A DNA stretch of 64,000 bases, from NCBI RefSeq assembly GCF_037975245.1, contig NC_092581.1:8681303-8745302 (forward strand), written 5' to 3'. Source of the stretch: Apostichopus japonicus. Lineage: Eukaryota; Echinodermata; Holothuroidea; Aspidochirotida; Stichopodidae. The notes under the pieces were generated by a model. That model ran no database searches. It was given only the letters and a program-made list of their open reading frames with translations, and was not told the DNA's origin. Each line of letters starts with the position of its first letter. Position 1 is the stretch's first letter. This document shows, piece after piece, positions 1-64,000 of the stretch. Both the position numbers and the translations under genes were made by a program.

Positions 1-123
1 AGATTGAGAAGGGTCGCTTAGCTTCCTTCAACCTGAAAAAAGAGCTTTAAAGATATTTCCTGCTTTTAGTTACATTTTATTTGTCGGGGTACTCAATTCC
101 CCCCCCCCCCCCGGCTACGTCCC
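1..123 (-). mobile_element. Possible end of a hAT-type element cut by the window edge
   Basis: A run of C from about 99 is followed by ggctacgtccctg, which read on the minus strand gives a CAGGGACGTAGCC-type tip and a G tract. Such tips are common at the ends of hAT-like non-autonomous elements. The other end lies outside the window, so neither the TSD nor the length can be checked. Confidence 0.3.
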
Positions 124-1619
124 TGGTCCTAAAATAGCCGCATAGAAACGGTTCTGGGTCCCAATGTGCATAATCTGTTCTTTTACAGATCTGAATCAGA
201 GTCATATTACTGATCAAAACATAGATTTCGTATAGCACGTACTTTTGGCGCTGTGACGTATCTCTTGATCAAAGAAACACGGTCGCATGAAAGTGCTCAG
301 AAGCATGCGAAACACGCAAGATGAACCTGCACACAGACGGTGTTTTAATAGTTCACGATTCCACTACTGCAATTTGGCCAAACGAAAGAAGTGCCTTAGA
401 AAACACAAGTTAACTTGGTGATTAAAAACAAGTTTTAAGAAAAGAAACTTTGGGGCTCGAAAGTTCACAAAAATATGATTCAAAAGATCCTTTCTTCAGT
501 AATTACGAACGAAATTGTATGTACTACTATAGTGATCAACTCACGTTACCTTATGATTACCTAGTTTCACGAAACTAGATACGCCCGATATGCCAGTGCC
601 CGGATATGTTTATGTTAGACAGAGCGGCAGAGCCGTTTGGATCTGGGCGGAGAGCCCCAGTAAAGAGTCTAAATAACTAGGGTACAAATGGCACTAAACT
701 TACACTGCCATGAACGCTTATATAATGTAAGCATAAAAGGGTGGCTTTTGCAGGTTAAAGTACTGTAACGGAAATGTATCCCTTTAAGTAATTTGTTAGT
801 GTAATATTATCGTTTTAGGATTGAGCGTTCCCTCAGTTCTACCCGTCGATGGCCCCTCTCTCAAAATATGTGTAGAGCTTTTGCGAGTTGCAGGTGGGGA
901 CAACCAATGAAAATCGTACCCCTGTTTGTTTGTAAACTTTGTTGAATCAGCACCCGAGTTTGGAGATGTTTCCCCTTGTTAGTGGTAGCGCAGATTGTTT
1001 GATTAGTTTTAGCTCACCACGCTCACGAGGCATTCCGAGATTGGCCCCTGACAGAGAAAGAACTGAGAGAACCGCCTATTTTCTGTAAGTTGCTACCACT
1101 TAACTGGTATATTTGTTCTATCACACGATCATGTGATTGGCATGACTTCTAGGTTTAATTGTTTGTCTAAGGAAAGATAAAATCGGGTATCTTTGGGGTG
1201 ACGGGGGATATTATTCGTACACCTAGGAAATTCTAAGAAAACTATCGTTGCGCCAAGTGCATTTAAGTAACAAGAAACGATGGTGTATTTTTAAGAGACA
1301 TCACATTTGTTGTCACACTTTCTATAGGGGTTCGATAATTGTAATTTCGACTTCACTAGGGGGATCACAAACGCTAGACCATGTGTTTCATGTGGGCGTT
1401 TGTCTTGTATATATCTTTTATGTTTTCTTAATCAAAGCAAGTAGTGAGAAAGAGTAGTGTCAACAAACGCTAATATTATCCTTCATCTGTACATACATTT
1501 ACCCACGTACTGGTTCGGTTGTGATTCGAAAAGAGATGTTTTATTTAGTAATCTAAACTGGTTAAGTCTCTAAGCCAGTCGTCGAGGGAGTTCCAACAAA
1601 ATCTTGTATGCCTCAATGA
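124..1619. other. Stretch without recognised gene
   Basis: No homology-like reading frame was seen on either strand. The 69-codon open frame at 1248-1457 has no recognisable motif and no convincing splice sites. Confidence 0.6.
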
Positions 1620-1623
1620 GTTA

Positions 1624-1815
1624 GCGTAACTGCGTAAGTGCGTAAGTGCGTAACTGCGTAAGTGCGTAACTGCGTAAGTGCGTAACTGCGTAAGTGTGTA
1701 ACTGCGTAAGTGCGTAGTTGCGTAACTGCGTAACTACCTAACTGCGTAAGTGCATAAGTGCGTTACTGCGTAACTGCGTAATTGCGTAACTTCCTAAGTG
1801 CGTAACTGTGTTACC
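1624..1815. repeat. Tandem repeat of about 8 bp, GCGTAAST type
   Basis: Units gcgtaact and gcgtaagt alternate more than twenty times with a few substitutions (gcgtagtt, acctaact, gcataagt). The central C/G position toggles between neighbouring units, so the array reads partly as a 16-bp dimer. Confidence 0.9.
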
Positions 1816-2400
1816 GCTTTAAGTGTACAGACAATTCCTGTACCATTTCTATTAACTGTTTATCAAAGTCTCTGTAAAGTCTGTCAATGCCGTAATCTGT
1901 GGTAAATTCATATGCCAGTGAATCAAAGATCGACTGAATACATCAATAAATAAGAGATCAACCAGTCATCAACCTCTTCTCCGATTTTTGTCTTGATATG
2001 TGTTAAAGATTTTTATTAGTTCAAGCAGCTGGACTTCGGGAGACACTGGTCAACGTTACACTACGATGTGTCGTAACATGGTTTTTATCTATGTCCTAAT
2101 GCAATAATCTATTTTCCGATGGCAACTGATATTGTTACAAGCAGACCTTAATTAAACCGTCTGAAGAAATCTCTTTGAAATGTAGAAGTGTAGTAAATAC
2201 AAAACAAATGATAATAATAAATACAAAACATAACAAAACGAGATACCTACAATAATAAAGCCCTAAATATAAGGAGCTGTCCCAGTATATAGCTTATTAT
2301 TTACTATAGACATTTTTACGCTGATCTATAGGAAGTTCAAGTCTTTAGGAAGATGACAGTGACTAAACACTTCCTTTCGGGAATTTTCATTGTGACATAT
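1816..2400. other. Stretch without recognised gene
   Basis: AT-rich single-copy-looking sequence with no supported coding region. It ends at the left tip of the transposon starting at 2401. Confidence 0.6.
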
Positions 2401-2567
2401 TAGATCCATCGGATTTTTTAGCTCCGAGGAACACTCGGAGGGCTAAACAAAACCTATATGGAAAGATTCGTAATTAAGTACTCAACAATAATATCCACGT
2501 TAAACAGAAAAAAAATGGAACGCAAGGAAGTTATAAAGCATTGTTTGCCGAACTAATTTATTTTCGT
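2401..2567 (+). repeat. Left TIR of the Academ-like element
   Basis: About 167 bp matching the reverse complement of 6589-6691 followed by 5174-5237, with only scattered mismatches. The TTAA inside it (in ccacgTTAAacag) marks the place where the right copy received the second transposon. Confidence 0.85.
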
Positions 2568-3684
2568 CGGAAGAACCAACCATTATCTGGAGGTACGGTA
2601 TATATGCTGCCTTTTTTTTTTCTTTAATCTGTAATCATATTTTTTATTAATTCAAATGCTATTTTACTTTATAATCGTAATTGAAGTGACATATAGTTTA
2701 TTCAGTTTTTAACGTTAACGTAGTGACTAGTACTAGGCCTACTTCCGTGTATTTCGGGCACCTCGTTTATCTATTTACAAGGTCCGTCTGAAACTTGTGT
2801 TTGCATTTGACACCAATCCGGAAATGACTTTTGCACTGTAGAGGTCTTTGTTCTGACATTAGCTATTTTTTTATCAGTTGCTTTGAAAAAAAACCTGACA
2901 TTTCTTACCATTGTTTTTTTTCACTGGCAAACAAGCCCACCGTGTGTCATGTGCGTGTTGACATCTTGCTTTTTCGTTTCAACTGCAGTCTCGGTAGACG
3001 GTTAATCGATTTACTGTTGAGGCTCGACTGTTGAGGCTCGACAACAACAAAACACACACTTGTGCAAAAAGGTGGCTGCCTAGAAGTGTAAGACCATTCT
3101 TTTTTCTGGTCACAATATTGGTGGTTTTAATTAATTCAGCAGCATATTCAATTGTACTTATATTTTAACTTTTTTGGGGGCCAGCCAATTAAGACCCACC
3201 GTACCTGTAGTGCTACTTATATGTACATGCAACTTTAAGTACTATCTACTCCGTTGCTTCAGCCCACTTGGCTTTTGTGAAGAAAAATCAAACCTACATT
3301 GCAATTTGTGTCATAGGCATACATGCATAGACAGTTGTGCTTAAAACATCAGCAAACAGACTGGTTGAAATGAAGCAACAGGGAAGTGTTGCATTGCAGC
3401 TGCTAGCTAAATGTGAAGGAGAGGAGACATTGCGGAGGTTCATGAAATACCCCTTACTCCCTGTAACTTTTTAAGAAAAAGTCGCCCAGGATAGAACCTG
3501 GGCACGAAAACAAAACTACCAAACGACTGATCCGCTCTCAGCCCCAGTCCCCTTGCATCGGGACTGTGACTGTGTGATCATCGTCGGGTGTGCATCACCA
3601 TTCCCCTCGAAAGGAAACAGATACTAAACATGATCTTATCCAAAAGGCCCTGTTCCACCTTCGCTTGGGACTCCGGATGGCTTT

Positions 3685-5019
3685 TTGGCGAAGACAAATA
3701 AGAGCAGTGGGATGAACTACATCACTAAAAATATATTCTCTGAAGTAGTGTTGAATGCACCTGATGAAGTGATGTATGTTGAGGATGGAAATGCTCTTTT
3801 CTACTGTATTAAAACACAGAAGACATTTGCAGACATCAGTCGAGCTTCGATTCCCATGGCCACATCGGGTAAGCGGGAAAAAGTTTTCTTCAGCACAGAC
3901 AGCTATGAGCCACAATCAATCAAGTGCCAGGAACGGTTGGATCGAGGTGCAGGGGAAAGACGTATCATCAAAGGGAGCAGCACCCGCTGTACTGAAAGCT
4001 GGTCGTCATTCTTGGAAAACGATAATAATTAAGTCCAGTTAATTGATCTCCTTCAGAAGTGTTGGACAGAATCAACTACAGCCAAGAATGTCATCCTTGT
4101 CAATGCAGGCAAAGCATTTCAGATGAAATCAGGTAGTTCGTCGGAGATCCTTGAATTGTATTCCACCCAAGAGGAAACGGACACACGGGTTGTCCTCTAC
4201 TGCTTGCATGCTGCAAGAACTGGGTACAAAACAGTGGTTGTCCATAGTCCAGACAGTGACGTATTTGTTATACTCATGCACTTTGCTGCTACCATTGGGA
4301 TAACGGTGTTGTTTGAAACGGGAAACGGCAACAAGAGGAGTCTCCTTAACATCACTGCTTTAGCGGCTGATCTATCACCAAAAAAGTGCAATGCCCTGCT
4401 GGGATTGCATGCTTTCACCAGGTGCGACAGCACAAGCTGCTTCAAAGGCAAAGGTAAACTCAACCCCATTAAGCTCATTGAATCTAACCCCAGATTTGAG
4501 GATACCTTTGTCGAGGTTGGTGAACAGTGGGAGGTTTCGGCTGATCTTAAGAAGGGCCTGGAGGAATTCACATGCCGGATGTACTCCAACAGAAAAAACG
4601 AGCCACAGACATAAATGAACTGCGCTGGAATCTGATCCAAAAGAAGTCAGAGGGGAAGGTGTCAGTAAAAAAAAAGAACATCGACCTAGCAAAGCTCCCA
4701 CCATTGATGCGGAGCTAGTTTGGAGCAGCACTGCAGACGGGCCAACTATCAAGTTTGCATCTGGAAGCGGGCTGCAGAGAATTGTCCAGCTGTTCCTCGT
4801 CCTTGGTGCAATCATGGATGGGCCCTTGAAGGTGACACAGTTGTGCCAAAGTGGTACGAAGGTGATCCCTTGCCACAGCAGCTGATCGATTCATTGCCAA
4901 GAGTCATAGATGACGAGTCCGGCGACGACATTGACAAAGAAGACGAGAGTGAGTGCGAAGATGTCGGAGGCAGTGACAGTGATAGCGACCAAGAACTATA
5001 TGATGTTATAAACTTGTGA
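3685..5019 (+). pseudogene. Transposon protein with XPG/FEN1-like nuclease signature, broken
   Basis: The main frame is open from 3685 with one stop at 4030-4032, then reads 4123-4614; frameshifts near 4612 and 4715 lead to the tail at 4720-5019. The conserved core, numbered from the Met at 4123, is EETDTR (17-22), SPDSDVFVIL (42-51), CNALLGLHAFTRCDST (89-104) and KGKGK (108-112). Order and spacing resemble FEN1/XPG PIN-like nucleases: acidic ExE, then DxD about 20 residues on, then GxD about 55 residues on, then a glycine-lysine turn that grips DNA. The usual G before CD is R here. The tail has the block RRANYQVCIWKRA and ends in an acidic D/E/S stretch. Proteins of this type are common in cnidarian and echinoderm genomes, usually annotated as uncharacterised. 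The mobile-element role is inferred from the surrounding TIRs. Confidence 0.7.
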
Positions 5020-5173
5020 GGCAGAGGTGTGTTGAAATTCTCTTCTGATTTGTCACCAGATAAGCCAACAAATTAAATTATTAAGGTTTAAATGGTTTAA
5101 TTGCATCCTGGGCGGTTCTTCCACAGAATAATTACTTTTTTTTTTCACTGGACGACGCGCGGCTTTGCGTCCA

Positions 5174-5237
5174 ACGAAAATAAATTAGTTCGGCAAACAA
5201 TGCTTTATAACTTCTTTGCGTTCCATTTTTTTCCTGT
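5174..5237 (-). repeat. Inner half of the right TIR of the Academ-like element
   Basis: Reverse complement of about 2504-2567 (motif aacgcaaGgaagttataaag in the left copy). It was separated from the outer half by the TTAA-flanked insertion. Confidence 0.85.
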
Positions 5238-5384
5238 TTAAAGGAGAAATGAACTCTGGGTTTTTTAAGTGTACATGCGGTAGGGGATATTTTTCTGATA
5301 CCATTTATGAAATTACTAAGCAAAATATAGTTTCCCTGAATTTTACGCGAATTTCCCAATTATTTTTTTTTAACCCATTGAACA

Positions 5385-5460
5385 ACGGCCATTTTGTTAA
5401 TTTGAGGATTGAGGGCTCTTCAAAAGTGACGTAGGCTAGCCACATCGTAACTTCAAAACA
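5385..5460 (+). promoter_or_regulatory. Possible promoter of the THAP gene fragment
   Basis: A ggccattttg (YY1-like) motif and a TGACGTAG (CRE-like) motif lie about 80-150 bp upstream of the THAP Met. A similar gccattttg on the opposite strand near 6445-6455 lies ahead of the antisense frame. This is a motif-level guess only. Confidence 0.25.
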
Positions 5461-5535
5461 ATGAAGCTTTGCATACGAGTTATATCTATTCACACTATGT
5501 TCGAGCATCTTGCTTCGCATATTTCACCGGTTAAA

Positions 5536-5751
5536 ATGCCCGAATGCCAAGCCTTTGGTTGTGTTAACCGACGAGGGGAAGAGGGAGCAGAAAAAGGTAA
5601 AAGATATTTCGTTATTCCAGATGAATTAAAATATCCGGAAAAGACAGAACTTTCACTGAGGTGTACAGTACCTGTTCGTCATGTTCTCAGCAGCCGTAGG
5701 AATAAGATTCTTCTTCTTGTACCTCAAGAAATTTACAAAACAGAGTTCTAA
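5536..5751 (+). pseudogene. THAP zinc-finger fragment
   Basis: The Met at 5536 starts MPECQAFGCVNRRG, with later GKRYFVIPDELKYPEKTEL. This is the first half of a THAP (C2CH) DNA-binding domain: start methionine, paired cysteines, then a basic-aromatic block and a Pro before the first helix. The expected CxxH and the AVPTIF-type end are absent; from about residue 43 the sequence changes character, where it overlaps the antisense ballast frame. THAP domains bind DNA and occur in Kolobok and P-element transposases. An in-frame Met lies upstream at 5461, but the THAP family always starts close to the first cysteine, so 5536 is preferred. Confidence 0.65.
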
Positions 5752-6198
5752 ATGAACTGGCTGCAAAAATATCGGGGAGAATTCAGGTCTGTTGGTCAGA
5801 CATTCTCCTGCGTTCAACAAAGCTTTTTCCGCGAACAATCCATAGCAGCATACCCTCCCCTTGTCGCTTTCCAATGGCAAACAGAGTGCACACAGACACC
5901 ATTCTTCGCAGTGGCTCGTGGAATCGGTATTCGTATCAGCAACGGAATTCGACCCAACATCACCAACAGTCGCGGACTGATTCTTTGCACAAACTCCTCC
6001 TCTCGATGTATCAGTTCTTACTCTGAATATTCTGGTTCGAAAAGATACGATTCCAATCCAAAGGCTTCCATATTTTTTTTTTTTTGAAGATATTTGCTCG
6101 ACAGTAAATTGGAGTGCAATGATGGACGTAAGTAACGCTATCGCTAGGACTGAGTACGGTATGCGTGTTGAAAGCAATCTAAACACGTTAAAAATCAA
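5653..6198 (-). pseudogene. P2X7 'ballast'-type cysteine domain, antisense inside the Kolobok-like element
   Basis: The minus-strand frame of 181 codons holds, at residues 96-153, SHCEEWCLCALCLPLES, GRVCCYG, GECLTNRPEF and FLQPVHLELCFVNF. The pattern CxxxCxCxxC ... CC ... C(L/I)...P.F ... C.NxWVLxxAY matches the zinc-coordinating C-terminal ballast domain of P2X7 receptors; here the usual Trp-Val-Leu is PVHLEL. The domain also occurs in many invertebrate proteins without a channel. No P2X channel part is present. The first 60 residues are not recognisable and may be intron. A GT at the end of MTNR suggests a lost downstream exon. The family match is by eye and the role in the element is unknown. 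Confidence 0.6.
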
Positions 6199-6588
6199 AT
6201 CCTTGAAAAGATCCCAAAATTTATATTTCTACTGATACTCGTTACAATAACAAATTTCACACACTTTTTAAGCATTTTTACAGATCAATAAAGACAAAAG
6301 ATATTTTTTGATCGATATTTTATTCATTACTATTGTTGAAAGTACAATTCTAATTATTTTAGGGATTGGCAACTATTTTGTCTTGAAATACGCGAAGCGG
6401 CTCGCTTTCGTCACGGTACATCCGGGAACTGGCTCAATTCAAACAAAATGGCGCTACACATGAACTACATTCAAATCGTTTTTTCACTTCAAAGAAGGGA
6501 TTTTTATGCTTTTCTTTTGCTTTTACTGGAAAGACCATCTGTCAAAACGTAAGAATGGATGCAAAAAAAACTAGGGTTTATTTCTCCT

Positions 6589-6691
6589 TTAACGTGGATA
6601 TTATTGTTGAGTAATAAATTACGAATCTTTCCATATAGGTTTTGTTTAGCCCTCCGGGTGTTCCACGGAGCTCAAAAATCCGATGGATCTA
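6589..6691 (-). repeat. Outer half of the right TIR of the Academ-like element
   Basis: Reverse complement of 2401 to about 2503: it carries the same segments ending ...ccgatggatcta. Its inner partner is 5174-5237. Confidence 0.85.
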
Positions 6692-6959
6692 TATGTATCA
6701 AGGCATGTGGTGATATTGTTTAGCCCCAAGTAAAAGGTTTGATAAGAAGGTTTGATAAGATGGATTAAGCTGAATTAAACATTTCAGTGGATCATCGTCT
6801 TCTGACCACACAATGGACTTTATGACTAGGTTTCTGCACTATTGATAAAGAAAGTATACAAACATGCAGTGAAATGTACCCAGCTTGTTGGTCATATAAA
6901 AGAGGAAAAACAAAGCTAAATGTTATAAAGGTATTTATCCCCCTATATAAGATCTCGAG

Positions 6960-7111
6960 TGTATATATATATATTTATATATATATATATATATATAGCC
7001 TATATATATATAGCCTATATATATATAGCCTATATATATATATATATAGCCTATATATATATATATAGCCTATATATATATATGTGTGTGTGTATGTGTG
7101 TGTGTGTGTAG
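6960..7111. repeat. TA microsatellite with GCC interruptions, then TG tract
   Basis: TA dinucleotides are broken at near-regular intervals by 'gcc' (tatagcctata, at least five times) and pass into tgtgtg. It is not coding, although one frame stays open. Confidence 0.95.
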
Positions 7112-10100
7112 GCTACAGCAAAAACAATATAACCTTCTGGAAAACACCTCACTCTCGAAAAAATAACTCCAACGGTCACGTGATGCCATCATAGATACAT
7201 TTACATAAAATAAAATAAAATTTGACTACAATAATTCCAATCGCTTGATTCAACGCCAAGATTAACGTCAAGGTATAAACTGGTTTGAACCAGATTACAC
7301 CGTCTCCAAACACATGTTTTCTTCAACGGTATAGTTTTAATGCCTCGCCTCCAAGAAATTGTGTTGTGGTCGTAAGGTTAATATGGCTACCCTTGACAAA
7401 CGGAAATTGTTACCATTGAACTAATGAGATGTTTGGTACGTGTTGTCATCTTAGTTGTAAATTTTCAGACAGAGTTCAGAGGGAAAACTTGTTTAATTGC
7501 GATTGCCAACGGGACTAGCTTTAAAGTAATGATTCATTCCATGTTAGGAGATAATATTCAATTAATGTATGAACATTGTATTCGAATAGACAGGAGCATT
7601 AACTGAGATGTATGGGTACAGGTGGACATTCAATAGATGTAATGCCCCATGTATGTCCTCTGTTGCCAATTTCTATTTAATTTTGATTGAAAATTCGCCC
7701 ACTGTGTGGGAAACCCCGGTCGAGCGAAGGTCTAATATATAAGGGAATGCGTACACGGGATGTAAGAAGGCTTATTCAAAATGGTGCTTTGGCAAATTTT
7801 GAACTGATTATATGTTGAGAATTCTCATTCTTTATAGTGCCGAGTGTTTCATCATTTTTCCTGTTGTTGGTTAAAAATATTCATTCTTGGTAGATAATTT
7901 AGATTGTCATAAAAACCACCGCAATGATTAACAAATATAGGGGAAATATCAACCAGGCTATTCTTCAATTCTTTCGACTGGGAACAAGTAAGGTTTTTAG
8001 GCGCCTAGGCGTAGGCCTAGTTCATACGCTGACCAGGATTGCAATATAGCTGTAACACCTTACGGTCAAACAGACTATACTTCTCTACGGAAATATTTTG
8101 GCCAAAATAACGGATATTTTCCTGTAATTTTTGGACAAAACAGTAATAATGAGGATCAGGACCCTTTCCCAAGTGGCTACCATACCCATCCGTAACGGTA
8201 CCCCTCCCCCTATGTGGCACCCGACCGGTACCCGGGCGGACCCCCCCCCCCTCTCCCCGCTTTGTACGCCACTGACTCTATACTAAATTCTAACCAACCA
8301 TTTGTGTACAGTGTATTTTAGTTTCTAAAGCACCCCTCTACTATTGCAGCATCCTTTGTGGTTTTGATGTTTTACTGCATATTTTTCTCGAGAAAGAATA
8401 TTTAATTTTTAATTGTTGCGCAAGTTCGTCTGCTTACCTCAGCTCACGTGTGTCACTTTTTTGTCATTGATTTACGTGTTTGTGTTACTGTGAACGGTTG
8501 TACAATTCATTCTCTTTTTACAATCCAAGCGTATTTCCAGATCATTGTTAGTTTCTCATATTTCTGTTAACCGTTTTCAACTACAATGCATTTTCTTCTT
8601 TTTATGTTTCCTTCTTCTGTGTTATGACTGTTTTGATGGTCATTTTGTTTACGATATGTTCGTTTGCTGCCTATATGTATGCCATGCTGTCAACTATCCA
8701 TTTTGAGATTGAATCTACACACTGAGATCCCCCTGTTAAAACTTGCTAGTGTCATCGCGTCACGCATAGTTTGCAAAGTTTACGAATCACTTTTAGTATT
8801 TACATTCAACCCTTGCTTAGTAAATCATAATGGTGACAGAACAATTATTTCATCCACAAACTTTGTCACAGTGGAATAGTTTTGCGAGTGTTTTTCTTTA
8901 AAATTGTTACCAATTTTTATATTTACACTTTTCATTTTGATTAATTGTGACGTCTATTGTATATTGTTTTACTTGAACTCCTGCTCATACGCGTTTCATG
9001 TGTAACACTCTGGGTGTGAAGTGACTTATTCCTATCATCTCAAACACGTCAAACTTGTACACGTATATGATTCTCACATTTTTAGTTTTAAGTTTCCTAT
9101 TTTCTTTCCTTAACGTCTGAAATTTTAGTTAATTTATTTTATTAATGTTTTTTATTTTAAAATTCTTATATTCGTCTACGTATAAGTTTGCTACAAACAA
9201 CTTTTTACAAATATTGGGGCTTTAAAATATTTGTTATGTTTGTTCTATTCTAGTCTCTGTACAGTATAGACGAGTAGAAACTAGTTTGGCGGTGACTCGA
9301 GATGTGGGGGGAAGGGGGTGGGTGTGGAGAGGGGGTGGCAGTACCGTGACCACAAGGGATCATGGGAAAGGCGTTTTCTGGCTAAGGATGATGGGAAATG
9401 TCTACATATATATGGATATAGGCCTATATCTACAAAATTATTGAAAGGTGGCGAATAAATAACCCTACACTAATATTTTACGATGATGGTGGTGTGAATA
9501 ATACCCAAAAAAAATCTCATCAATAAAAAAAATAATGTGTGGTGAAAAGCTAAGGATGTAGGCATGTCATGTTTGGGTTTTTTGTTTCTCAGTACATACT
9601 GAAGTTAATATAATTTATTAATAATAAACAAATGAAAATTACAGATAAGGTTTTCTCTTGATAAATTTAAATCACACATAATATCCATCCATTAACAAAG
9701 ACAAAAACCACTCACCCACTCCCATCCAAATAATCAAAAAGCTACAAACGGACGACCAGCCCGCAGGGAAACAAAACACCACTCCCCATGCAGCACACCA
9801 GCACCCGAAGAAGGCGCCCCAGATGAACGACAAAATCTCCTTCAATCTGAAGGCGAATGTCAAAGTTCACCGCCGCAAGGACTGGCTGCCAATTGGAACT
9901 CCTTCCCCTCAAAATTATACACATATATTCCTCCAATTACGTTTCTTCAAAATAACTTATTGCCGTATCCTATGCACTTGTTGACTGACGGAGCTTGTTT
10001 CCAGAAGTGCTGGAAACATGTGCAGACTACAGCTCCTATAATTTGCATAGCTAATGAATGTCTATCAGTCAAACGAAAAATAGAGATCTGCTCCTATAGA

Positions 10101-11787
10101 CATATCACGGTGTAACAGAAGAGGAAATTCTCAGCAGGTGCATGCTTTCCTGGCTTAGTTCATGGTAGGTAATAGGTAATTATAATGCCTTGATGAGAAT
10201 AGTCCATTAGCCTAAAATGGGGTCAAATAAGAGTTGACCATTACAAGTGATCAAACTTTATTGAAACAATAAATTAACATTATTCGGGTCTGTCCTGAGT
10301 AGGAGAAACGATCACGGCCATGGCATTACGAATCATTCCAGACATGCCTTTTACATTGGAATATCTCCATATATAATTGATACTGTTAATGATATTGGTG
10401 GACTAATCTGTATACTTGGTCTCAATTCAAAACCGTGGTACACCGAGTCCGAAACAAGTACAAGTCCGCACAACATACGTACAACGATACCTTGACAATT
10501 ATATGACTCATGTGATCATAAGGCTTACTTAAATTCGGCCATCGTTCGACCGACGATGAGGGCAATACTAACTTTACTAGATGGTGAAGATATAGGCCCG
10601 ATTCTCTCTTCTTCTCATTCTTTATTTTAGTTGGTTGATTTAGTAAAAAGATTTTTGGCAACAGTGTCACTAGATAACAATCTTCTTTTTTTCTAGTGCC
10701 CTTCACATGTTAAGTTCCAACCGTTTTGATATACTGTGTTTAACTTGTACAAACATAGCGGAAATAAATTTGAAAATGAAATTTTCGGATTTACTATTTG
10801 CAATAACGGCTGCTCATAATAAAACCAAGCACACGCTAACCGATAATATGCTGCTAGAATGGTCACTAACACATGAAAAATCACTATTGCATCATTTATG
10901 TACACACGCATTTCACAGTATATGGTTGTACACAATCCCACGTTGAGACTTTGCGACTACTGCAGTAGCTACAATCCCACCTCACAATTGGAAGCCATAC
11001 TTCAAGAAGCACGATTGAAAGCACTAACGACGTTCATTTGACCAGGTGTATTTTACGAATAATTTTAATGAAAATTTGTATAGGCTTATGGTTACAGTAA
11101 TTTCATCCCAACTTATAATAATACCAGCTAGGAAAGCTATTCAGGCCTACCTGATGTCAGTACACAGCTGCACAGTGAAACGGAACGTCCATTGCTCCAA
11201 TGTGTGACAGCTGCTATCCCTGCCTAGAAAGTTACTGCTAGGACCTAAATTGTAGGCCATTTTTGCTAATATTAAGTCAGGCCCTGGGTTAAGTTCCTTA
11301 GATGAGAAGTTAGGAACTTCAAAACTTGAAGTATCTCCAGGGGCTTATGCCGAACAACAGCACAGTAAGTATAGACTATAGTAGGAACATACAATTATGC
11401 TTCATTAATAGTAGTCACAGATTTTAGATTGGAACAAAAGCAACAACTTATGGGAACTGGCAAATCATAAATACCCACTGCCAAAAATCTGTTGCTCAAC
11501 TCAGTGGCATTCAGGAATACATTATCTCTGTGGTTGTGTAGAAATTAATGTTATATTTGCAATGTTTTAACCTTGCATTTGGATACAAGGTAGGTAGTTC
11601 ACCAAAGTTTCCAATTCCAGCATTGTTCCAAATTTTGTATGAAATTGAATGAATTTATTGTGACAACTAGCATGAAATAGACTTTAGATGGTCCAGTGAA
11701 TTGTGCTGATTTATACCATGATTTATATCAAGTTCAATCTATTGCCATGACCCTAATGTTTGTAACCAAAATCTCTTTTCTCCACAG
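7112..11787. other. Long stretch without recognised gene, upstream of YARS1
   Basis: No frame here has a recognisable motif. A transposon tip is seen at 8274. The YARS1 promoter and any 5'-untranslated first exon must lie near the right end of this stretch; a strong acceptor at 11785-11787 shows that such an exon exists. cacaGTAAGT near 11364 is one possible donor, not proven. Confidence 0.5.
8030..8274 (-). mobile_element. One end of an unclassified element with a CAGTGGCGTAC tip
   Basis: Read on the minus strand from 8274, the sequence starts CAGTGGCGTACAAAG followed by a G tract, a form common at ends of hAT-like MITEs. No matching inverted end or TSD was found to the left, so the element is probably truncated and its inner limit is approximate. 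Confidence 0.35.
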
Positions 11788-11805
11788 ATGAAATATTAAT
11801 TCACC
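11788..11805 (+). other. YARS1: YARS1 5'-UTR end before the start codon
   Basis: The acceptor tttctccacag ends at 11787. The 18 bases to the ATG contain no other start, and the context tcaccATGG is favourable. An upstream non-coding exon is implied but was not located. Confidence 0.7.
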
Positions 11806-11865
11806 ATGGCTGAATCAACATTGACTTCAGATGAGAAACTTAATCTAATAACAAGGAATCTCCAG
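11806..11865 (+). CDS. YARS1: YARS1 exon 1, residues 1-20
   Basis: Encodes the start methionine and the conserved LITRNLQ; donor gtactg, phase 0. Confidence 0.95.
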
Positions 11866-14800
11866 GTACTGTACAGTATGAGTTTCAAATTAACAAATTC
11901 ATTGTTTCAAATATACACAAAAGTGTTTTTAGTTCTACTGTAGCCTATAGGCAGGCCGACTTTTATCAGCTCAGCTATATGATCTTGTGATTCTTTTGTA
12001 CTCGGGAGCTCCACCGGCATAACTTATCTAAAGGGACGAAAGGTATAATCAGGCTGTCTTACTTCAGCCATTACATCTGTCTTGTGACTCCTTTTGTGTT
12101 CGTCAATTTCCTACCTCTTCTCCCCCCCCCAGCCCCCCCGGCACACACACTTCCCAACCATCCTGATTCAATAGCAGGAATGGGAAGGTGACCTAGAACT
12201 GATTCTTTTGCTTCTTTGAAGGCTAGCAGAAGATAGGTCTGTGCATGAGCTGTAAACCAAAACTGTTCTTCTCAAAACTGGTATCTACTGTATAGTGGAT
12301 TTCATAATTTTTATGACCCTCTCATATATCCTGTCTGGCTGTCTTTACTGACTCTTACTGAGCCTTTATATTTGGTGTTGTTCACCGAATGTAACATTGA
12401 AGAATCTCCTGCAAGCCCAACCATTTCAGGAGACATATCTGCTGTAATTTTTACTTTTTTTGCACCTTTCTGCATTTCTATGATTTTGGTCCAAGATACT
12501 CACAAGTTTTAACCTTGTGAAGTTAAAGAACTAGTAATACCTGCTAGTCTGAAGTATACAAGCTTCAAGTAAATTTTATCTCGAGTCAACTTTAGATGGC
12601 AATTTTTTTGGGGGGGAGGGGGGGGGGGGTTCATATCAAAAGAAAAGCAAAACACACATGGCAAAAATAGGTATAAAGTATGAAATGTTTTTGCAAACAT
12701 TGTCATAGCACCGACAGATATACATTATCCCTCTTTTAAATTTTTGAATATAATGAAATTGGAGTAAAACAGCAGATGCTGGTTCAGACACATTTTGAAC
12801 AATGTGCATAGTTCTAGCTCTGTATTCTGCATGTCAATTCCCAGACTATTCTGTGTCTGTATATAAAATATTACATCTTTATTAATCAATCAATCAGACA
12901 ATCGGGAACTTTAAAACTCTGCTGAGATTGGATTTCTACTTGGAACTTCTATAGGTTGGTTTTATACTCACATCAACTCAAATCACAGTTTAATATTCAA
13001 TCTTTTCCATGCATCTATTATAGGAGGTTCTTGGTGAAGATAAGCTGAAGGAATTACTCAAGCTGGGCAAAGAAATATCCATTTACTGGGGTACAGCTAC
13101 CACAGGTAAACCCCATGTGGCCTACTTTGTACCCATGAGTAAACTGGCTGACTTTTTGAAAGCTGGATGTAAGGTGAGTCAATATTCACAATGTGTACAT
13201 GACATTGACTTGGGCTTGTATGACTCCAAGTCTATGACAAAATATTTTTGGATGTATTTTGTGCTCGGTTGTTATTTTGATTGGAACTAACCAACCTTTA
13301 TCATATTCATGTGTTAAAGTATCCCTCAGTCTAACTGAGGGATCTCCGTGGTTACAAACTTTTGGCTTTTCATAATTATCATAATTATCAGAAATATTAT
13401 TGGAAATCATGATAACAGCTACAACTCTCCATAAAAATCCATCAGAGACTGACCATTTTACAAGTCTTTTCTCAATTCTAGTGTTATTTATGAATAAACA
13501 TTAATTAGCTTATTATGCACATTGATGATTTAGAGGGAGTGACTGCCTAATTTTCTGTTTATATTATTCCTTTTGTTTTTAAAACCTTTGTTTCCAATTG
13601 GACACTGAACATAGGCTTGTGGCCTGAGGTGATTTTTTGAAATATTTTATTTTCTTCTTTGAAAAGAGGAACATCACATTATTCAAAATGTATATGTTGG
13701 CTTGTTATTAGGGGCTAAGTTGTAAAATTGCTAAATTAAGGAATGTTGATGAGCACAACACTCCACATCATAGTTTGCACATATTTAGTGAGTTTTCCAG
13801 ATTTATCAAACTTTATTTATAATTTTTTTATAATTGTAGTCATGTTGAGCGATTCTGGGAGGCAGTGAATTCAAATTGCATTAAAATTAATTATAATTTT
13901 AATTTGACCAATATTTGTTTTGGTGATATTGGTGATAATATGGGTAATCCTGTGAACTTTTTAATTTTGCATGCTAAAAAGTGTATTTATATTTGTAGGT
14001 TGAATAACAAAATCCAAGATGTGCACGAATTTTAGTTTAAGTTTCGCTTTCGACTTGACCTTCACTATTTCATATCTAAGCAAAACAACAATTTGTGTAA
14101 CCTTAACGACTTCTATGATTTCTTTATGTAAGCTTCTTATGTAAGTCTTTTTGCTGATTCTTTTGTATTATGTGTCATGGTATTGTAAAAAAATACAGTG
14201 GGAAAAAAAAAGGATTTATCAAACTTCAAATCAGTATATTTTGAAAATGCAAAGAGCTTTTCCAAAAGTTGCAAGAGATTTTGAATGAGAATATCACACA
14301 CAACAAATGTACTGAATATGGGGCAAATTGGCTAGGTGTCTGTAATACTTTAAATATTAAATCCATTAGAGGTGATCTACTGATCTAGTGTACAATACTG
14401 TAAATTTAATTTTTATGTACCTCTACCTTGTGTGCAGACATTTGAATACATTCTATGTCAGTCTAATTTCGTTGGTCCAGTTGTGGTTTTGTCCAATTAA
14501 GGCGCAGATCGTTTTTTTTTTAGTTTCCTTAGCTTTCATATAACTGCCCTGTGTTGTGTTACCAATCTGAAGCAGAGTCAACACATACTACAGTTTAAAG
14601 TGCACATTTCAGTGACCATGGATAATTGGGTACAAAAATTGGCATTAAAGTTTTGCATAACCCATTCAAAACCATGCTAACATTTATCGAGAAAGATCTA
14701 AAATTGCAAAGTTTCAAGGTAGAGTGAGTGAGTAATGTCGTCGTGGCAGATTGAGATGAAAAGGTGTATTTGCTTGTTCCATAAACTTAAAGTAAAAATG

Positions 14801-17800
14801 ACCTTCCATTAGAGAAAATGTCCTTTTCCAAGAACAAGTTGGATATTGAGTACTCAAGCCATGATGAACACATGTTGTTTATTTAATAGACCTATTAACA
14901 ATTAATATCTACTCTCTACACTTATCTGGTCCTTTTATTGCTTGGTTACAGGTTACCATTCTTCTTGCTGATCTCCATGGTTACCTGGACAACATGAAGG
15001 CCCCTTGGGAGCTCCTTGCGTATAGAACACAGTATTATGAAGCTATCATAAAAGCCATGCTAAAGGCCATTAAAGTGCCTATTGACAAACTCTCCTTTGT
15101 GAGAGGCACAGACTACCAGCTGAGCAGGTTGGTAGATATGTTTCTTTCATTACCCTGGATCAATGGCACAGCCACGAAAATGGGTGGACGAAGGCTCAAG
15201 ATGTTTCAGCTGTTTGAAATGACAACTTGAAGCCGTCTTTTACAATTTTTTCAGTACCATTTGATATTAAAATTCCATCACAAAGAAGATTATAAGCTGG
15301 ACTAGCTAAGTTTCATTTTCAAACACAGAAGGAAAAGTTTTAAAAAAATGTTGAAATTTGCAAAGTTGCCAATGTGATTACTAACGTAAAATTTAAAGTG
15401 TCTAGGTGCTGAAACACTCAGACTCCAAAATGAAATCATGAATTAACTTCTTTAGTTGGTGGCAATATCATTGCAGATTGTCTAATACTTTGATCAATTG
15501 CAAGCTCAGTTTGAAGGATACTTCTGAGTTTGGTGAAACTGCCAAACCAATCACAAGCTACTTCAACACCACACACAAGACTTTGGAAATGTGTCCACAA
15601 ATGTGAAAATTTGCCAAAATTATGGAGGTCAAAACAGTTTGAGATGACACTGTACGGGGATGCTGCTGTGCAATGTTTGCATACTAGATTTATTGGCTCC
15701 TGTCATGCCTGTCCCTCCTATTTGATATCAAATCATAGCATGTGGGGAAAAATTGCCTTTGTAATGTGTGTCATGATATGCATATTATGTAAAGAACCAG
15801 TGTGATGTCACTTTTGTGAGTGGTATTTGTCAAAGTTTGCCTTCAGATGGTACAGTAACTTTGATATATATTGGGAAAGATCTGAATCGCATCAAACTGT
15901 GGCCTTGAAATTAGGGGCACATTTTGGTGTTACAGACGAAAGTAGCACCTTTTGCAACCAAGAAGCAATTTCTGTGCCATGACCCAGAGATGCATCAGTT
16001 CTGCACCCACCCATATGCTGATAGGCCAATCCATGTCCGGGTTTAGTAATTAAACATATATATGAGGCAATTTGTTTGTCTTTTGTCTGTTACTTTTTGC
16101 TGTTCTTTTAAACATTTGTCTTCTTCATCTTCACAGAGAATACACATTAGATGTTTACAGATTGACCTCACTCGTCACAGAGGTAAGTTTACTTCAAGTG
16201 AAATATAGAATTGAATACTAAAAGTATTTGGATGTTATGAAAAGGGCAACTCTTACAAAACTATATATGTCACATATCAAAACATTCTAGCCACTAGTAC
16301 AGGTTACACTAAGGTAAGATTTAGTATTTCAGGAACTCACTTTAAAGATCGAAATATCAGCAAATTGAAATGTCTTTACAAAACAGGGATGTGGAGAACA
16401 TTAAGGCAGCTACCCTGAAGCAGAAGCATTGGTGATCTTATTTTGCATCCACACACACACCCAACACATGTAGTAATCACACTTTCTACCGTTTGTGTCG
16501 GCCACCATACAAAGAATGTATCGTTTACATTCTTTGTGTGAAATTTGCTAACTTGATGCTATTCTTGAAAGAGAGTCTTTTCCATAAAAACATTGCTTTG
16601 ACTGTTTGACTGTTTTTCAAGTTTTGTTTTATCTTTGTCAGCATGATGCCAAGAAAGCTGGTGCAGAAGTGGTGAAGCAGGTGGAAAGCCCTCTGCTAAG
16701 TGGACTTCTCTACCCAGGTCTTCAGGCTTTGGACGAGGAGTATCTGAAAGTCAACTGTCAGTTTGGAGGGGTAGATCAGAGGAAAATATTTACCTTCGCC
16801 GAGAAGGTTTGTTATAAGTTAATTATTGAATTATCTTTGAGGATTGTGGCTGTTACAGTAGATTAAGAACATACATATAGATGGAGTTGTTAGCTGATAC
16901 CAACATTGGTCATAACGTATCTTAGTCTTCCTGCAGAAATATCGTCTCGATGAACAGGTATTGAATCAGTAACTGTACACAAAGAAAACTCAAGAAATGT
17001 TTATAATTGAAAAATGTTCTTTGACGTTTTTGAGTTTTGATTGGTCATTAAAGCAGAGATTGCTATACTTTGAATGCATTGTGTAGTGAGGGTCAAATTG
17101 CATTCTATTTTTGCTCTGAAATACCAAAGACATTATTTTACACTGAATTTCCCCGACTTCAATGTTTAAATGCTGTCAAATATTGCTGAGCAAAGTTGAT
17201 CTCTGTTAAGTCACAGATGTGAAACAAGCACATTAATTGGTTATATATTTAATTATGAAAACGTATTAGAAGCAAAAGATTTATACACCAACTACAAAAT
17301 ATACATAGCAATAGTTACCAGTTTCTAGTGGCATTGCTAGGCTAGCATTATATCATATTGTGTAAATGTTCAGTAGGGATTTTCCCTGTTGTAAAGTATT
17401 GTGAACTGTTATGTGTCAATAATTTCAAACCTGCATGTATTTATTTTCTTTTGCATTTACATACTGCTTTGTCACTACAAATAGTTTTCACCTCAGCAGT
17501 GGTCACATGTGTAATAATTTGACAATTGATTTCTATTATTACTAATAAATTATTTTTGTTTTGCTACCCTGTATGCCTGTTATTCATTTCAGACAAGTTA
17601 CAGTTAAAGAAAACTTCTATCTTATTTCATGTTACAGTATTTACCACAGCTTGGCTATGCCAAAAGGATACATCTCATGAATCCAATGGGTAAGGCCTTT
17701 TCTGTCTGTCTCCATAACATGAATAATAACTTGATGTTTGAGCCCAACTAATGTGACAGCTTTGGTATTCCTGTCACGCTGTGAGTCAGTGAACTGTGTT

Positions 17801-19437
17801 CTGTCAACTTCTACCTTTTGGATACAAAGAATAAGCCCTTTTTAAATATGCTTGACATGTTTTACCAATCAAGGGAGCAATTCTCATCGATCCTCTGAGT
17901 AATATAGACTGCAAGAATGGCAATATTATGTTCAGCCACTTTATCGACCTGTGGTCATTGAGGTTACAAAATTAAAAGATTTAACAATATGTGATTGGTA
18001 CGAAAGTGGTTGAGTTTGTATCGCACATTTTTTTGGTTAGGTACAAAAAGATAACTGTAGATGTGTGATCTAGTATATATGGCAGAAGAGGTAAAATTGT
18101 AGAGGTAACAGAGGAAACATGTGAAGAGGTAACAGGTGAAGAGGTAACATTGTAAAGGTCACATGTGAAGAGGTAACATTGAAGAGGTGACAGAGGTAAC
18201 AGGTGAAGAGGAAACATTGAAAGAGGTAACAAGTGAAGAGGTAACATTGGAAAGGTCAAAGGTAAAGAGGTAACATTGAAGAGGTGACAGAGGTAACAGG
18301 TGACATTGAAAAGATGACAGAGGTAACATTGAAGAGGTAACAGGTGAAGAGGTAACATTGTTAAGGTGACAGAGGTAACAGGTAAAGAGGTGACAGAGGT
18401 AAAAATTTCCTGCAATAATGTTTACTCTGTACCATATGATACACAAGGGGGGCAAATATTTGTAAACTTCTGCATCTTTCCAGAACTATTCAAAATGATT
18501 GCATCAAAATTAATTTTAGAATTGTTATTGTTAGCAGATAAGCACTAGAGGTAATACTATGACCAACCTATCAGCTGTGCTATCAATAGGTCTGATGTTA
18601 CTGCTGTAGGCCATTCATGTGCATCGTTATATTAACATCTGAAACTGTCAGGTTTCACTTTTTGAAAAGTTTAATTCTCAAAACATGGGTTAAATATTAA
18701 TCAATTTTCTTGACTCAGGACCATCTAAATGTAGTAACTAGTGCACAGCGGCACATTAACAACGCTGTATCTTTTCTTATATTGTTGTAAGTTCTGTATG
18801 TGTAACTGGGAAAAAGAACATCTTTTCTTCTCTACATTTCAGTTCCAGGATTAACTGGAACAAAGATGAGCTCTTCAGAAGCGGTATGTCTCATAATTAA
18901 AGTGATTTAAATTGGGAATTTGTAAAAACATAAGAAATTAGTCTAATCAGCATATCAAATACCATGTACCTGTGTTTAATACAAGTGTTTAATTTAGTTA
19001 AGACATTTTGCATAGCTGGTGATATGTTTGAGGTCTATATTTACCATAAATTTGTGAGAATTCTAAGCTCCTATTGAATTTTTTATATATATATATATCC
19101 ATTATATGGTCCATTGCCAGGAGATCAAAATTATCGATCAACAGCTCAGGTTCTTGTAATTTATGCCAGGCTGAGAAAATAGCTATAATAGATCATTCTA
19201 GCCCTAATCTCTTGAACAAAAGATCAGATCAGATCCCCAAAATAAAGTCAAAACTAAGATGAAAGAGAGATAGCTTTTAAGTACACCTCCTGACGATTGC
19301 TAGTAATCATGAAACTCTGAGTAGAGCTTTGGTTGTAAAAATCAAAATTTACATTAAGCTCTTCTTCATAACGTGGAATTGAGCACTCTGTCGTGTTCTA
19401 CTTGGAACATTTTATACACTTCTATAAATATATATAT

Positions 19438-19474
<37 letters not shown>

Positions 19475-22400
19475 TATATATATTTTTTTTTATTGCTTCA
19501 AAATGGAGAGCACCTTTGAAACTTTGAAAATGCTTCGACGCCTTTCCGAAAAACGGGTTAGGTATCGGCATCATCTTTCCAACTACAGACTATACCGTAA
19601 AAACAAAACGGTACCAAAAGGACTTAAAATCAAGGTCCGTGCTGGTTTACCACTTTCTGATAGCGACAGCTTTGCCAATTGGAAAGGAATCCTGCTTCGC
19701 TTGAATTAATGGCTGTGCAAATAAGTATTTGTCGCAAAACAATTCACGAACTTAGCCAGCAAATTGATTCCAAAACCAGAAAACTGCAAAAAGAACTCCC
19801 CAAAAACGAGTTCGAAAGAAAGCTTAACTCCATCTCCCAAACTTGCTTGAACCTCTCACATACCCTAGCTTCAAGACAATGTCACAAATTGAAGAGGGAT
19901 AATGTCACGCAAAGAGTTAAGTCTTCTGGTGAAACCTCAAAAAGAACCAGGTCTCGCAGATTCCGTCGGAAAGAGATACAGACCGCATGCAACACCACCA
20001 AAAGTGCAGTTGTTACCATTGATTGCCAACTCTCGGCAGGAGAAACAAACCTACTCTCCAAAGGTCTAAATTTTTGCCCTAAACCACGGCAAGTAAACGC
20101 TCAGAAACTTTCTCTTGACCTAAATCTGTTCTATCGACGCTTACGTCTCTGTGAATTTTTTGCCGACGAAAATGGCAATAACACCACACAACAAACCAAC
20201 GACTTGCATTCCAATTTTAAGTCCAAAAGCTCGTGGAATCCACCCAAGGCTCATTGTGCGCCTCTTGAATCATTTATTTCGGCCATTGAAGAGGACGTTA
20301 AAACACACACCTCCGCCCCAGACTTCCGCGACAATCTCAACAAAACTGAGAGACAGGCCATTCATGAACTCTGGAAGCGCGATGACATTGTCATCAAGCC
20401 AGCCGAAAAGGTTCTGCAATTGTCACTATGGGCAAACAATTCTACAGAGAGGAAGCCAACAGACTACTCGGCAACCCTCAACACTACAAACTCCTAGATT
20501 CTGATCCTACTCAAGAAATCACACAAAACGTGAAAAGAGTCATCCAAAAGATAGTCTCTAACGGTTCTATTGACCGCAAGTTAGGCCAAAACCTCCTGGA
20601 AAATGACCCAAACATGGTCGCTTTTATTTTCTGCCTAAAATTCACAAAGAAGGCAATCCCGGGAGGCCCATAATATCGGGTACTGGTACAGCGACTGAAA
20701 AAATTTCCAAATTCGTGGATCTCATCATCCAACCTCCCGTTTCGGCCCTACTGTCCTATGTGCAGGACACTACGGATTTCATCCGGAAAATTGGGGAAAT
20801 AAAAAATCTTCCCTTATCTTCTCTGTTAGTTACCTTGGATGTGTCTTCGTTATACACAAATATCCCTAACGAAGAGGGCATTTCGGCCTGAACAAAAGCA
20901 TTCAAACCGAAACGTGGCAAAGCCCCCACGAAGAAAGAATTGGCCAAATTAATGCAACTTATCTTGACCAACAATAATCTGGTATTTGGCAACAAACACT
21001 ACCTCCAAATTCATGGCACCGCAATGGGTACTAAAATGGCACCGTCTTTTGCCAACATCTTTATGGGAAACCTCGAGAAAGAATTTTTATCTCGACAAAA
21101 CTTGAAACCACATACGTAGTTACCTTACATTGACGATATCTTTATGATATGGACCCATGGTGAGGCAAATCTAAAACTCTTCATTGATGCCATAAACTGG
21201 TTTCATCACACTATCAAATTCACTGCCGATTTTTCTGGACATGGTGTTCACTTTCTGGACACCACCGTGACCCTACAAAATGGTTCACTCAAAACAGACT
21301 TGTTCAATAAACCCACGAACAAGCACAACTACCTCTTACCAAGCAGTTGCCATCCACGTCACTGTACCAGAAATATTCCGTACAGTCAAGCGTTGCGCAT
21401 TCGACGCATTTGCTCCTCTGAAGTCGATTTTGATTCACGCACTAAAGAACTGTCACAACACCTCCTAAACAGACAGTATTTTCGGGGTACTATTGGAAAT
21501 GCCATCAAAAAGGCTAAAAGCAAACCCCGTTCCGAAACATTGACGTACAAAACTCGTCAAACCAGTTCCAAAAGGGTACCATTGGTAACTGAATTCCACC
21601 CTGGTCTCCCACCACTGGCTAATATCATTCAGAAGAATTTTCACCTACTTCAAGGCACCGAACGCCTGAAATCAGTATTCCCAGAATTACCTGTCATCGC
21701 TTTTAAAAGACCCAGCAACCTTTGGGATATCTTAGTTCGGGCATACTTTCGGGATGACACCCCATTAGGGGAAAGCAAAACAGAAACTACAGGATCATCG
21801 CCCTGTACACAAAATTGCAAAATGTGCTTACTTGTTGATTCGACCGGGGCCTTTCAGCCAAACGCACGTTCCAAATTCGGCACAAAATTAACTGCCTATC
21901 CAAAAATGTCATTTACCTCATCTACTGCAATATTTGTAACTTACAATACATTGGAGAGTCAAAAAACACTCTTAGAATGAGAATGACACAACATAGATCG
22001 GCGATCAAAACAAAAAAGATCTACCAACCTGTTGCAAATCTCTTCAATCTCCAAAATCATTCAATTGAGAATTTGCATGTTATTGCCATTGACCAGAACG
22101 ATTCTTGGACAGATAAATCTAGGAAAGCGAAAGAAAATTTCTGGGAACTAAACCTAAAGACCACGGCACCATTCGGTTTAAACATCAGAAACGATTTGCC
22201 CTCCCAGATAAACCAAAACAATTCCTTTACAATTACGACGGAATCGGATTAAAATAATCTGACGCGGATTAAAATAATCCGAATTTCTAAAACTTCTGCT
22301 CAATTCAGCAGAAATCAGTAAGTCGCTTTGCCTTTACAACCATGCCGACAATCTTCTCTATAAAATAGTTTCAATTCCTGCTACTCCTTGTCACTTTCGG

Positions 22401-22563
22401 TGATCATGCACTGAAGAAGAGCTAGTTTTGCTCGAAAGCTCTGCAAAAACCAAACATTGGCTGTTTTACTTCCAATCACTTACCTAATTCAATTATTGTA
22501 TCTCACTCGAGATCCAGCCTTTCTCTAAATGCAGCATAGTTGTTTAACAGTTTTTCCGTTATT

Positions 22564-22635
<72 letters not shown>

Positions 22636-25600
22636 TATACTTAAGTAATTTTGTTTCAAGTATTTTTATCCTTGGGATTATTGTATTGCTTAACTATGAC
22701 AACAGAAGTTACTTAACAGCAAGTGAGAGTAAATGTGTGTTTTGTATAGCATCAATATGAAAGCCTATTAATGAAAACTCTTAATCAATAATTGTGAAAA
22801 CTAAAAAATTGTTGCATCTGTTAGATTAAGTTACTGTCACATTCTTATTTTGGCATTGAAAACACTCAGCCATTCAACTTTCTATTGATCTTCCTCTCCA
22901 AAGGATACCAAGATTGATTTGCTCGACGGTTCCGGGGCGGTCAAGAAGAAGCTGAAAAAGGCATTTTGTGAACCAGGAAACATTAAGAATAATGGTGTTT
23001 TATCTTTTGTCAAATATGTCTTGCTACCACTGAAATCAACTGAAGGTATGTTTCCTGTTTGTTTTATAGAGTTGACTAGAATATCTCAGAACAGACCTTT
23101 AGTTAGAGCCTATTGCACTTTACTCCTGTCAGAAAGTAAACAGGAATAAACACTAAAATGAAAGGCCTTGTCCATCCCTACAACTCAAATCACATTTTTG
23201 CCCTTCCAGTCAATCCCACCTCTCCTTTTATGTAATTGCAGATCCAGTCATGAGACCAGGATGTTACAAATGATGTAATTTGATAAACAATTTGTCAAGA
23301 AGGCACACAGCAAATGTCTAACTACATGATGCAACACTGCCATGAGCAGAGAATTAAATTAATGAAACATTTAAGTGAAAAACAAAACTATGGTACTTTA
23401 GGCAATGTTTAGTTAGATTTTTATCATAAATTAAATAACATGTGAAATATGTCAGGTGTGTACATAACAGTATTACCTGTAATGATGTTACCTACAGGTA
23501 TCATGTAGTTGAAGAAACCCAATACTGAAGTGGAACCTTCTTAACTCAGCAGATGATTCAGTTTAATAGGAGACAAATAGTAAATCGCAAGAAATACAAA
23601 CAATAATATTGTCCATTTTCTTTCTCCATTTAATAGTCTCTTTTTCATTTCTGTAGAATTTATGGTTGAGAGAGATGAGGCGAACGGTGGCAGCATTACA
23701 TTTCCCTCATATGCCGCTTTGGAACAAGCTTTTGCCAACGAGGTAGGAACCAATGTAGAGAGTGACGATGAAAAGCAAACTGAAATGTTTCTTTTTATTT
23801 TATGATAGTCCAAGAAATTAAAACATTTTGAGTATAGGTCATAGTTGTACCTGTTGACATTTCTCTCAAAATAGCTGTAAAAATAAGTAAAATGGCTGGA
23901 ATAATGGCTCAGGTAGAGTTGAGGAAGACAATCGCTTCTCTCCGCATGCAGTTCTGTCTTTGTGAGTACCTTATTTAGATATCAGCACCAAGATTGCTTC
24001 ATATCGAGAGCCATGCCAGTAAATGGATGAATTTAAAAACATTTGTACACAACAGATTTGTAATGCACAAATGTGTTATAAGAGTCTTGTGTATGCTTGT
24101 TGACATGTGTCTCTGGATAGCTGAATTAGTTTTCATGCAAAAGTTGGCAGTTCAGGCAATTTTTGGCTTTTCAGCTGGCAGTGTTTAAATCCTTATTTGT
24201 CAAACTATTTATGGTATTATAACTCTAGCCTGCAGTGATAAAGACATGTTTAATGGTTTGTCACTATGGAAACAACATTATTCCACCGATTCTTGACTTT
24301 GGTATTAACCTGTGCATGCTGTCATATTCCTACAGGAGCTCCATCCTGCAGACCTGAAAGCAGCTGTTTTGAGGGAATTAAATATATTCATGGATCCAAT
24401 TCGAGCAAAGTTTGAAGAACCAGAAATGAAAAAGTTGACCAGGCTAGCTTACCCTCCACCGGAAAAGAAAAGTAAGCTATTCGACAATGCAGTGCAGTTT
24501 AATATGAAAAGCCAGTGAATTAGTACGGACATAGATTATAAATGGATGAAATTTTTAATTTTTATAAACAGTCTAAAGATTATTGGCCCATTTCTGACAT
24601 CAGAGAGTCATGGCCAGAATATTTAAAAAATCTGTCTTTGCTTGAGGGAAAGAGTCATCTGTGATTGCCATGACAACAACCCCTTTGTGACCTTTAATCC
24701 TACATATTTATGCATGATGCAAGTGTGCCTATATTGATAAGAATAGTTTCCATGTAGGAATTTCCAGCTGTGATCACTTATCATGATCACCATCTTAACC
24801 GGCCTCCAATTTAACTACTCTGTCTAAAAGAATTTCAATCTGACGAGGTCACATTCATTTTCTTATGTTCATTCAATAATGTATGTATATTAGAAAGATA
24901 TCTTGCTGACAATAATGAAGACATCACCAGAATTTGAGAAATTTTGCTCATAATGTTTACTGTTATGAACCCATCACAGTTTGACAGAATATTAGATTTT
25001 TGACAAAGTCGTGTTTGTGGAGTATATTAAGGATATTGCTATACAACAGAGCAAAGCGATAAAAACAGTCTTTATAAAGAATAGTTCACATACCATCACA
25101 CCTAAGTTGACAAGTTCCATCATATTGTCTTTGTTAATGCCTAGAATTTGATTTTTGTCATCATATTCTAAAATTTATTTACCATTTCAGCATGTGTTTC
25201 TCTTCTTAGGCAATCCTTGTCTATATTTTGTTTACCTGTGTATTTAAGTTGCCAAATAAATCCTAAGCTTTGACAGGCTGTATGCATCAGTGTAGCGTGT
25301 GATCCTCAGTCGCATGGTACAGGCAAAGTCTAAGGCTCATTTCTAGCAATGAAATGATTAGTAAGGAATGACCAAAAATATTGTTGGTTTTCATTAAATA
25401 AAAAAGTGGATATGATCATTGATAACAAGGTTTCTAGCAAGGACCTTAGCAGTTAGGTCTGTCCAAAAATATAGGTTGAATAGATGAGTTTGTAGAGCAT
25501 AGGACAGTTTAAACCTCAGGTGATTGTTTTGTTCAAGTGTCTGGCCAAATTTGCATAGCTACAAAATAGCTACATGGTTATTATGTTATAGGGACAGTAA

Positions 25601-28600
25601 CATAGTCAGTAAGACAATGTTTTTCTTAAACATTAATATTAGATCATTTAAGTTGTTCGGAAGGGTTGGGGGAAGGGCTAAGGAGTAGCGCTGGGGTAAA
25701 GGCCAGCACCTTGGCACTTGAGTTACAGTGTAGTTGCTTCAATGAATCTCTTTCCCTCCATACTCCAGGCGGAGTGTATAGCCTAGTGGTTAACGCCAGC
25801 GTCTCCCAGTCATGAGATCCCCGGTTTGATTCCCCGCCGACAGCAATGTGTGTCGTCTGGCAAGGGTGTTGTTCAATAACAACTTCCCGACATGGACGTT
25901 AAATGGATGTGTGCTGAGAGATTGGCTTCGGTCAGCTTGCGAGTCTACAAGCCTCCGTGGCTTCTTTCGCGAGTTCCTGCTTGCTGGAAGATCACATATA
26001 CATACATACATACATACAAACTGGATTTTTTTTGATAATTTGCAGAAGGCAAAGGAGGCAACCCACAGGCTGAACCAGAGGAGATCATTCCATCAAGATT
26101 AGATTTGAGGGTCGGAAAAATCATCTCTGCAGAAATGGTTAGTGACTATTAAAACCCAGATTGGTTTTTGAGGATATGAGTGGTCTTCAAATCTAGTGTA
26201 AGCTTCTGATCTGTGACTTATATAAGTTAAGTCATATATAACTCACAGAGCAGAAGCTTACATTTCTAAGAAGTGAGTTATATATGTTCACAATCATATA
26301 TAACTCACAGAGCAGAAGCTTACATTTCTAAGAAGTGAGTTGTATGTGTGCAGCATCATTTATAACTCACAGAGCAGAAGCTTACATTTCTAAGAAGTGA
26401 GTTGTATATGTGCAGCATCATTTATAACTCACAGAGCAGAAGCTTACATTTCTTAGAAGTGAGTTGTATATGTGCAGCATCATTTATAACTCACAGAGCA
26501 GAAGCTTACATTTCTAAGAAGTGAGTTGTATATGTGCAGCATCATTTATAACTCACAGAGCAGAAGCTTACATTTCTAAGAAGTGAGTTGTACAGGTAGG
26601 GGCCCCTCAGAATGTAGGTGTTTTTTGTAAGTCACCTACAGCTCACCAGTTTTACAATATTGGGTAAAACAATGAATAATTATGAAGATTATCTATTAAC
26701 TTAGATTGCATTTGGGTCCAAACATGAAAATATTTTTTTTATCATTTTTTTTTTGCATGGAGAAAAACCACACTAAAAAACACTTGCCCCTCAAAACGCT
26801 GGTCAACAATTTTGCTTATAATTTTCCAGGAACGTGATGAATTCAAAACAAATTTTGACTGGTTCAATCATTTTAAACTCTCTAAGAGTTATTTAAAAAT
26901 TGATTGTGTTTCTTGTATTTTTTCCCACTGAGGTTCCCAAAATGCTGGTGTATTGCCCCTCAGAATGCTGATTTTCCCTAATGAAAAATACAAAACATGA
27001 CACCTCCTTTCCAAAATTTTTGTTTGTTTTCCCATTCCTTGGCATATTGACAGTCAACAAATGGAAAAATATTCCCCACTTAAGTAATAAAAGAGCAAAA
27101 GTAACCAACAAACATCCTAAAGACAATTAACAATACTTTGGATTTCTTCTAACTCAACTATCTACACTTGTACATATGGCTCCTGACATTGCTGTCAAGA
27201 ACATTCCAAATCTTCTTATATCAACAACTGAACCTGGTTCTCAAGCACATGAATCCCTGTTGTCAGTGTACAAGTTATTAGATCGACACTTAGCAGCACA
27301 GAAGGTAGCAAGACCAGTTGTCATTGTTTCTGATGGCCACAGTTCCAGATTTGATATTGAGGTGTTGAGGTTCTTGAGAGCAAAAGAAATGCATCTTTTC
27401 ATCACTCCACCTGATACCACTGGAGTCACACAATTACATGACCAAATCAATCAAAATTTGCACTGTGAATACCATAACAGCAAGGGAGAACTCTTTTCTG
27501 CGGAATGCACAGTCAACAGGGATGGTTTCATGAAGAAATTGGCAGATGTTTGCCCACGGTGGGCAAACAAACTTGAAATAATAAAAAATGCAGCAAAACG
27601 TGTTGGTGTAACCATGGAGCTATATATCCCAGGTTTATAGCTCCATGGTGTAACTAACCATGGCCTGGGTGTTGAATGGATGCAAAAGGACAAATTTGTT
27701 CCAGCATCATCTGTTATTCAAGATGAAACTGATGAAACGGCAGGACCTTCATCATCAACTTCCAACACATCAATGGTTGAGTCGCCAGTTGGCATCAAGA
27801 AGTACACCAAGCAGTACTATACACAAAAACTGGAGAACTCATTAGAAACCATCCAGAAGCTTGAAAATTCATTCAAGAGTACGCCATTGGAGGAGATTGA
27901 TGGACTACTGACAATTAAGAAAGTGAAGCCAAAACCAAAGGTAACAAGTAACATAAGGGTAACTCAAGTCCATGGATCCATGGAAGGACAACAAATATAA
28001 GAATCAGTGGAGTTATTGAATAAAGAGAACGAAGCAAGGGACAAAGCCAGACAAGACAATAAGCTGAAGAAACAGTGTAATCTAGAGACATTTTTGAAGT
28101 GCAAGTCACATTGTGTTTGCTTGAAACCAGATGGCAAGTGTGAGGCAGAGAAGTTGAAACGGGGTACACCCCTCAGTCCGACAAGTTTGCAGTCCGACAA
28201 GTTTGCAGTCCGACAAGTTTTCAGTCCGAAAATAAAATACACGTTTTCAGTCCGAAAATGAAATACACGTTTTCAGTCCGAAAATAAAATATACGTTTTC
28301 AGTCCGAAAATGGAATACACGTTTTCAGTCCGAAAATAAAATACACGTTTTCAGTCCGAAAATGTTTTCAGTTGGGGAATGAAAGCAGTTTTAATGCCAT
28401 AATATCCCCAATAAACTGTGACAGCCCGAACTGATAGTAAATAAATCGATTGAATCTTTCGTATTTACTCATAATTGACAAATAAGGAGGTAAGTTTTAG
28501 AAAATATATTGGAATTTTCGGTCCCCTGGGACCTTCGTCAGCAATATTGGCAGTCGACTGAAAAGTACAAAATGTAACACAGTGAAAGTATGACGCTAGG

Positions 28601-31600
28601 TTTAAAGTGTAAATTGCATTGATGGAATTAGAACCAAACAAACCATGACTATACAGGAAGCTGATTAAGGAGCGAAGAACGGATTACATATGTTTGTAGA
28701 ACTGATAGTTGTTAAGGGGTCCCAAGTCTTTGTTGAGGCCGGTGATGTGAGACTTAATACAAAAGATTCAATCGATTCTTTTACTATCAGTTCGGACTGT
28801 CACCGTTTATTGGTGATATTATGGCATTAAAACTGCTTTCATTCCCTAACTGAAAACGTTTTTCTCATTTTCGGACTGAAAACGTGTATTTCATTTTCGG
28901 ACTGAAAACGTGTAGTTTATTTTCGGACTGAAAACGTGTCGGACTGAAAACTCGTTTTTTCGGACTGAGAACGTGTATTTTATTTTCGGACTGAAAACGT
29001 GTCGGACTGAAAACTCGTTTATTCGGACTAAAAACGTGTATTTTATTTTCGGACTGAAAACGTGTCGGACTGACAACGTGTACCCGTTGAAACTGTGTCC
29101 CAAATGCTTAAATGTGCTGGCTTCCCAATTATATGCAGTAAAGCTGCATGTAAAGATGAAAATGGAGTCAAGCCTGATATGATTTTGCCTGCTTGCACAC
29201 AAGGGAAGCGTGTGCGTCGGCGACTTCTTGTTGATGACTCATCTGTTGAAGAGATGTCTGTAGATGATATTGAGGTTGAAGGTGCAGAAGAGGTTGAGGT
29301 TGATGGTGCAGATGACGTTGAGGTTGAAGGTGTAGATGCTGTCGAGGTTGAAGGTGTAGATGTGATGGGGTTAAGAAGGTTGGATATGAAGGATGTGAAA
29401 GTGTCGATGTGGGTTTAGAAGAAGTGTATGATTGGTAAAGTTCTACAAAAGGTGGGAGATGAAGTCTGTGTGAGATGTTTAGAGAAGCCATTTGGAGTAG
29501 ATTAGGGTATGACACAGGAAATGGAAAAAGAGTCTGCTCCCATATTTTATGGTGAAGTGTATGAAGCAGAAGTGCAACCAGGGATGGTGAAATGTGGTAG
29601 AATGTAGAAATACATTTATCAATAAATATGTGTATGTGAAATGAAAAGTTGATTAGTTTTATAGTTTAGTTATTACCCTACAGTATACAAGTTTGTCTTT
29701 TCTGATGATGCTTTATTTGTTTAATTAAAGTTTCAAATGATAAAGTTGTTTATTACCTGTTAAATATAAATCATTACAGTTAAAAACAGATTGTTCTTTC
29801 TTCAGCTACATGAAACTGTTACATGTGATGGTAGGTTCTTTAAAGTGTAATTAATATTCGTTTATACTATATGTGTGTGGTACTGTATTTTGCGCCAACC
29901 CATAAGCACCCACCCAGTTGAACTGACCCACAATGTTAAAAATCTTGAAGGTAGCAAAACTTACATCCAAATGAGGTCTTCATTTATATAGTAGTCATTT
30001 TGGCAGTATGTTGTGAATTGTACATATCTTAGTAAATGTAATGGACATAAAATTGAGGGAATACTGTAGAAGGCAATAGTAAATATTTCTCAGAACATTT
30101 AAAAAAAATATGAGAGCAACTTATTTAACGTAGTTAAATTACAAAATATGTGAGGTAAGTGTTTATTTTTGGTGTTGTTAGTGTAAAATTATATGTTTCA
30201 TGTAAAAATACAGTTTTGATATTACCCTGTAATGGATTTATTAATTTTTCATATTTGTTTTTATTAACCCTCAAAACGCTGGTTTAATGCCCCTCAAAAT
30301 GCTGATTCTGATCAAGTAATGATGTTTTCAAAAATATCAAGTTACGTACAAAGTGCTATATTTCACTGATCATCATTCTACAAACAGGTAATTTTGCAAT
30401 GTAAATTACCCCCTAGTTGTCCGTTTTTGATGCAGTGCCAAGAAGCTACACTTCAATTAATAGCAAATTTTAGATGCACGGTAAGCAAATAGATGATTGT
30501 ACCCATATATTTTTTTGGAAACTATAAAATAATTTTTGAGTTGTTGGCAATTTTAAATTCATCATACATATATCCTATCTAAAAAGTATAATAAAAAGTT
30601 CATGACAGGTTCAGTTTTTTTTCTAGCCAATAATATTTGTTCACCTACATTTTGAGGGGCACCAGCATTCTGAGGGGCCCCTACCTGTATATGTGCCGCA
30701 TCATTTATAACTCACAGAGCAGAAGCTTACATTTCTAAGAAGTGAGTTGTATATGTGCAGCATCATTTATAACTCACAGAGCAGAAGCTTACATTTCTAA
30801 GAAGTGAGTTGTATATGTGCCGCATCATTTATAACTCACAGAGCAGAAGCTTACATTTCTAAGAAGTGAGTTGTATGTGTGCAGCATCATTTATAACTCA
30901 CAGAGCAGAAGCTTTTATTTCTAAGAAGTGAGTTGTATATGTGCAGCATCATTTATAACTCACAGAGCAGAAGCTTACATTTTTCAGAAGTGAGTTGTAT
31001 ATGTGCAGCATCATTTATAACTCACAGAGCAGAAGCTTACATTTCTAAGAAGTGAGTTGTATATGTGCAGCATCATTTATAACTCACAGAGCAGAAGCTT
31101 ACATTTCTCAGAAGTGAGTTGTATATGTGCAGAATCATATATAACTCACAGAGCAGAAGCTTACATTTTTCAGAAGTGAGTTGTATATATGCAGCATCAT
31201 TTATAACTCACAGAGCAGAAGCTTACATTCTCAGAAGTGAGTTGTATATGTGCAGCATCATTTATAACTCACAGAGCAGAAGCTTACATTTCTAAGAAGT
31301 GAGTTGTATATGTGCAGCATCATTTATAACTCACAGAGCAGAAGCTTACATTCTCAGAAGTGAGTTGTATATGTGCAGAATCATATATAACTCACAGGGC
31401 AGCTTACATTTCTCAGAAATGAGTTCAATCAATCAAATAACTTATATAGCGCCTAATATCCAAAGTACAAAACAATGTTCAGTGAGTGGCGCTCAGTCAA
31501 TTAGACAATGCTCTTTGAGAGTTATATATGTTCAGAATCTAGGTTAATGCCTCGGAAGAAAGGAAAGTTAAAAGAAACTAAGAAAACATAATCAAGGAAT

Positions 31601-33156
31601 GATTTTGTCAACTTCAATGCAGCTAATGTAATAGGCTATATTACCTCCTTCCTGCTTTGGGTACATTTATGAGAATTGTTGGAATGCTTCATATTTTGAA
31701 GCAATTTGTGACTGAAATTTGAGGCAGAATGCTCTGGAAAACATGATCTTTGCAGTGCCTAGTTAGAGCTTTATTTGGCAATTGATGTTGGCAATATTGC
31801 AAAAATTTATAATCACTCAATTGTACATGGAACAGACTTACGTTGTCAATAATGCTTAATTGGAAGGTTTATTTACAAGTTCAATACACCAATGTCTTTC
31901 TTTGCATTTTGACAGCATCCAGATGCAGACTCTTTGTACCTAGAAAAGATAGATATCGGGGAGGAGGAACCAAGAACGGTCATCAGTGGTCTAGCAGGAA
32001 CTGTCCCCCTGGAGGAGATGAGAGACAGGATGGTAGTGATGTTGTGTAACTTAAAACCACAGAAGATGAGAGGCATTGAATCACAGGCAATGGTTATGTG
32101 CGCCTGTATGTAAGTATTTAAAACAACAGACTTGTGGCATTTGCTGCATGAATTCTCTTGAAATCAGAAATAAATTTACTTTATTATATTTATGTCATGA
32201 GCAAATGTTTGAGATTTTGAGAAAGTCTATTCTTCTTTTGTAAACCAACCTTCAACACATACACTTACATTCCCCATGAAAATTGGTTAAGTTAAATCAT
32301 AAAGCAATTTGTAAGGGTTAAAGGATTTTCTAATAGCTTGCTTATCATATGGATTTGACTGCTTGAGTAAACCTTTGGTCTAGAAGCATCCCAAAAGATT
32401 TCAACACATTAACATTTTTCATTTCAGAGAAGAGCTTAAACTGATAGAGCCCCTCTCTCCCCCGGAAGGGAGCAGTCCAGGGGAGAGAATCTTCGTAGAG
32501 GGTTACGAAGGTAAAGACCCCGACGAGGAGTTGAAGCCCAAGAAAAAGGTCTTTGAGAAGATACAGGTAAGAAGAAAGTAAACTAGTAAGGCGTGAAATA
32601 AATGGTAAACAATTCAAATTTCATTTTATAAGTGAAGTTATTTAATTACATATGCTTTGGTGAAAGAATTGAGAGGGTGCAAAAGGTATACAAACAAGGA
32701 AGATAAGACCCAACTTAATGTTTTATGTTCACATTTTTAATTTACAAATGTACATGAAAATAATACAAACTACAATATCATACAACAATACATAAACTTG
32801 ATAAAATTCACTTTGATGTTAGACCTGTCAGGCATGGATATAAAATATAAATAAATTCTGGAACAAAGAAAAAGAATATCTTAAACCTGCATAATACCAG
32901 TTAACACTTCAAAGAAGAACGTATGTAAGAATACACGTTACGATATGAAAAAAAAATTGAAGAAAATTCAATGGCAACTGATTATATGATAAAACTTTCA
33001 AAATTGGAAAATTCTATTTTCTATATTTTTTTCCTCCTTTTTCAGGTGGATTTGAAAACTTCTCAAGATTGTGTGGCTATGTGGAAAGACTCTCCATTAA
33101 AAACCAAACTAGGCTTTGTGAAGTCTGCAAGTTTGAAGGGAGCTGCTATACGTTGA
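11806..33156 (+). CDS. YARS1: Tyrosine--tRNA ligase, cytoplasmic (14 coding exons)
   Basis: This enzyme joins tyrosine to tRNA-Tyr using ATP in the cytosol. Joining the 14 exons listed below gives 529 residues plus stop (human 528), with all exon phases compatible. Visible landmarks: N-terminal [12 protein letters not shown], the HIGH-equivalent [10 protein letters not shown] (46-55), [19 protein letters not shown], the KMSSS loop (224-228), the VKKKLKKAF basic stretch (about 243-251; nuclear signal in human), and from about residue 365 the EMAPII-like tRNA-binding domain ([44 protein letters not shown]). The start is the first ATG after the 5'-UTR acceptor. The human ELR cytokine motif (WELLELR) is replaced by WELLAYR. 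Introns 7 and 11 are enlarged by transposons. The gene is convergent with NPAT. Every exon looks intact. Confidence 0.97.
13024..13173 (+). CDS. YARS1: YARS1 exon 2, residues 21-70
   Basis: Encodes the catalytic fold with [20 protein letters not shown], the tyrosine and ATP binding region; donor gtgagt, phase 0. Confidence 0.97.
13850..14131 (+). mobile_element. LINE reverse transcriptase C-terminal fragment in YARS1 intron 2
   Basis: One frame, with a single internal TAG at 14032-14034, reads [10 protein letters not shown] ... LTNICFG ... [18 protein letters not shown] and ends at TAA 14129-14131. The FW..V / FG / ILHAK.YIY.CR arrangement is the usual tail after the reverse transcriptase domain of several LINE clades. 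It is 5'-truncated and dead. Confidence 0.7.
14952..15127 (+). CDS. YARS1: YARS1 exon 3, residues 71-129
   Basis: Encodes [20 protein letters not shown] and GTDYQLS. The human ELR motif position reads AYR here. Donor gttggt, phase 2. Confidence 0.97.
16137..16182 (+). CDS. YARS1: YARS1 exon 4, residues 129-144
   Basis: Short 46-bp exon encoding [15 protein letters not shown]; acceptor cttcacag, donor gtaagt, phase 0. Confidence 0.95.
16642..16806 (+). CDS. YARS1: YARS1 exon 5, residues 145-199
   Basis: Encodes [26 protein letters not shown] and [15 protein letters not shown] of the tyrosine-binding core; donor gtttgt, phase 0. Confidence 0.97.
17638..17689 (+). CDS. YARS1: YARS1 exon 6, residues 200-217
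   Basis: Encodes [17 protein letters not shown]; donor gtaagg, phase 1. Confidence 0.95.
18083..18405. repeat. Minisatellite with gaagaggtaaca-type unit in YARS1 intron 6
   Basis: About 15-bp units (gaggtaacaggtgaa, gaggtaacattgaa, gaggtgacagaggt) alternate in a purine-rich strand for about 320 bp. The long antisense open frames here are low-complexity artefacts of the repeat. Confidence 0.9.
18843..18883 (+). CDS. YARS1: YARS1 exon 7, residues 217-230, KMSSS loop
   Basis: 41-bp exon encoding [13 protein letters not shown], the ATP-binding KMSKS-type loop; donor gtatgt, phase 0. Confidence 0.95.
19503..22252 (+). pseudogene. Penelope-type reverse transcriptase plus GIY-YIG endonuclease, broken
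   Basis: N-terminal basic region (19503-19709, then 19679-20410), reverse transcriptase (about 20400-21700) and GIY-YIG endonuclease (about 21870-22252). Reverse transcriptase marks are [60 protein letters not shown] and the catalytic YIDDIF (YxDD). The linker carries VHFLDTTV and [13 protein letters not shown]. The endonuclease part reads [10 protein letters not shown] then LQYIGES. Breaks: frameshifts near 19700, 20410, 20616 and 21870, and in-frame stops at 20889-20891 and 21117-21119. The element copies its RNA into DNA at a nicked target; this copy cannot. Confidence 0.88.
22411..22437 (+). ncRNA. Hammerhead-ribozyme-like core in the Penelope 3' region
   Basis: CTGAAGA (fits CUGANGA), then a stem GAGC/GCTC with a 7-base loop, then GAAA. 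This is the conserved core of a hammerhead self-cleaving RNA, a known component of Penelope-like elements. After GAAA the sequence is GCTCT rather than a clear helix III plus cleavage triplet, so activity is doubtful. Confidence 0.5.
22904..23045 (+). CDS. YARS1: YARS1 exon 8, residues 231-278
   Basis: Encodes DTKIDLLDG, the basic [14 protein letters not shown] and NNGVLSF; donor gtatgt, phase 1. Confidence 0.97.
23657..23742 (+). CDS. YARS1: YARS1 exon 9, residues 278-306
   Basis: Encodes [29 protein letters not shown]; less conserved, part of the anticodon-recognition domain. Donor gtagga, phase 0. Confidence 0.92.
24336..24471 (+). CDS. YARS1: YARS1 exon 10, residues 307-352
   Basis: Encodes [16 protein letters not shown] and LDPIR-like [12 protein letters not shown], then AYPPPEK, the end of the core before the linker to the EMAPII-like domain; donor gtaagc, phase 1. 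Confidence 0.95.
25769..26018 (+). mobile_element. tRNA-derived SINE just before YARS1 exon 11
   Basis: The 5' part resembles a tRNA gene with polymerase III A box TAGCCTAGTGG (25779-25789) and B box GGTTTGATTCC (25823-25833). A tRNA-unrelated body follows, then a (CATA)n tail at about 25993-26018. The element ends 27 bp before the exon 11 boundary, so the branch point of intron 10 probably lies in or next to it. Confidence 0.75.
26046..26137 (+). CDS. YARS1: YARS1 exon 11, residues 352-382
   Basis: Encodes the linker and the start of the EMAPII-like domain, [17 protein letters not shown]; donor gttagt, phase 0. Confidence 0.95.
26200..26592. repeat. 62-bp satellite array, left part
   Basis: About six monomers around ataactcacagagcagaag and gaagtgagttgtatatgtgc. 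AACTCAC near the start of each monomer pairs with GTGAGTT near its end, giving a hairpin with a stem of about 7 bp per unit. At 26200-26222 one inverted partial copy (gtaagcttctgatctgtga) faces the array. Confidence 0.92.
26593..26614 (+). repeat. Left TIR of the pogo-like transposon
   Basis: 22 bp, an exact reverse complement of 30666-30687. The transposase-binding-type motif GCCCCTCAGAATG is part of it. Confidence 0.93.
27613..27654. repeat. Small palindromic insertion in the transposase frame
   Basis: Arms CATGGAGCTATA (27613-27624) and TATAGCTCCATG (27636-27647) enclose 11 bases, and GGTGTAAC stands on both sides (27605-27612, 27647-27654). The 42-bp insert keeps the reading frame but adds a stop. 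Without it the protein reads through [12 protein letters not shown]. Confidence 0.85.
28178..28365 (+). repeat. Tandem 26-bp units, left arm of the nested element
   Basis: Repeats of ttttcagtccgaaaat plus aaaatacacg, six to seven copies with small differences. Confidence 0.9.
28480..28770 (-). mobile_element. Penelope-like 3'-end fragment inside the nested element
   Basis: Read on the minus strand, the sequence passes through a stretch typical of the last Penelope codons and 3' region and reaches a hammerhead-like core (28516-28541). It lies symmetrically between the inverted arms, as if captured there. Confidence 0.5.
28516..28541 (-). ncRNA. Hammerhead-ribozyme-like core
   Basis: On the minus strand CTGACGA, then stem GGTCCC/GGGACC with a 2-base loop, then GAAA. 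Core bases and stem II fit a hammerhead. The following AATTCC does not give the usual helix III and cleavage site, so it is probably degenerate. Confidence 0.5.
28855..29080 (-). repeat. Tandem 26-bp units, right arm of the nested element
   Basis: Inverted counterparts (attttcggactgaaaacgtg), more irregular than the left arm and with extra short units such as gtcggactgaaaactcg. Confidence 0.9.
30666..30687 (-). repeat. Right TIR of the pogo-like transposon
   Basis: Exact inverted match to 26593-26614, followed by the TA target duplication and the resumed satellite. Confidence 0.93.
30688..31420. repeat. 62-bp satellite array, right part
   Basis: About twelve monomers of the same family as 26200-26592, periodicity 62 bp measured between agaagctt positions (30721 and 30783). 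Variants differ at taagaa/tcagaa and cagcatcat/cagaatcat. The last unit is shortened. Confidence 0.95.
31425..31535. repeat. Short dispersed repeat with a 'tatagcgcc' motif
   Basis: caatcaatcaaataacttatatagcgccta interrupts the end of the satellite, after which gagttatatatgttcaga resumes satellite-like sequence. A similar motif (tataaagcgccttatat) is at about 56835, so this is likely a dispersed short element. Confidence 0.4.
31916..32109 (+). CDS. YARS1: YARS1 exon 12, residues 383-447
   Basis: Encodes [34 protein letters not shown] and [19 protein letters not shown], the OB-fold of the EMAPII-like domain; donor gtaagt, phase 2. Confidence 0.97.
32428..32566 (+). CDS. YARS1: YARS1 exon 13, residues 447-493
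   Basis: Encodes [20 protein letters not shown] and [14 protein letters not shown]; donor gtaaga, phase 0. Confidence 0.97.
33046..33156 (+). CDS. YARS1: YARS1 exon 14, residues 494-529 and stop
   Basis: Encodes [20 protein letters not shown] and [11 protein letters not shown], then TGA at 33154-33156. Confidence 0.96.
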   Translation: MDLKTSQDCVAMWKDSPLKTKLGFVKSASLKGAAIR

Positions 33157-36100
33157 ACTTGGCAATGCATAGGACATTTTACTTAAAGGGAAGCTATGGT
33201 TGTTCAGAGACTTTGCCATTGGTACATGCTTGATTTCTGGATCAGCGATAAATCTTAGGTGAACATGGATTAGGAGTTTTCACCGAGGCAATAGGAGATG
33301 TAATCTCCACTTATTAATAATATGAGCATACTTAGTTATGAATGTCCAATAGTAAAATCTCTTTGGATATTGCAGGCTGATCCTGCCTTCGTGGAGACAT
33401 AGAAAGATCAAGAAAAATAAAATGCTTTTCATCATCTTCAGATCAGATGATTTTTCCAAAAGTGTTGATGCCCTAGTGTCCCTGGAAAAGCTTTCTACAA
33501 TAGTCTTGGAGAGATGGAGACTTTACGATCTTGAGTTTCATTTAAGTTTTCAGTTGCTAACTGTGGACCATCTATTCCTGCTATGGGAATTTCTTAAAGG
33601 TTAACAGTCCAACTTTTGAGAGTGAACTATAACAGGGTTATGACGGTGCTTGTTTTGTCTCATTTTATTTTCTAGAAGGTAGAGGGTGGGAAAAACAGGG
33701 CTTCAATGATTGATTGTTCTGTTTTCCTAGAAACAAGTTCTTTAACGTAAAGTAAGTCATAAGAATTTATATAAGTTAGTTAAAAAGATAGCAAGAGGTG
33801 ACTGGGTAGAAACATGTACAGATATGCCACAAGTTCCTGGTGTAGAATATACACTATTTTGGAAAAGACAATCCCCAGCAATAGCGGGGCAATATTTCGT
33901 TTAGTTCATTCAAGTATACGGTAAAATAAATCAACAAAAGCTGCTCAACAGGCAGAATTTAATGGTTTGGAGGTAGCAATTCCAGTTACAATGACTTCTT
34001 GAATGGGGTATGACTAATCTGAATAAATCAAATATTGTATGGCACACTGCTATGGCGTATTGAATAGCATACTGCAATACAATATTGGATTACGTATATC
34101 CAATTTTACTTGGTCATACAAAGTATGAAGATGTCAAGTTTGAGGGATAAATAAATTTCCTACATATATATACACCAGTTGCTCTCTCATCTCTGTCCTC
34201 GTGATTCTTACCTATACTACCATACTTGGAGAGGTTTTAAAACTATTTCGTTTGATGACAAAAGACTTAAACATAATCCGATGGAAGACGTTTGTTTACT
34301 TTAATATGACATTAAGGCACATCATTTAACTCTATAATATTAAAGAAGCACACACAACCGTCATCTTTACCATATATGACATGGGTTCTTGTCATGAGAA
34401 TTCTGTTTGAATAATTCCTCGAAACAGCTAAAGAAACATCTTGCTCCATTCTAGAAACATCTTGTCAGGGAGTTTTTCTTTTGTATCATGTGTGACATTT
34501 ATCTGCCACTAGCTGGTGAAATATCTACCTTACCCTTTGTTCATAATTCATATATGCATTGTTGATATTAATCAGTGTTGTTGCTGAAAGCTAATATTTT
34601 ACCACCAACTAAAAGGAAGTAAAATCGAAGGGAATAAACAATCTGAGAAAAATTAACTATATGACATCAACTTTTATACTTCTGTACTAAGGATCTTTTA
34701 TACTAAGGATCTTGTCTTTGAAGAAACACAAAAGTATTCCTTGGTATTCTGGGAGGTGGGTGAGAAGTTCTATAACTGCCTACTTTCCATTAGTAAAGGT
34801 CACTTTCCATTAGTCAAGGTCATATTTGAAATCTATCTTAATGGTAACTGGTAGAAATGTATTTGACTTGTCTTCGTGGAAAGCGTTCACAAATTAAAGT
34901 CATTGTCAAAAGCTCCATGTTCATAACAGAATGTCATCATCAGGACCTTTAAACATTCATCAATTTGAAAATTGTCAAGTCCTGAGATGAACGAGTAGCA
35001 CCGGTATTGACATTTTGCTGTATAGAAACAACTACACTTGTTACATGTTCTATAATGTTACACTAACAAACACACTCAGAGTAATAGTATTAGTGCATTA
35101 GGTATGAAGATGACCATAGGTGGAATACACATGCCCAAGCTATTAACAAACTATTAAGATCTATGAAATTACTGCCTTGAAATTCTTTGAGACTCTAAAC
35201 TTTAAAGGATAATTTTCTTGGTATTCGAACCAGATTCTTTCATAGCCAGACAAGAAGAAGGGTTGCCCCATAGCAATTGCCACAAAAGTGTATATTTCAC
35301 ATTTTCCACTACGTTTTGTAATGAATCCAATGTACCTTATGGGAAGAACTAAATGTGACACAACAAATCGTCCAATCACTCTCTCTTCATAACTGCAACA
35401 TGCAAAATTAACTAAAACCTGAAGTCGGCCACTCCACAAATTACATTGGTTAATATTCCCTTCTGCAGCAGTAAATAATGTCAAATTTTGATAAATCTTT
35501 AATTTAAGCACAACCAAATCTCTGACTCCACCCCACCCACTTGCCACACTAACTCCACACCACCTCCTTGCAACTACTACTAAATATTCTATAGCACCAA
35601 CTGTAGCCACCACCACAGAAACCAAATGCATAACAAGACTGGTGCTCAGAGAACTGTATCAGATCCAGCATTCATTCAGTGGACATCTACACATACTTCA
35701 AGCGGGCAACAAGCTTGCGAAGATCCAAATCTGTTTGAAGGATTTCCATATCACTCTTGCTAGTGGGAGACTGAGGAGAAAAGAGCATTGTTTTCTCATT
35801 AGAGATGCATGTTGGTATAAAATGTATAAGATTTCGCTGTTCATTCCATTTAAAAAAAAAAGTCTAGCTTTCTTTCTGTCAAATCCAGCAACTTTCTCCA
35901 TAACATAAACTGAAGGTTTAAATTCTGATAAGCGCAAATGTAAGAAACTAATTGATTGCAATTGAGAACACTTGTCCATAATATGACAATACTGAACCTG
36001 CAGCAGCATATATAACTCTTGCATTCACAAACTAAAGAACTGATCAACCACTCCAGGAATCCTCACCACATATCCAAATGGCCAAACTAACACAAGTTTA

Positions 36101-36936
36101 TATTACACAACAGTGTGCGGAGGTGTTATTCAATGTACAGCGATTAAACTGCATTATCTTTTGATGAATAGTACAGTGAGGCTGATCGCCTGTGTACTGA
36201 AATTTGTCGTTCAAGAAAAATCATCTTATCCGTCAAGCATACATCAATTTTAACCAATAATTGTTTCATTTGTTGTTTGCTTTCATTTTCTCTCCAGTGC
36301 TTTGAGCTGGTGGATATGCGCGTGTTATAAATCACCATTATTATTATTAGAATGAATGGTAGTAGCCAGAGATTTTACTGTAACTACAAAATCAACAATT
36401 TTACTGCAAACTAAATGTCAGGTATATCAGAAGTGCTGACTTCAGATAAGATGTTTTGGAGAGAGTTTGGCTAAAAAGTCATGTGGGCAGCTTCCTGGAA
36501 CAAAGACGAACTTTGACCTCGACTAAATCCACTGCAATTTTGTACACTTCTCAGATGATCCAACACACAAAGTAAAATGTTCATCCTTGAGTTATCATGT
36601 ATAAAACAATTTCAATGTTTGATCTTTCCTGACCAAAATTGACCTGTGAACTCTATTGAACAATTTACAAAGGTTTTATTCAGCATAATAAAAAAAACAC
36701 AAGTTCCTGTTAGGAGTTACATCAGTTACAAGATTTTTCCTTTTTGACCTCTGCTGACTTAAATATGACCCATACCAAACAACAAAGGCTTCTTGAAGTC
36801 TTAACACTGGATCAAAGTGAGGTACCATCAATACAACAAATGGTCACAAATACACTTTCACACAGAGACATAACATGACTACAAAGGTCCCTTTCCTGAT
36901 AGACAAATGAATATGTGAAGTTAATGAAAAGCTTAC
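33157..36936. other. Convergent 3'-UTR and intergenic space between YARS1 and NPAT
   Basis: Should contain the YARS1 3' UTR and the last NPAT exon or exons with 3' UTR. The donor at 36936 shows that NPAT continues below it, but no exon with the expected acidic-aromatic NPAT C terminus was recognised. The 156-codon minus frame at 35161-35631 has no recognisable motif. Confidence 0.5.
33416..33421 (+). terminator. YARS1: Candidate YARS1 polyadenylation signal
   Basis: First clear AATAAA after the stop codon, 260 bp downstream. No transcript evidence. Confidence 0.4.
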
Positions 36937-39900
36937 CTGTTGGGAAGATGACTCCTTGGGTTTGGTTTTCCTCTTTGCAGAAGGCCAGGGCCTAATCTCC
37001 TCTGTTTCTTGACGACTCCTCTTGACACCCCTCTCAGAAGTATGGTGACCGGTTCTTTTTCTACCAATGATGCTCGAGACTGGAGGAATGACACCTTGTA
37101 CTGATCCAATCTCTGTATTCCTATCACTCTGTCTCTCGTTCTGCATGCTGGAATGGGTTCTCGCACTCTTTAGATGCCCCTTTGAAGTCTGATGTTTGGT
37201 AATGCCTTTTAATGATGGTTCCATTTTATTTTGATGAAGCCTGTAATCTGGTGACATCTGATATGATTCCTCTTCTCTGCTGTTTCTTCTTCTTCCATCA
37301 CCGTCCCTGATTTCTTGAGATTCGTCACAACTGGATCGGTTCCTGCTGTGTTCATTGGACCTGGAATGCCGATGCCTCTGATCGTGTGTAAATCTCTCGC
37401 CATGTGATTGCTTTCGATCTGATCTTTCCCTTCCTGAGGGTTCTGAATAAGTTGATGCCTTTGGTTGTGAATGGTGATGCCCTTGATCTGCCTGTGATGA
37501 TTGATGTATTAAATCATGTCTATCGTATCGAACACTTTCAACTTTGTCACTTGTCAAGTGTCTTACATGTCTGCTGTCCGTCTCTTCCAAAGAGCTACGA
37601 TTGGAATAAATGTTTCCTTCATTCCTTGGTCTTTCCTCCCTCCCTCTCACTCTATGATTCCTTCCAGGAGTATAATGCCTTTCTGATGGTAGAGAATGTT
37701 TCCTATCAAATTTATAGTTGGAATTGTAATCTTGTGGAGGAGATGCGGTGGTTTGATGCCAGTTGTCTGACCTGGCATGTTCTCTCTGGAAATTTGTACC
37801 TTCTCTTGAACCTGTAATATTTTCCTGGTGTGACTGAATCTTTGAATTTCTTAAGGCACCATCAAATTTATTTCTTGGCAAAACATTACCACTCTCACTG
37901 TCTGATGAGTTCCCCCCAGACATGGTTTCATCTCTTCTTGGTTTGGTTGGATAACTTTTCATGCCTTCATCTTCATCTGATGCATTCTCCACCATCTGAC
38001 CATGATCCAGAGAATGTCCTCCTGAATCTTGATAACTCTCATCTGATAAGTAAGCCCAATTATTATTTTCACTTCCTTTGTAAAGCAGTTTCTCCCTTTG
38101 TAAATGATGCCTATCATTCCCTATATGCTTCCTGGCCTCTTGGTATCCCCCTTCCATTGAGAATCTTCCAGAGTCTTGAGGAATCATGCTACCTCTGAGG
38201 TCATCTTCATCGTATGAATATCTTCTCCTAGGAGTGCGATGTCCCTCATCCAATGACTGCCTCTTCCTCGATGAATCTCTTCGATGCCTCACATTCTCTC
38301 CTGGATTCGTAACAGATTCGTGAACATTGTTCCTTCTCACCTGTAACTGATCTTCACCAGTCCAGTGTTCCTTTCTTGTTAGTAGCCTTTCTCTCGATGA
38401 CTGCATGTTAGGGATATCCAACTTATGAGGGTAATCTAAACGAGGAGATTCAGCCTGTTGTTCTAAGGAATGCCTCTTGGAAGTCTTCAACATATGCTCA
38501 CCAGTTTGGACTTCTTTATAATCTTGTCCTTCCTTGGGCTGAGAGCTTTGTCCATTATTCCAAGAAACATCTGACTGGTTATTACTCTTCCTTGGGTTGG
38601 CCTTTCCATGAGTATTTGACATCATCAACCTTTCAGCAGATGATTGACTAGCATAATTCTGTTTCTTGTAATGGACTCCTCGAGTTCTACTGCAAGAATC
38701 TTCAGCCATGGTGTGTATGGGAGAAATACGTGTCACAGAGATGGGACTCGACATACTCGATTCTGACAAAGGTCTGTCCTCTCTACCACTTTCATCTGAA
38801 TTTCCACAAGTATTGGACTCCCTCCTTCTTTCTTCCTTTTCTTCATCCCAACTGAGATTCAAAGGATCTTTCTCCATCCTAGAAATCGGCCAAGGTTCTC
38901 TGTCGGACGTATGATGTCCATATCTACCGGAATCCTCAACATGATGCCTCGTATCTTCATAATCCTTATCCATAAAGTCCACTTCAGCTTGCGCCTGCTC
39001 ACTAGTGAATGTTGGACTTTGATGTGAACTAAGCTGAGACGTGGAAGCTTTTGAAAAACTTTGGAAGCCACGGCGATTATTGTACTCAGGTTGCTCTTCT
39101 TCCAATCTTCTCCTGTCTCTGGACTTTGATCTCACATTTCTGACATTCCTTGTAGAGTCGGTGACATTGGAAGATATTAACCTGTGATCTTGGGTGGTTT
39201 CATAGTAATCCTTGCCATCGTGCACATATTTTTGCCTGACATCTTTTCTCCCAGAGTTGAATTTACCTCTTGTGGGAATGTCTACATCTTCTTGGGATCT
39301 ATTTCTTGTCTCCTCCATCATCCTATCACTTTGCAAACCTCTACTCTCTTGTACCGTCCTTTCGTCACTTTGGTGGTCATTCTGATTCTCTTTGACACTT
39401 GCTGGATTTAACCTTTGAATGACATCTTCCTGACTAACATTACCTTCCTCCAGTCCACCAACACTCTCATTATTGTTGTTCTTTCTTCTCATGGAAATCT
39501 GCTTCTTTCTTTCTTTCTCAGAGGTAGTTTTCATCGTTTCTCTGCTTCTATCTTTGTCATCTTTACCAGACTGTGACTTTTTGCAAGTTTCAGAGTTACT
39601 CCCATCTATCCTAGATGCATCTTGCTGAATTCCTTCCTCTCTTGTACCAGATCCTTTTCTGAGATCTGAACCTGTGGGACGACTGTCTTCCTTCCCTCTG
39701 TATCGATTGCCTTGCTTGATGGAATTGGGTGGTGGCATTTCTTGGCCTCCTGGACCTTTGTCAACCATCTCCCTATTGGTTCCCTGAGGCACTCTACTCC
39801 CATACTTCAATTTTCTTTCTTGGTCATCCTGATTACTAGTAGCTGCATTAGACTTCCTTCTGGAAATGATATGATCACCACATTGTCCTTTCTTCTCTGC

Positions 39901-42233
39901 AGATGTTCTGATTTCAACATCGTTCTCCCCTCCATTCTTGCCACGTTGCTCTTGGTGGTTCTCTTTTAAGCGAGTTCTCATCCGCCTCTCCAACTTTTGT
40001 TGTTTTTCTTTGTCCATGACATAATGAAGTTTCCTCTTCTGGGATTGGAGATCTTTTTCCCCATTTCCCTCCTTATTGCACTTTTGAGACCCCTGATCAC
40101 TTTCCGTAGAAACTCCAACCTCACTTTCATTTACAGAACTTGAAGTATGATCTTGTCTGTAGGCATCACCTCTCCTTTCCTCCTGGTTGGTACTCTCCCT
40201 GCCTTGAGAATCTCTCTCTTTCAAAAGGCCTCTCTCGCCACTTACTCTCTCTTTCTCATTAGAGTTGAAACTATTTGGAAGGGATTCAAGACTGGACTTG
40301 TCCCCATTTGGATGTTGCTGTTGTGTATGCGAGGAGTCAGACCCTTTTTGCCTTGTCTTTCTCACATCAGCTTCATTTGGTCTTTTATGGTTTGGTTGAT
40401 TCCCTCCAACATTTTCTACATGACAATCCCTTGACATTTCACCTTCATCAGTGAAGACTTTCCGGACACACTTGTTACCTTTGGCATACCTAGTTTGTGA
40501 TTGTAATGCAGCATTCTTCCATGGACTCACTTTCTCTTTCACATTCCTATCCTCGACATTTACCTGGTACTCGGAACCAGCAAATCTTTTCAGTTTGTCT
40601 GCAATGACCTTTTCAAGCGGTGAATATTTCTTTGCCTCCTTTAATGTACTCTTTACACCATCCTTTGGTATATCCTTCTGAGGGGTCATCGTGATAGCTT
40701 TGAAAATAAAATCAATGTCCTGGGTGGATGCATCTAGGAGGGATCTCTCCAATTCCTCATTCATTAGCGTAGTAACTCCTTGTTGATCTAAATTCAAGTG
40801 GTTACCTGCAGCATTACTTTTAACATTTACAGTTGCTACTGATTCGGGAGCCATACTGACTGATTTTGAAAAAGTCCTAGTTTCAGAAGATTCACTGATG
40901 GCTTTTGACAAAGGAGGGACTTGTGAGGTGGTTGACTTAACTTGAACATCGCTGGTAGATGTCATAGCTTCCATGACCTGTAGCTGTTTTACTTCATGAA
41001 GATTGGCCCGATTTGATTGTATTACAACAGGCTCACCTGGTCCTTGCTGCTGTGCTATTGTATTTGTGTTTGTATTCTGGACAACACCCAATGAAAGCAA
41101 ACTATCAGCTGCTTGTAACATAATGACCTGTGAGTTATTGGCCCAGTCCATCGGTCCATCGGACACAATCGCTTGTATGTTCCCGTTCTCTGAATTCCCA
41201 GCTAAACAATTGATAATGCTTATGTGTCCTGAGCTGTTGTCAACAGCACTAACACCTTGTAAAACTGTCGATTGTCTCACCATGGGTGGCAGCGTCGTGC
41301 ATTGTGATCCTGCTATACTGTAACTGTTCTTTAGAAGTAATTGCTGCTGGCTGGAAGTAAGAGCAAAACTGGCTGGGTTTGTGGCTAGAGCAGTTGCGAT
41401 TTGAATGTACTGTGGTGGTGGTGTAGCAGCAGCTTGACTGTTATTTAAATATAAGGCTGTAGTGCCAGTCACATTTGTCTTACTAGCAGTGTCTGTGGAA
41501 GTAGTTCCATGGGAAGATTCTGAACTCATAACTGAGGAAACGATTCCATCACTACTGGTGTCTGTCGAGACCTTGTCGCCAGTCTGTTTGCTGGCAATGT
41601 TCTTACTCAAATCTGCTTTACTTTGTTGAGAATGATGTAAGTTTCCATTACCTCCGTCATTACTGGAGACTTTTTCGGGAGGCTGGAGATTAAGAAGCTC
41701 TTCCTTTCTGACAGATTCAAGCTGGATCACACCGATTGGTTTACCAGCCGGTGTTAACACGGTCACCTTACCGTTGGAACTTTTGCTCTGTGTGGTTGTA
41801 ATCTCTGAGTTCTGCCTGGTGGATAACACTGAAGATGTGGTGCTTGTCAACGTTGCCACTGTCATACATTCAGCAAGTAATTTAGATTTTGTGGAGAGCA
41901 CGTTACTCGTCTCAAAGGGGTCAGGAAGGCATTCAGTGAGAGGTGATGCTGTTGACACGGTTACATTCAGAGCAACTGGACTAAGTCCATTTAATCCACC
42001 TCCTGATATGTGGTCAGGCATTGAAGCTAACAACTTCTTAGCATATTCATTTGCAGCCTGGAGGCCACAATCAGTGGTCATCATATGAGGTTCTGAGGAT
42101 GGAGTCCTCGGGGTAATGTTGCACTGTTCATCCTCATCCTCATCCTCATCATCGACGGTTGAGTTAGGAGAGTTAGCTGAGGTCTGCTGTTTCTTGGCTT
42201 CTAGACGCTGGCTGCGTCTCGTACCTTGCGATT
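36937..42233 (-). CDS. NPAT: NPAT exon 10, residues 581-2346, very large exon
   Basis: 5297 bp open throughout. The first third has moderately complex sequence with VTVLTPAGKPIGVIQLES and MNEELERSLLDASTQDIDFI. The remainder is rich in R, S, H, Q and D (for example RKRQSLDEGHRTPRRRYSY) with many SP/TP sites, and ends KRSRQETEEIRPWPSAKRK, a basic region. Strong donor gtaagc after SSSQQ (phase 0), so at least one more exon follows. Confidence 0.93.
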
Positions 42234-45200
42234 CTAATATGAAAAAGAAAGACAAAATAAAATAAAACTGTTAGCAAACTGCTTATCCACTAGAGAGCCT
42301 GTCTAATAGAATGTGTAAAAGTAAGTTGGCCTGACGTTTCGATCCTAGCAGGATCTTCTTCAGAGGCTGTCACTTGTCATTTAGCCTCTGAAGAAGATCC
42401 TGCAAGGATCGAAACATCAGGCCAACTTTAATACTTTTACACATGAAAAAGAAAGATTAGAAGTTTTAAATGCGAGAAACTTACTGTAGACCTAGCATTT
42501 TAATGGAAACACTGTGTCTTTCAATTAGTCTATAAAGTCCGATTCAAGATATGATTTGCTGTCTGATTCAATGTAACACGAACGTGTGACAGTGCTTACC
42601 AGAATGTGAACAAGTACAGTGAACTGACATATTGAAGCGCAAGGTGACTGACTAGTTCAAAGTTCCACTACTAGTGCAGTTTAATCAAATGAAAAATATG
42701 ATTTAGAAAACACAAGTAGAGTTGCATAAAACAGTTCTTTCACTTGAAATTTCAGATTTCTTCAAAAAATAGAATCAAACTAGTATATATATTACACATG
42801 ATCAAATTATGGTACTACCATGTTACTAAAACTCATTCATAGGAACAACTTGTCCAGTTTCATAGAATTAGAAAGGACAAATATGACAGCACCACTCATC
42901 AGTGGAGAGCCCCATTGACATATCATATATGATCCGACCAAACATCTTATCAGACGAACTAACACCAGTGTTGGTTCCCAAACAAACATCCAAAATGAGT
43001 GAACAGTTTGCTGAATGCAAAGGCACACTGTAATGATGGCTCTAATGGTCATATGGTCACCGGATAATGCATGGTCTAACAGGCAAAAGGCCTCCCACCC
43101 TCATGGGCTCATTGTAACAGGTGCAAATCTCTATAACAGAGGCATATGTTCACCCTGGACTGATCCCTCTAATGGATATATCATCTAGTCTTATGTGATG
43201 TACACCATATTTCTAAAAGCTTACTGAATTCATAATATATAACATTATCCTACCTTTGTTTCGTTCCCTCCTTCTCCTTGATTTTTTTCCATCTTTCCCT
43301 CCATCACCGTCTGTTTTCTTCAAAACTACAAAACATGAGTTTGACCTTTGACCTTTGCCATTCTCTTCTCCTTCCACTGCTTCCTGCTCTGCGTTATGCA
43401 TATTCATATTGTGATCTGCATTTGAGGTAGGTTCAGAGTCTTCTTGTCCATTACCGGACGAGTTGTGTGATTTTTCACGAATGTCTTCACTTTGATGATC
43501 TGTAAGGGAATCTATGCCCATCGGCGTATTAACTTTGCATTTTGTTGTTTCACCTTCATCACACACAGCAGCAGGGGTGCGCTGTTGAGTGTCCCCGGAA
43601 CTCATTGCTTTCATTCTCTCATTTTCACTGGAAGAATTATCCACCATCACCACATCCTCTGACTGAGGTAAAGAAGAATGACTTTCAGCATCTGATTCAA
43701 CAACTTCTGTGACAGCCATTTCATCTTCATTAACATCCATTGTTTCATCCTCCTCTGCTTCATCGTTAATATGCTGTGAAGTCCTTTTCTTGGGATTTGT
43801 CCTTACATCATCAACATTTAATGCCTCATTTCTCCCTTCTCCATTAATAGCACCTCCTTTCTCAGCTAAATTGTCGCTCGGAATTTCAGAAGCCGTTTCA
43901 TAGCTTTGATTTTCACCCTCCTTCTCTGCCACTCCCACGTCCTGGCTTCTTTTTATACCTTCATCTCTTGAGTTTGATGTGAACAAATCTCTTACGACTA
44001 TGTGAGAGATTTCACTATTTACTCTCCTGTCCAAAACTTCAATACTTTCTCTCTCCTGGGAGTTCTTCGTTTGCAATGCCCTTTCCTTCTCCTCCTGCAT
44101 AAATTTTGCCCTATCCAAATTGAACAGGGAAAAGAGTGAATCGAATGCAGGATCCGAACATGTCATCTCAATGGCTTCATCTACCGCCCTCTTGTCAACT
44201 GCTGATTTCTCCTGAGCAATCATCCGTGCTGAAGATTGACCAGATGTATTCTGTGATTCCAGCCTCCCAGACACAGACTCTCTGTAGACATAAACCAGAA
44301 AACAAAAATGTTTAGCGGTTCCGATGCCCAAAGATATTCATAGTGTGGTGAGCCGTACATGTTATATTCATGAACTTGTTTATTTGTATTCTAGCATATT
44401 TACTTGTATTCCAGAATATTGACTTGTATTCTAGCATATTTACTTGTATTCCAGCATATTGACTTGTATGCCAGCATATTGACTTGTATTCTATCATATC
44501 TATTTGTATTCTAGTATATTAACTTGTACTCGACCTGTGGATTGGGTACTCGTACTTGCGCCTTTGAATATGGTATAGGAACTAGTGCACAGATAATTAC
44601 ACATGCTCTTTCTTAGAGCCTTGTACTGGTAAAATTGTTCTCATACTGAGGAAAGTTCTACTTGTACATGCACTCATGCCATTGTACTCGTACTACTATA
44701 AGTCTGTTTGACTGCCACACAGTGTCATCAAAGAAAAATGCTGGCTTCTCTATCATTAAGACACAGACTTTCTAAAGAATCTACATTACAGAACCATGTT
44801 TTACCATATATCATTTGAGATAGTACATACAGTTACACTGAATTCTGATACATACTGAACGATAGTAACATGTTCAATGACGAAACATGAACCTTGAGAA
44901 GCAGTTGCAACAAGCCTTCAACTCACAAAATTAAACTTTCTCTTACATTAGCTAGCAAAAAGCTAACCAGCCTTTGACAATTCGAGCTAGACAGTCTTTC
45001 ATAACATTTTTCACATCACACATTCGTGGACTATCCAGCAGATATCACAATGTGAAAGGATAATACAGTCTACTCACGCAGCAGGTCGAACTTTGTTTAT
45101 AGTGCCCGCTAATTTTTCAGAAATTGTTGCATCAGACAAGAGACTCTCCAATATCTGCGGGAACTCCACAAGTTCTTCGGGAAGGAGAGGAACGTCCAAA

Positions 45201-48200
45201 GAGGGCGGCAGATTTAAAGGTGTGTTGTTATCTTGGATTCTCTTTTTCCTTGGTGTTACACTGCAAAAGGAAGAAAAGAGCAAATTGTTCAAAGTCTCGG
45301 AAGAAACTTATATGGACTTATATGGAAAAATATACATATATATATGTACACAATATAAACGAGCCATGTTTTACAACTTCACATGTAATCCAATGGAATG
45401 ACTGGGACACAAAAACATTCCTTACATTTTAGATAAGTACATTTGCTTGCAGTTCAAGCAGTGATCATTAACACCTTTAACACTTTGAAAACACTATCCA
45501 CCATAGAAAGAATTGATACTTACATGATATTTACAGACCTCTGAATTTTGCATAAATGAAGCATTTAAATAGAATAATATTCCTGTGACTGAAGGTGATT
45601 GCTTAATGAACTTGCTTGAAACTTACTGCTTATTTGGGTTAAACCCACATTCTCATAGCACTTGGTATGGGGAAGAGACATGAATTTTTCAATGATATTT
45701 TGTGAATGCATCTGGCAACAGTAGAGTGACTGATGTCACCGTGGCAATCAAGCTGTAAATGTTTCTGATTTTTCTTCGTAATTCATGTATCCACAGAGGA
45801 TGATAACATGAATTTTTTTGAATTTCTAAATATAGGGCACATTAACAGCTAATCTTTCATTCCAAACTCATCACGTTTCAAGGATGAATGGACAGGCAGA
45901 TTTTAAATAGCAAAAGTAACATTTGTGAACCACAACTGCAATGATGAAATCACAGACCACCTATTGTATGCCAGTCCATGTATAAAGCTAGGCCTAGGTT
46001 GCATTACATCAACCATATCTCAAGTTAGGGACAAGATAATGAGATGGGGCTTTCAACTAACTGTGAGGAATATTTTGCTTCTTGATATTAGTGTTTAACA
46101 CATTGTCTGTCATTGGACTATCCCTTTAAAGCTGTATTTTGCCTTGAGTTGTAGCCTTATCATCATACAATGTATTATTGATACATAATTGGAAATCCCT
46201 CAATCTAACTAAGAGATCTAAATGTAGCTACAAACATCTGTTTACTCCTAATTGAAGAGATATCAACTGTTCATCCGAAACAGATATTTCTTGTCAAACT
46301 TTCAAAATTTTCCTTAGTCTCCTTTTTCCTATGGTGATTTTGGTGGACTAAAGAAAAAGATTGGTTTCATGTACATTCTCTTTTCCCTTTAACAATCCAT
46401 GAGTCACATGTTACCTTTTTCTCTTGGGTGATATCACAGGGTTACTACAGGTTGTAGGTTGAGTGCTTGAATGTGACAGCTGACTTCTAGTCTCTTGAGA
46501 AGCTGCAGACAAGTAATAAGCATAACACACAAGTTGACAAAACAGAAACTAGCCAAAGCTATGAGAAGAGAAAATCATGAAACTATGAGTGCATGATAGT
46601 TGATAACTGGACGCAATAAGATCTCTATCATACAATAAAGTACCAACTTTATTGTATAATGGTACAGACAATCATATGCTCAGTTAGATTGCCCAACCAT
46701 GGTGTCAAATAGATGTCAAGGTTTGAAGAACTCATATCCTCTGGGAAATTTCACTACCATGGTGTCAAATGGTGTAGACACTACCATGTCAAATGGTGTG
46801 CATGGTGTAGACACTCATATCTTCTGGGACAATGCACTTCCATGGTGTCAAATGCTGGCAATGGTGTAGACACTCACTTCCTCAGTGCCATTGTACTACC
46901 ATGGTGTCAAATGGTGCCACTGGTGTAGACACTCATATCTTCTGGGACATTGCACTACCATGGTGTATAAATAGTGTCAATGGTGCAGACATCACATTCT
47001 CCATTAAATTTCTGTTGATTCTGGTTTGCAAATTTTGAAATTTTGAAAAAGAACTTTGTTCAACATGGCTGCACTGCAGTGACTATGAATGGGGTGCCTT
47101 CACCTTCCTCAGTTTTTGATAAAGTGGTCAGTTGCTGAGGTACACTCCCGTCCATTGGACTGACATTAAGTGGATGTCACTGCAGCCTTAATGAATGTGT
47201 CATTTTCAGGCCTGCCTCATAAGCTTTCTAACAGTCATTGGAACTTGATATTAGCAGGGTTTACAGGTTATGGACAAGGTTTCCAATGACCTTCTGTTGC
47301 CTTCCTGAACCTTTGGTAAACTAAAAATTACAAATAGAGCATTATCGAGACTCTGTAGCTCTGCCACCACGAGCCAACAAAATTAATATAACCCGATTCC
47401 ACTTTCCATCACACACACTCCTTTAACACTCACATAACAGCACATTACTGTGTTCCAACTGCAAAGAAGAATTTCTGCAAGCTCAACAAGGGTTTCTGGA
47501 GAACTGTTTATTATTTACATGATTGATTAATGTGTGAAACTGTTGGAAAGTAAACATGGTTGTATCATGTTACTAACAATATGAAACCACTAGCTAAAGT
47601 GATGAATATTTTGCTAAATATCACTGACATTTCTGACTTACAAGTGGAAGACACATTTGCTTGAGATATGTTCTGGCTGTTCATTCGTCTCCTCTGCATT
47701 TGTGTCAGACGTAGTGAGTTCAAGGTGTGGCGAGCTCTCGCTGGTTGAAGAACAAGACATGAAATGAGACTATTGAAACACTCAATATCATAAGAGAGCT
47801 TAAGTATAATTGTACTTCAACTAAAGTGGTAACAACTTTTTATTGCTAAAAATAAAAAGAATGACAACAACAACAGACTGCATAATTTACAAATGTGGGA
47901 ACAAAAGCCAAACAAATGAAAGACATGGTGATAAAATAACAGATTTCGTGTGCATTTTCAACAGAGTTTACTACATTTGGTAAGAGTGTTTCAAATTTCC
48001 TCTTAGTCACACTCAGTTCATACTAAACTACTGTTGCTGATTCAAAATGGCTGACTTCAAAAATCGGCAGTAAAATCAGGCAATTAATGGTGGTTTTGTT
48101 TTTTTTTAATTTCTATAAATCTACTTTACACCTGCTTGGATAATTTCTATGAGTTAACTGGTAGGGCCTTATCATTGCCTAACATACAAAAGCCATATGA

Positions 48201-51200
48201 GCTGCTATCCTAGAATACAGAGCCAGTGTAAGTAGATTTTCAATGTTGTTTCCACAGTTGGGAGTAATTAGTAGGTAATTTAGCTGGATAACTACTTAAC
48301 CCCACCAGCGATCAAACAACATGTTTGCATCATGGAGGTGAGTGCAAGGAGGGGAAGGGGGGTGGTAAGGTTACGTTTTGAAAATGATCCATTCACATTG
48401 CATCAGTGACCATTCACATTGCATCAGTGACATCTATCATAGATGTGTACAATTATAATACCCAAACTAAGAGTCATCACCAGAGCTTTTCCTGACTCGG
48501 GTTGAGTCCTTGACTGGAGTCACTATATTATCTTTCTTTTCGGGGGGTTAGGGTGTGGGGGGAAGGGGGTAAGGTTCACAAATATCTTTGAACCACTTCC
48601 ATCTCATTACAACACAGCTGAACCTGCTAAAGCTGTCTCTCATGCACTCTCATGCATTGCTCTTACTACATGTTTTCACATTCACCAGCTCTTCCTCATC
48701 ATTATCTTTACGGGTATGTCAAACATTTTCTGTGTGGATATTGTTTCGGCCTTCCAATAACATAGTGCTTTGACATGTGTAGATTGCTATGAAGCATTAT
48801 TCCATTAGTTGTCCATTTCATGAAGCGGAGGATACAATCGAAGGAGGAACTGAGCAGCCACATGAACTTGCTGTGTACATGTTGCTGTGTAAATAATGCT
48901 GTAAACAGATTTGCCAGCTTCATATTTGTCACTGCCAAATAATTTCTGATTTATAGACATCTTAGTTTGACCAACTTGTCAGAAATGTTACCAGGTTTGG
49001 TCAAAACACGGCAAAATACTCAACCAAACTTGTATGGCTATATTATAGTAGTTTCCTATGGCTTAAATATAGTTTGAAATGAGTGTGTCCACCAACCATT
49101 TTGTCCTTCATTATAGCCATCTTTGTTTTGATATGGAGGATTCCCTCTTCTGTAAACAAAAAAAATACAAGAAAAGACTATTGTAAAGGATTGAAAATTG
49201 AAATTTGACGACTATGTTGCATTATTAGATTACAAACTTACTAAATTGCAACCTAGTAAGTAATACACTGTACTAAGTGAACACTTTGGCATGTACATGC
49301 TTCAGCAAGATGAGAAGAAAGACTTTCAAATAAAACTCTTCAGCTTTTCCTTTGACAGATCCATGTTTCATTCTTGCTTTATCTTATGGAACATCAAAAA
49401 ACAAATTGAAAGAAACAACCATGTTAGGCTAGTATAAAATGAAAGAGCCTAACAACATGATACATTTATGTTGTAAATATTGATCCTGACTCATGGTAAT
49501 GGTAATATCTGACAATGTGAAGTGATTAAACTTAGCTGGCAGTGATTATTAGAAAAGATAATAGGCTTGAAATATCAATATTAGGGTCCCTGGTTCTTTT
49601 AAAGTTACGGATCAGATGACAAGGTAATACAGTCAGGGATGTGCCCAGGATTTCTGATTTTTGAAGGTGCTCAGATGCCAATGCATGCAGTTGTGTAGCT
49701 TTTTAAGCACATACACTAGTTTTGCTAACAATTTACATTTTTTTTTTAGTGAAATATATCACGTACCTGGTAAAAGAGATTTAACAAGGGACCGATTGAG
49801 AGCCGTAAGTAATGTTTCTCGCATGTAGAACTGATGCATTATTAGTCTGTATGATTCTGGCATAGGCTAGGCCAAATTTATGTTGAATATATTGTTAGTA
49901 ATGTCGGGATTTTAGATGAATATAGTGCTGGGCGGGATTCACGATATATAAGACAGTGCTGGGCGGTAATTTTTAGTGCTGGGCGGAGCCACCCAGTGCC
50001 GCCCAGCGTGGGCACATCCCTGACAGTAATTAATGGGGAGGAAATGGGGACGTAATTAATGGGGAGGTCAAAGCATAGTCAGAGATGACAGTTATATGCA
50101 ACTTTTATTCACCTATCAAATTACAACTCCTTGGCTTCTCAGCAGGAGGATTCCAAAAGTGTGATTGCATAAACAATTGGTTTGGACATTCCCCAGTAGG
50201 AAACTCATATACAAAGGTTATGTGCAAAAACAGGATTTCAAACAGACTATCAGCAGATGATACCATTAAAAATTAAGCATTGTACATTTATGTTTCCCCA
50301 ATTGTCACAGCTGAATAAAACATGACACCTCAAGCCACTCAATACAGCCGGGGAGACACAAATGAAATTAATCCCAACATAAGTCGGGAATGGAATGACA
50401 AAGACACAGTAGACTGCATGACTTCTTATTTCTGTTTTTAACAAAAAAGACAAAACACCTGCAGTGACTACCAATACTTTCCAGCTACGAAACATTGAAC
50501 AGAAATGAAGACACAACATGTAACTTTACATTAATCTAGCGAGACCAAAATAACCCACCATGACTTTGAATCCTAACCACCACTTCTTCCAAGTTACAAG
50601 CCCAATGCTGATCCCCGTCATTAACTGCTGAAGTGCATTTAAATTTTTAGCGAGGGATTCAATGAGAAAGTAAAAAGATGCCTGATTAACTTACAAGTAT
50701 TCATACTTGAGTTGGGCAACTACAGCATCAAGTTTCTTCCAAAGCTGAATAACGAATGGTGTGACCATTTTTTTTTTACCTGTATGAAAATTAAAACAGA
50801 AAAGACATTCATGATCAAAATGATAGGTACAGATTTAAACACCCATACTGTTATTTACTGAGGTCGCTGATCTCATACTCTTCAAATTAAGGAAAGTTGT
50901 TACCACTTTAGACAAATTTGCCAACTTTGCATGACTTTTGCATATTTTCCCCCTCCCCCTCTTCCTGATTTTCTCAACAACTGCTAAATGCAAACTTATA
51001 AGTATTTGCTGGCATGTGGCACTTGACAGTTTCCTTTGTCATTTTTGGGGGCAAGTTGCTAGGTTTTTAGTATTTCCTTCTACATTTGATGCCAAACGAT
51101 GCAAATCTTTGAGGTCAGATATTTGTGATATACATTGACAACCGTTTTCAAAGCTTTCACAGAAATGACTGATTCTTAAATGTCAAGCAATTATTGCAGG

Positions 51201-53693
51201 GAATAATTTATCTGGTATTGCATCACGAAACACTCTGTAAACTGCTATATAAGTGCAAAGATGTACAGCAGTTTTTGATACAAAGCTACCATAGTATTTT
51301 GTACGGAAACGTTCTGAGCCTTCAAAATTGATATACAAAATTCAATCACTAAATTTATTTTCTGTATTTGCCAACGATAAATTTATCAATCGATCAAAAA
51401 CTCAACAATCTGGTAGCTTACCTTCCTGCATGAATGTAGTATGCTCCTCTATGATAGTTTCAATATCTTTGGCCTGAGGAGGCTAAATGAAGAAATAATA
51501 TAAAATCATATTTAGAGTTGGTATACTGAATCATTGGAAAAAATACTCATTCAAAAACTGGAATCACATCTCAAATGGGAAACATTGTTATTCATCTTGA
51601 CTTATAGAACAAGACATCATATATGTCAACAGGTATGCTAACAGTCATGGATAACATTGAACACATTACACAACAGCTGCTGTGTCATAGTCTGAACATA
51701 AACAAGAAAATTGAACAATCTTATGGAAAAACTCATGAATGGTGCTCAGATAGCAAACAAAGAGAGCAAGATAAACCAACAAACCATTCTTTGAATGTCA
51801 AACATCTAATATGCAAATAAGTTAATGAATAAATGAAAGCCCACAAAGTCAACACTTTACTACCAAGTGACCTAGCAGATAATCCAAATTTTACTCCACA
51901 TAAAACACATACAGAAATCGTACTCTGGCATGCAGTCTGAAAACAAGTAGGAAACACAAGTATAAAGTTATATACAATTTTCAATTTTACTAACAACACC
52001 GAAAAGAATACAGAACATGATACCACACAGTACGCTAACTAACAGAGCAGACGAACCACTACTACAAATAGGAAAGTATGCACAGGTGTTTGACTAAAAA
52101 TATCTTGAGTACTAGTTCGAGTACAATGCTACCAGTTCACAAAATTTGCTTTCTCCAAGTAAGAGCACAAAAAGGCAATTTTTTTTAGAATGCGAGTACA
52201 GAGTAGGTTAGGTACAAGTCTGATACATGGTATAACCACTGACACAATAGTTCATAATCAGTATGTTGGCAAGTAGTTGCAAATTTATGAATGATGACAG
52301 CTACAATGCAACTGTTAAACCTCCCGCCCCCCCCAAAAAAAAAACAAAAAAAAAAATCCACAAAACAGGCTGAATTTTATTTAACCCTTACCAAAATAGG
52401 GCATGATGGATTGTCTCTGATCTCCTTCAAGTGGGGGCTCTCTTCAAGAAACTTTTGGCTGGTGCCCTGCAAGTTGTTGTCCTTTAAATATGCTAAACAG
52501 AAATAGAAAAACAATTGATCCTTTGCTCTGTAATCATGGCAAGCATATAAACAAACATTGATCTTTGATGGATGCAATAATTCAGCAGCATCATTTACCT
52601 GATTATTAACCTATGAAGACACAACAGCAGATACAGAGGATTGCAAAGTTTGCAGTCTCTGTGTACTAAGCCATAGTTCCAAATATCTACAGTCGATACT
52701 TTGATTGGTTACTAAATGTTGTGTAAAGTCAGATTGAGTTGACTCGGTTGCAAAACAGCATTATGATTTATGAACCCAAAACTGTCTACAGTCTTGAACA
52801 AAGATACATCTCATGATTATTGGCCAATTAGATTATAAATCACAGTATACCCTTGTCTAGTCTGTAGTATCAATGCTTAACATGTTGGCTGAAAGTCTCA
52901 GTGGATATGACGGTGGTCTGTAGAAAACAGCTCAAAAACTTTTTTGCCCTCTTATTTTAAACTATAATCCTAGCATTTGTACAGTTCTAGCTATATCTTT
53001 AATTCAAGAGGGTGTTTGACACAACCTTAAGTTTGGTATGTTGTAAACCCTTAAAAACCATAGCTGCCAGCCCAGGTTGTATTTTTTCATACCACTTTTA
53101 GTTTTTGAGAAACAGCTGAGGTCCATCAATTAAAGTGACTGGAATATATAGTCTAACACACAGATCATTTGGTCACGTTTTCTGATGCAACCCAAAACGT
53201 CACTGGGAAAACATACTGTATGACATTCATGGCATCTGATGACATGGGTATAATTTTTGAGGAACTTTTCAATGACGAATGGTGTTGATTGTAATCAGTT
53301 GTTCTGTTGGCTGCATGATGCTAAAAGAACAAACTTTGGTTGAGTTACCAGGATTGGTAAAACAATGGATTGACATAATTAAAACATTTAGGCTTGCACT
53401 AACGAGCAGGCATTATCACAAATTTAGCCTTAAAAGAAAATGCCATAGATTAAGCATATATTCTAATGGTGAATATCTTGAAAGGGGTATAGCTATATAC
53501 TGTATGAACATTATCAGCACTCATATCTTCCTTTTTCTCAGACTATGATATTTCAAGATGAGAATACTGCCTAAAGTCAGTCTTTCAGGGAGTAAAGAAT
53601 GTCTCATGCCTCAATATATTCCTTTACAGTTAAATACTACTGTTACATACCAAGAACAAGTCTTGCTACATCTGACGGGAGGAGTTTTGCCAT
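36937..53693 (-). CDS. NPAT: NPAT, coactivator of histone gene transcription (10 coding exons found)
   Basis: NPAT sits at histone locus bodies, is phosphorylated by cyclin E-CDK2 and switches on replication-dependent histone genes in S phase. Identity rests on the N terminus MAKLLPSDVARLVLAYLKDN (LisH motif, residues 1 to about 40; human NPAT starts MLLPSDVARLVLGYLQQEN), the LWKKLD block in exon 4, the basic RARHTLNSLRLTQMQRRR in exon 6, and SDPAFDSLFSLF at about 280 (human SDPAFQALFDLF). SPKRK and TPRKKR at the exon 7/8 junction look like a nuclear signal. All ten exon phases fit, giving 2346 residues before the last, unplaced exon, against 1427 in human. Most of the excess is exon 10, a 5.3-kb exon whose second half is rich in Arg, Ser, His, Gln and Asp and probably disordered. 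Confidence 0.92.
42311..42444. ncRNA. Inverted pair of hammerhead-ribozyme-like motifs in NPAT intron 9
   Basis: Arms of about 60 bp (42311-42368 and 42383-42444) enclose a 14-base spacer. Each arm holds CTGAAGA, stem GATCC/GGATC, and CGAAAC: minus-strand core 42337-42363, plus-strand core 42388-42415. The left copy continues GAAACGTCAGG, with a GTC that could serve as the cleavage triplet of a short-helix-III, dimer-type hammerhead of the kind found in Penelope-like elements. The right copy has GAAACATC, so it would lack GTC. The pair is 78 bp from the exon 10 acceptor. Confidence 0.65.
43254..44281 (-). CDS. NPAT: NPAT exon 9, residues 238-580
   Basis: 1028-bp exon. It starts ESVSGRLESQ and carries VDEAIEMTCSDPAFDSLFSL near its start, the best-conserved motif after LisH. 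Acidic stretches (DEAEEDETMDVNEDEM) follow, and it ends in basic SRRRRERNK. Donor gtagga, phase 1. Confidence 0.93.
44340..44535. repeat. Tandem repeat of about 20 bp in NPAT intron 8
   Basis: Units acttgtattctagcatatt and acttgtattccagcatattg, about nine copies with single substitutions. Confidence 0.92.
45078..45260 (-). CDS. NPAT: NPAT exon 8, residues 177-237
   Basis: Encodes SVTPRKKRIQDNN and DVPLLPEELVEFPQILESLL; donor gtgagt, phase 2. Confidence 0.9.
46415..46502 (-). CDS. NPAT: NPAT exon 7, residues 148-176
   Basis: Encodes SQETRSQLSHSSTQPTTC and VISPKRK, with S/TP sites; donor gtaaca, phase 2. Confidence 0.85.
46690..46995. repeat. Minisatellite with ccatggtgtcaaatg and gtagacactcatatc blocks in NPAT intron 6
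   Basis: Five or six irregular units, 40-65 bp, each combining ctaccatggtgtcaaatggt with gtgtagacactcatatcttc and tgggacaatgca. Confidence 0.88.
47642..47740 (-). CDS. NPAT: NPAT exon 6, residues 115-147
   Basis: Encodes ARARHTLNSLRLTQMQRRRM, comparable to the basic RARTRTG...KRQRK block of human NPAT; donor gtaagt, phase 1. Confidence 0.9.
49097..49149 (-). CDS. NPAT: NPAT exon 5, residues 97-114
   Basis: Encodes RGNPPYQNKDGYNEGQN; acceptor tgtttacag, donor gttggt (weak), phase 1. Accepted because it joins exons 4 and 6 in phase. Confidence 0.78.
49634..50022. mobile_element. 389-bp MITE in NPAT intron 4
   Basis: Ends CAGGGATGTGCCCA and the inverse TGGGCACATCCCTG, flanked on both sides by ACAGT (49629-49633 and 50023-50027). 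The interior near the right end repeats gtgctgggcgg. The tips look hAT-like, but the visible duplication is 5 bp rather than 8. No coding capacity. Confidence 0.85.
50695..50779 (-). CDS. NPAT: NPAT exon 4, residues 69-96
   Basis: Encodes GKKKMVTPFVIQLWKKLDAV; LWKKLD matches human NPAT. A run of ten A lies inside the exon, next to the acceptor. Donor gtaagt, phase 2. Confidence 0.9.
51422..51482 (-). CDS. NPAT: NPAT exon 3, residues 49-68
   Basis: Encodes PPQAKDIETIIEEHTTFMQE; donor gtaagc, phase 1. Identified by fitting phases with its neighbours. Confidence 0.85.
52392..52492 (-). CDS. NPAT: NPAT exon 2, residues 15-48, LisH motif
   Basis: Encodes AYLKDNNLQGTSQKFLEES, the second LisH helix and following segment; donor gtaagg, phase 0. 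Confidence 0.93.
53651..53693 (-). CDS. NPAT: NPAT exon 1, residues 1-14
   Basis: ATG at 53693-53691 encodes MAKLLPSDVARLVL, the start of the LisH motif; donor gtatgt, phase 1. Further 5' UTR lies at higher coordinates. Confidence 0.92.
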
Positions 53694-55910
53694 TTTTGTC
53701 TTATTAGGCAGGATGGGAGCATCTAGTTCCATGAATCACATCCATACAACCTTCCTGCAGCTGCAACTGTGGGCAAGATGAGATGCAATTAATAAGGATA
53801 TTTAACTTAAAATTGACAAAACAATCTAGTAATTAGTTATGTTGTGAAGCTATTATGATAGCCATGAACTAGGAATTTTATATTCATCATATTAGCACTG
53901 ATCCAGTTCCAGTAACTTTTGAATTTTAAGTAGCAAAATTATTGAATAGCCATTGAATAACTCTTTTAAATATATGCAATTAATTGGAAACTAGCACTTA
54001 AATTAGATGTCTTTAGCAAGAGCAGATAATTTACACATTCCTTACAGGCATACTAGGGAAGCGAGAACTTGATTAGGACTTTAGAAAATTGCCCAAATGT
54101 AGCAAAAATTGGGCCTAACTTTAGAATCTGTACCATATGAATGGGAAAGCTTACTGGGGGCTAGGAATTAGGGTTAGGAAGTAGGGAATAGGGTTAGGGG
54201 TTAGTAAGTAGGGTTAGGAAGTAGAGAATTGGGTTAGGGGTTAGGATAGGGTAAGGAAATAGGGAATAGGGTTAGGAATGGTATGGATTCTAAATTAGTA
54301 CCAAAAATTGTCCCCATATTTAAAGAAGAACAAAGCATTGACCCAACGTATGCATACAATTTATTGTAACTTCCTTTGCCAAGCTGTTACATTTACTGCA
54401 AATGCTTCCAAAGATAGTCTTGGCCTCAATTTGTAGCCTACCTAGGCTAGTGAAGCTGAAAGTTATGGACTGGGATTGGGTTATCTTTTAGTCACTCGCG
54501 AAAATGTAGATCTTAGTGCATTAACTAATTACTAGTCGTTGCCAATTTAGGGAAATATTTCCTTGTGAGTTAGGCCTAGGCTAGTGCACAAAATGAATCA
54601 AGACTTTCATGTGTAGCCACTATAGGCCTATCCTAAGTTAGAAATGTATGGACCCTAACTTGTATTAACTGTATCATCTTAAAAACACATGAATGAAAAC
54701 AAATTTTACGCAGGCCTAGCCTAATTATGAAACTTAGGCATTCATAAATCACCATTACTGTCACCACTTAAAAGAATATATGTGCTCTACGCATTGCGAA
54801 ACTACCGTAAAGGTCTAGCCTACCACTTTTAAGTAGGCTACCAATAGTAATGCTCCCAATAGTATCATCAATCATCATTCATAGTTCATACTTCATCATA
54901 GTCATTCTCACAACAATGTCGTGAAAATTAAAGGGAATTTGTAACACTAGGCCCAATTTACTATTGGATTGTACTGTTAGGATTCAAGTGGAGAAAACAT
55001 TTCAAGTAAAGGGACGGGTTGTTACGAATGGTACCGTTAGCAAAAGTTAAAGAATAGTAACTGTTCAATTGAAGGGAAATGGCTTAAAGGAATCTAAAAC
55101 ATATAATAAGTTCGATTTTTCTCAAAATTACCTTGCAATTCGTAAGAAATTCATTGTTTTCTGTCACTACTTCAGTCGTCTCTATGTACAAACTTTGCCG
55201 CAATTGAACATGACGATTGAAGCTAGCGAGAAATATCAACTAAAACCAAAGCTGAGGTGCGTTTCGGTGTTATGGTTTTACTTGGCACGCCGTTTGCCTG
55301 TTTGGAAAAGAACGCCTTTACAATTAGTTTTCTGCGGTAAGAAACTTGTGAAGTTTATAAGACAAAAAGAAAGCTGCTACGGAGGTTTCTCGGGACGAAA
55401 TGATTTCATATTCCTGGGTATCACAATTTTAAATATTCCAGTGTTTTCTTGTTCTTAAATACCACGTCGAAATTGGCCCCAAAACAGAGTTGAAGAAGAA
55501 AAAATAAAGCTTAAAAACTTTACAGGGTACAAACTATCAACAACAAAAACTTTACACTTTATGAAACCCCTTCTGATACTCAGGCTGTTTTGTTTCTACT
55601 GAACTAAGCTTAACAGAAGTGAGCTATTGAAACTGAACACAATAATACATGTAATATCAGGCAACTAGCATGCAAAAATTAATAAAACATTTGAATTTGG
55701 GATATCAGTTGAGTTCCTGAGATAGTTGTCTGGCACGTATAATGAATGCAAAACACGGTCATTCAATTGATCCGTACAGTAGACTTATTGACTATTGTGT
55801 CCACGAAGACAAGCAAAGCAATTAAATTTAAACCTTCATCATTTTTTACCAAGACGATACTGTTACCATGTGATCATGGTTTATATCAAGTGAAGTATCA
55901 CAAGTTCTTT
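53694..55910. other. NPAT upstream region without recognised gene
   Basis: Should hold NPAT 5' UTR and promoter. The 129-codon plus frame at 55069-55458 has no recognisable motif, and no ATM-like exon (ATM is the divergent partner of NPAT in vertebrates) was seen. It contains the TTAGGG-like tract at 54150-54290. Confidence 0.5.
54150..54290 (+). repeat. Degenerate TTAGGG-like G-rich repeat
   Basis: Repeats of tagggttaggaagtaggga and gttaggggttag. TTAGGG occurs many times, interspersed with GGAAGTA, so this is a degenerate interstitial repeat. It lies about 0.5 kb upstream of the NPAT start codon. Confidence 0.85.
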
Positions 55911-56763
55911 CAGGCGCGGCGGAACGGGAAAATTATTGGGGAGCTAATAAATGGAGACTATCTAAGCGGAGCGCCACCATCGGTTGGCGCAGAGCGTAAT
56001 GATTTTGAAAATATGCCTCCCAGATTGCAGGAAATGGCACTTCCCGAGCTTGAAAACAAGACCCCTGCCATGCCAGAGTAGTCACATTTAGCCTACTTGC
56101 CGTCATCATTATTGAAAACTGTTGAAATATATACCTCCGAGAATTTTTTTCCATTTTTTAGTCCTACTTTTTTCTCTCTTTTTTGCGTCGTGAATATTGG
56201 TCCGGCGTTCGCCAGACCTGCCCGTACCGGCTCCGACGCCCCTGAATTAAATAAATGTCATAAGAAAAACCAGAAAGCATTTCTTAATGTCAACAAATGG
56301 GTAATTCCAAAACCATGTGCAGTTGCCAACAAATTTCTATGACCTAGCACTGTCATCATGTCATGAATGCATGTACCCTATACAGTACAGGTGAAATGCT
56401 AATAATGTGTTTTTGTTCGTTTAATAATTGATTGCGTTTAAACATAAAGCCATGTTCAACGCCTTGCGTGTACTCGTAGTGTAAACGCAAATGTTGATGA
56501 GTGTAGCGTATAGATTATTACCCTCTTATTTAAAACACTAATATTCGATGAGGCATGATACAGACAATCAATTATCATATTTAATTATTACACCTATAGT
56601 ACACGTGTGCACGGACAGATCGACAAGTATCCATTAAAAAATGGGCAGATGCACGTTTCGGAGCCTTGGTAAATATTGAGGGGGCTTATCATGCATTTGC
56701 CCCCTCAACTTTTTCATTGGGGGGCTGAACCCCCAAGCCCCCCCCCCCGTTCCGCCGCCACTG
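55911..56763. mobile_element. hAT-type non-autonomous element with exact 8-bp duplication
   Basis: The left tip CAGGCGCGGCGGAACGGG and the right tip, read inverted, CAGTGGCGGCGGAACGGGG are flanked by AGTTCTTT at 55903-55910 and 56764-56771. An 8-bp duplication and CAG-type tips are hAT features. The 853-bp interior has no recognised transposase. A second GC-rich tip-like sequence (ccgacgcccctg, ending at about 56243) suggests a further element or internal repeat. Confidence 0.9.
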
Positions 56764-56994
56764 AGTTCTTTGCAAATGGAATGTAACGTTCATGTGATGG
56801 TGTTTAAAGGTTAATTCAATCAAATCAAAAAAAATTATAAAGCGCCTTATATTTAAAGTCAAATTGGAAGGATAGATACTAAACATGATCTTAGGCAAAA
56901 GGCTGAAAAGGGTATTATATATCTGTAGTTTCACACCATGGTGTAACTCAACTACAATCACTAACAGTAAATTGATCAACTGAATTATTTTTAA

Positions 56995-57046
56995 CATTAT
57001 GTTACATTATGTAACATAACATTATGTAACATAACATAATGTCGTC
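56995..57046. repeat. Palindromic repeat of attatgtaacata type
   Basis: acattatgttacattatgta and aacataacattatgtaacat are mutually inverted and repeated, able to fold into a long AT-rich hairpin. Confidence 0.8.
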
Positions 57047-58261
57047 AATACTTAGGTTATCTTGACAAACAATCAACATAAGCATTTATCTTTGACTTTC
57101 TGTATCTTATATCATACTCATTGCCACTAAGATGGTCTGTTACCACGAACTGTTTCCTAAAATTTTCAGCTTCAATGAACAAGGAATGGTTGTACACAAC
57201 AACAGTTGTTAACAGTTTGTTCTCTTTGCTCTCTGTTTGAGAAGGGATCATATTGCAGGGAGTCAGTCATTAGTTAATTCTCAGATGAGATGTTTGTGTG
57301 TAATGACAATTTCTACAAATAATAAAATTCAGATTATGAAATAATTATAACATAAATAAATACAATTATAAATTATCTCTATACTTCGATTTATGCATAG
57401 GTGGTAGTCTAATCAAATGTTCTCCCATTTGTCTCTAACGTTTTGTCGTTAACGGCCTGCCTTACTTCGGAGAATGACTGGATGATTGGGCACGCAGTTA
57501 CGGTGCGATAACTGTGCGGCCGTCTGTACTGTCATCTCAACAAGTCAATGGCAACACCATCATACAGTAGGCCATTGGCTATAATTATAAACTATATGAT
57601 TTCCTTATATTTGGTGTTAGCTTTGCTGAAGATACTAAGAGGTAAACAGGTCGCCAAGTTTTGGTTACCACTCCATACTTTGAGTGGATGCCTACTTAAC
57701 TTTAGTACTAGGTTGCATAGTTGTAGCTCAATAACAGCCTAACACTACATAGCCTAGTACTTAGTAGGATGGTGACTTCGAAGTTCGCCCACTTAAGACT
57801 TAAAACACCCCAAAACTAAATCTTCTGGTATAAATCATTTGAAAATATACTTCATAAGGTGGGAGAATTTTGTTATAGTACGATACACGGCCAAACTTTC
57901 TTTCCTGCAAACTGTTTTCACGTTGTTTTCCAAGAAGATTCTTCGTGATTGTGGAACTGGTATTTCTTTGCTAGAGTATTGCGAAGTTCGGACACGCAAC
58001 CCACAGTGTGGCGCTGGTGATAAAATTGGTGGCGCAGTTGCTCTTTCAGTAATTATAACAGACTTCATAGATCTTCGTCATTTTATTGACAAATATGTAA
58101 GTAATTTCTTGCACGCGGGTCATTTTGGAGAGAAAATAACTGTAGCTTCGTACTTTTTGGTGAAATTTGACTCTTCCTGTAGATTTTCATGGTGAAATCG
58201 TGTATTTCTTAGGGTGTCCGAACCTCGCAGTATGCCGAACTTCGCAATACTGACTATACTA

Positions 58262-58321
58262 GTAGTAGTACTGTAGTAGAAGTTAAGTACTGTAGTGTAC
58301 TGTAGTACTGTAGTGTACGGC
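58262..58321. repeat. Tandem gtactgtagt repeat
   Basis: gtagtactgtagt, gtactgtagtgtactgtagt and similar; the GTAC cores make it partly self-complementary. Confidence 0.8.
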
Positions 58322-58860
58322 ATAGGCCTGGATTTATTGCTTTAGTTTAGGCCTACTGACACTGTATCCTAAACCGGCGAAATGCTAGTTCATTGGTCAA
58401 TACCAAACGTTCGTGCAACTGGAGATGTAATATACAGGCTACAGTACAGCCAAGAGGAAAGGGTAGGCCTAGGCTACAGCAGACCAACATGAACATTGTC
58501 ACAAATTGATGGTACTCAACACCTTTTGTGGCTGTGCTCTGTCAGAAATTCGACATGGATACTGATTTATGTCAAAAAGTTTAAATCTTGACCTATCATT
58601 GGTCCTTGGCTAGGCTAAGTAGAAAATGATTAAGGGCTAAGCTCGGTTAACTTCAACTGCCTACCACAAATTTAATTAAGTTGCGCGCAGCGATGCATGA
58701 CTACTTTGATAGCCACTTCCAGTTCCAGACGTTCAGTGCAGTAGCAGACAAGACAAGATGATAATTTAACGTAGGCCCCTACATGGACCTGACAATATTC
58801 ACGTTATGCAAAGCAGCCTAATGTATTGTTAGGCCCTAATCAGTAACAACTGATTAGTTC

Positions 58861-59310
58861 ATGATTAGTTCCTTAAAGAGTGTTCCTTATTATAGGCTGT
58901 TACAACTGTTGAATCTCACCACACTGGAGCTTAGGAAGTTACGTGGGGACTTGATTAAGGTTTTCAAGATTGTTTATGGTTTTGACAATTTATCCTTTAC
59001 CGACTTTTTCATGTTTGCTAACAGTAGTTGTACCAGAGGTCATTGTCTTAAACTCCAAAAGTCACATAGTAGGATTAATATTCGGCATAACTTTTTTTCT
59101 AATAGGGTTGTGAATGAGTGGAAGGGTTTGCCTGAGAAAGTTGTACTTGCAAGTAGTGCCAATGGGTTTAAGAATGCTTTGGACAAGCATTTTAAGCATT
59201 GTAATCGGGTCTGAGTGTTTGTGTCTTCAGTATTTTTTTTCTCTCTCTATAGGGTCCTTGATGGGGACTTAATTGTCCCTCCCGATCCTTTTTTCTACTA
59301 AACTAAACTA
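58861..59310 (+). mobile_element. 3' end of a CR1/L2-like LINE
   Basis: The frame 58861-59214 reads YYRLLQLLNLTTLELRKLRG, DLIKVFKIVYG, RGHCLKL, NFFSNRVVNEWKGLPEKVV and NGFKNALDKHF, the usual end of a LINE reverse transcriptase protein after the catalytic domain. A 3' UTR (ggtccttgatggggactt) and a short ctaaactaaactaact tail follow. 5'-truncated, with the remaining piece open. Confidence 0.85.
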
Positions 59311-60894
59311 ACTAACTTGCCTGAATAACAAAAATTGATTAGAAGCTAGGCCTAGTAAATTGCCTTTATTAGGTTGAGATAATTCAACTTGACTTCAAAT
59401 TCAAGGAACATCAAATTAGAACTAATTTGGGTCTATCCTTATAATCTTCTCTTAAAAAATTGCAATACATAAAAGTATTCATTCCCTGGAACTGAAAATT
59501 TTACCATTAATTATTTTACTATGAAAACACACTAGGCTATGCTATGTCACTTTGAAATTTTGTGAATTGTTTTAGGCATTGTTTACCAGTTGGCAGCTTT
59601 TAAATTGATATCCTAATTTTAACTTTAATTGAGCTGTAACCTAGGTCTAGGCTGAGTCGGTTTTCTTTTCTGTATTTTGATCAAAATGCTAGAAATATAC
59701 TTCATAGTGTTTGTTTGGTTGGAAGGATTTATTTCTTCCCCCTATCACTGAGAATCGAGTGAGATTTTGAGAGAAAATGAATTAAAGTTTTTGTGTTACT
59801 GATCCTTTCCCCTAATGTTGGCCTATTTTTTTTTGGGGGGGGGGGACTCAAATGGTAAAAAGCTAAGTTACAGCCTAAGACAATTCATAACATTTCCATT
59901 GCCATTTGTAAACCACAAAACTGCCAATCTCTTTCTGGTAAGTTCAATGTTGCATTCCATGACAGGGTAATATCACTGTGAGTAAATAAATATACTGTAG
60001 GCCTATTTAGACAAAAGGGCAAAAGTAGGTCTAGGGCCAAACTATAGAGATTTAGGAAATCATGTTTCTCAGAATTTTACATGCATATAATTCATATCTG
60101 ATTTAGGTCAGCTTTAACAGCTAAAAAGTAAACAGCTTATTTATTGGTTTAAAATTATACTTTCCACACTAGTTTTTTTCCCAGAAGGAGACACAAGTTT
60201 ACAAAGGTCAAACCATCAAAGCAAAGAAAAATATCTTACAAAATTTCCAGTATATGTTAAAATTTACTCTATATAATCATTGAGGCTATAGTGTGTATTA
60301 GAATTGCAATTAAAAATGTGGTTAAAATTTGACTTTCAAACAGCTACATTGTCCATCAGTGCATGCAACAACATGTGTATACCACGGTATGTGTTCACAC
60401 AAAGGCTCCCACTTAGATATAGATAACCACATAAAGACTTGTATACTGGAACTATTTGACGTTCCCAGAGGTTTATAGTATTTATATTTGCTGATGTAGA
60501 CTTGTATGTCTGCATGTAGAGAAGCTCTGATTTCTTTGTGCAATGCATGTCAGTCTCTGAACTTTTTCAGAGCATCTCTATAAATCTCATTTGGTGGGAT
60601 CTTAATAGCAAATATCACACAGAGTATTAAGGAAATGTATTGCAACACATTGTTTACTTACATACAATCATAGTAAATCAATCTATAGCAAAGTAATTTT
60701 CATCATATTACTGAAAATATCCCACAAGAGTGAGAAAGAAAATTTAGGTAGTGTTTTCAGTTAACCCTCCTAACTCTCCCTCCCCCTGTTATTCCCCTTC
60801 CCCAAGGAATTTGTCACATTAATAGCATAGTTGTGTTTTTACATTATATAGATACTGTTTCACGATGACTTGTCTTCAACTGACCATATTTCAG
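59311..60894. other. Stretch without recognised gene
   Basis: AT-rich; probably upstream or first-intron sequence of the gene whose first coding exon begins at 60935. No coding region supported. Confidence 0.5.
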
Positions 60895-60934
60895 ATAAGA
60901 GGTTGATGAATCATGTGCAGAGTTTTGAAGCAGT

Positions 60935-61051
60935 ATGCACAATGTTATAGATCACCAGAAGAACATGCAATCAGCACCATACCAAGCATTCTTCAGAGAG
61001 GAATACTCATCTTCTCCATCCTATAAATGTGAACGGAGCACCTCCGATGTG
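60935..61051 (+). CDS. Unrecognised gene, exon a, residues 1-39
   Basis: Encodes MHNVIDHQKNMQSAPYQAFF and a Ser/Tyr-rich segment; donor gtatgt, phase 0. The exon itself begins at 60895 with 40 bp of 5' UTR. Confidence 0.6.
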
Positions 61052-63134
61052 GTATGTATACTGTATAGTCCGTACTTATATATCCTTTCATATATAGAGA
61101 GATCAACAGAAGTAAATTTGCTTCCAGAGTTGTTGGTTTGAAGTCTATATCATAAACATGACTATAAGTCAAATTAAAGGTTACCAGTATGTTATATGGC
61201 CTCAAATATGCAAAAAAAGTCAAATAAACTTTCATAATCTTTGAGAAGGCCCTGCAACGTGTGAAAACTTCTGGCAAAAGGAGCATGTAATGTTTACTCG
61301 TTGAGACCCATCATACTGTTTAACTTTCAATAGCAAAGCCAAAACATGTCTCCCCACACACAGTCTCCACTGTACGTGTACAGGGTGCAACTATTGACTA
61401 CAGTAGATTGTTGTAATGAAAGAAAAGTGAAAAAAAGAGGATTTCTGGGAACCTTCAAGTGCAAAATTCTTGGAGAATCATGATTGGGGTAAATGTTCTT
61501 GTGAGAAAGAGAAATCTAAAAGGAGTAGGCTGGGCAAAGGTGCAGCAATCCCGTTTTTTTTTTTTTCGTTTTTTTCTGAGAATAAGAATGCAACATTTCA
61601 TAGTACACAGTAAAGCAGTAAGCATACTTTCCTTAAAATCCATTGTAATTATACCCCACACTGACATATACTTTAGTAGCTAGTAACAAGGGGAAAGACA
61701 GAGTAAAAGAATTTAGCTATATAAAAGTGCTTTTTCTGATATCACTTCATCAGAGACAGTATTTCCATAACTCAGATCCCAGTGGTTTTCTTAATTGAAT
61801 TGTTTTTTTGTTTTTTTAAACTGTTGTTGTTGATCATGTGTAAACATACTCCAAACCTTGTAGATCTGCCCACAGCTACTTCAACATAATGACCAAGTCA
61901 ATTAGCTGTTATAAACTTTGGAAAACAGTACAGATGAGTTAGGTATTCTCACAACACCTACCAGTATACCTACTGTACTGGTCAGATGAATATAAGCTTA
62001 AAGGAGCATTCACTTTGCCTCTAAAGCAATAATCCACTCAACCCATGCTCTTTAATTATTACTGACGGTGAGAATTGAGAACAAAATTACTAGTGTAAAT
62101 TTTAAATATAACTGTTCCCTGAAAGACTGAAGACTGAAAAATATACAATTTCAGTCTGTTTTTCAATGTGGGATCATTTTAAAGTTAAACCAAAATTTAG
62201 TTAAGTCTGTATTAAAGAAGATGTCTATTTTGATATTATTTGACAGTTAAATTTTTGTTTGCATTTATGCAGCTACTTTGATGATTTAAATGAAGTTGAG
62301 ATATATATGCACGAAGTATAATGGCTGAGAGTTGGACAGATGAGTTTCATTTAACATTTCATATTACCTGTACATCTGGTAATTATTTGAATCCATTGTG
62401 TCGTGATGTTGTTTATTTTCCATTCTCTCTACGAAGGGTCACCCAAAATTGCCAGCATCAGTTACTCCTACTGGTTTGCCCTTGTCAATGCTGAATTGCA
62501 CAGATACAACTCATAACCAGACACTGCAAGAACAGGAGAAATGTAACACACCATCAATGAGAATGTTGGAAGACGTGTGTGATAACAGAGACTTCTTGGA
62601 TGATATTGGTACATTTACAACAAATTGACGGCTCCTCGTCCCCTAAAGATGATGGCCTCCACAGAATGAATTAGTATTCATGATTTTGCTCTGAACTTTG
62701 TCTTATAAAATACTATGGTTCCTGCGTGCAAAAAACTATATACATCTTGCACTTGTATAGCACTTTGCCCATTTTCCATAGCATTTTGAAATGCAACACA
62801 AGATAAATGTATCCCTGGTATGGGCTCCCTGAAAGTTCTAAATTGTCTTTCAACAGGGATATATAGAGGTATATAGGTATCCCTCACTCCCCCCCCCCCC
62901 CCAGACAAAACAGTTCTGTAGTAGATCAGATGTAAAATCTTACTCATGCTAATAAAAAAAATCTTTGGTTTTTTGTTTGTTTTTTGTTTATACACCCCAA
63001 TTAGTTGTTTTGATGTTCAATGGGCTTTTCTTTCAGATCATCAACTCCACTACCAGCTAGATGTAGAAATTGAGCAATTTCGATCCAACTTGCACAACAT
63101 TTTGTCGCAACGACAAGAGGGAAGTAAGCAAATG
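60935..63134 (+). CDS. Unrecognised protein, first three coding exons, continues beyond the window
   Basis: Three exons (60935-61051, 62437-62608, 63037-63134) join in phase with GT-AG sites and give 129 residues. The Met at 60935 is the first in frame after acceptor tttcag at 60891-60894; an upstream in-frame TGA at 60926-60928 rules out an earlier start. The sequence is polar, then MLEDVCDNRDFLDDIDHQLH and DVEIEQFRSNLHNILSQRQE, which looks helical and perhaps coiled. No family was recognised. The neighbours give no functional hint. Confidence 0.65.
62437..62608 (+). CDS. Unrecognised gene, exon b, residues 40-96
   Basis: Encodes GHPKLPASVTPTGLPLSM to RDFLDDI; acceptor tctctacgaag, donor gtacat, phase 1. 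Confidence 0.65.
63037..63134 (+). CDS. Unrecognised gene, exon c, residues 97-129
   Basis: Encodes DHQLHYQLDVEIEQFRSNLH and ILSQRQEGSKQM; acceptor ctttcag, donor gtatgt, phase 0. Confidence 0.68.
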
Positions 63135-64000
63135 GTATGTTGTTTTTCTTGCTTATGTAAAAAAAATCTCAAATTACAACTCCAGATCAGAATCACTTTG
63201 CACACATGAGTATTGTACTTAGTCATAACTTGAATCCTATTTACTTGTTTAAAAAATGAAACCACTTGGATATTGTAGTACAAAACATAAAGATATTGTT
63301 GGATATATAAGTACGTTGCACTCCATAGATGTCTATTAAAAATTAACAGTTAGGCAGTACTATTCAAACTGATCAATGTAAGCTAACAGTTTGTACGCAA
63401 AGCTTGGACAGTCATGTTAAATTTGTTTCTGTGGATTTTGAGTTACCTTTTTTAATAGAACATATACAGTTGTTTTATGAAGAGATAATACAGCAGTAGA
63501 TATTAATTATATCAAGCAATGGTCAGCCTGCAGTTCTACTGTGAGAATGACATCAACCTGATAGCATGTTTTATTATATTAGACAGGAATGTTTCAATTA
63601 GTTTGGTGAAACTCTTACAAATGTCACTGACAACAACAGAGTGAGTGCATGACATAGCATGACAAATTGAGGTAAACAAGGCATTGGATTTTTCTTTGTA
63701 AATTCCGATGCCTTTTCTGTGTACAGGAGAGTTCTCTGAATTTTGTTGTATTCACACAATTGGCTAGTGCCTTTTTTTTCTTTTAATGACAAAAGGCAAC
63801 CTTCACAGGCATTTATCCAGTAAATATCCTAGGTTTTGAGGCCTGCTGAAAGTCAGTGTTCTAAGCTCTAACCTCAAACAAAGATAGTTGGTTTGATAAA
63901 TAATTAGCATATAAGATATATATTACCATAAATTACAAACTGCAACTGTACGTTTTACTGTGACTTTACTATGACCAGTGGCTAAGTATGTGTAATCCGG
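63135..64000 (+). other. Intron of the unrecognised gene to the window end
   Basis: No further exon could be supported. tgtgtacag at 63719-63727 is a possible acceptor, but no donor or clear coding sequence follows. Confidence 0.5.

Follow-up and report, generated by a model that had tools for sequence, protein, structure and literature searches.

Kolobok transposons have been described as encoding transposases with THAP, H2CH and DDE elements (PMC6004289), and their termini take the form 5'-RR...YY-3', a criterion that Kojima & Bao (2022) set out together with the contrast with piggyBac (PMC9587614). In the sections of the latter paper cited here, the ballast protein of Kol0 Koloboks is named KolX, the P2X7 receptor is considered to have derived from KolX, Nanor is described as likely to be a domesticated KolX, and sister Kolobok lineages are shown to bear nucleases or helicases as accessory genes. 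Those sections leave the strand of KolX unstated; a convergent order is stated there for the nuclease of KolobokP. The ballast domain itself has been traced across Metazoa by Rump (2020; PMC7016195), as cited here in part, in a main text that has no occurrence of the string "transpos". In the literature searched, PMC9587614 is the only paper that uses the name KolX.

We analysed a 64,000-bp stretch of DNA from Apostichopus japonicus (hereafter the window; C21:8681303-8745302), which contains a short TTAA-bounded element. We conclude that this element very probably belongs to a KolX-bearing (Kol0) Kolobok family, as a non-autonomous copy with an internal deletion, and that KolX most likely served the transposase of its parent as an accessory. 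An inverted-repeat search identified arms of 29 nt that are 86% complementary. TTAA is found at both ends, with differing flanks, in all eight family copies compared (the window copy and L020-L026) and likewise in all three longer relatives (L001, L002 and L005), as expected of the TTAA target site duplication of Kolobok elements. Inside the TTAA, the window copy and its relatives have the termini AGGAGAAA...TTTCTCCT; the AG...CT that follows the TTAA is of the Kolobok 5'-RR/YY-3' form. An earlier note, made from the letters of the window alone, had proposed precise TTAA-flanked boundaries, and these were right: its 5242-6588 is the element minus the TTAA. An ungapped search of window positions 4800-7000 detected no direct repeats longer than 19 nt. 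The sequence adjoining the element (window 4033-5019, + strand) has two open frames, one of 193 aa followed by one of 103 aa whose end is very acidic; no Pfam family scored above cut-off on these frames, which may be another mobile-element gene. About 370 bp beyond the right end of the element, at window 6960-7110, lies a microsatellite rich in TA and TG, in which TATAGCC units recur.

Table 1. Coordinates of the window element, its parts and its same-end relatives (window positions, or positions within the locus named).
Feature	Sequence	Position	Strand	Remarks
Whole non-autonomous Kolobok element, TTAA included at both ends	window	5238..6592	.	1,355 bp; inverted arms, genome copies
Left terminal inverted repeat	window	5238..5266	+	begins TTAA, then AGGAGAAAT
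Right terminal inverted repeat	window	6564..6592	-	ends ATTTCTCCT, then TTAA
Block retained from parent's left (THAP) end	window	5238..5663	+	88% to L001 element positions 1-425
Block retained from parent's right (KolX) end	window	5661..6592	+	86% to L001 element positions 6747-7683
Internal deletion junction	window	5661..5663	.	GTG common to both blocks; ~6.3 kb of L001-like parent absent
Start of transposase gene, first ~40 residues of THAP domain (MPECQAFGCVNRRG...)	window	5536..5663	+	ORF, relatives, Pfam on L001 exon
KolX exon 1 relic, ballast cysteine region	window	5671..6071	-	ORFs 5653-6228 and 6018-6137; Pfam P2RX7_C; L001 splice site
Same-end copy	L001	481-8163		7,683 bp
Same-end copy	L002	589-7957		7,369 bp
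Same-end copy	L005	577-4207		3,631 bp
THAP exon	L001	760-1176	+	Pfam THAP E 2.5e-12
Transposase ORF, DDD/E	L001	3177-5117	+	646 aa; Mutator-like PF20700 E 8.9e-7
Ballast exons 1 and 2	L001		-	opposite transposase

The window copy encodes no whole protein, and its THAP and ballast pieces are non-working, because the THAP sequence stops at the deletion junction, the ballast part is frame-broken and the second ballast exon has been deleted. On the + strand, a frame with an ATG at 5536 gives a translation that opens MPECQAFGCVNRRG. This fragment on its own has no Pfam THAP match; the counterpart THAP domain of L001 passes (Table 1). The THAP fragment reported by the earlier note is thus present, but only its THAP-derived part, up to 5661-5663, deserves the name, since from there on the ORF reads the ballast exon in antisense. 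On the - strand, the ORF at 5656-6228 matches Pfam P2RX7_C with E 9.7e-5 and 22.8 bits, slightly missing the curated cut-off of 23.5 bits, which is passed by its relatives L005 (33.8 bits; E 4.2e-8) and L003 (32.2 bits). The N-terminal motif MEAFGLESYLFEPEYSE (ORF 6018-6137, - strand) and the cysteine part are in different frames. The ballast domain that had been noticed on this strand is real, but it amounts to exon 1 of a two-exon gene: the splice donor side is kept and exon 2 is gone.

A two-gene parent, with a THAP/transposase gene and a convergent ballast gene, had been predicted from the window alone, to be sought among longer copies with the same ends by HMM searches for THAP, transposase and ballast. 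These searches recovered L001 and L002, which have the predicted arrangement. Protein searches of the genome showed THAP and ballast matches facing each other, ~2-9 kb apart. The ballast exon is present in both L001 and L002, which disposes of the possibility, raised with the prediction, that full-length copies lack it. In L001, KolX exon 1 ends AACAG/GTAATG and exon 2 opens TTTGCAG/ACAAAGACG (ACAAAGA); the reading across the splice is MTNRQRRLMAYRQ, and the gene terminates FREVTEALQLE-stop. L002 repeats the plan of L001 on the opposite strand. L001 has KolX exon 1 frame-broken near its start and L002 has its transposase split over two frames, and no fully intact copy of the window's family (family A) was seen. 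The nearest parent is only 86-88% identical to the window family, and the exact founder was not found. KolX exon 2 was identified in L001, L002, C16c (L019) and C7a (L003+L004).

The transposases of the relatives are of Kolobok type. The THAP exons of L001 and L004 pass Pfam, and the THAP domain of a Kolobok transposase gene is accordingly present in the relatives, where it would be joined to the transposase by splicing. All six aligned transposases retain D298, D366, D387xxH390, H446/H451/C465/H467 and E517 (L001 numbering), i.e. the DDD/E with C/DxxH and the H2CH of Kolobok, which are absent from the window copy. The second protein of Kol0, KolX with its ballast domain, is encoded by the relatives; the window holds a relic only. 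A second family is represented by four elements of 10,178, 10,228, 10,239 and 10,227 bp that have related ends (TTAAAGGAGACAYAAACCCACA) and the same plan, and whose transposases are 57-58% identical to that of L001. Further lineages have transposases ~33-35% identical to that of L001; in these, most or all of the ballast domain lies within a single exon-like ORF (155-183 aa).

Two other groups of sequences were observed in the same searches. The members of a high-copy family (L027-L029, on C12, C16 and C9) are ~97% identical over >2.6 kb; at the left end they have TTAA and start TTAAAGTGGCCATGACACG, the right end lying beyond the fetched sequence. Their KolX is a relic in which a TGA stop replaces a conserved tryptophan at the same place in all three copies read, and, of the 150 ballast matches scored, the final 61 have one TGA each and resemble this family. 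At L042, one transposase piece stands in tandem (252-887 and 2602-3237) upstream of a single KolX, both pieces being 89.6% identical to the C9 transposase.

Alignment with L001 shows that the window copy arose from a two-gene parent by internal deletion and that its two retained blocks are joined at a 3-bp microhomology (Table 1). Searched against the 671.58-Mb genome, the 1,355-bp element had at least 46 matches (40 of 120 candidates scored), at least 19 of which, the window included, cover positions 1-1355 with 83-100% identity, mostly 93-95%. Seven copies that we fetched (L020-L026) are 99.0-99.8% identical to one another, as against 95.9-96.2% to the window copy; part of the family has therefore been amplified recently, and from these identities the window copy appears either to be older or to belong to another subfamily. 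All seven align with the window copy end to end, ballast exon included, and the exon also occurs in L001, L002 and L005. The ballast segment is therefore not a unique later insertion into one copy, the other outcome that could have undone the earlier proposal. L005 is a separate, independent internal deletion within the window's family.

We propose that the parent was an element of ~7.5 kb with a THAP exon, followed by a D-D-DxxH-H2CH-E transposase exon, and with a two-exon KolX gene on the opposite strand. An excision or gap-repair accident, as suggested by the junction, would have fused its first ~0.43 kb with its last ~0.93 kb via the 3-bp microhomology. The resulting short form, having both ends, would then have multiplied, presumably with transposase provided in trans. 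The THAP and ballast pieces of the window element are passengers without a product, and the parental KolX would be an accessory protein of its own transposase, with a probable action in transposition.

To determine how regularly the two genes occur together, we compared the positions of transposase and ballast matches across the genome. On the transposase side, 72 hits form 56 clusters (68 of 263 candidates scored). On the ballast side, 211 clusters were formed from all 150 matches of one search (150 of 471 candidates scored) and 69 of the 124 matches of a second; the other 55 are, by reading of the list, further pieces of places already included. Of the 56 transposase clusters, 30 have a ballast neighbour at a distance of 5 kb or less, the nearest being convergent in 30 of 30 cases; chance alone would give 0.21 pairs, whatever their orientation. 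Within 15 kb, 33 pairs are convergent, one is in the same orientation and one is divergent (0.56 expected); copies within one lineage are not independent in these pair counts. Among the matches listed, 21 of the 56 transposase clusters have no ballast match within 15 kb. One of these, L043, was examined; it has a diverged KolX of two exons, at the position and on the strand that the common plan predicts. For L044, whose sole ballast neighbour is 9.7 kb away in the same orientation, the 5.4 kb of downstream sequence that we fetched contained no KolX. Among the best 33 ballast matches, nine are stop-free and have no transposase listed within 15 kb. Six of the nine were fetched. Three have convergent transposase remnants: L030, L034 and, less clearly, L031, where the match covers 37 residues (E 4e-4); no remnants were detected at L032, L033 or L035. 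The fixed convergent order of transposase and KolX is possibly new.

Trees were built from 22 loci for the transposase (505 columns) and for KolX (153 columns). As read from the printed trees, eight representative lineages have one unrooted order in both: (C9,C7b), (C5,C8), L034, C17c, (L001,C7a). Transposase and KolX distances are correlated (Mantel r 0.68, a value reached by 85 of 40,320 permutations). Some nodes are weak, with support as low as 0.47 in the KolX tree. The position of L034 is unsettled, because it conflicts with a second KolX tree that includes L043, the C19 exon described below and P2X7, and in which L034 shifts beside C9/C7b with support of 34. Taken as gene trees, these point to a largely shared history of transposase and KolX, a co-diversification that is possibly new.

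Between lineages, amino-acid replacements in KolX are far rarer than synonymous changes. For five between-lineage pairs, pN is 0.25-0.38 vs pS of 0.84-0.96 in KolX; for five pairs of transposases, pN is 0.28-0.37 and pS 0.76-0.84. Because pS has reached saturation in these deep comparisons, the values show constraint on amino-acid change but yield no rate. For KolX, dN/dS is 0.27 in one shallow pair (C8/C2) and 0.70 in a second (L034/L031). Seven cysteines (C53, C55, C58, C69, C70, C77 and C143) are kept in all nine aligned one-exon KolX/ballast proteins. An AlphaFold2 model of L009 KolX (9-row alignment) has a mean pLDDT of 52, and homology to P2X7 rests on sequence instead. In a sequence search, L009 KolX matched P2X7 over the cysteine domain with E 1.5e-23, and P2X7 chains are its only PDB matches at E <=0.001.

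Non-autonomous transposons can carry host fragments, and the ballast sequence might have been a host gene that a single transposon copy happened to pick up as a passenger; a single-copy ballast exon on C19 for which we detected no transposase would fit such an origin. This seems highly improbable to us, and both the gene order and the parental copies lead us to reject it: each of the eight family copies examined has the ballast exon, ballast genes lie beside transposases that share as little as ~30% identity, every pair within 5 kb is convergent, the two trees match, and even L043, listed without a ballast, has a diverged KolX in the expected place and strand. Slightly less probable still, in our view, is a TTAA transposon of the piggyBac type, in which the THAP piece would be unrelated. 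TTAA target sites are common to piggyBac, but the AG...CT that follows the TTAA is the 5'-RR/YY-3' form given for Kolobok in the cited part of PMC9587614, and relatives with the same ends, L001 and L002, contradict the idea by bearing, besides a THAP domain, a DDD/E transposase that has the DxxH and H2CH motifs.

What KolX does in the parents is a separate question. Its convergent position, conserved cysteines, constraint and largely matching tree make it most likely that KolX is accessory to its own transposase. The sections of PMC9587614 cited here give no biochemical role for KolX, and KolX might instead help the element otherwise than in transposition, e.g. as an antagonist of host signalling or silencing, and be kept by linkage. 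We regard this as possible but rather unlikely; the DNA-processing accessory enzymes that the same source describes for other Kolobok lineages make a role in transposition the simpler guess. Within the accessory reading, we suggest tentatively that KolX could provide the transposase complex, or the processing of the ends, with a Zn-cluster cofactor, by analogy, because sister Kolobok lineages carry nuclease or helicase accessory genes (PMC9587614, in the part cited).

The earlier note suggested that the ballast domain may be a passenger or accessory protein of Kolobok elements, with a route to its capture by P2X; the accessory reading and the route to P2X7 agree with our tests, and had already been published in the cited part of PMC9587614. 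In a small tree, P2X7 stands beside lineages with a one-exon ballast, with weak support (63 and 72). We detected no P2X receptor domain near or fused to a ballast: PF00864 has five matches, all at C15:15.10-15.19 Mb (9 candidates, all scored). An independent P2X-ballast fusion in this genome was rejected, as the P2X matches are on C15 and the element is on C21. The single-copy ballast exon on C19 (~11.5237-11.5243 Mb; L032:4377-4985, + strand) has a splice acceptor and matches Pfam P2RX7_C with E 6e-32; its next best scored genome match has 37% identity, and we detected no transposase across L045 and L032, 19 kb together. On these features, the exon is a candidate domesticated KolX, and possibly a new one. 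L045 also contains a membrane-type exon pair upstream of the ballast exon, on which no Pfam family scored above cut-off. A fusion of membrane exon and ballast is not claimed, since the splice phase of the hydrophobic exon, read by eye, does not fit the ballast exon.

Taken jointly, these results would allow a broader scenario, which we offer as speculation: KolX and the Kol0 transposase may have been inherited as one convergent unit through the diversity of this genome, KolX being an obligate partner and not an optional passenger; the C19 exon may be a second, echinoderm, domestication of the ballast besides P2X7/Nanor; and P2X7 may come from the one-exon branch of KolX. The main evolutionary claim, the capture of the ballast by P2X, is already published. 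The present analysis confirms, in one invertebrate genome and with elements complete from TTAA to TTAA, that the widespread ballast domain is encoded by a gene of the transposon itself, and its copy number is thereby explained; the fixed gene order and the largely common history of transposase and KolX make the function of KolX testable.

The ballast/ZCD of vertebrate P2X7 is a homologous cysteine domain, present here without a P2X channel domain joined to it. KolobokP, as described in the cited part of PMC9587614, resembles the relatives of the window element in belonging to the Kolobok superfamily and in having, downstream of the transposase, an accessory gene read from the opposite strand. 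It differs in its long terminal direct repeats of ~450 or 660 bp, where the ungapped search of the window element gave none longer than 19 nt, and in its His-Me nuclease, where the relatives of the window element carry KolX. Likeness to Kol0 (type Kolobok-1_XT, of Xenopus), in the terms of the same source, extends to the TTAA target, the RR/YY termini, the THAP and H2CH DDD/E transposase and the ballast second protein, an assignment made from features, our transposase tree covering loci of this genome; compared with Kol0, the window copy is a protein-less deletion derivative.
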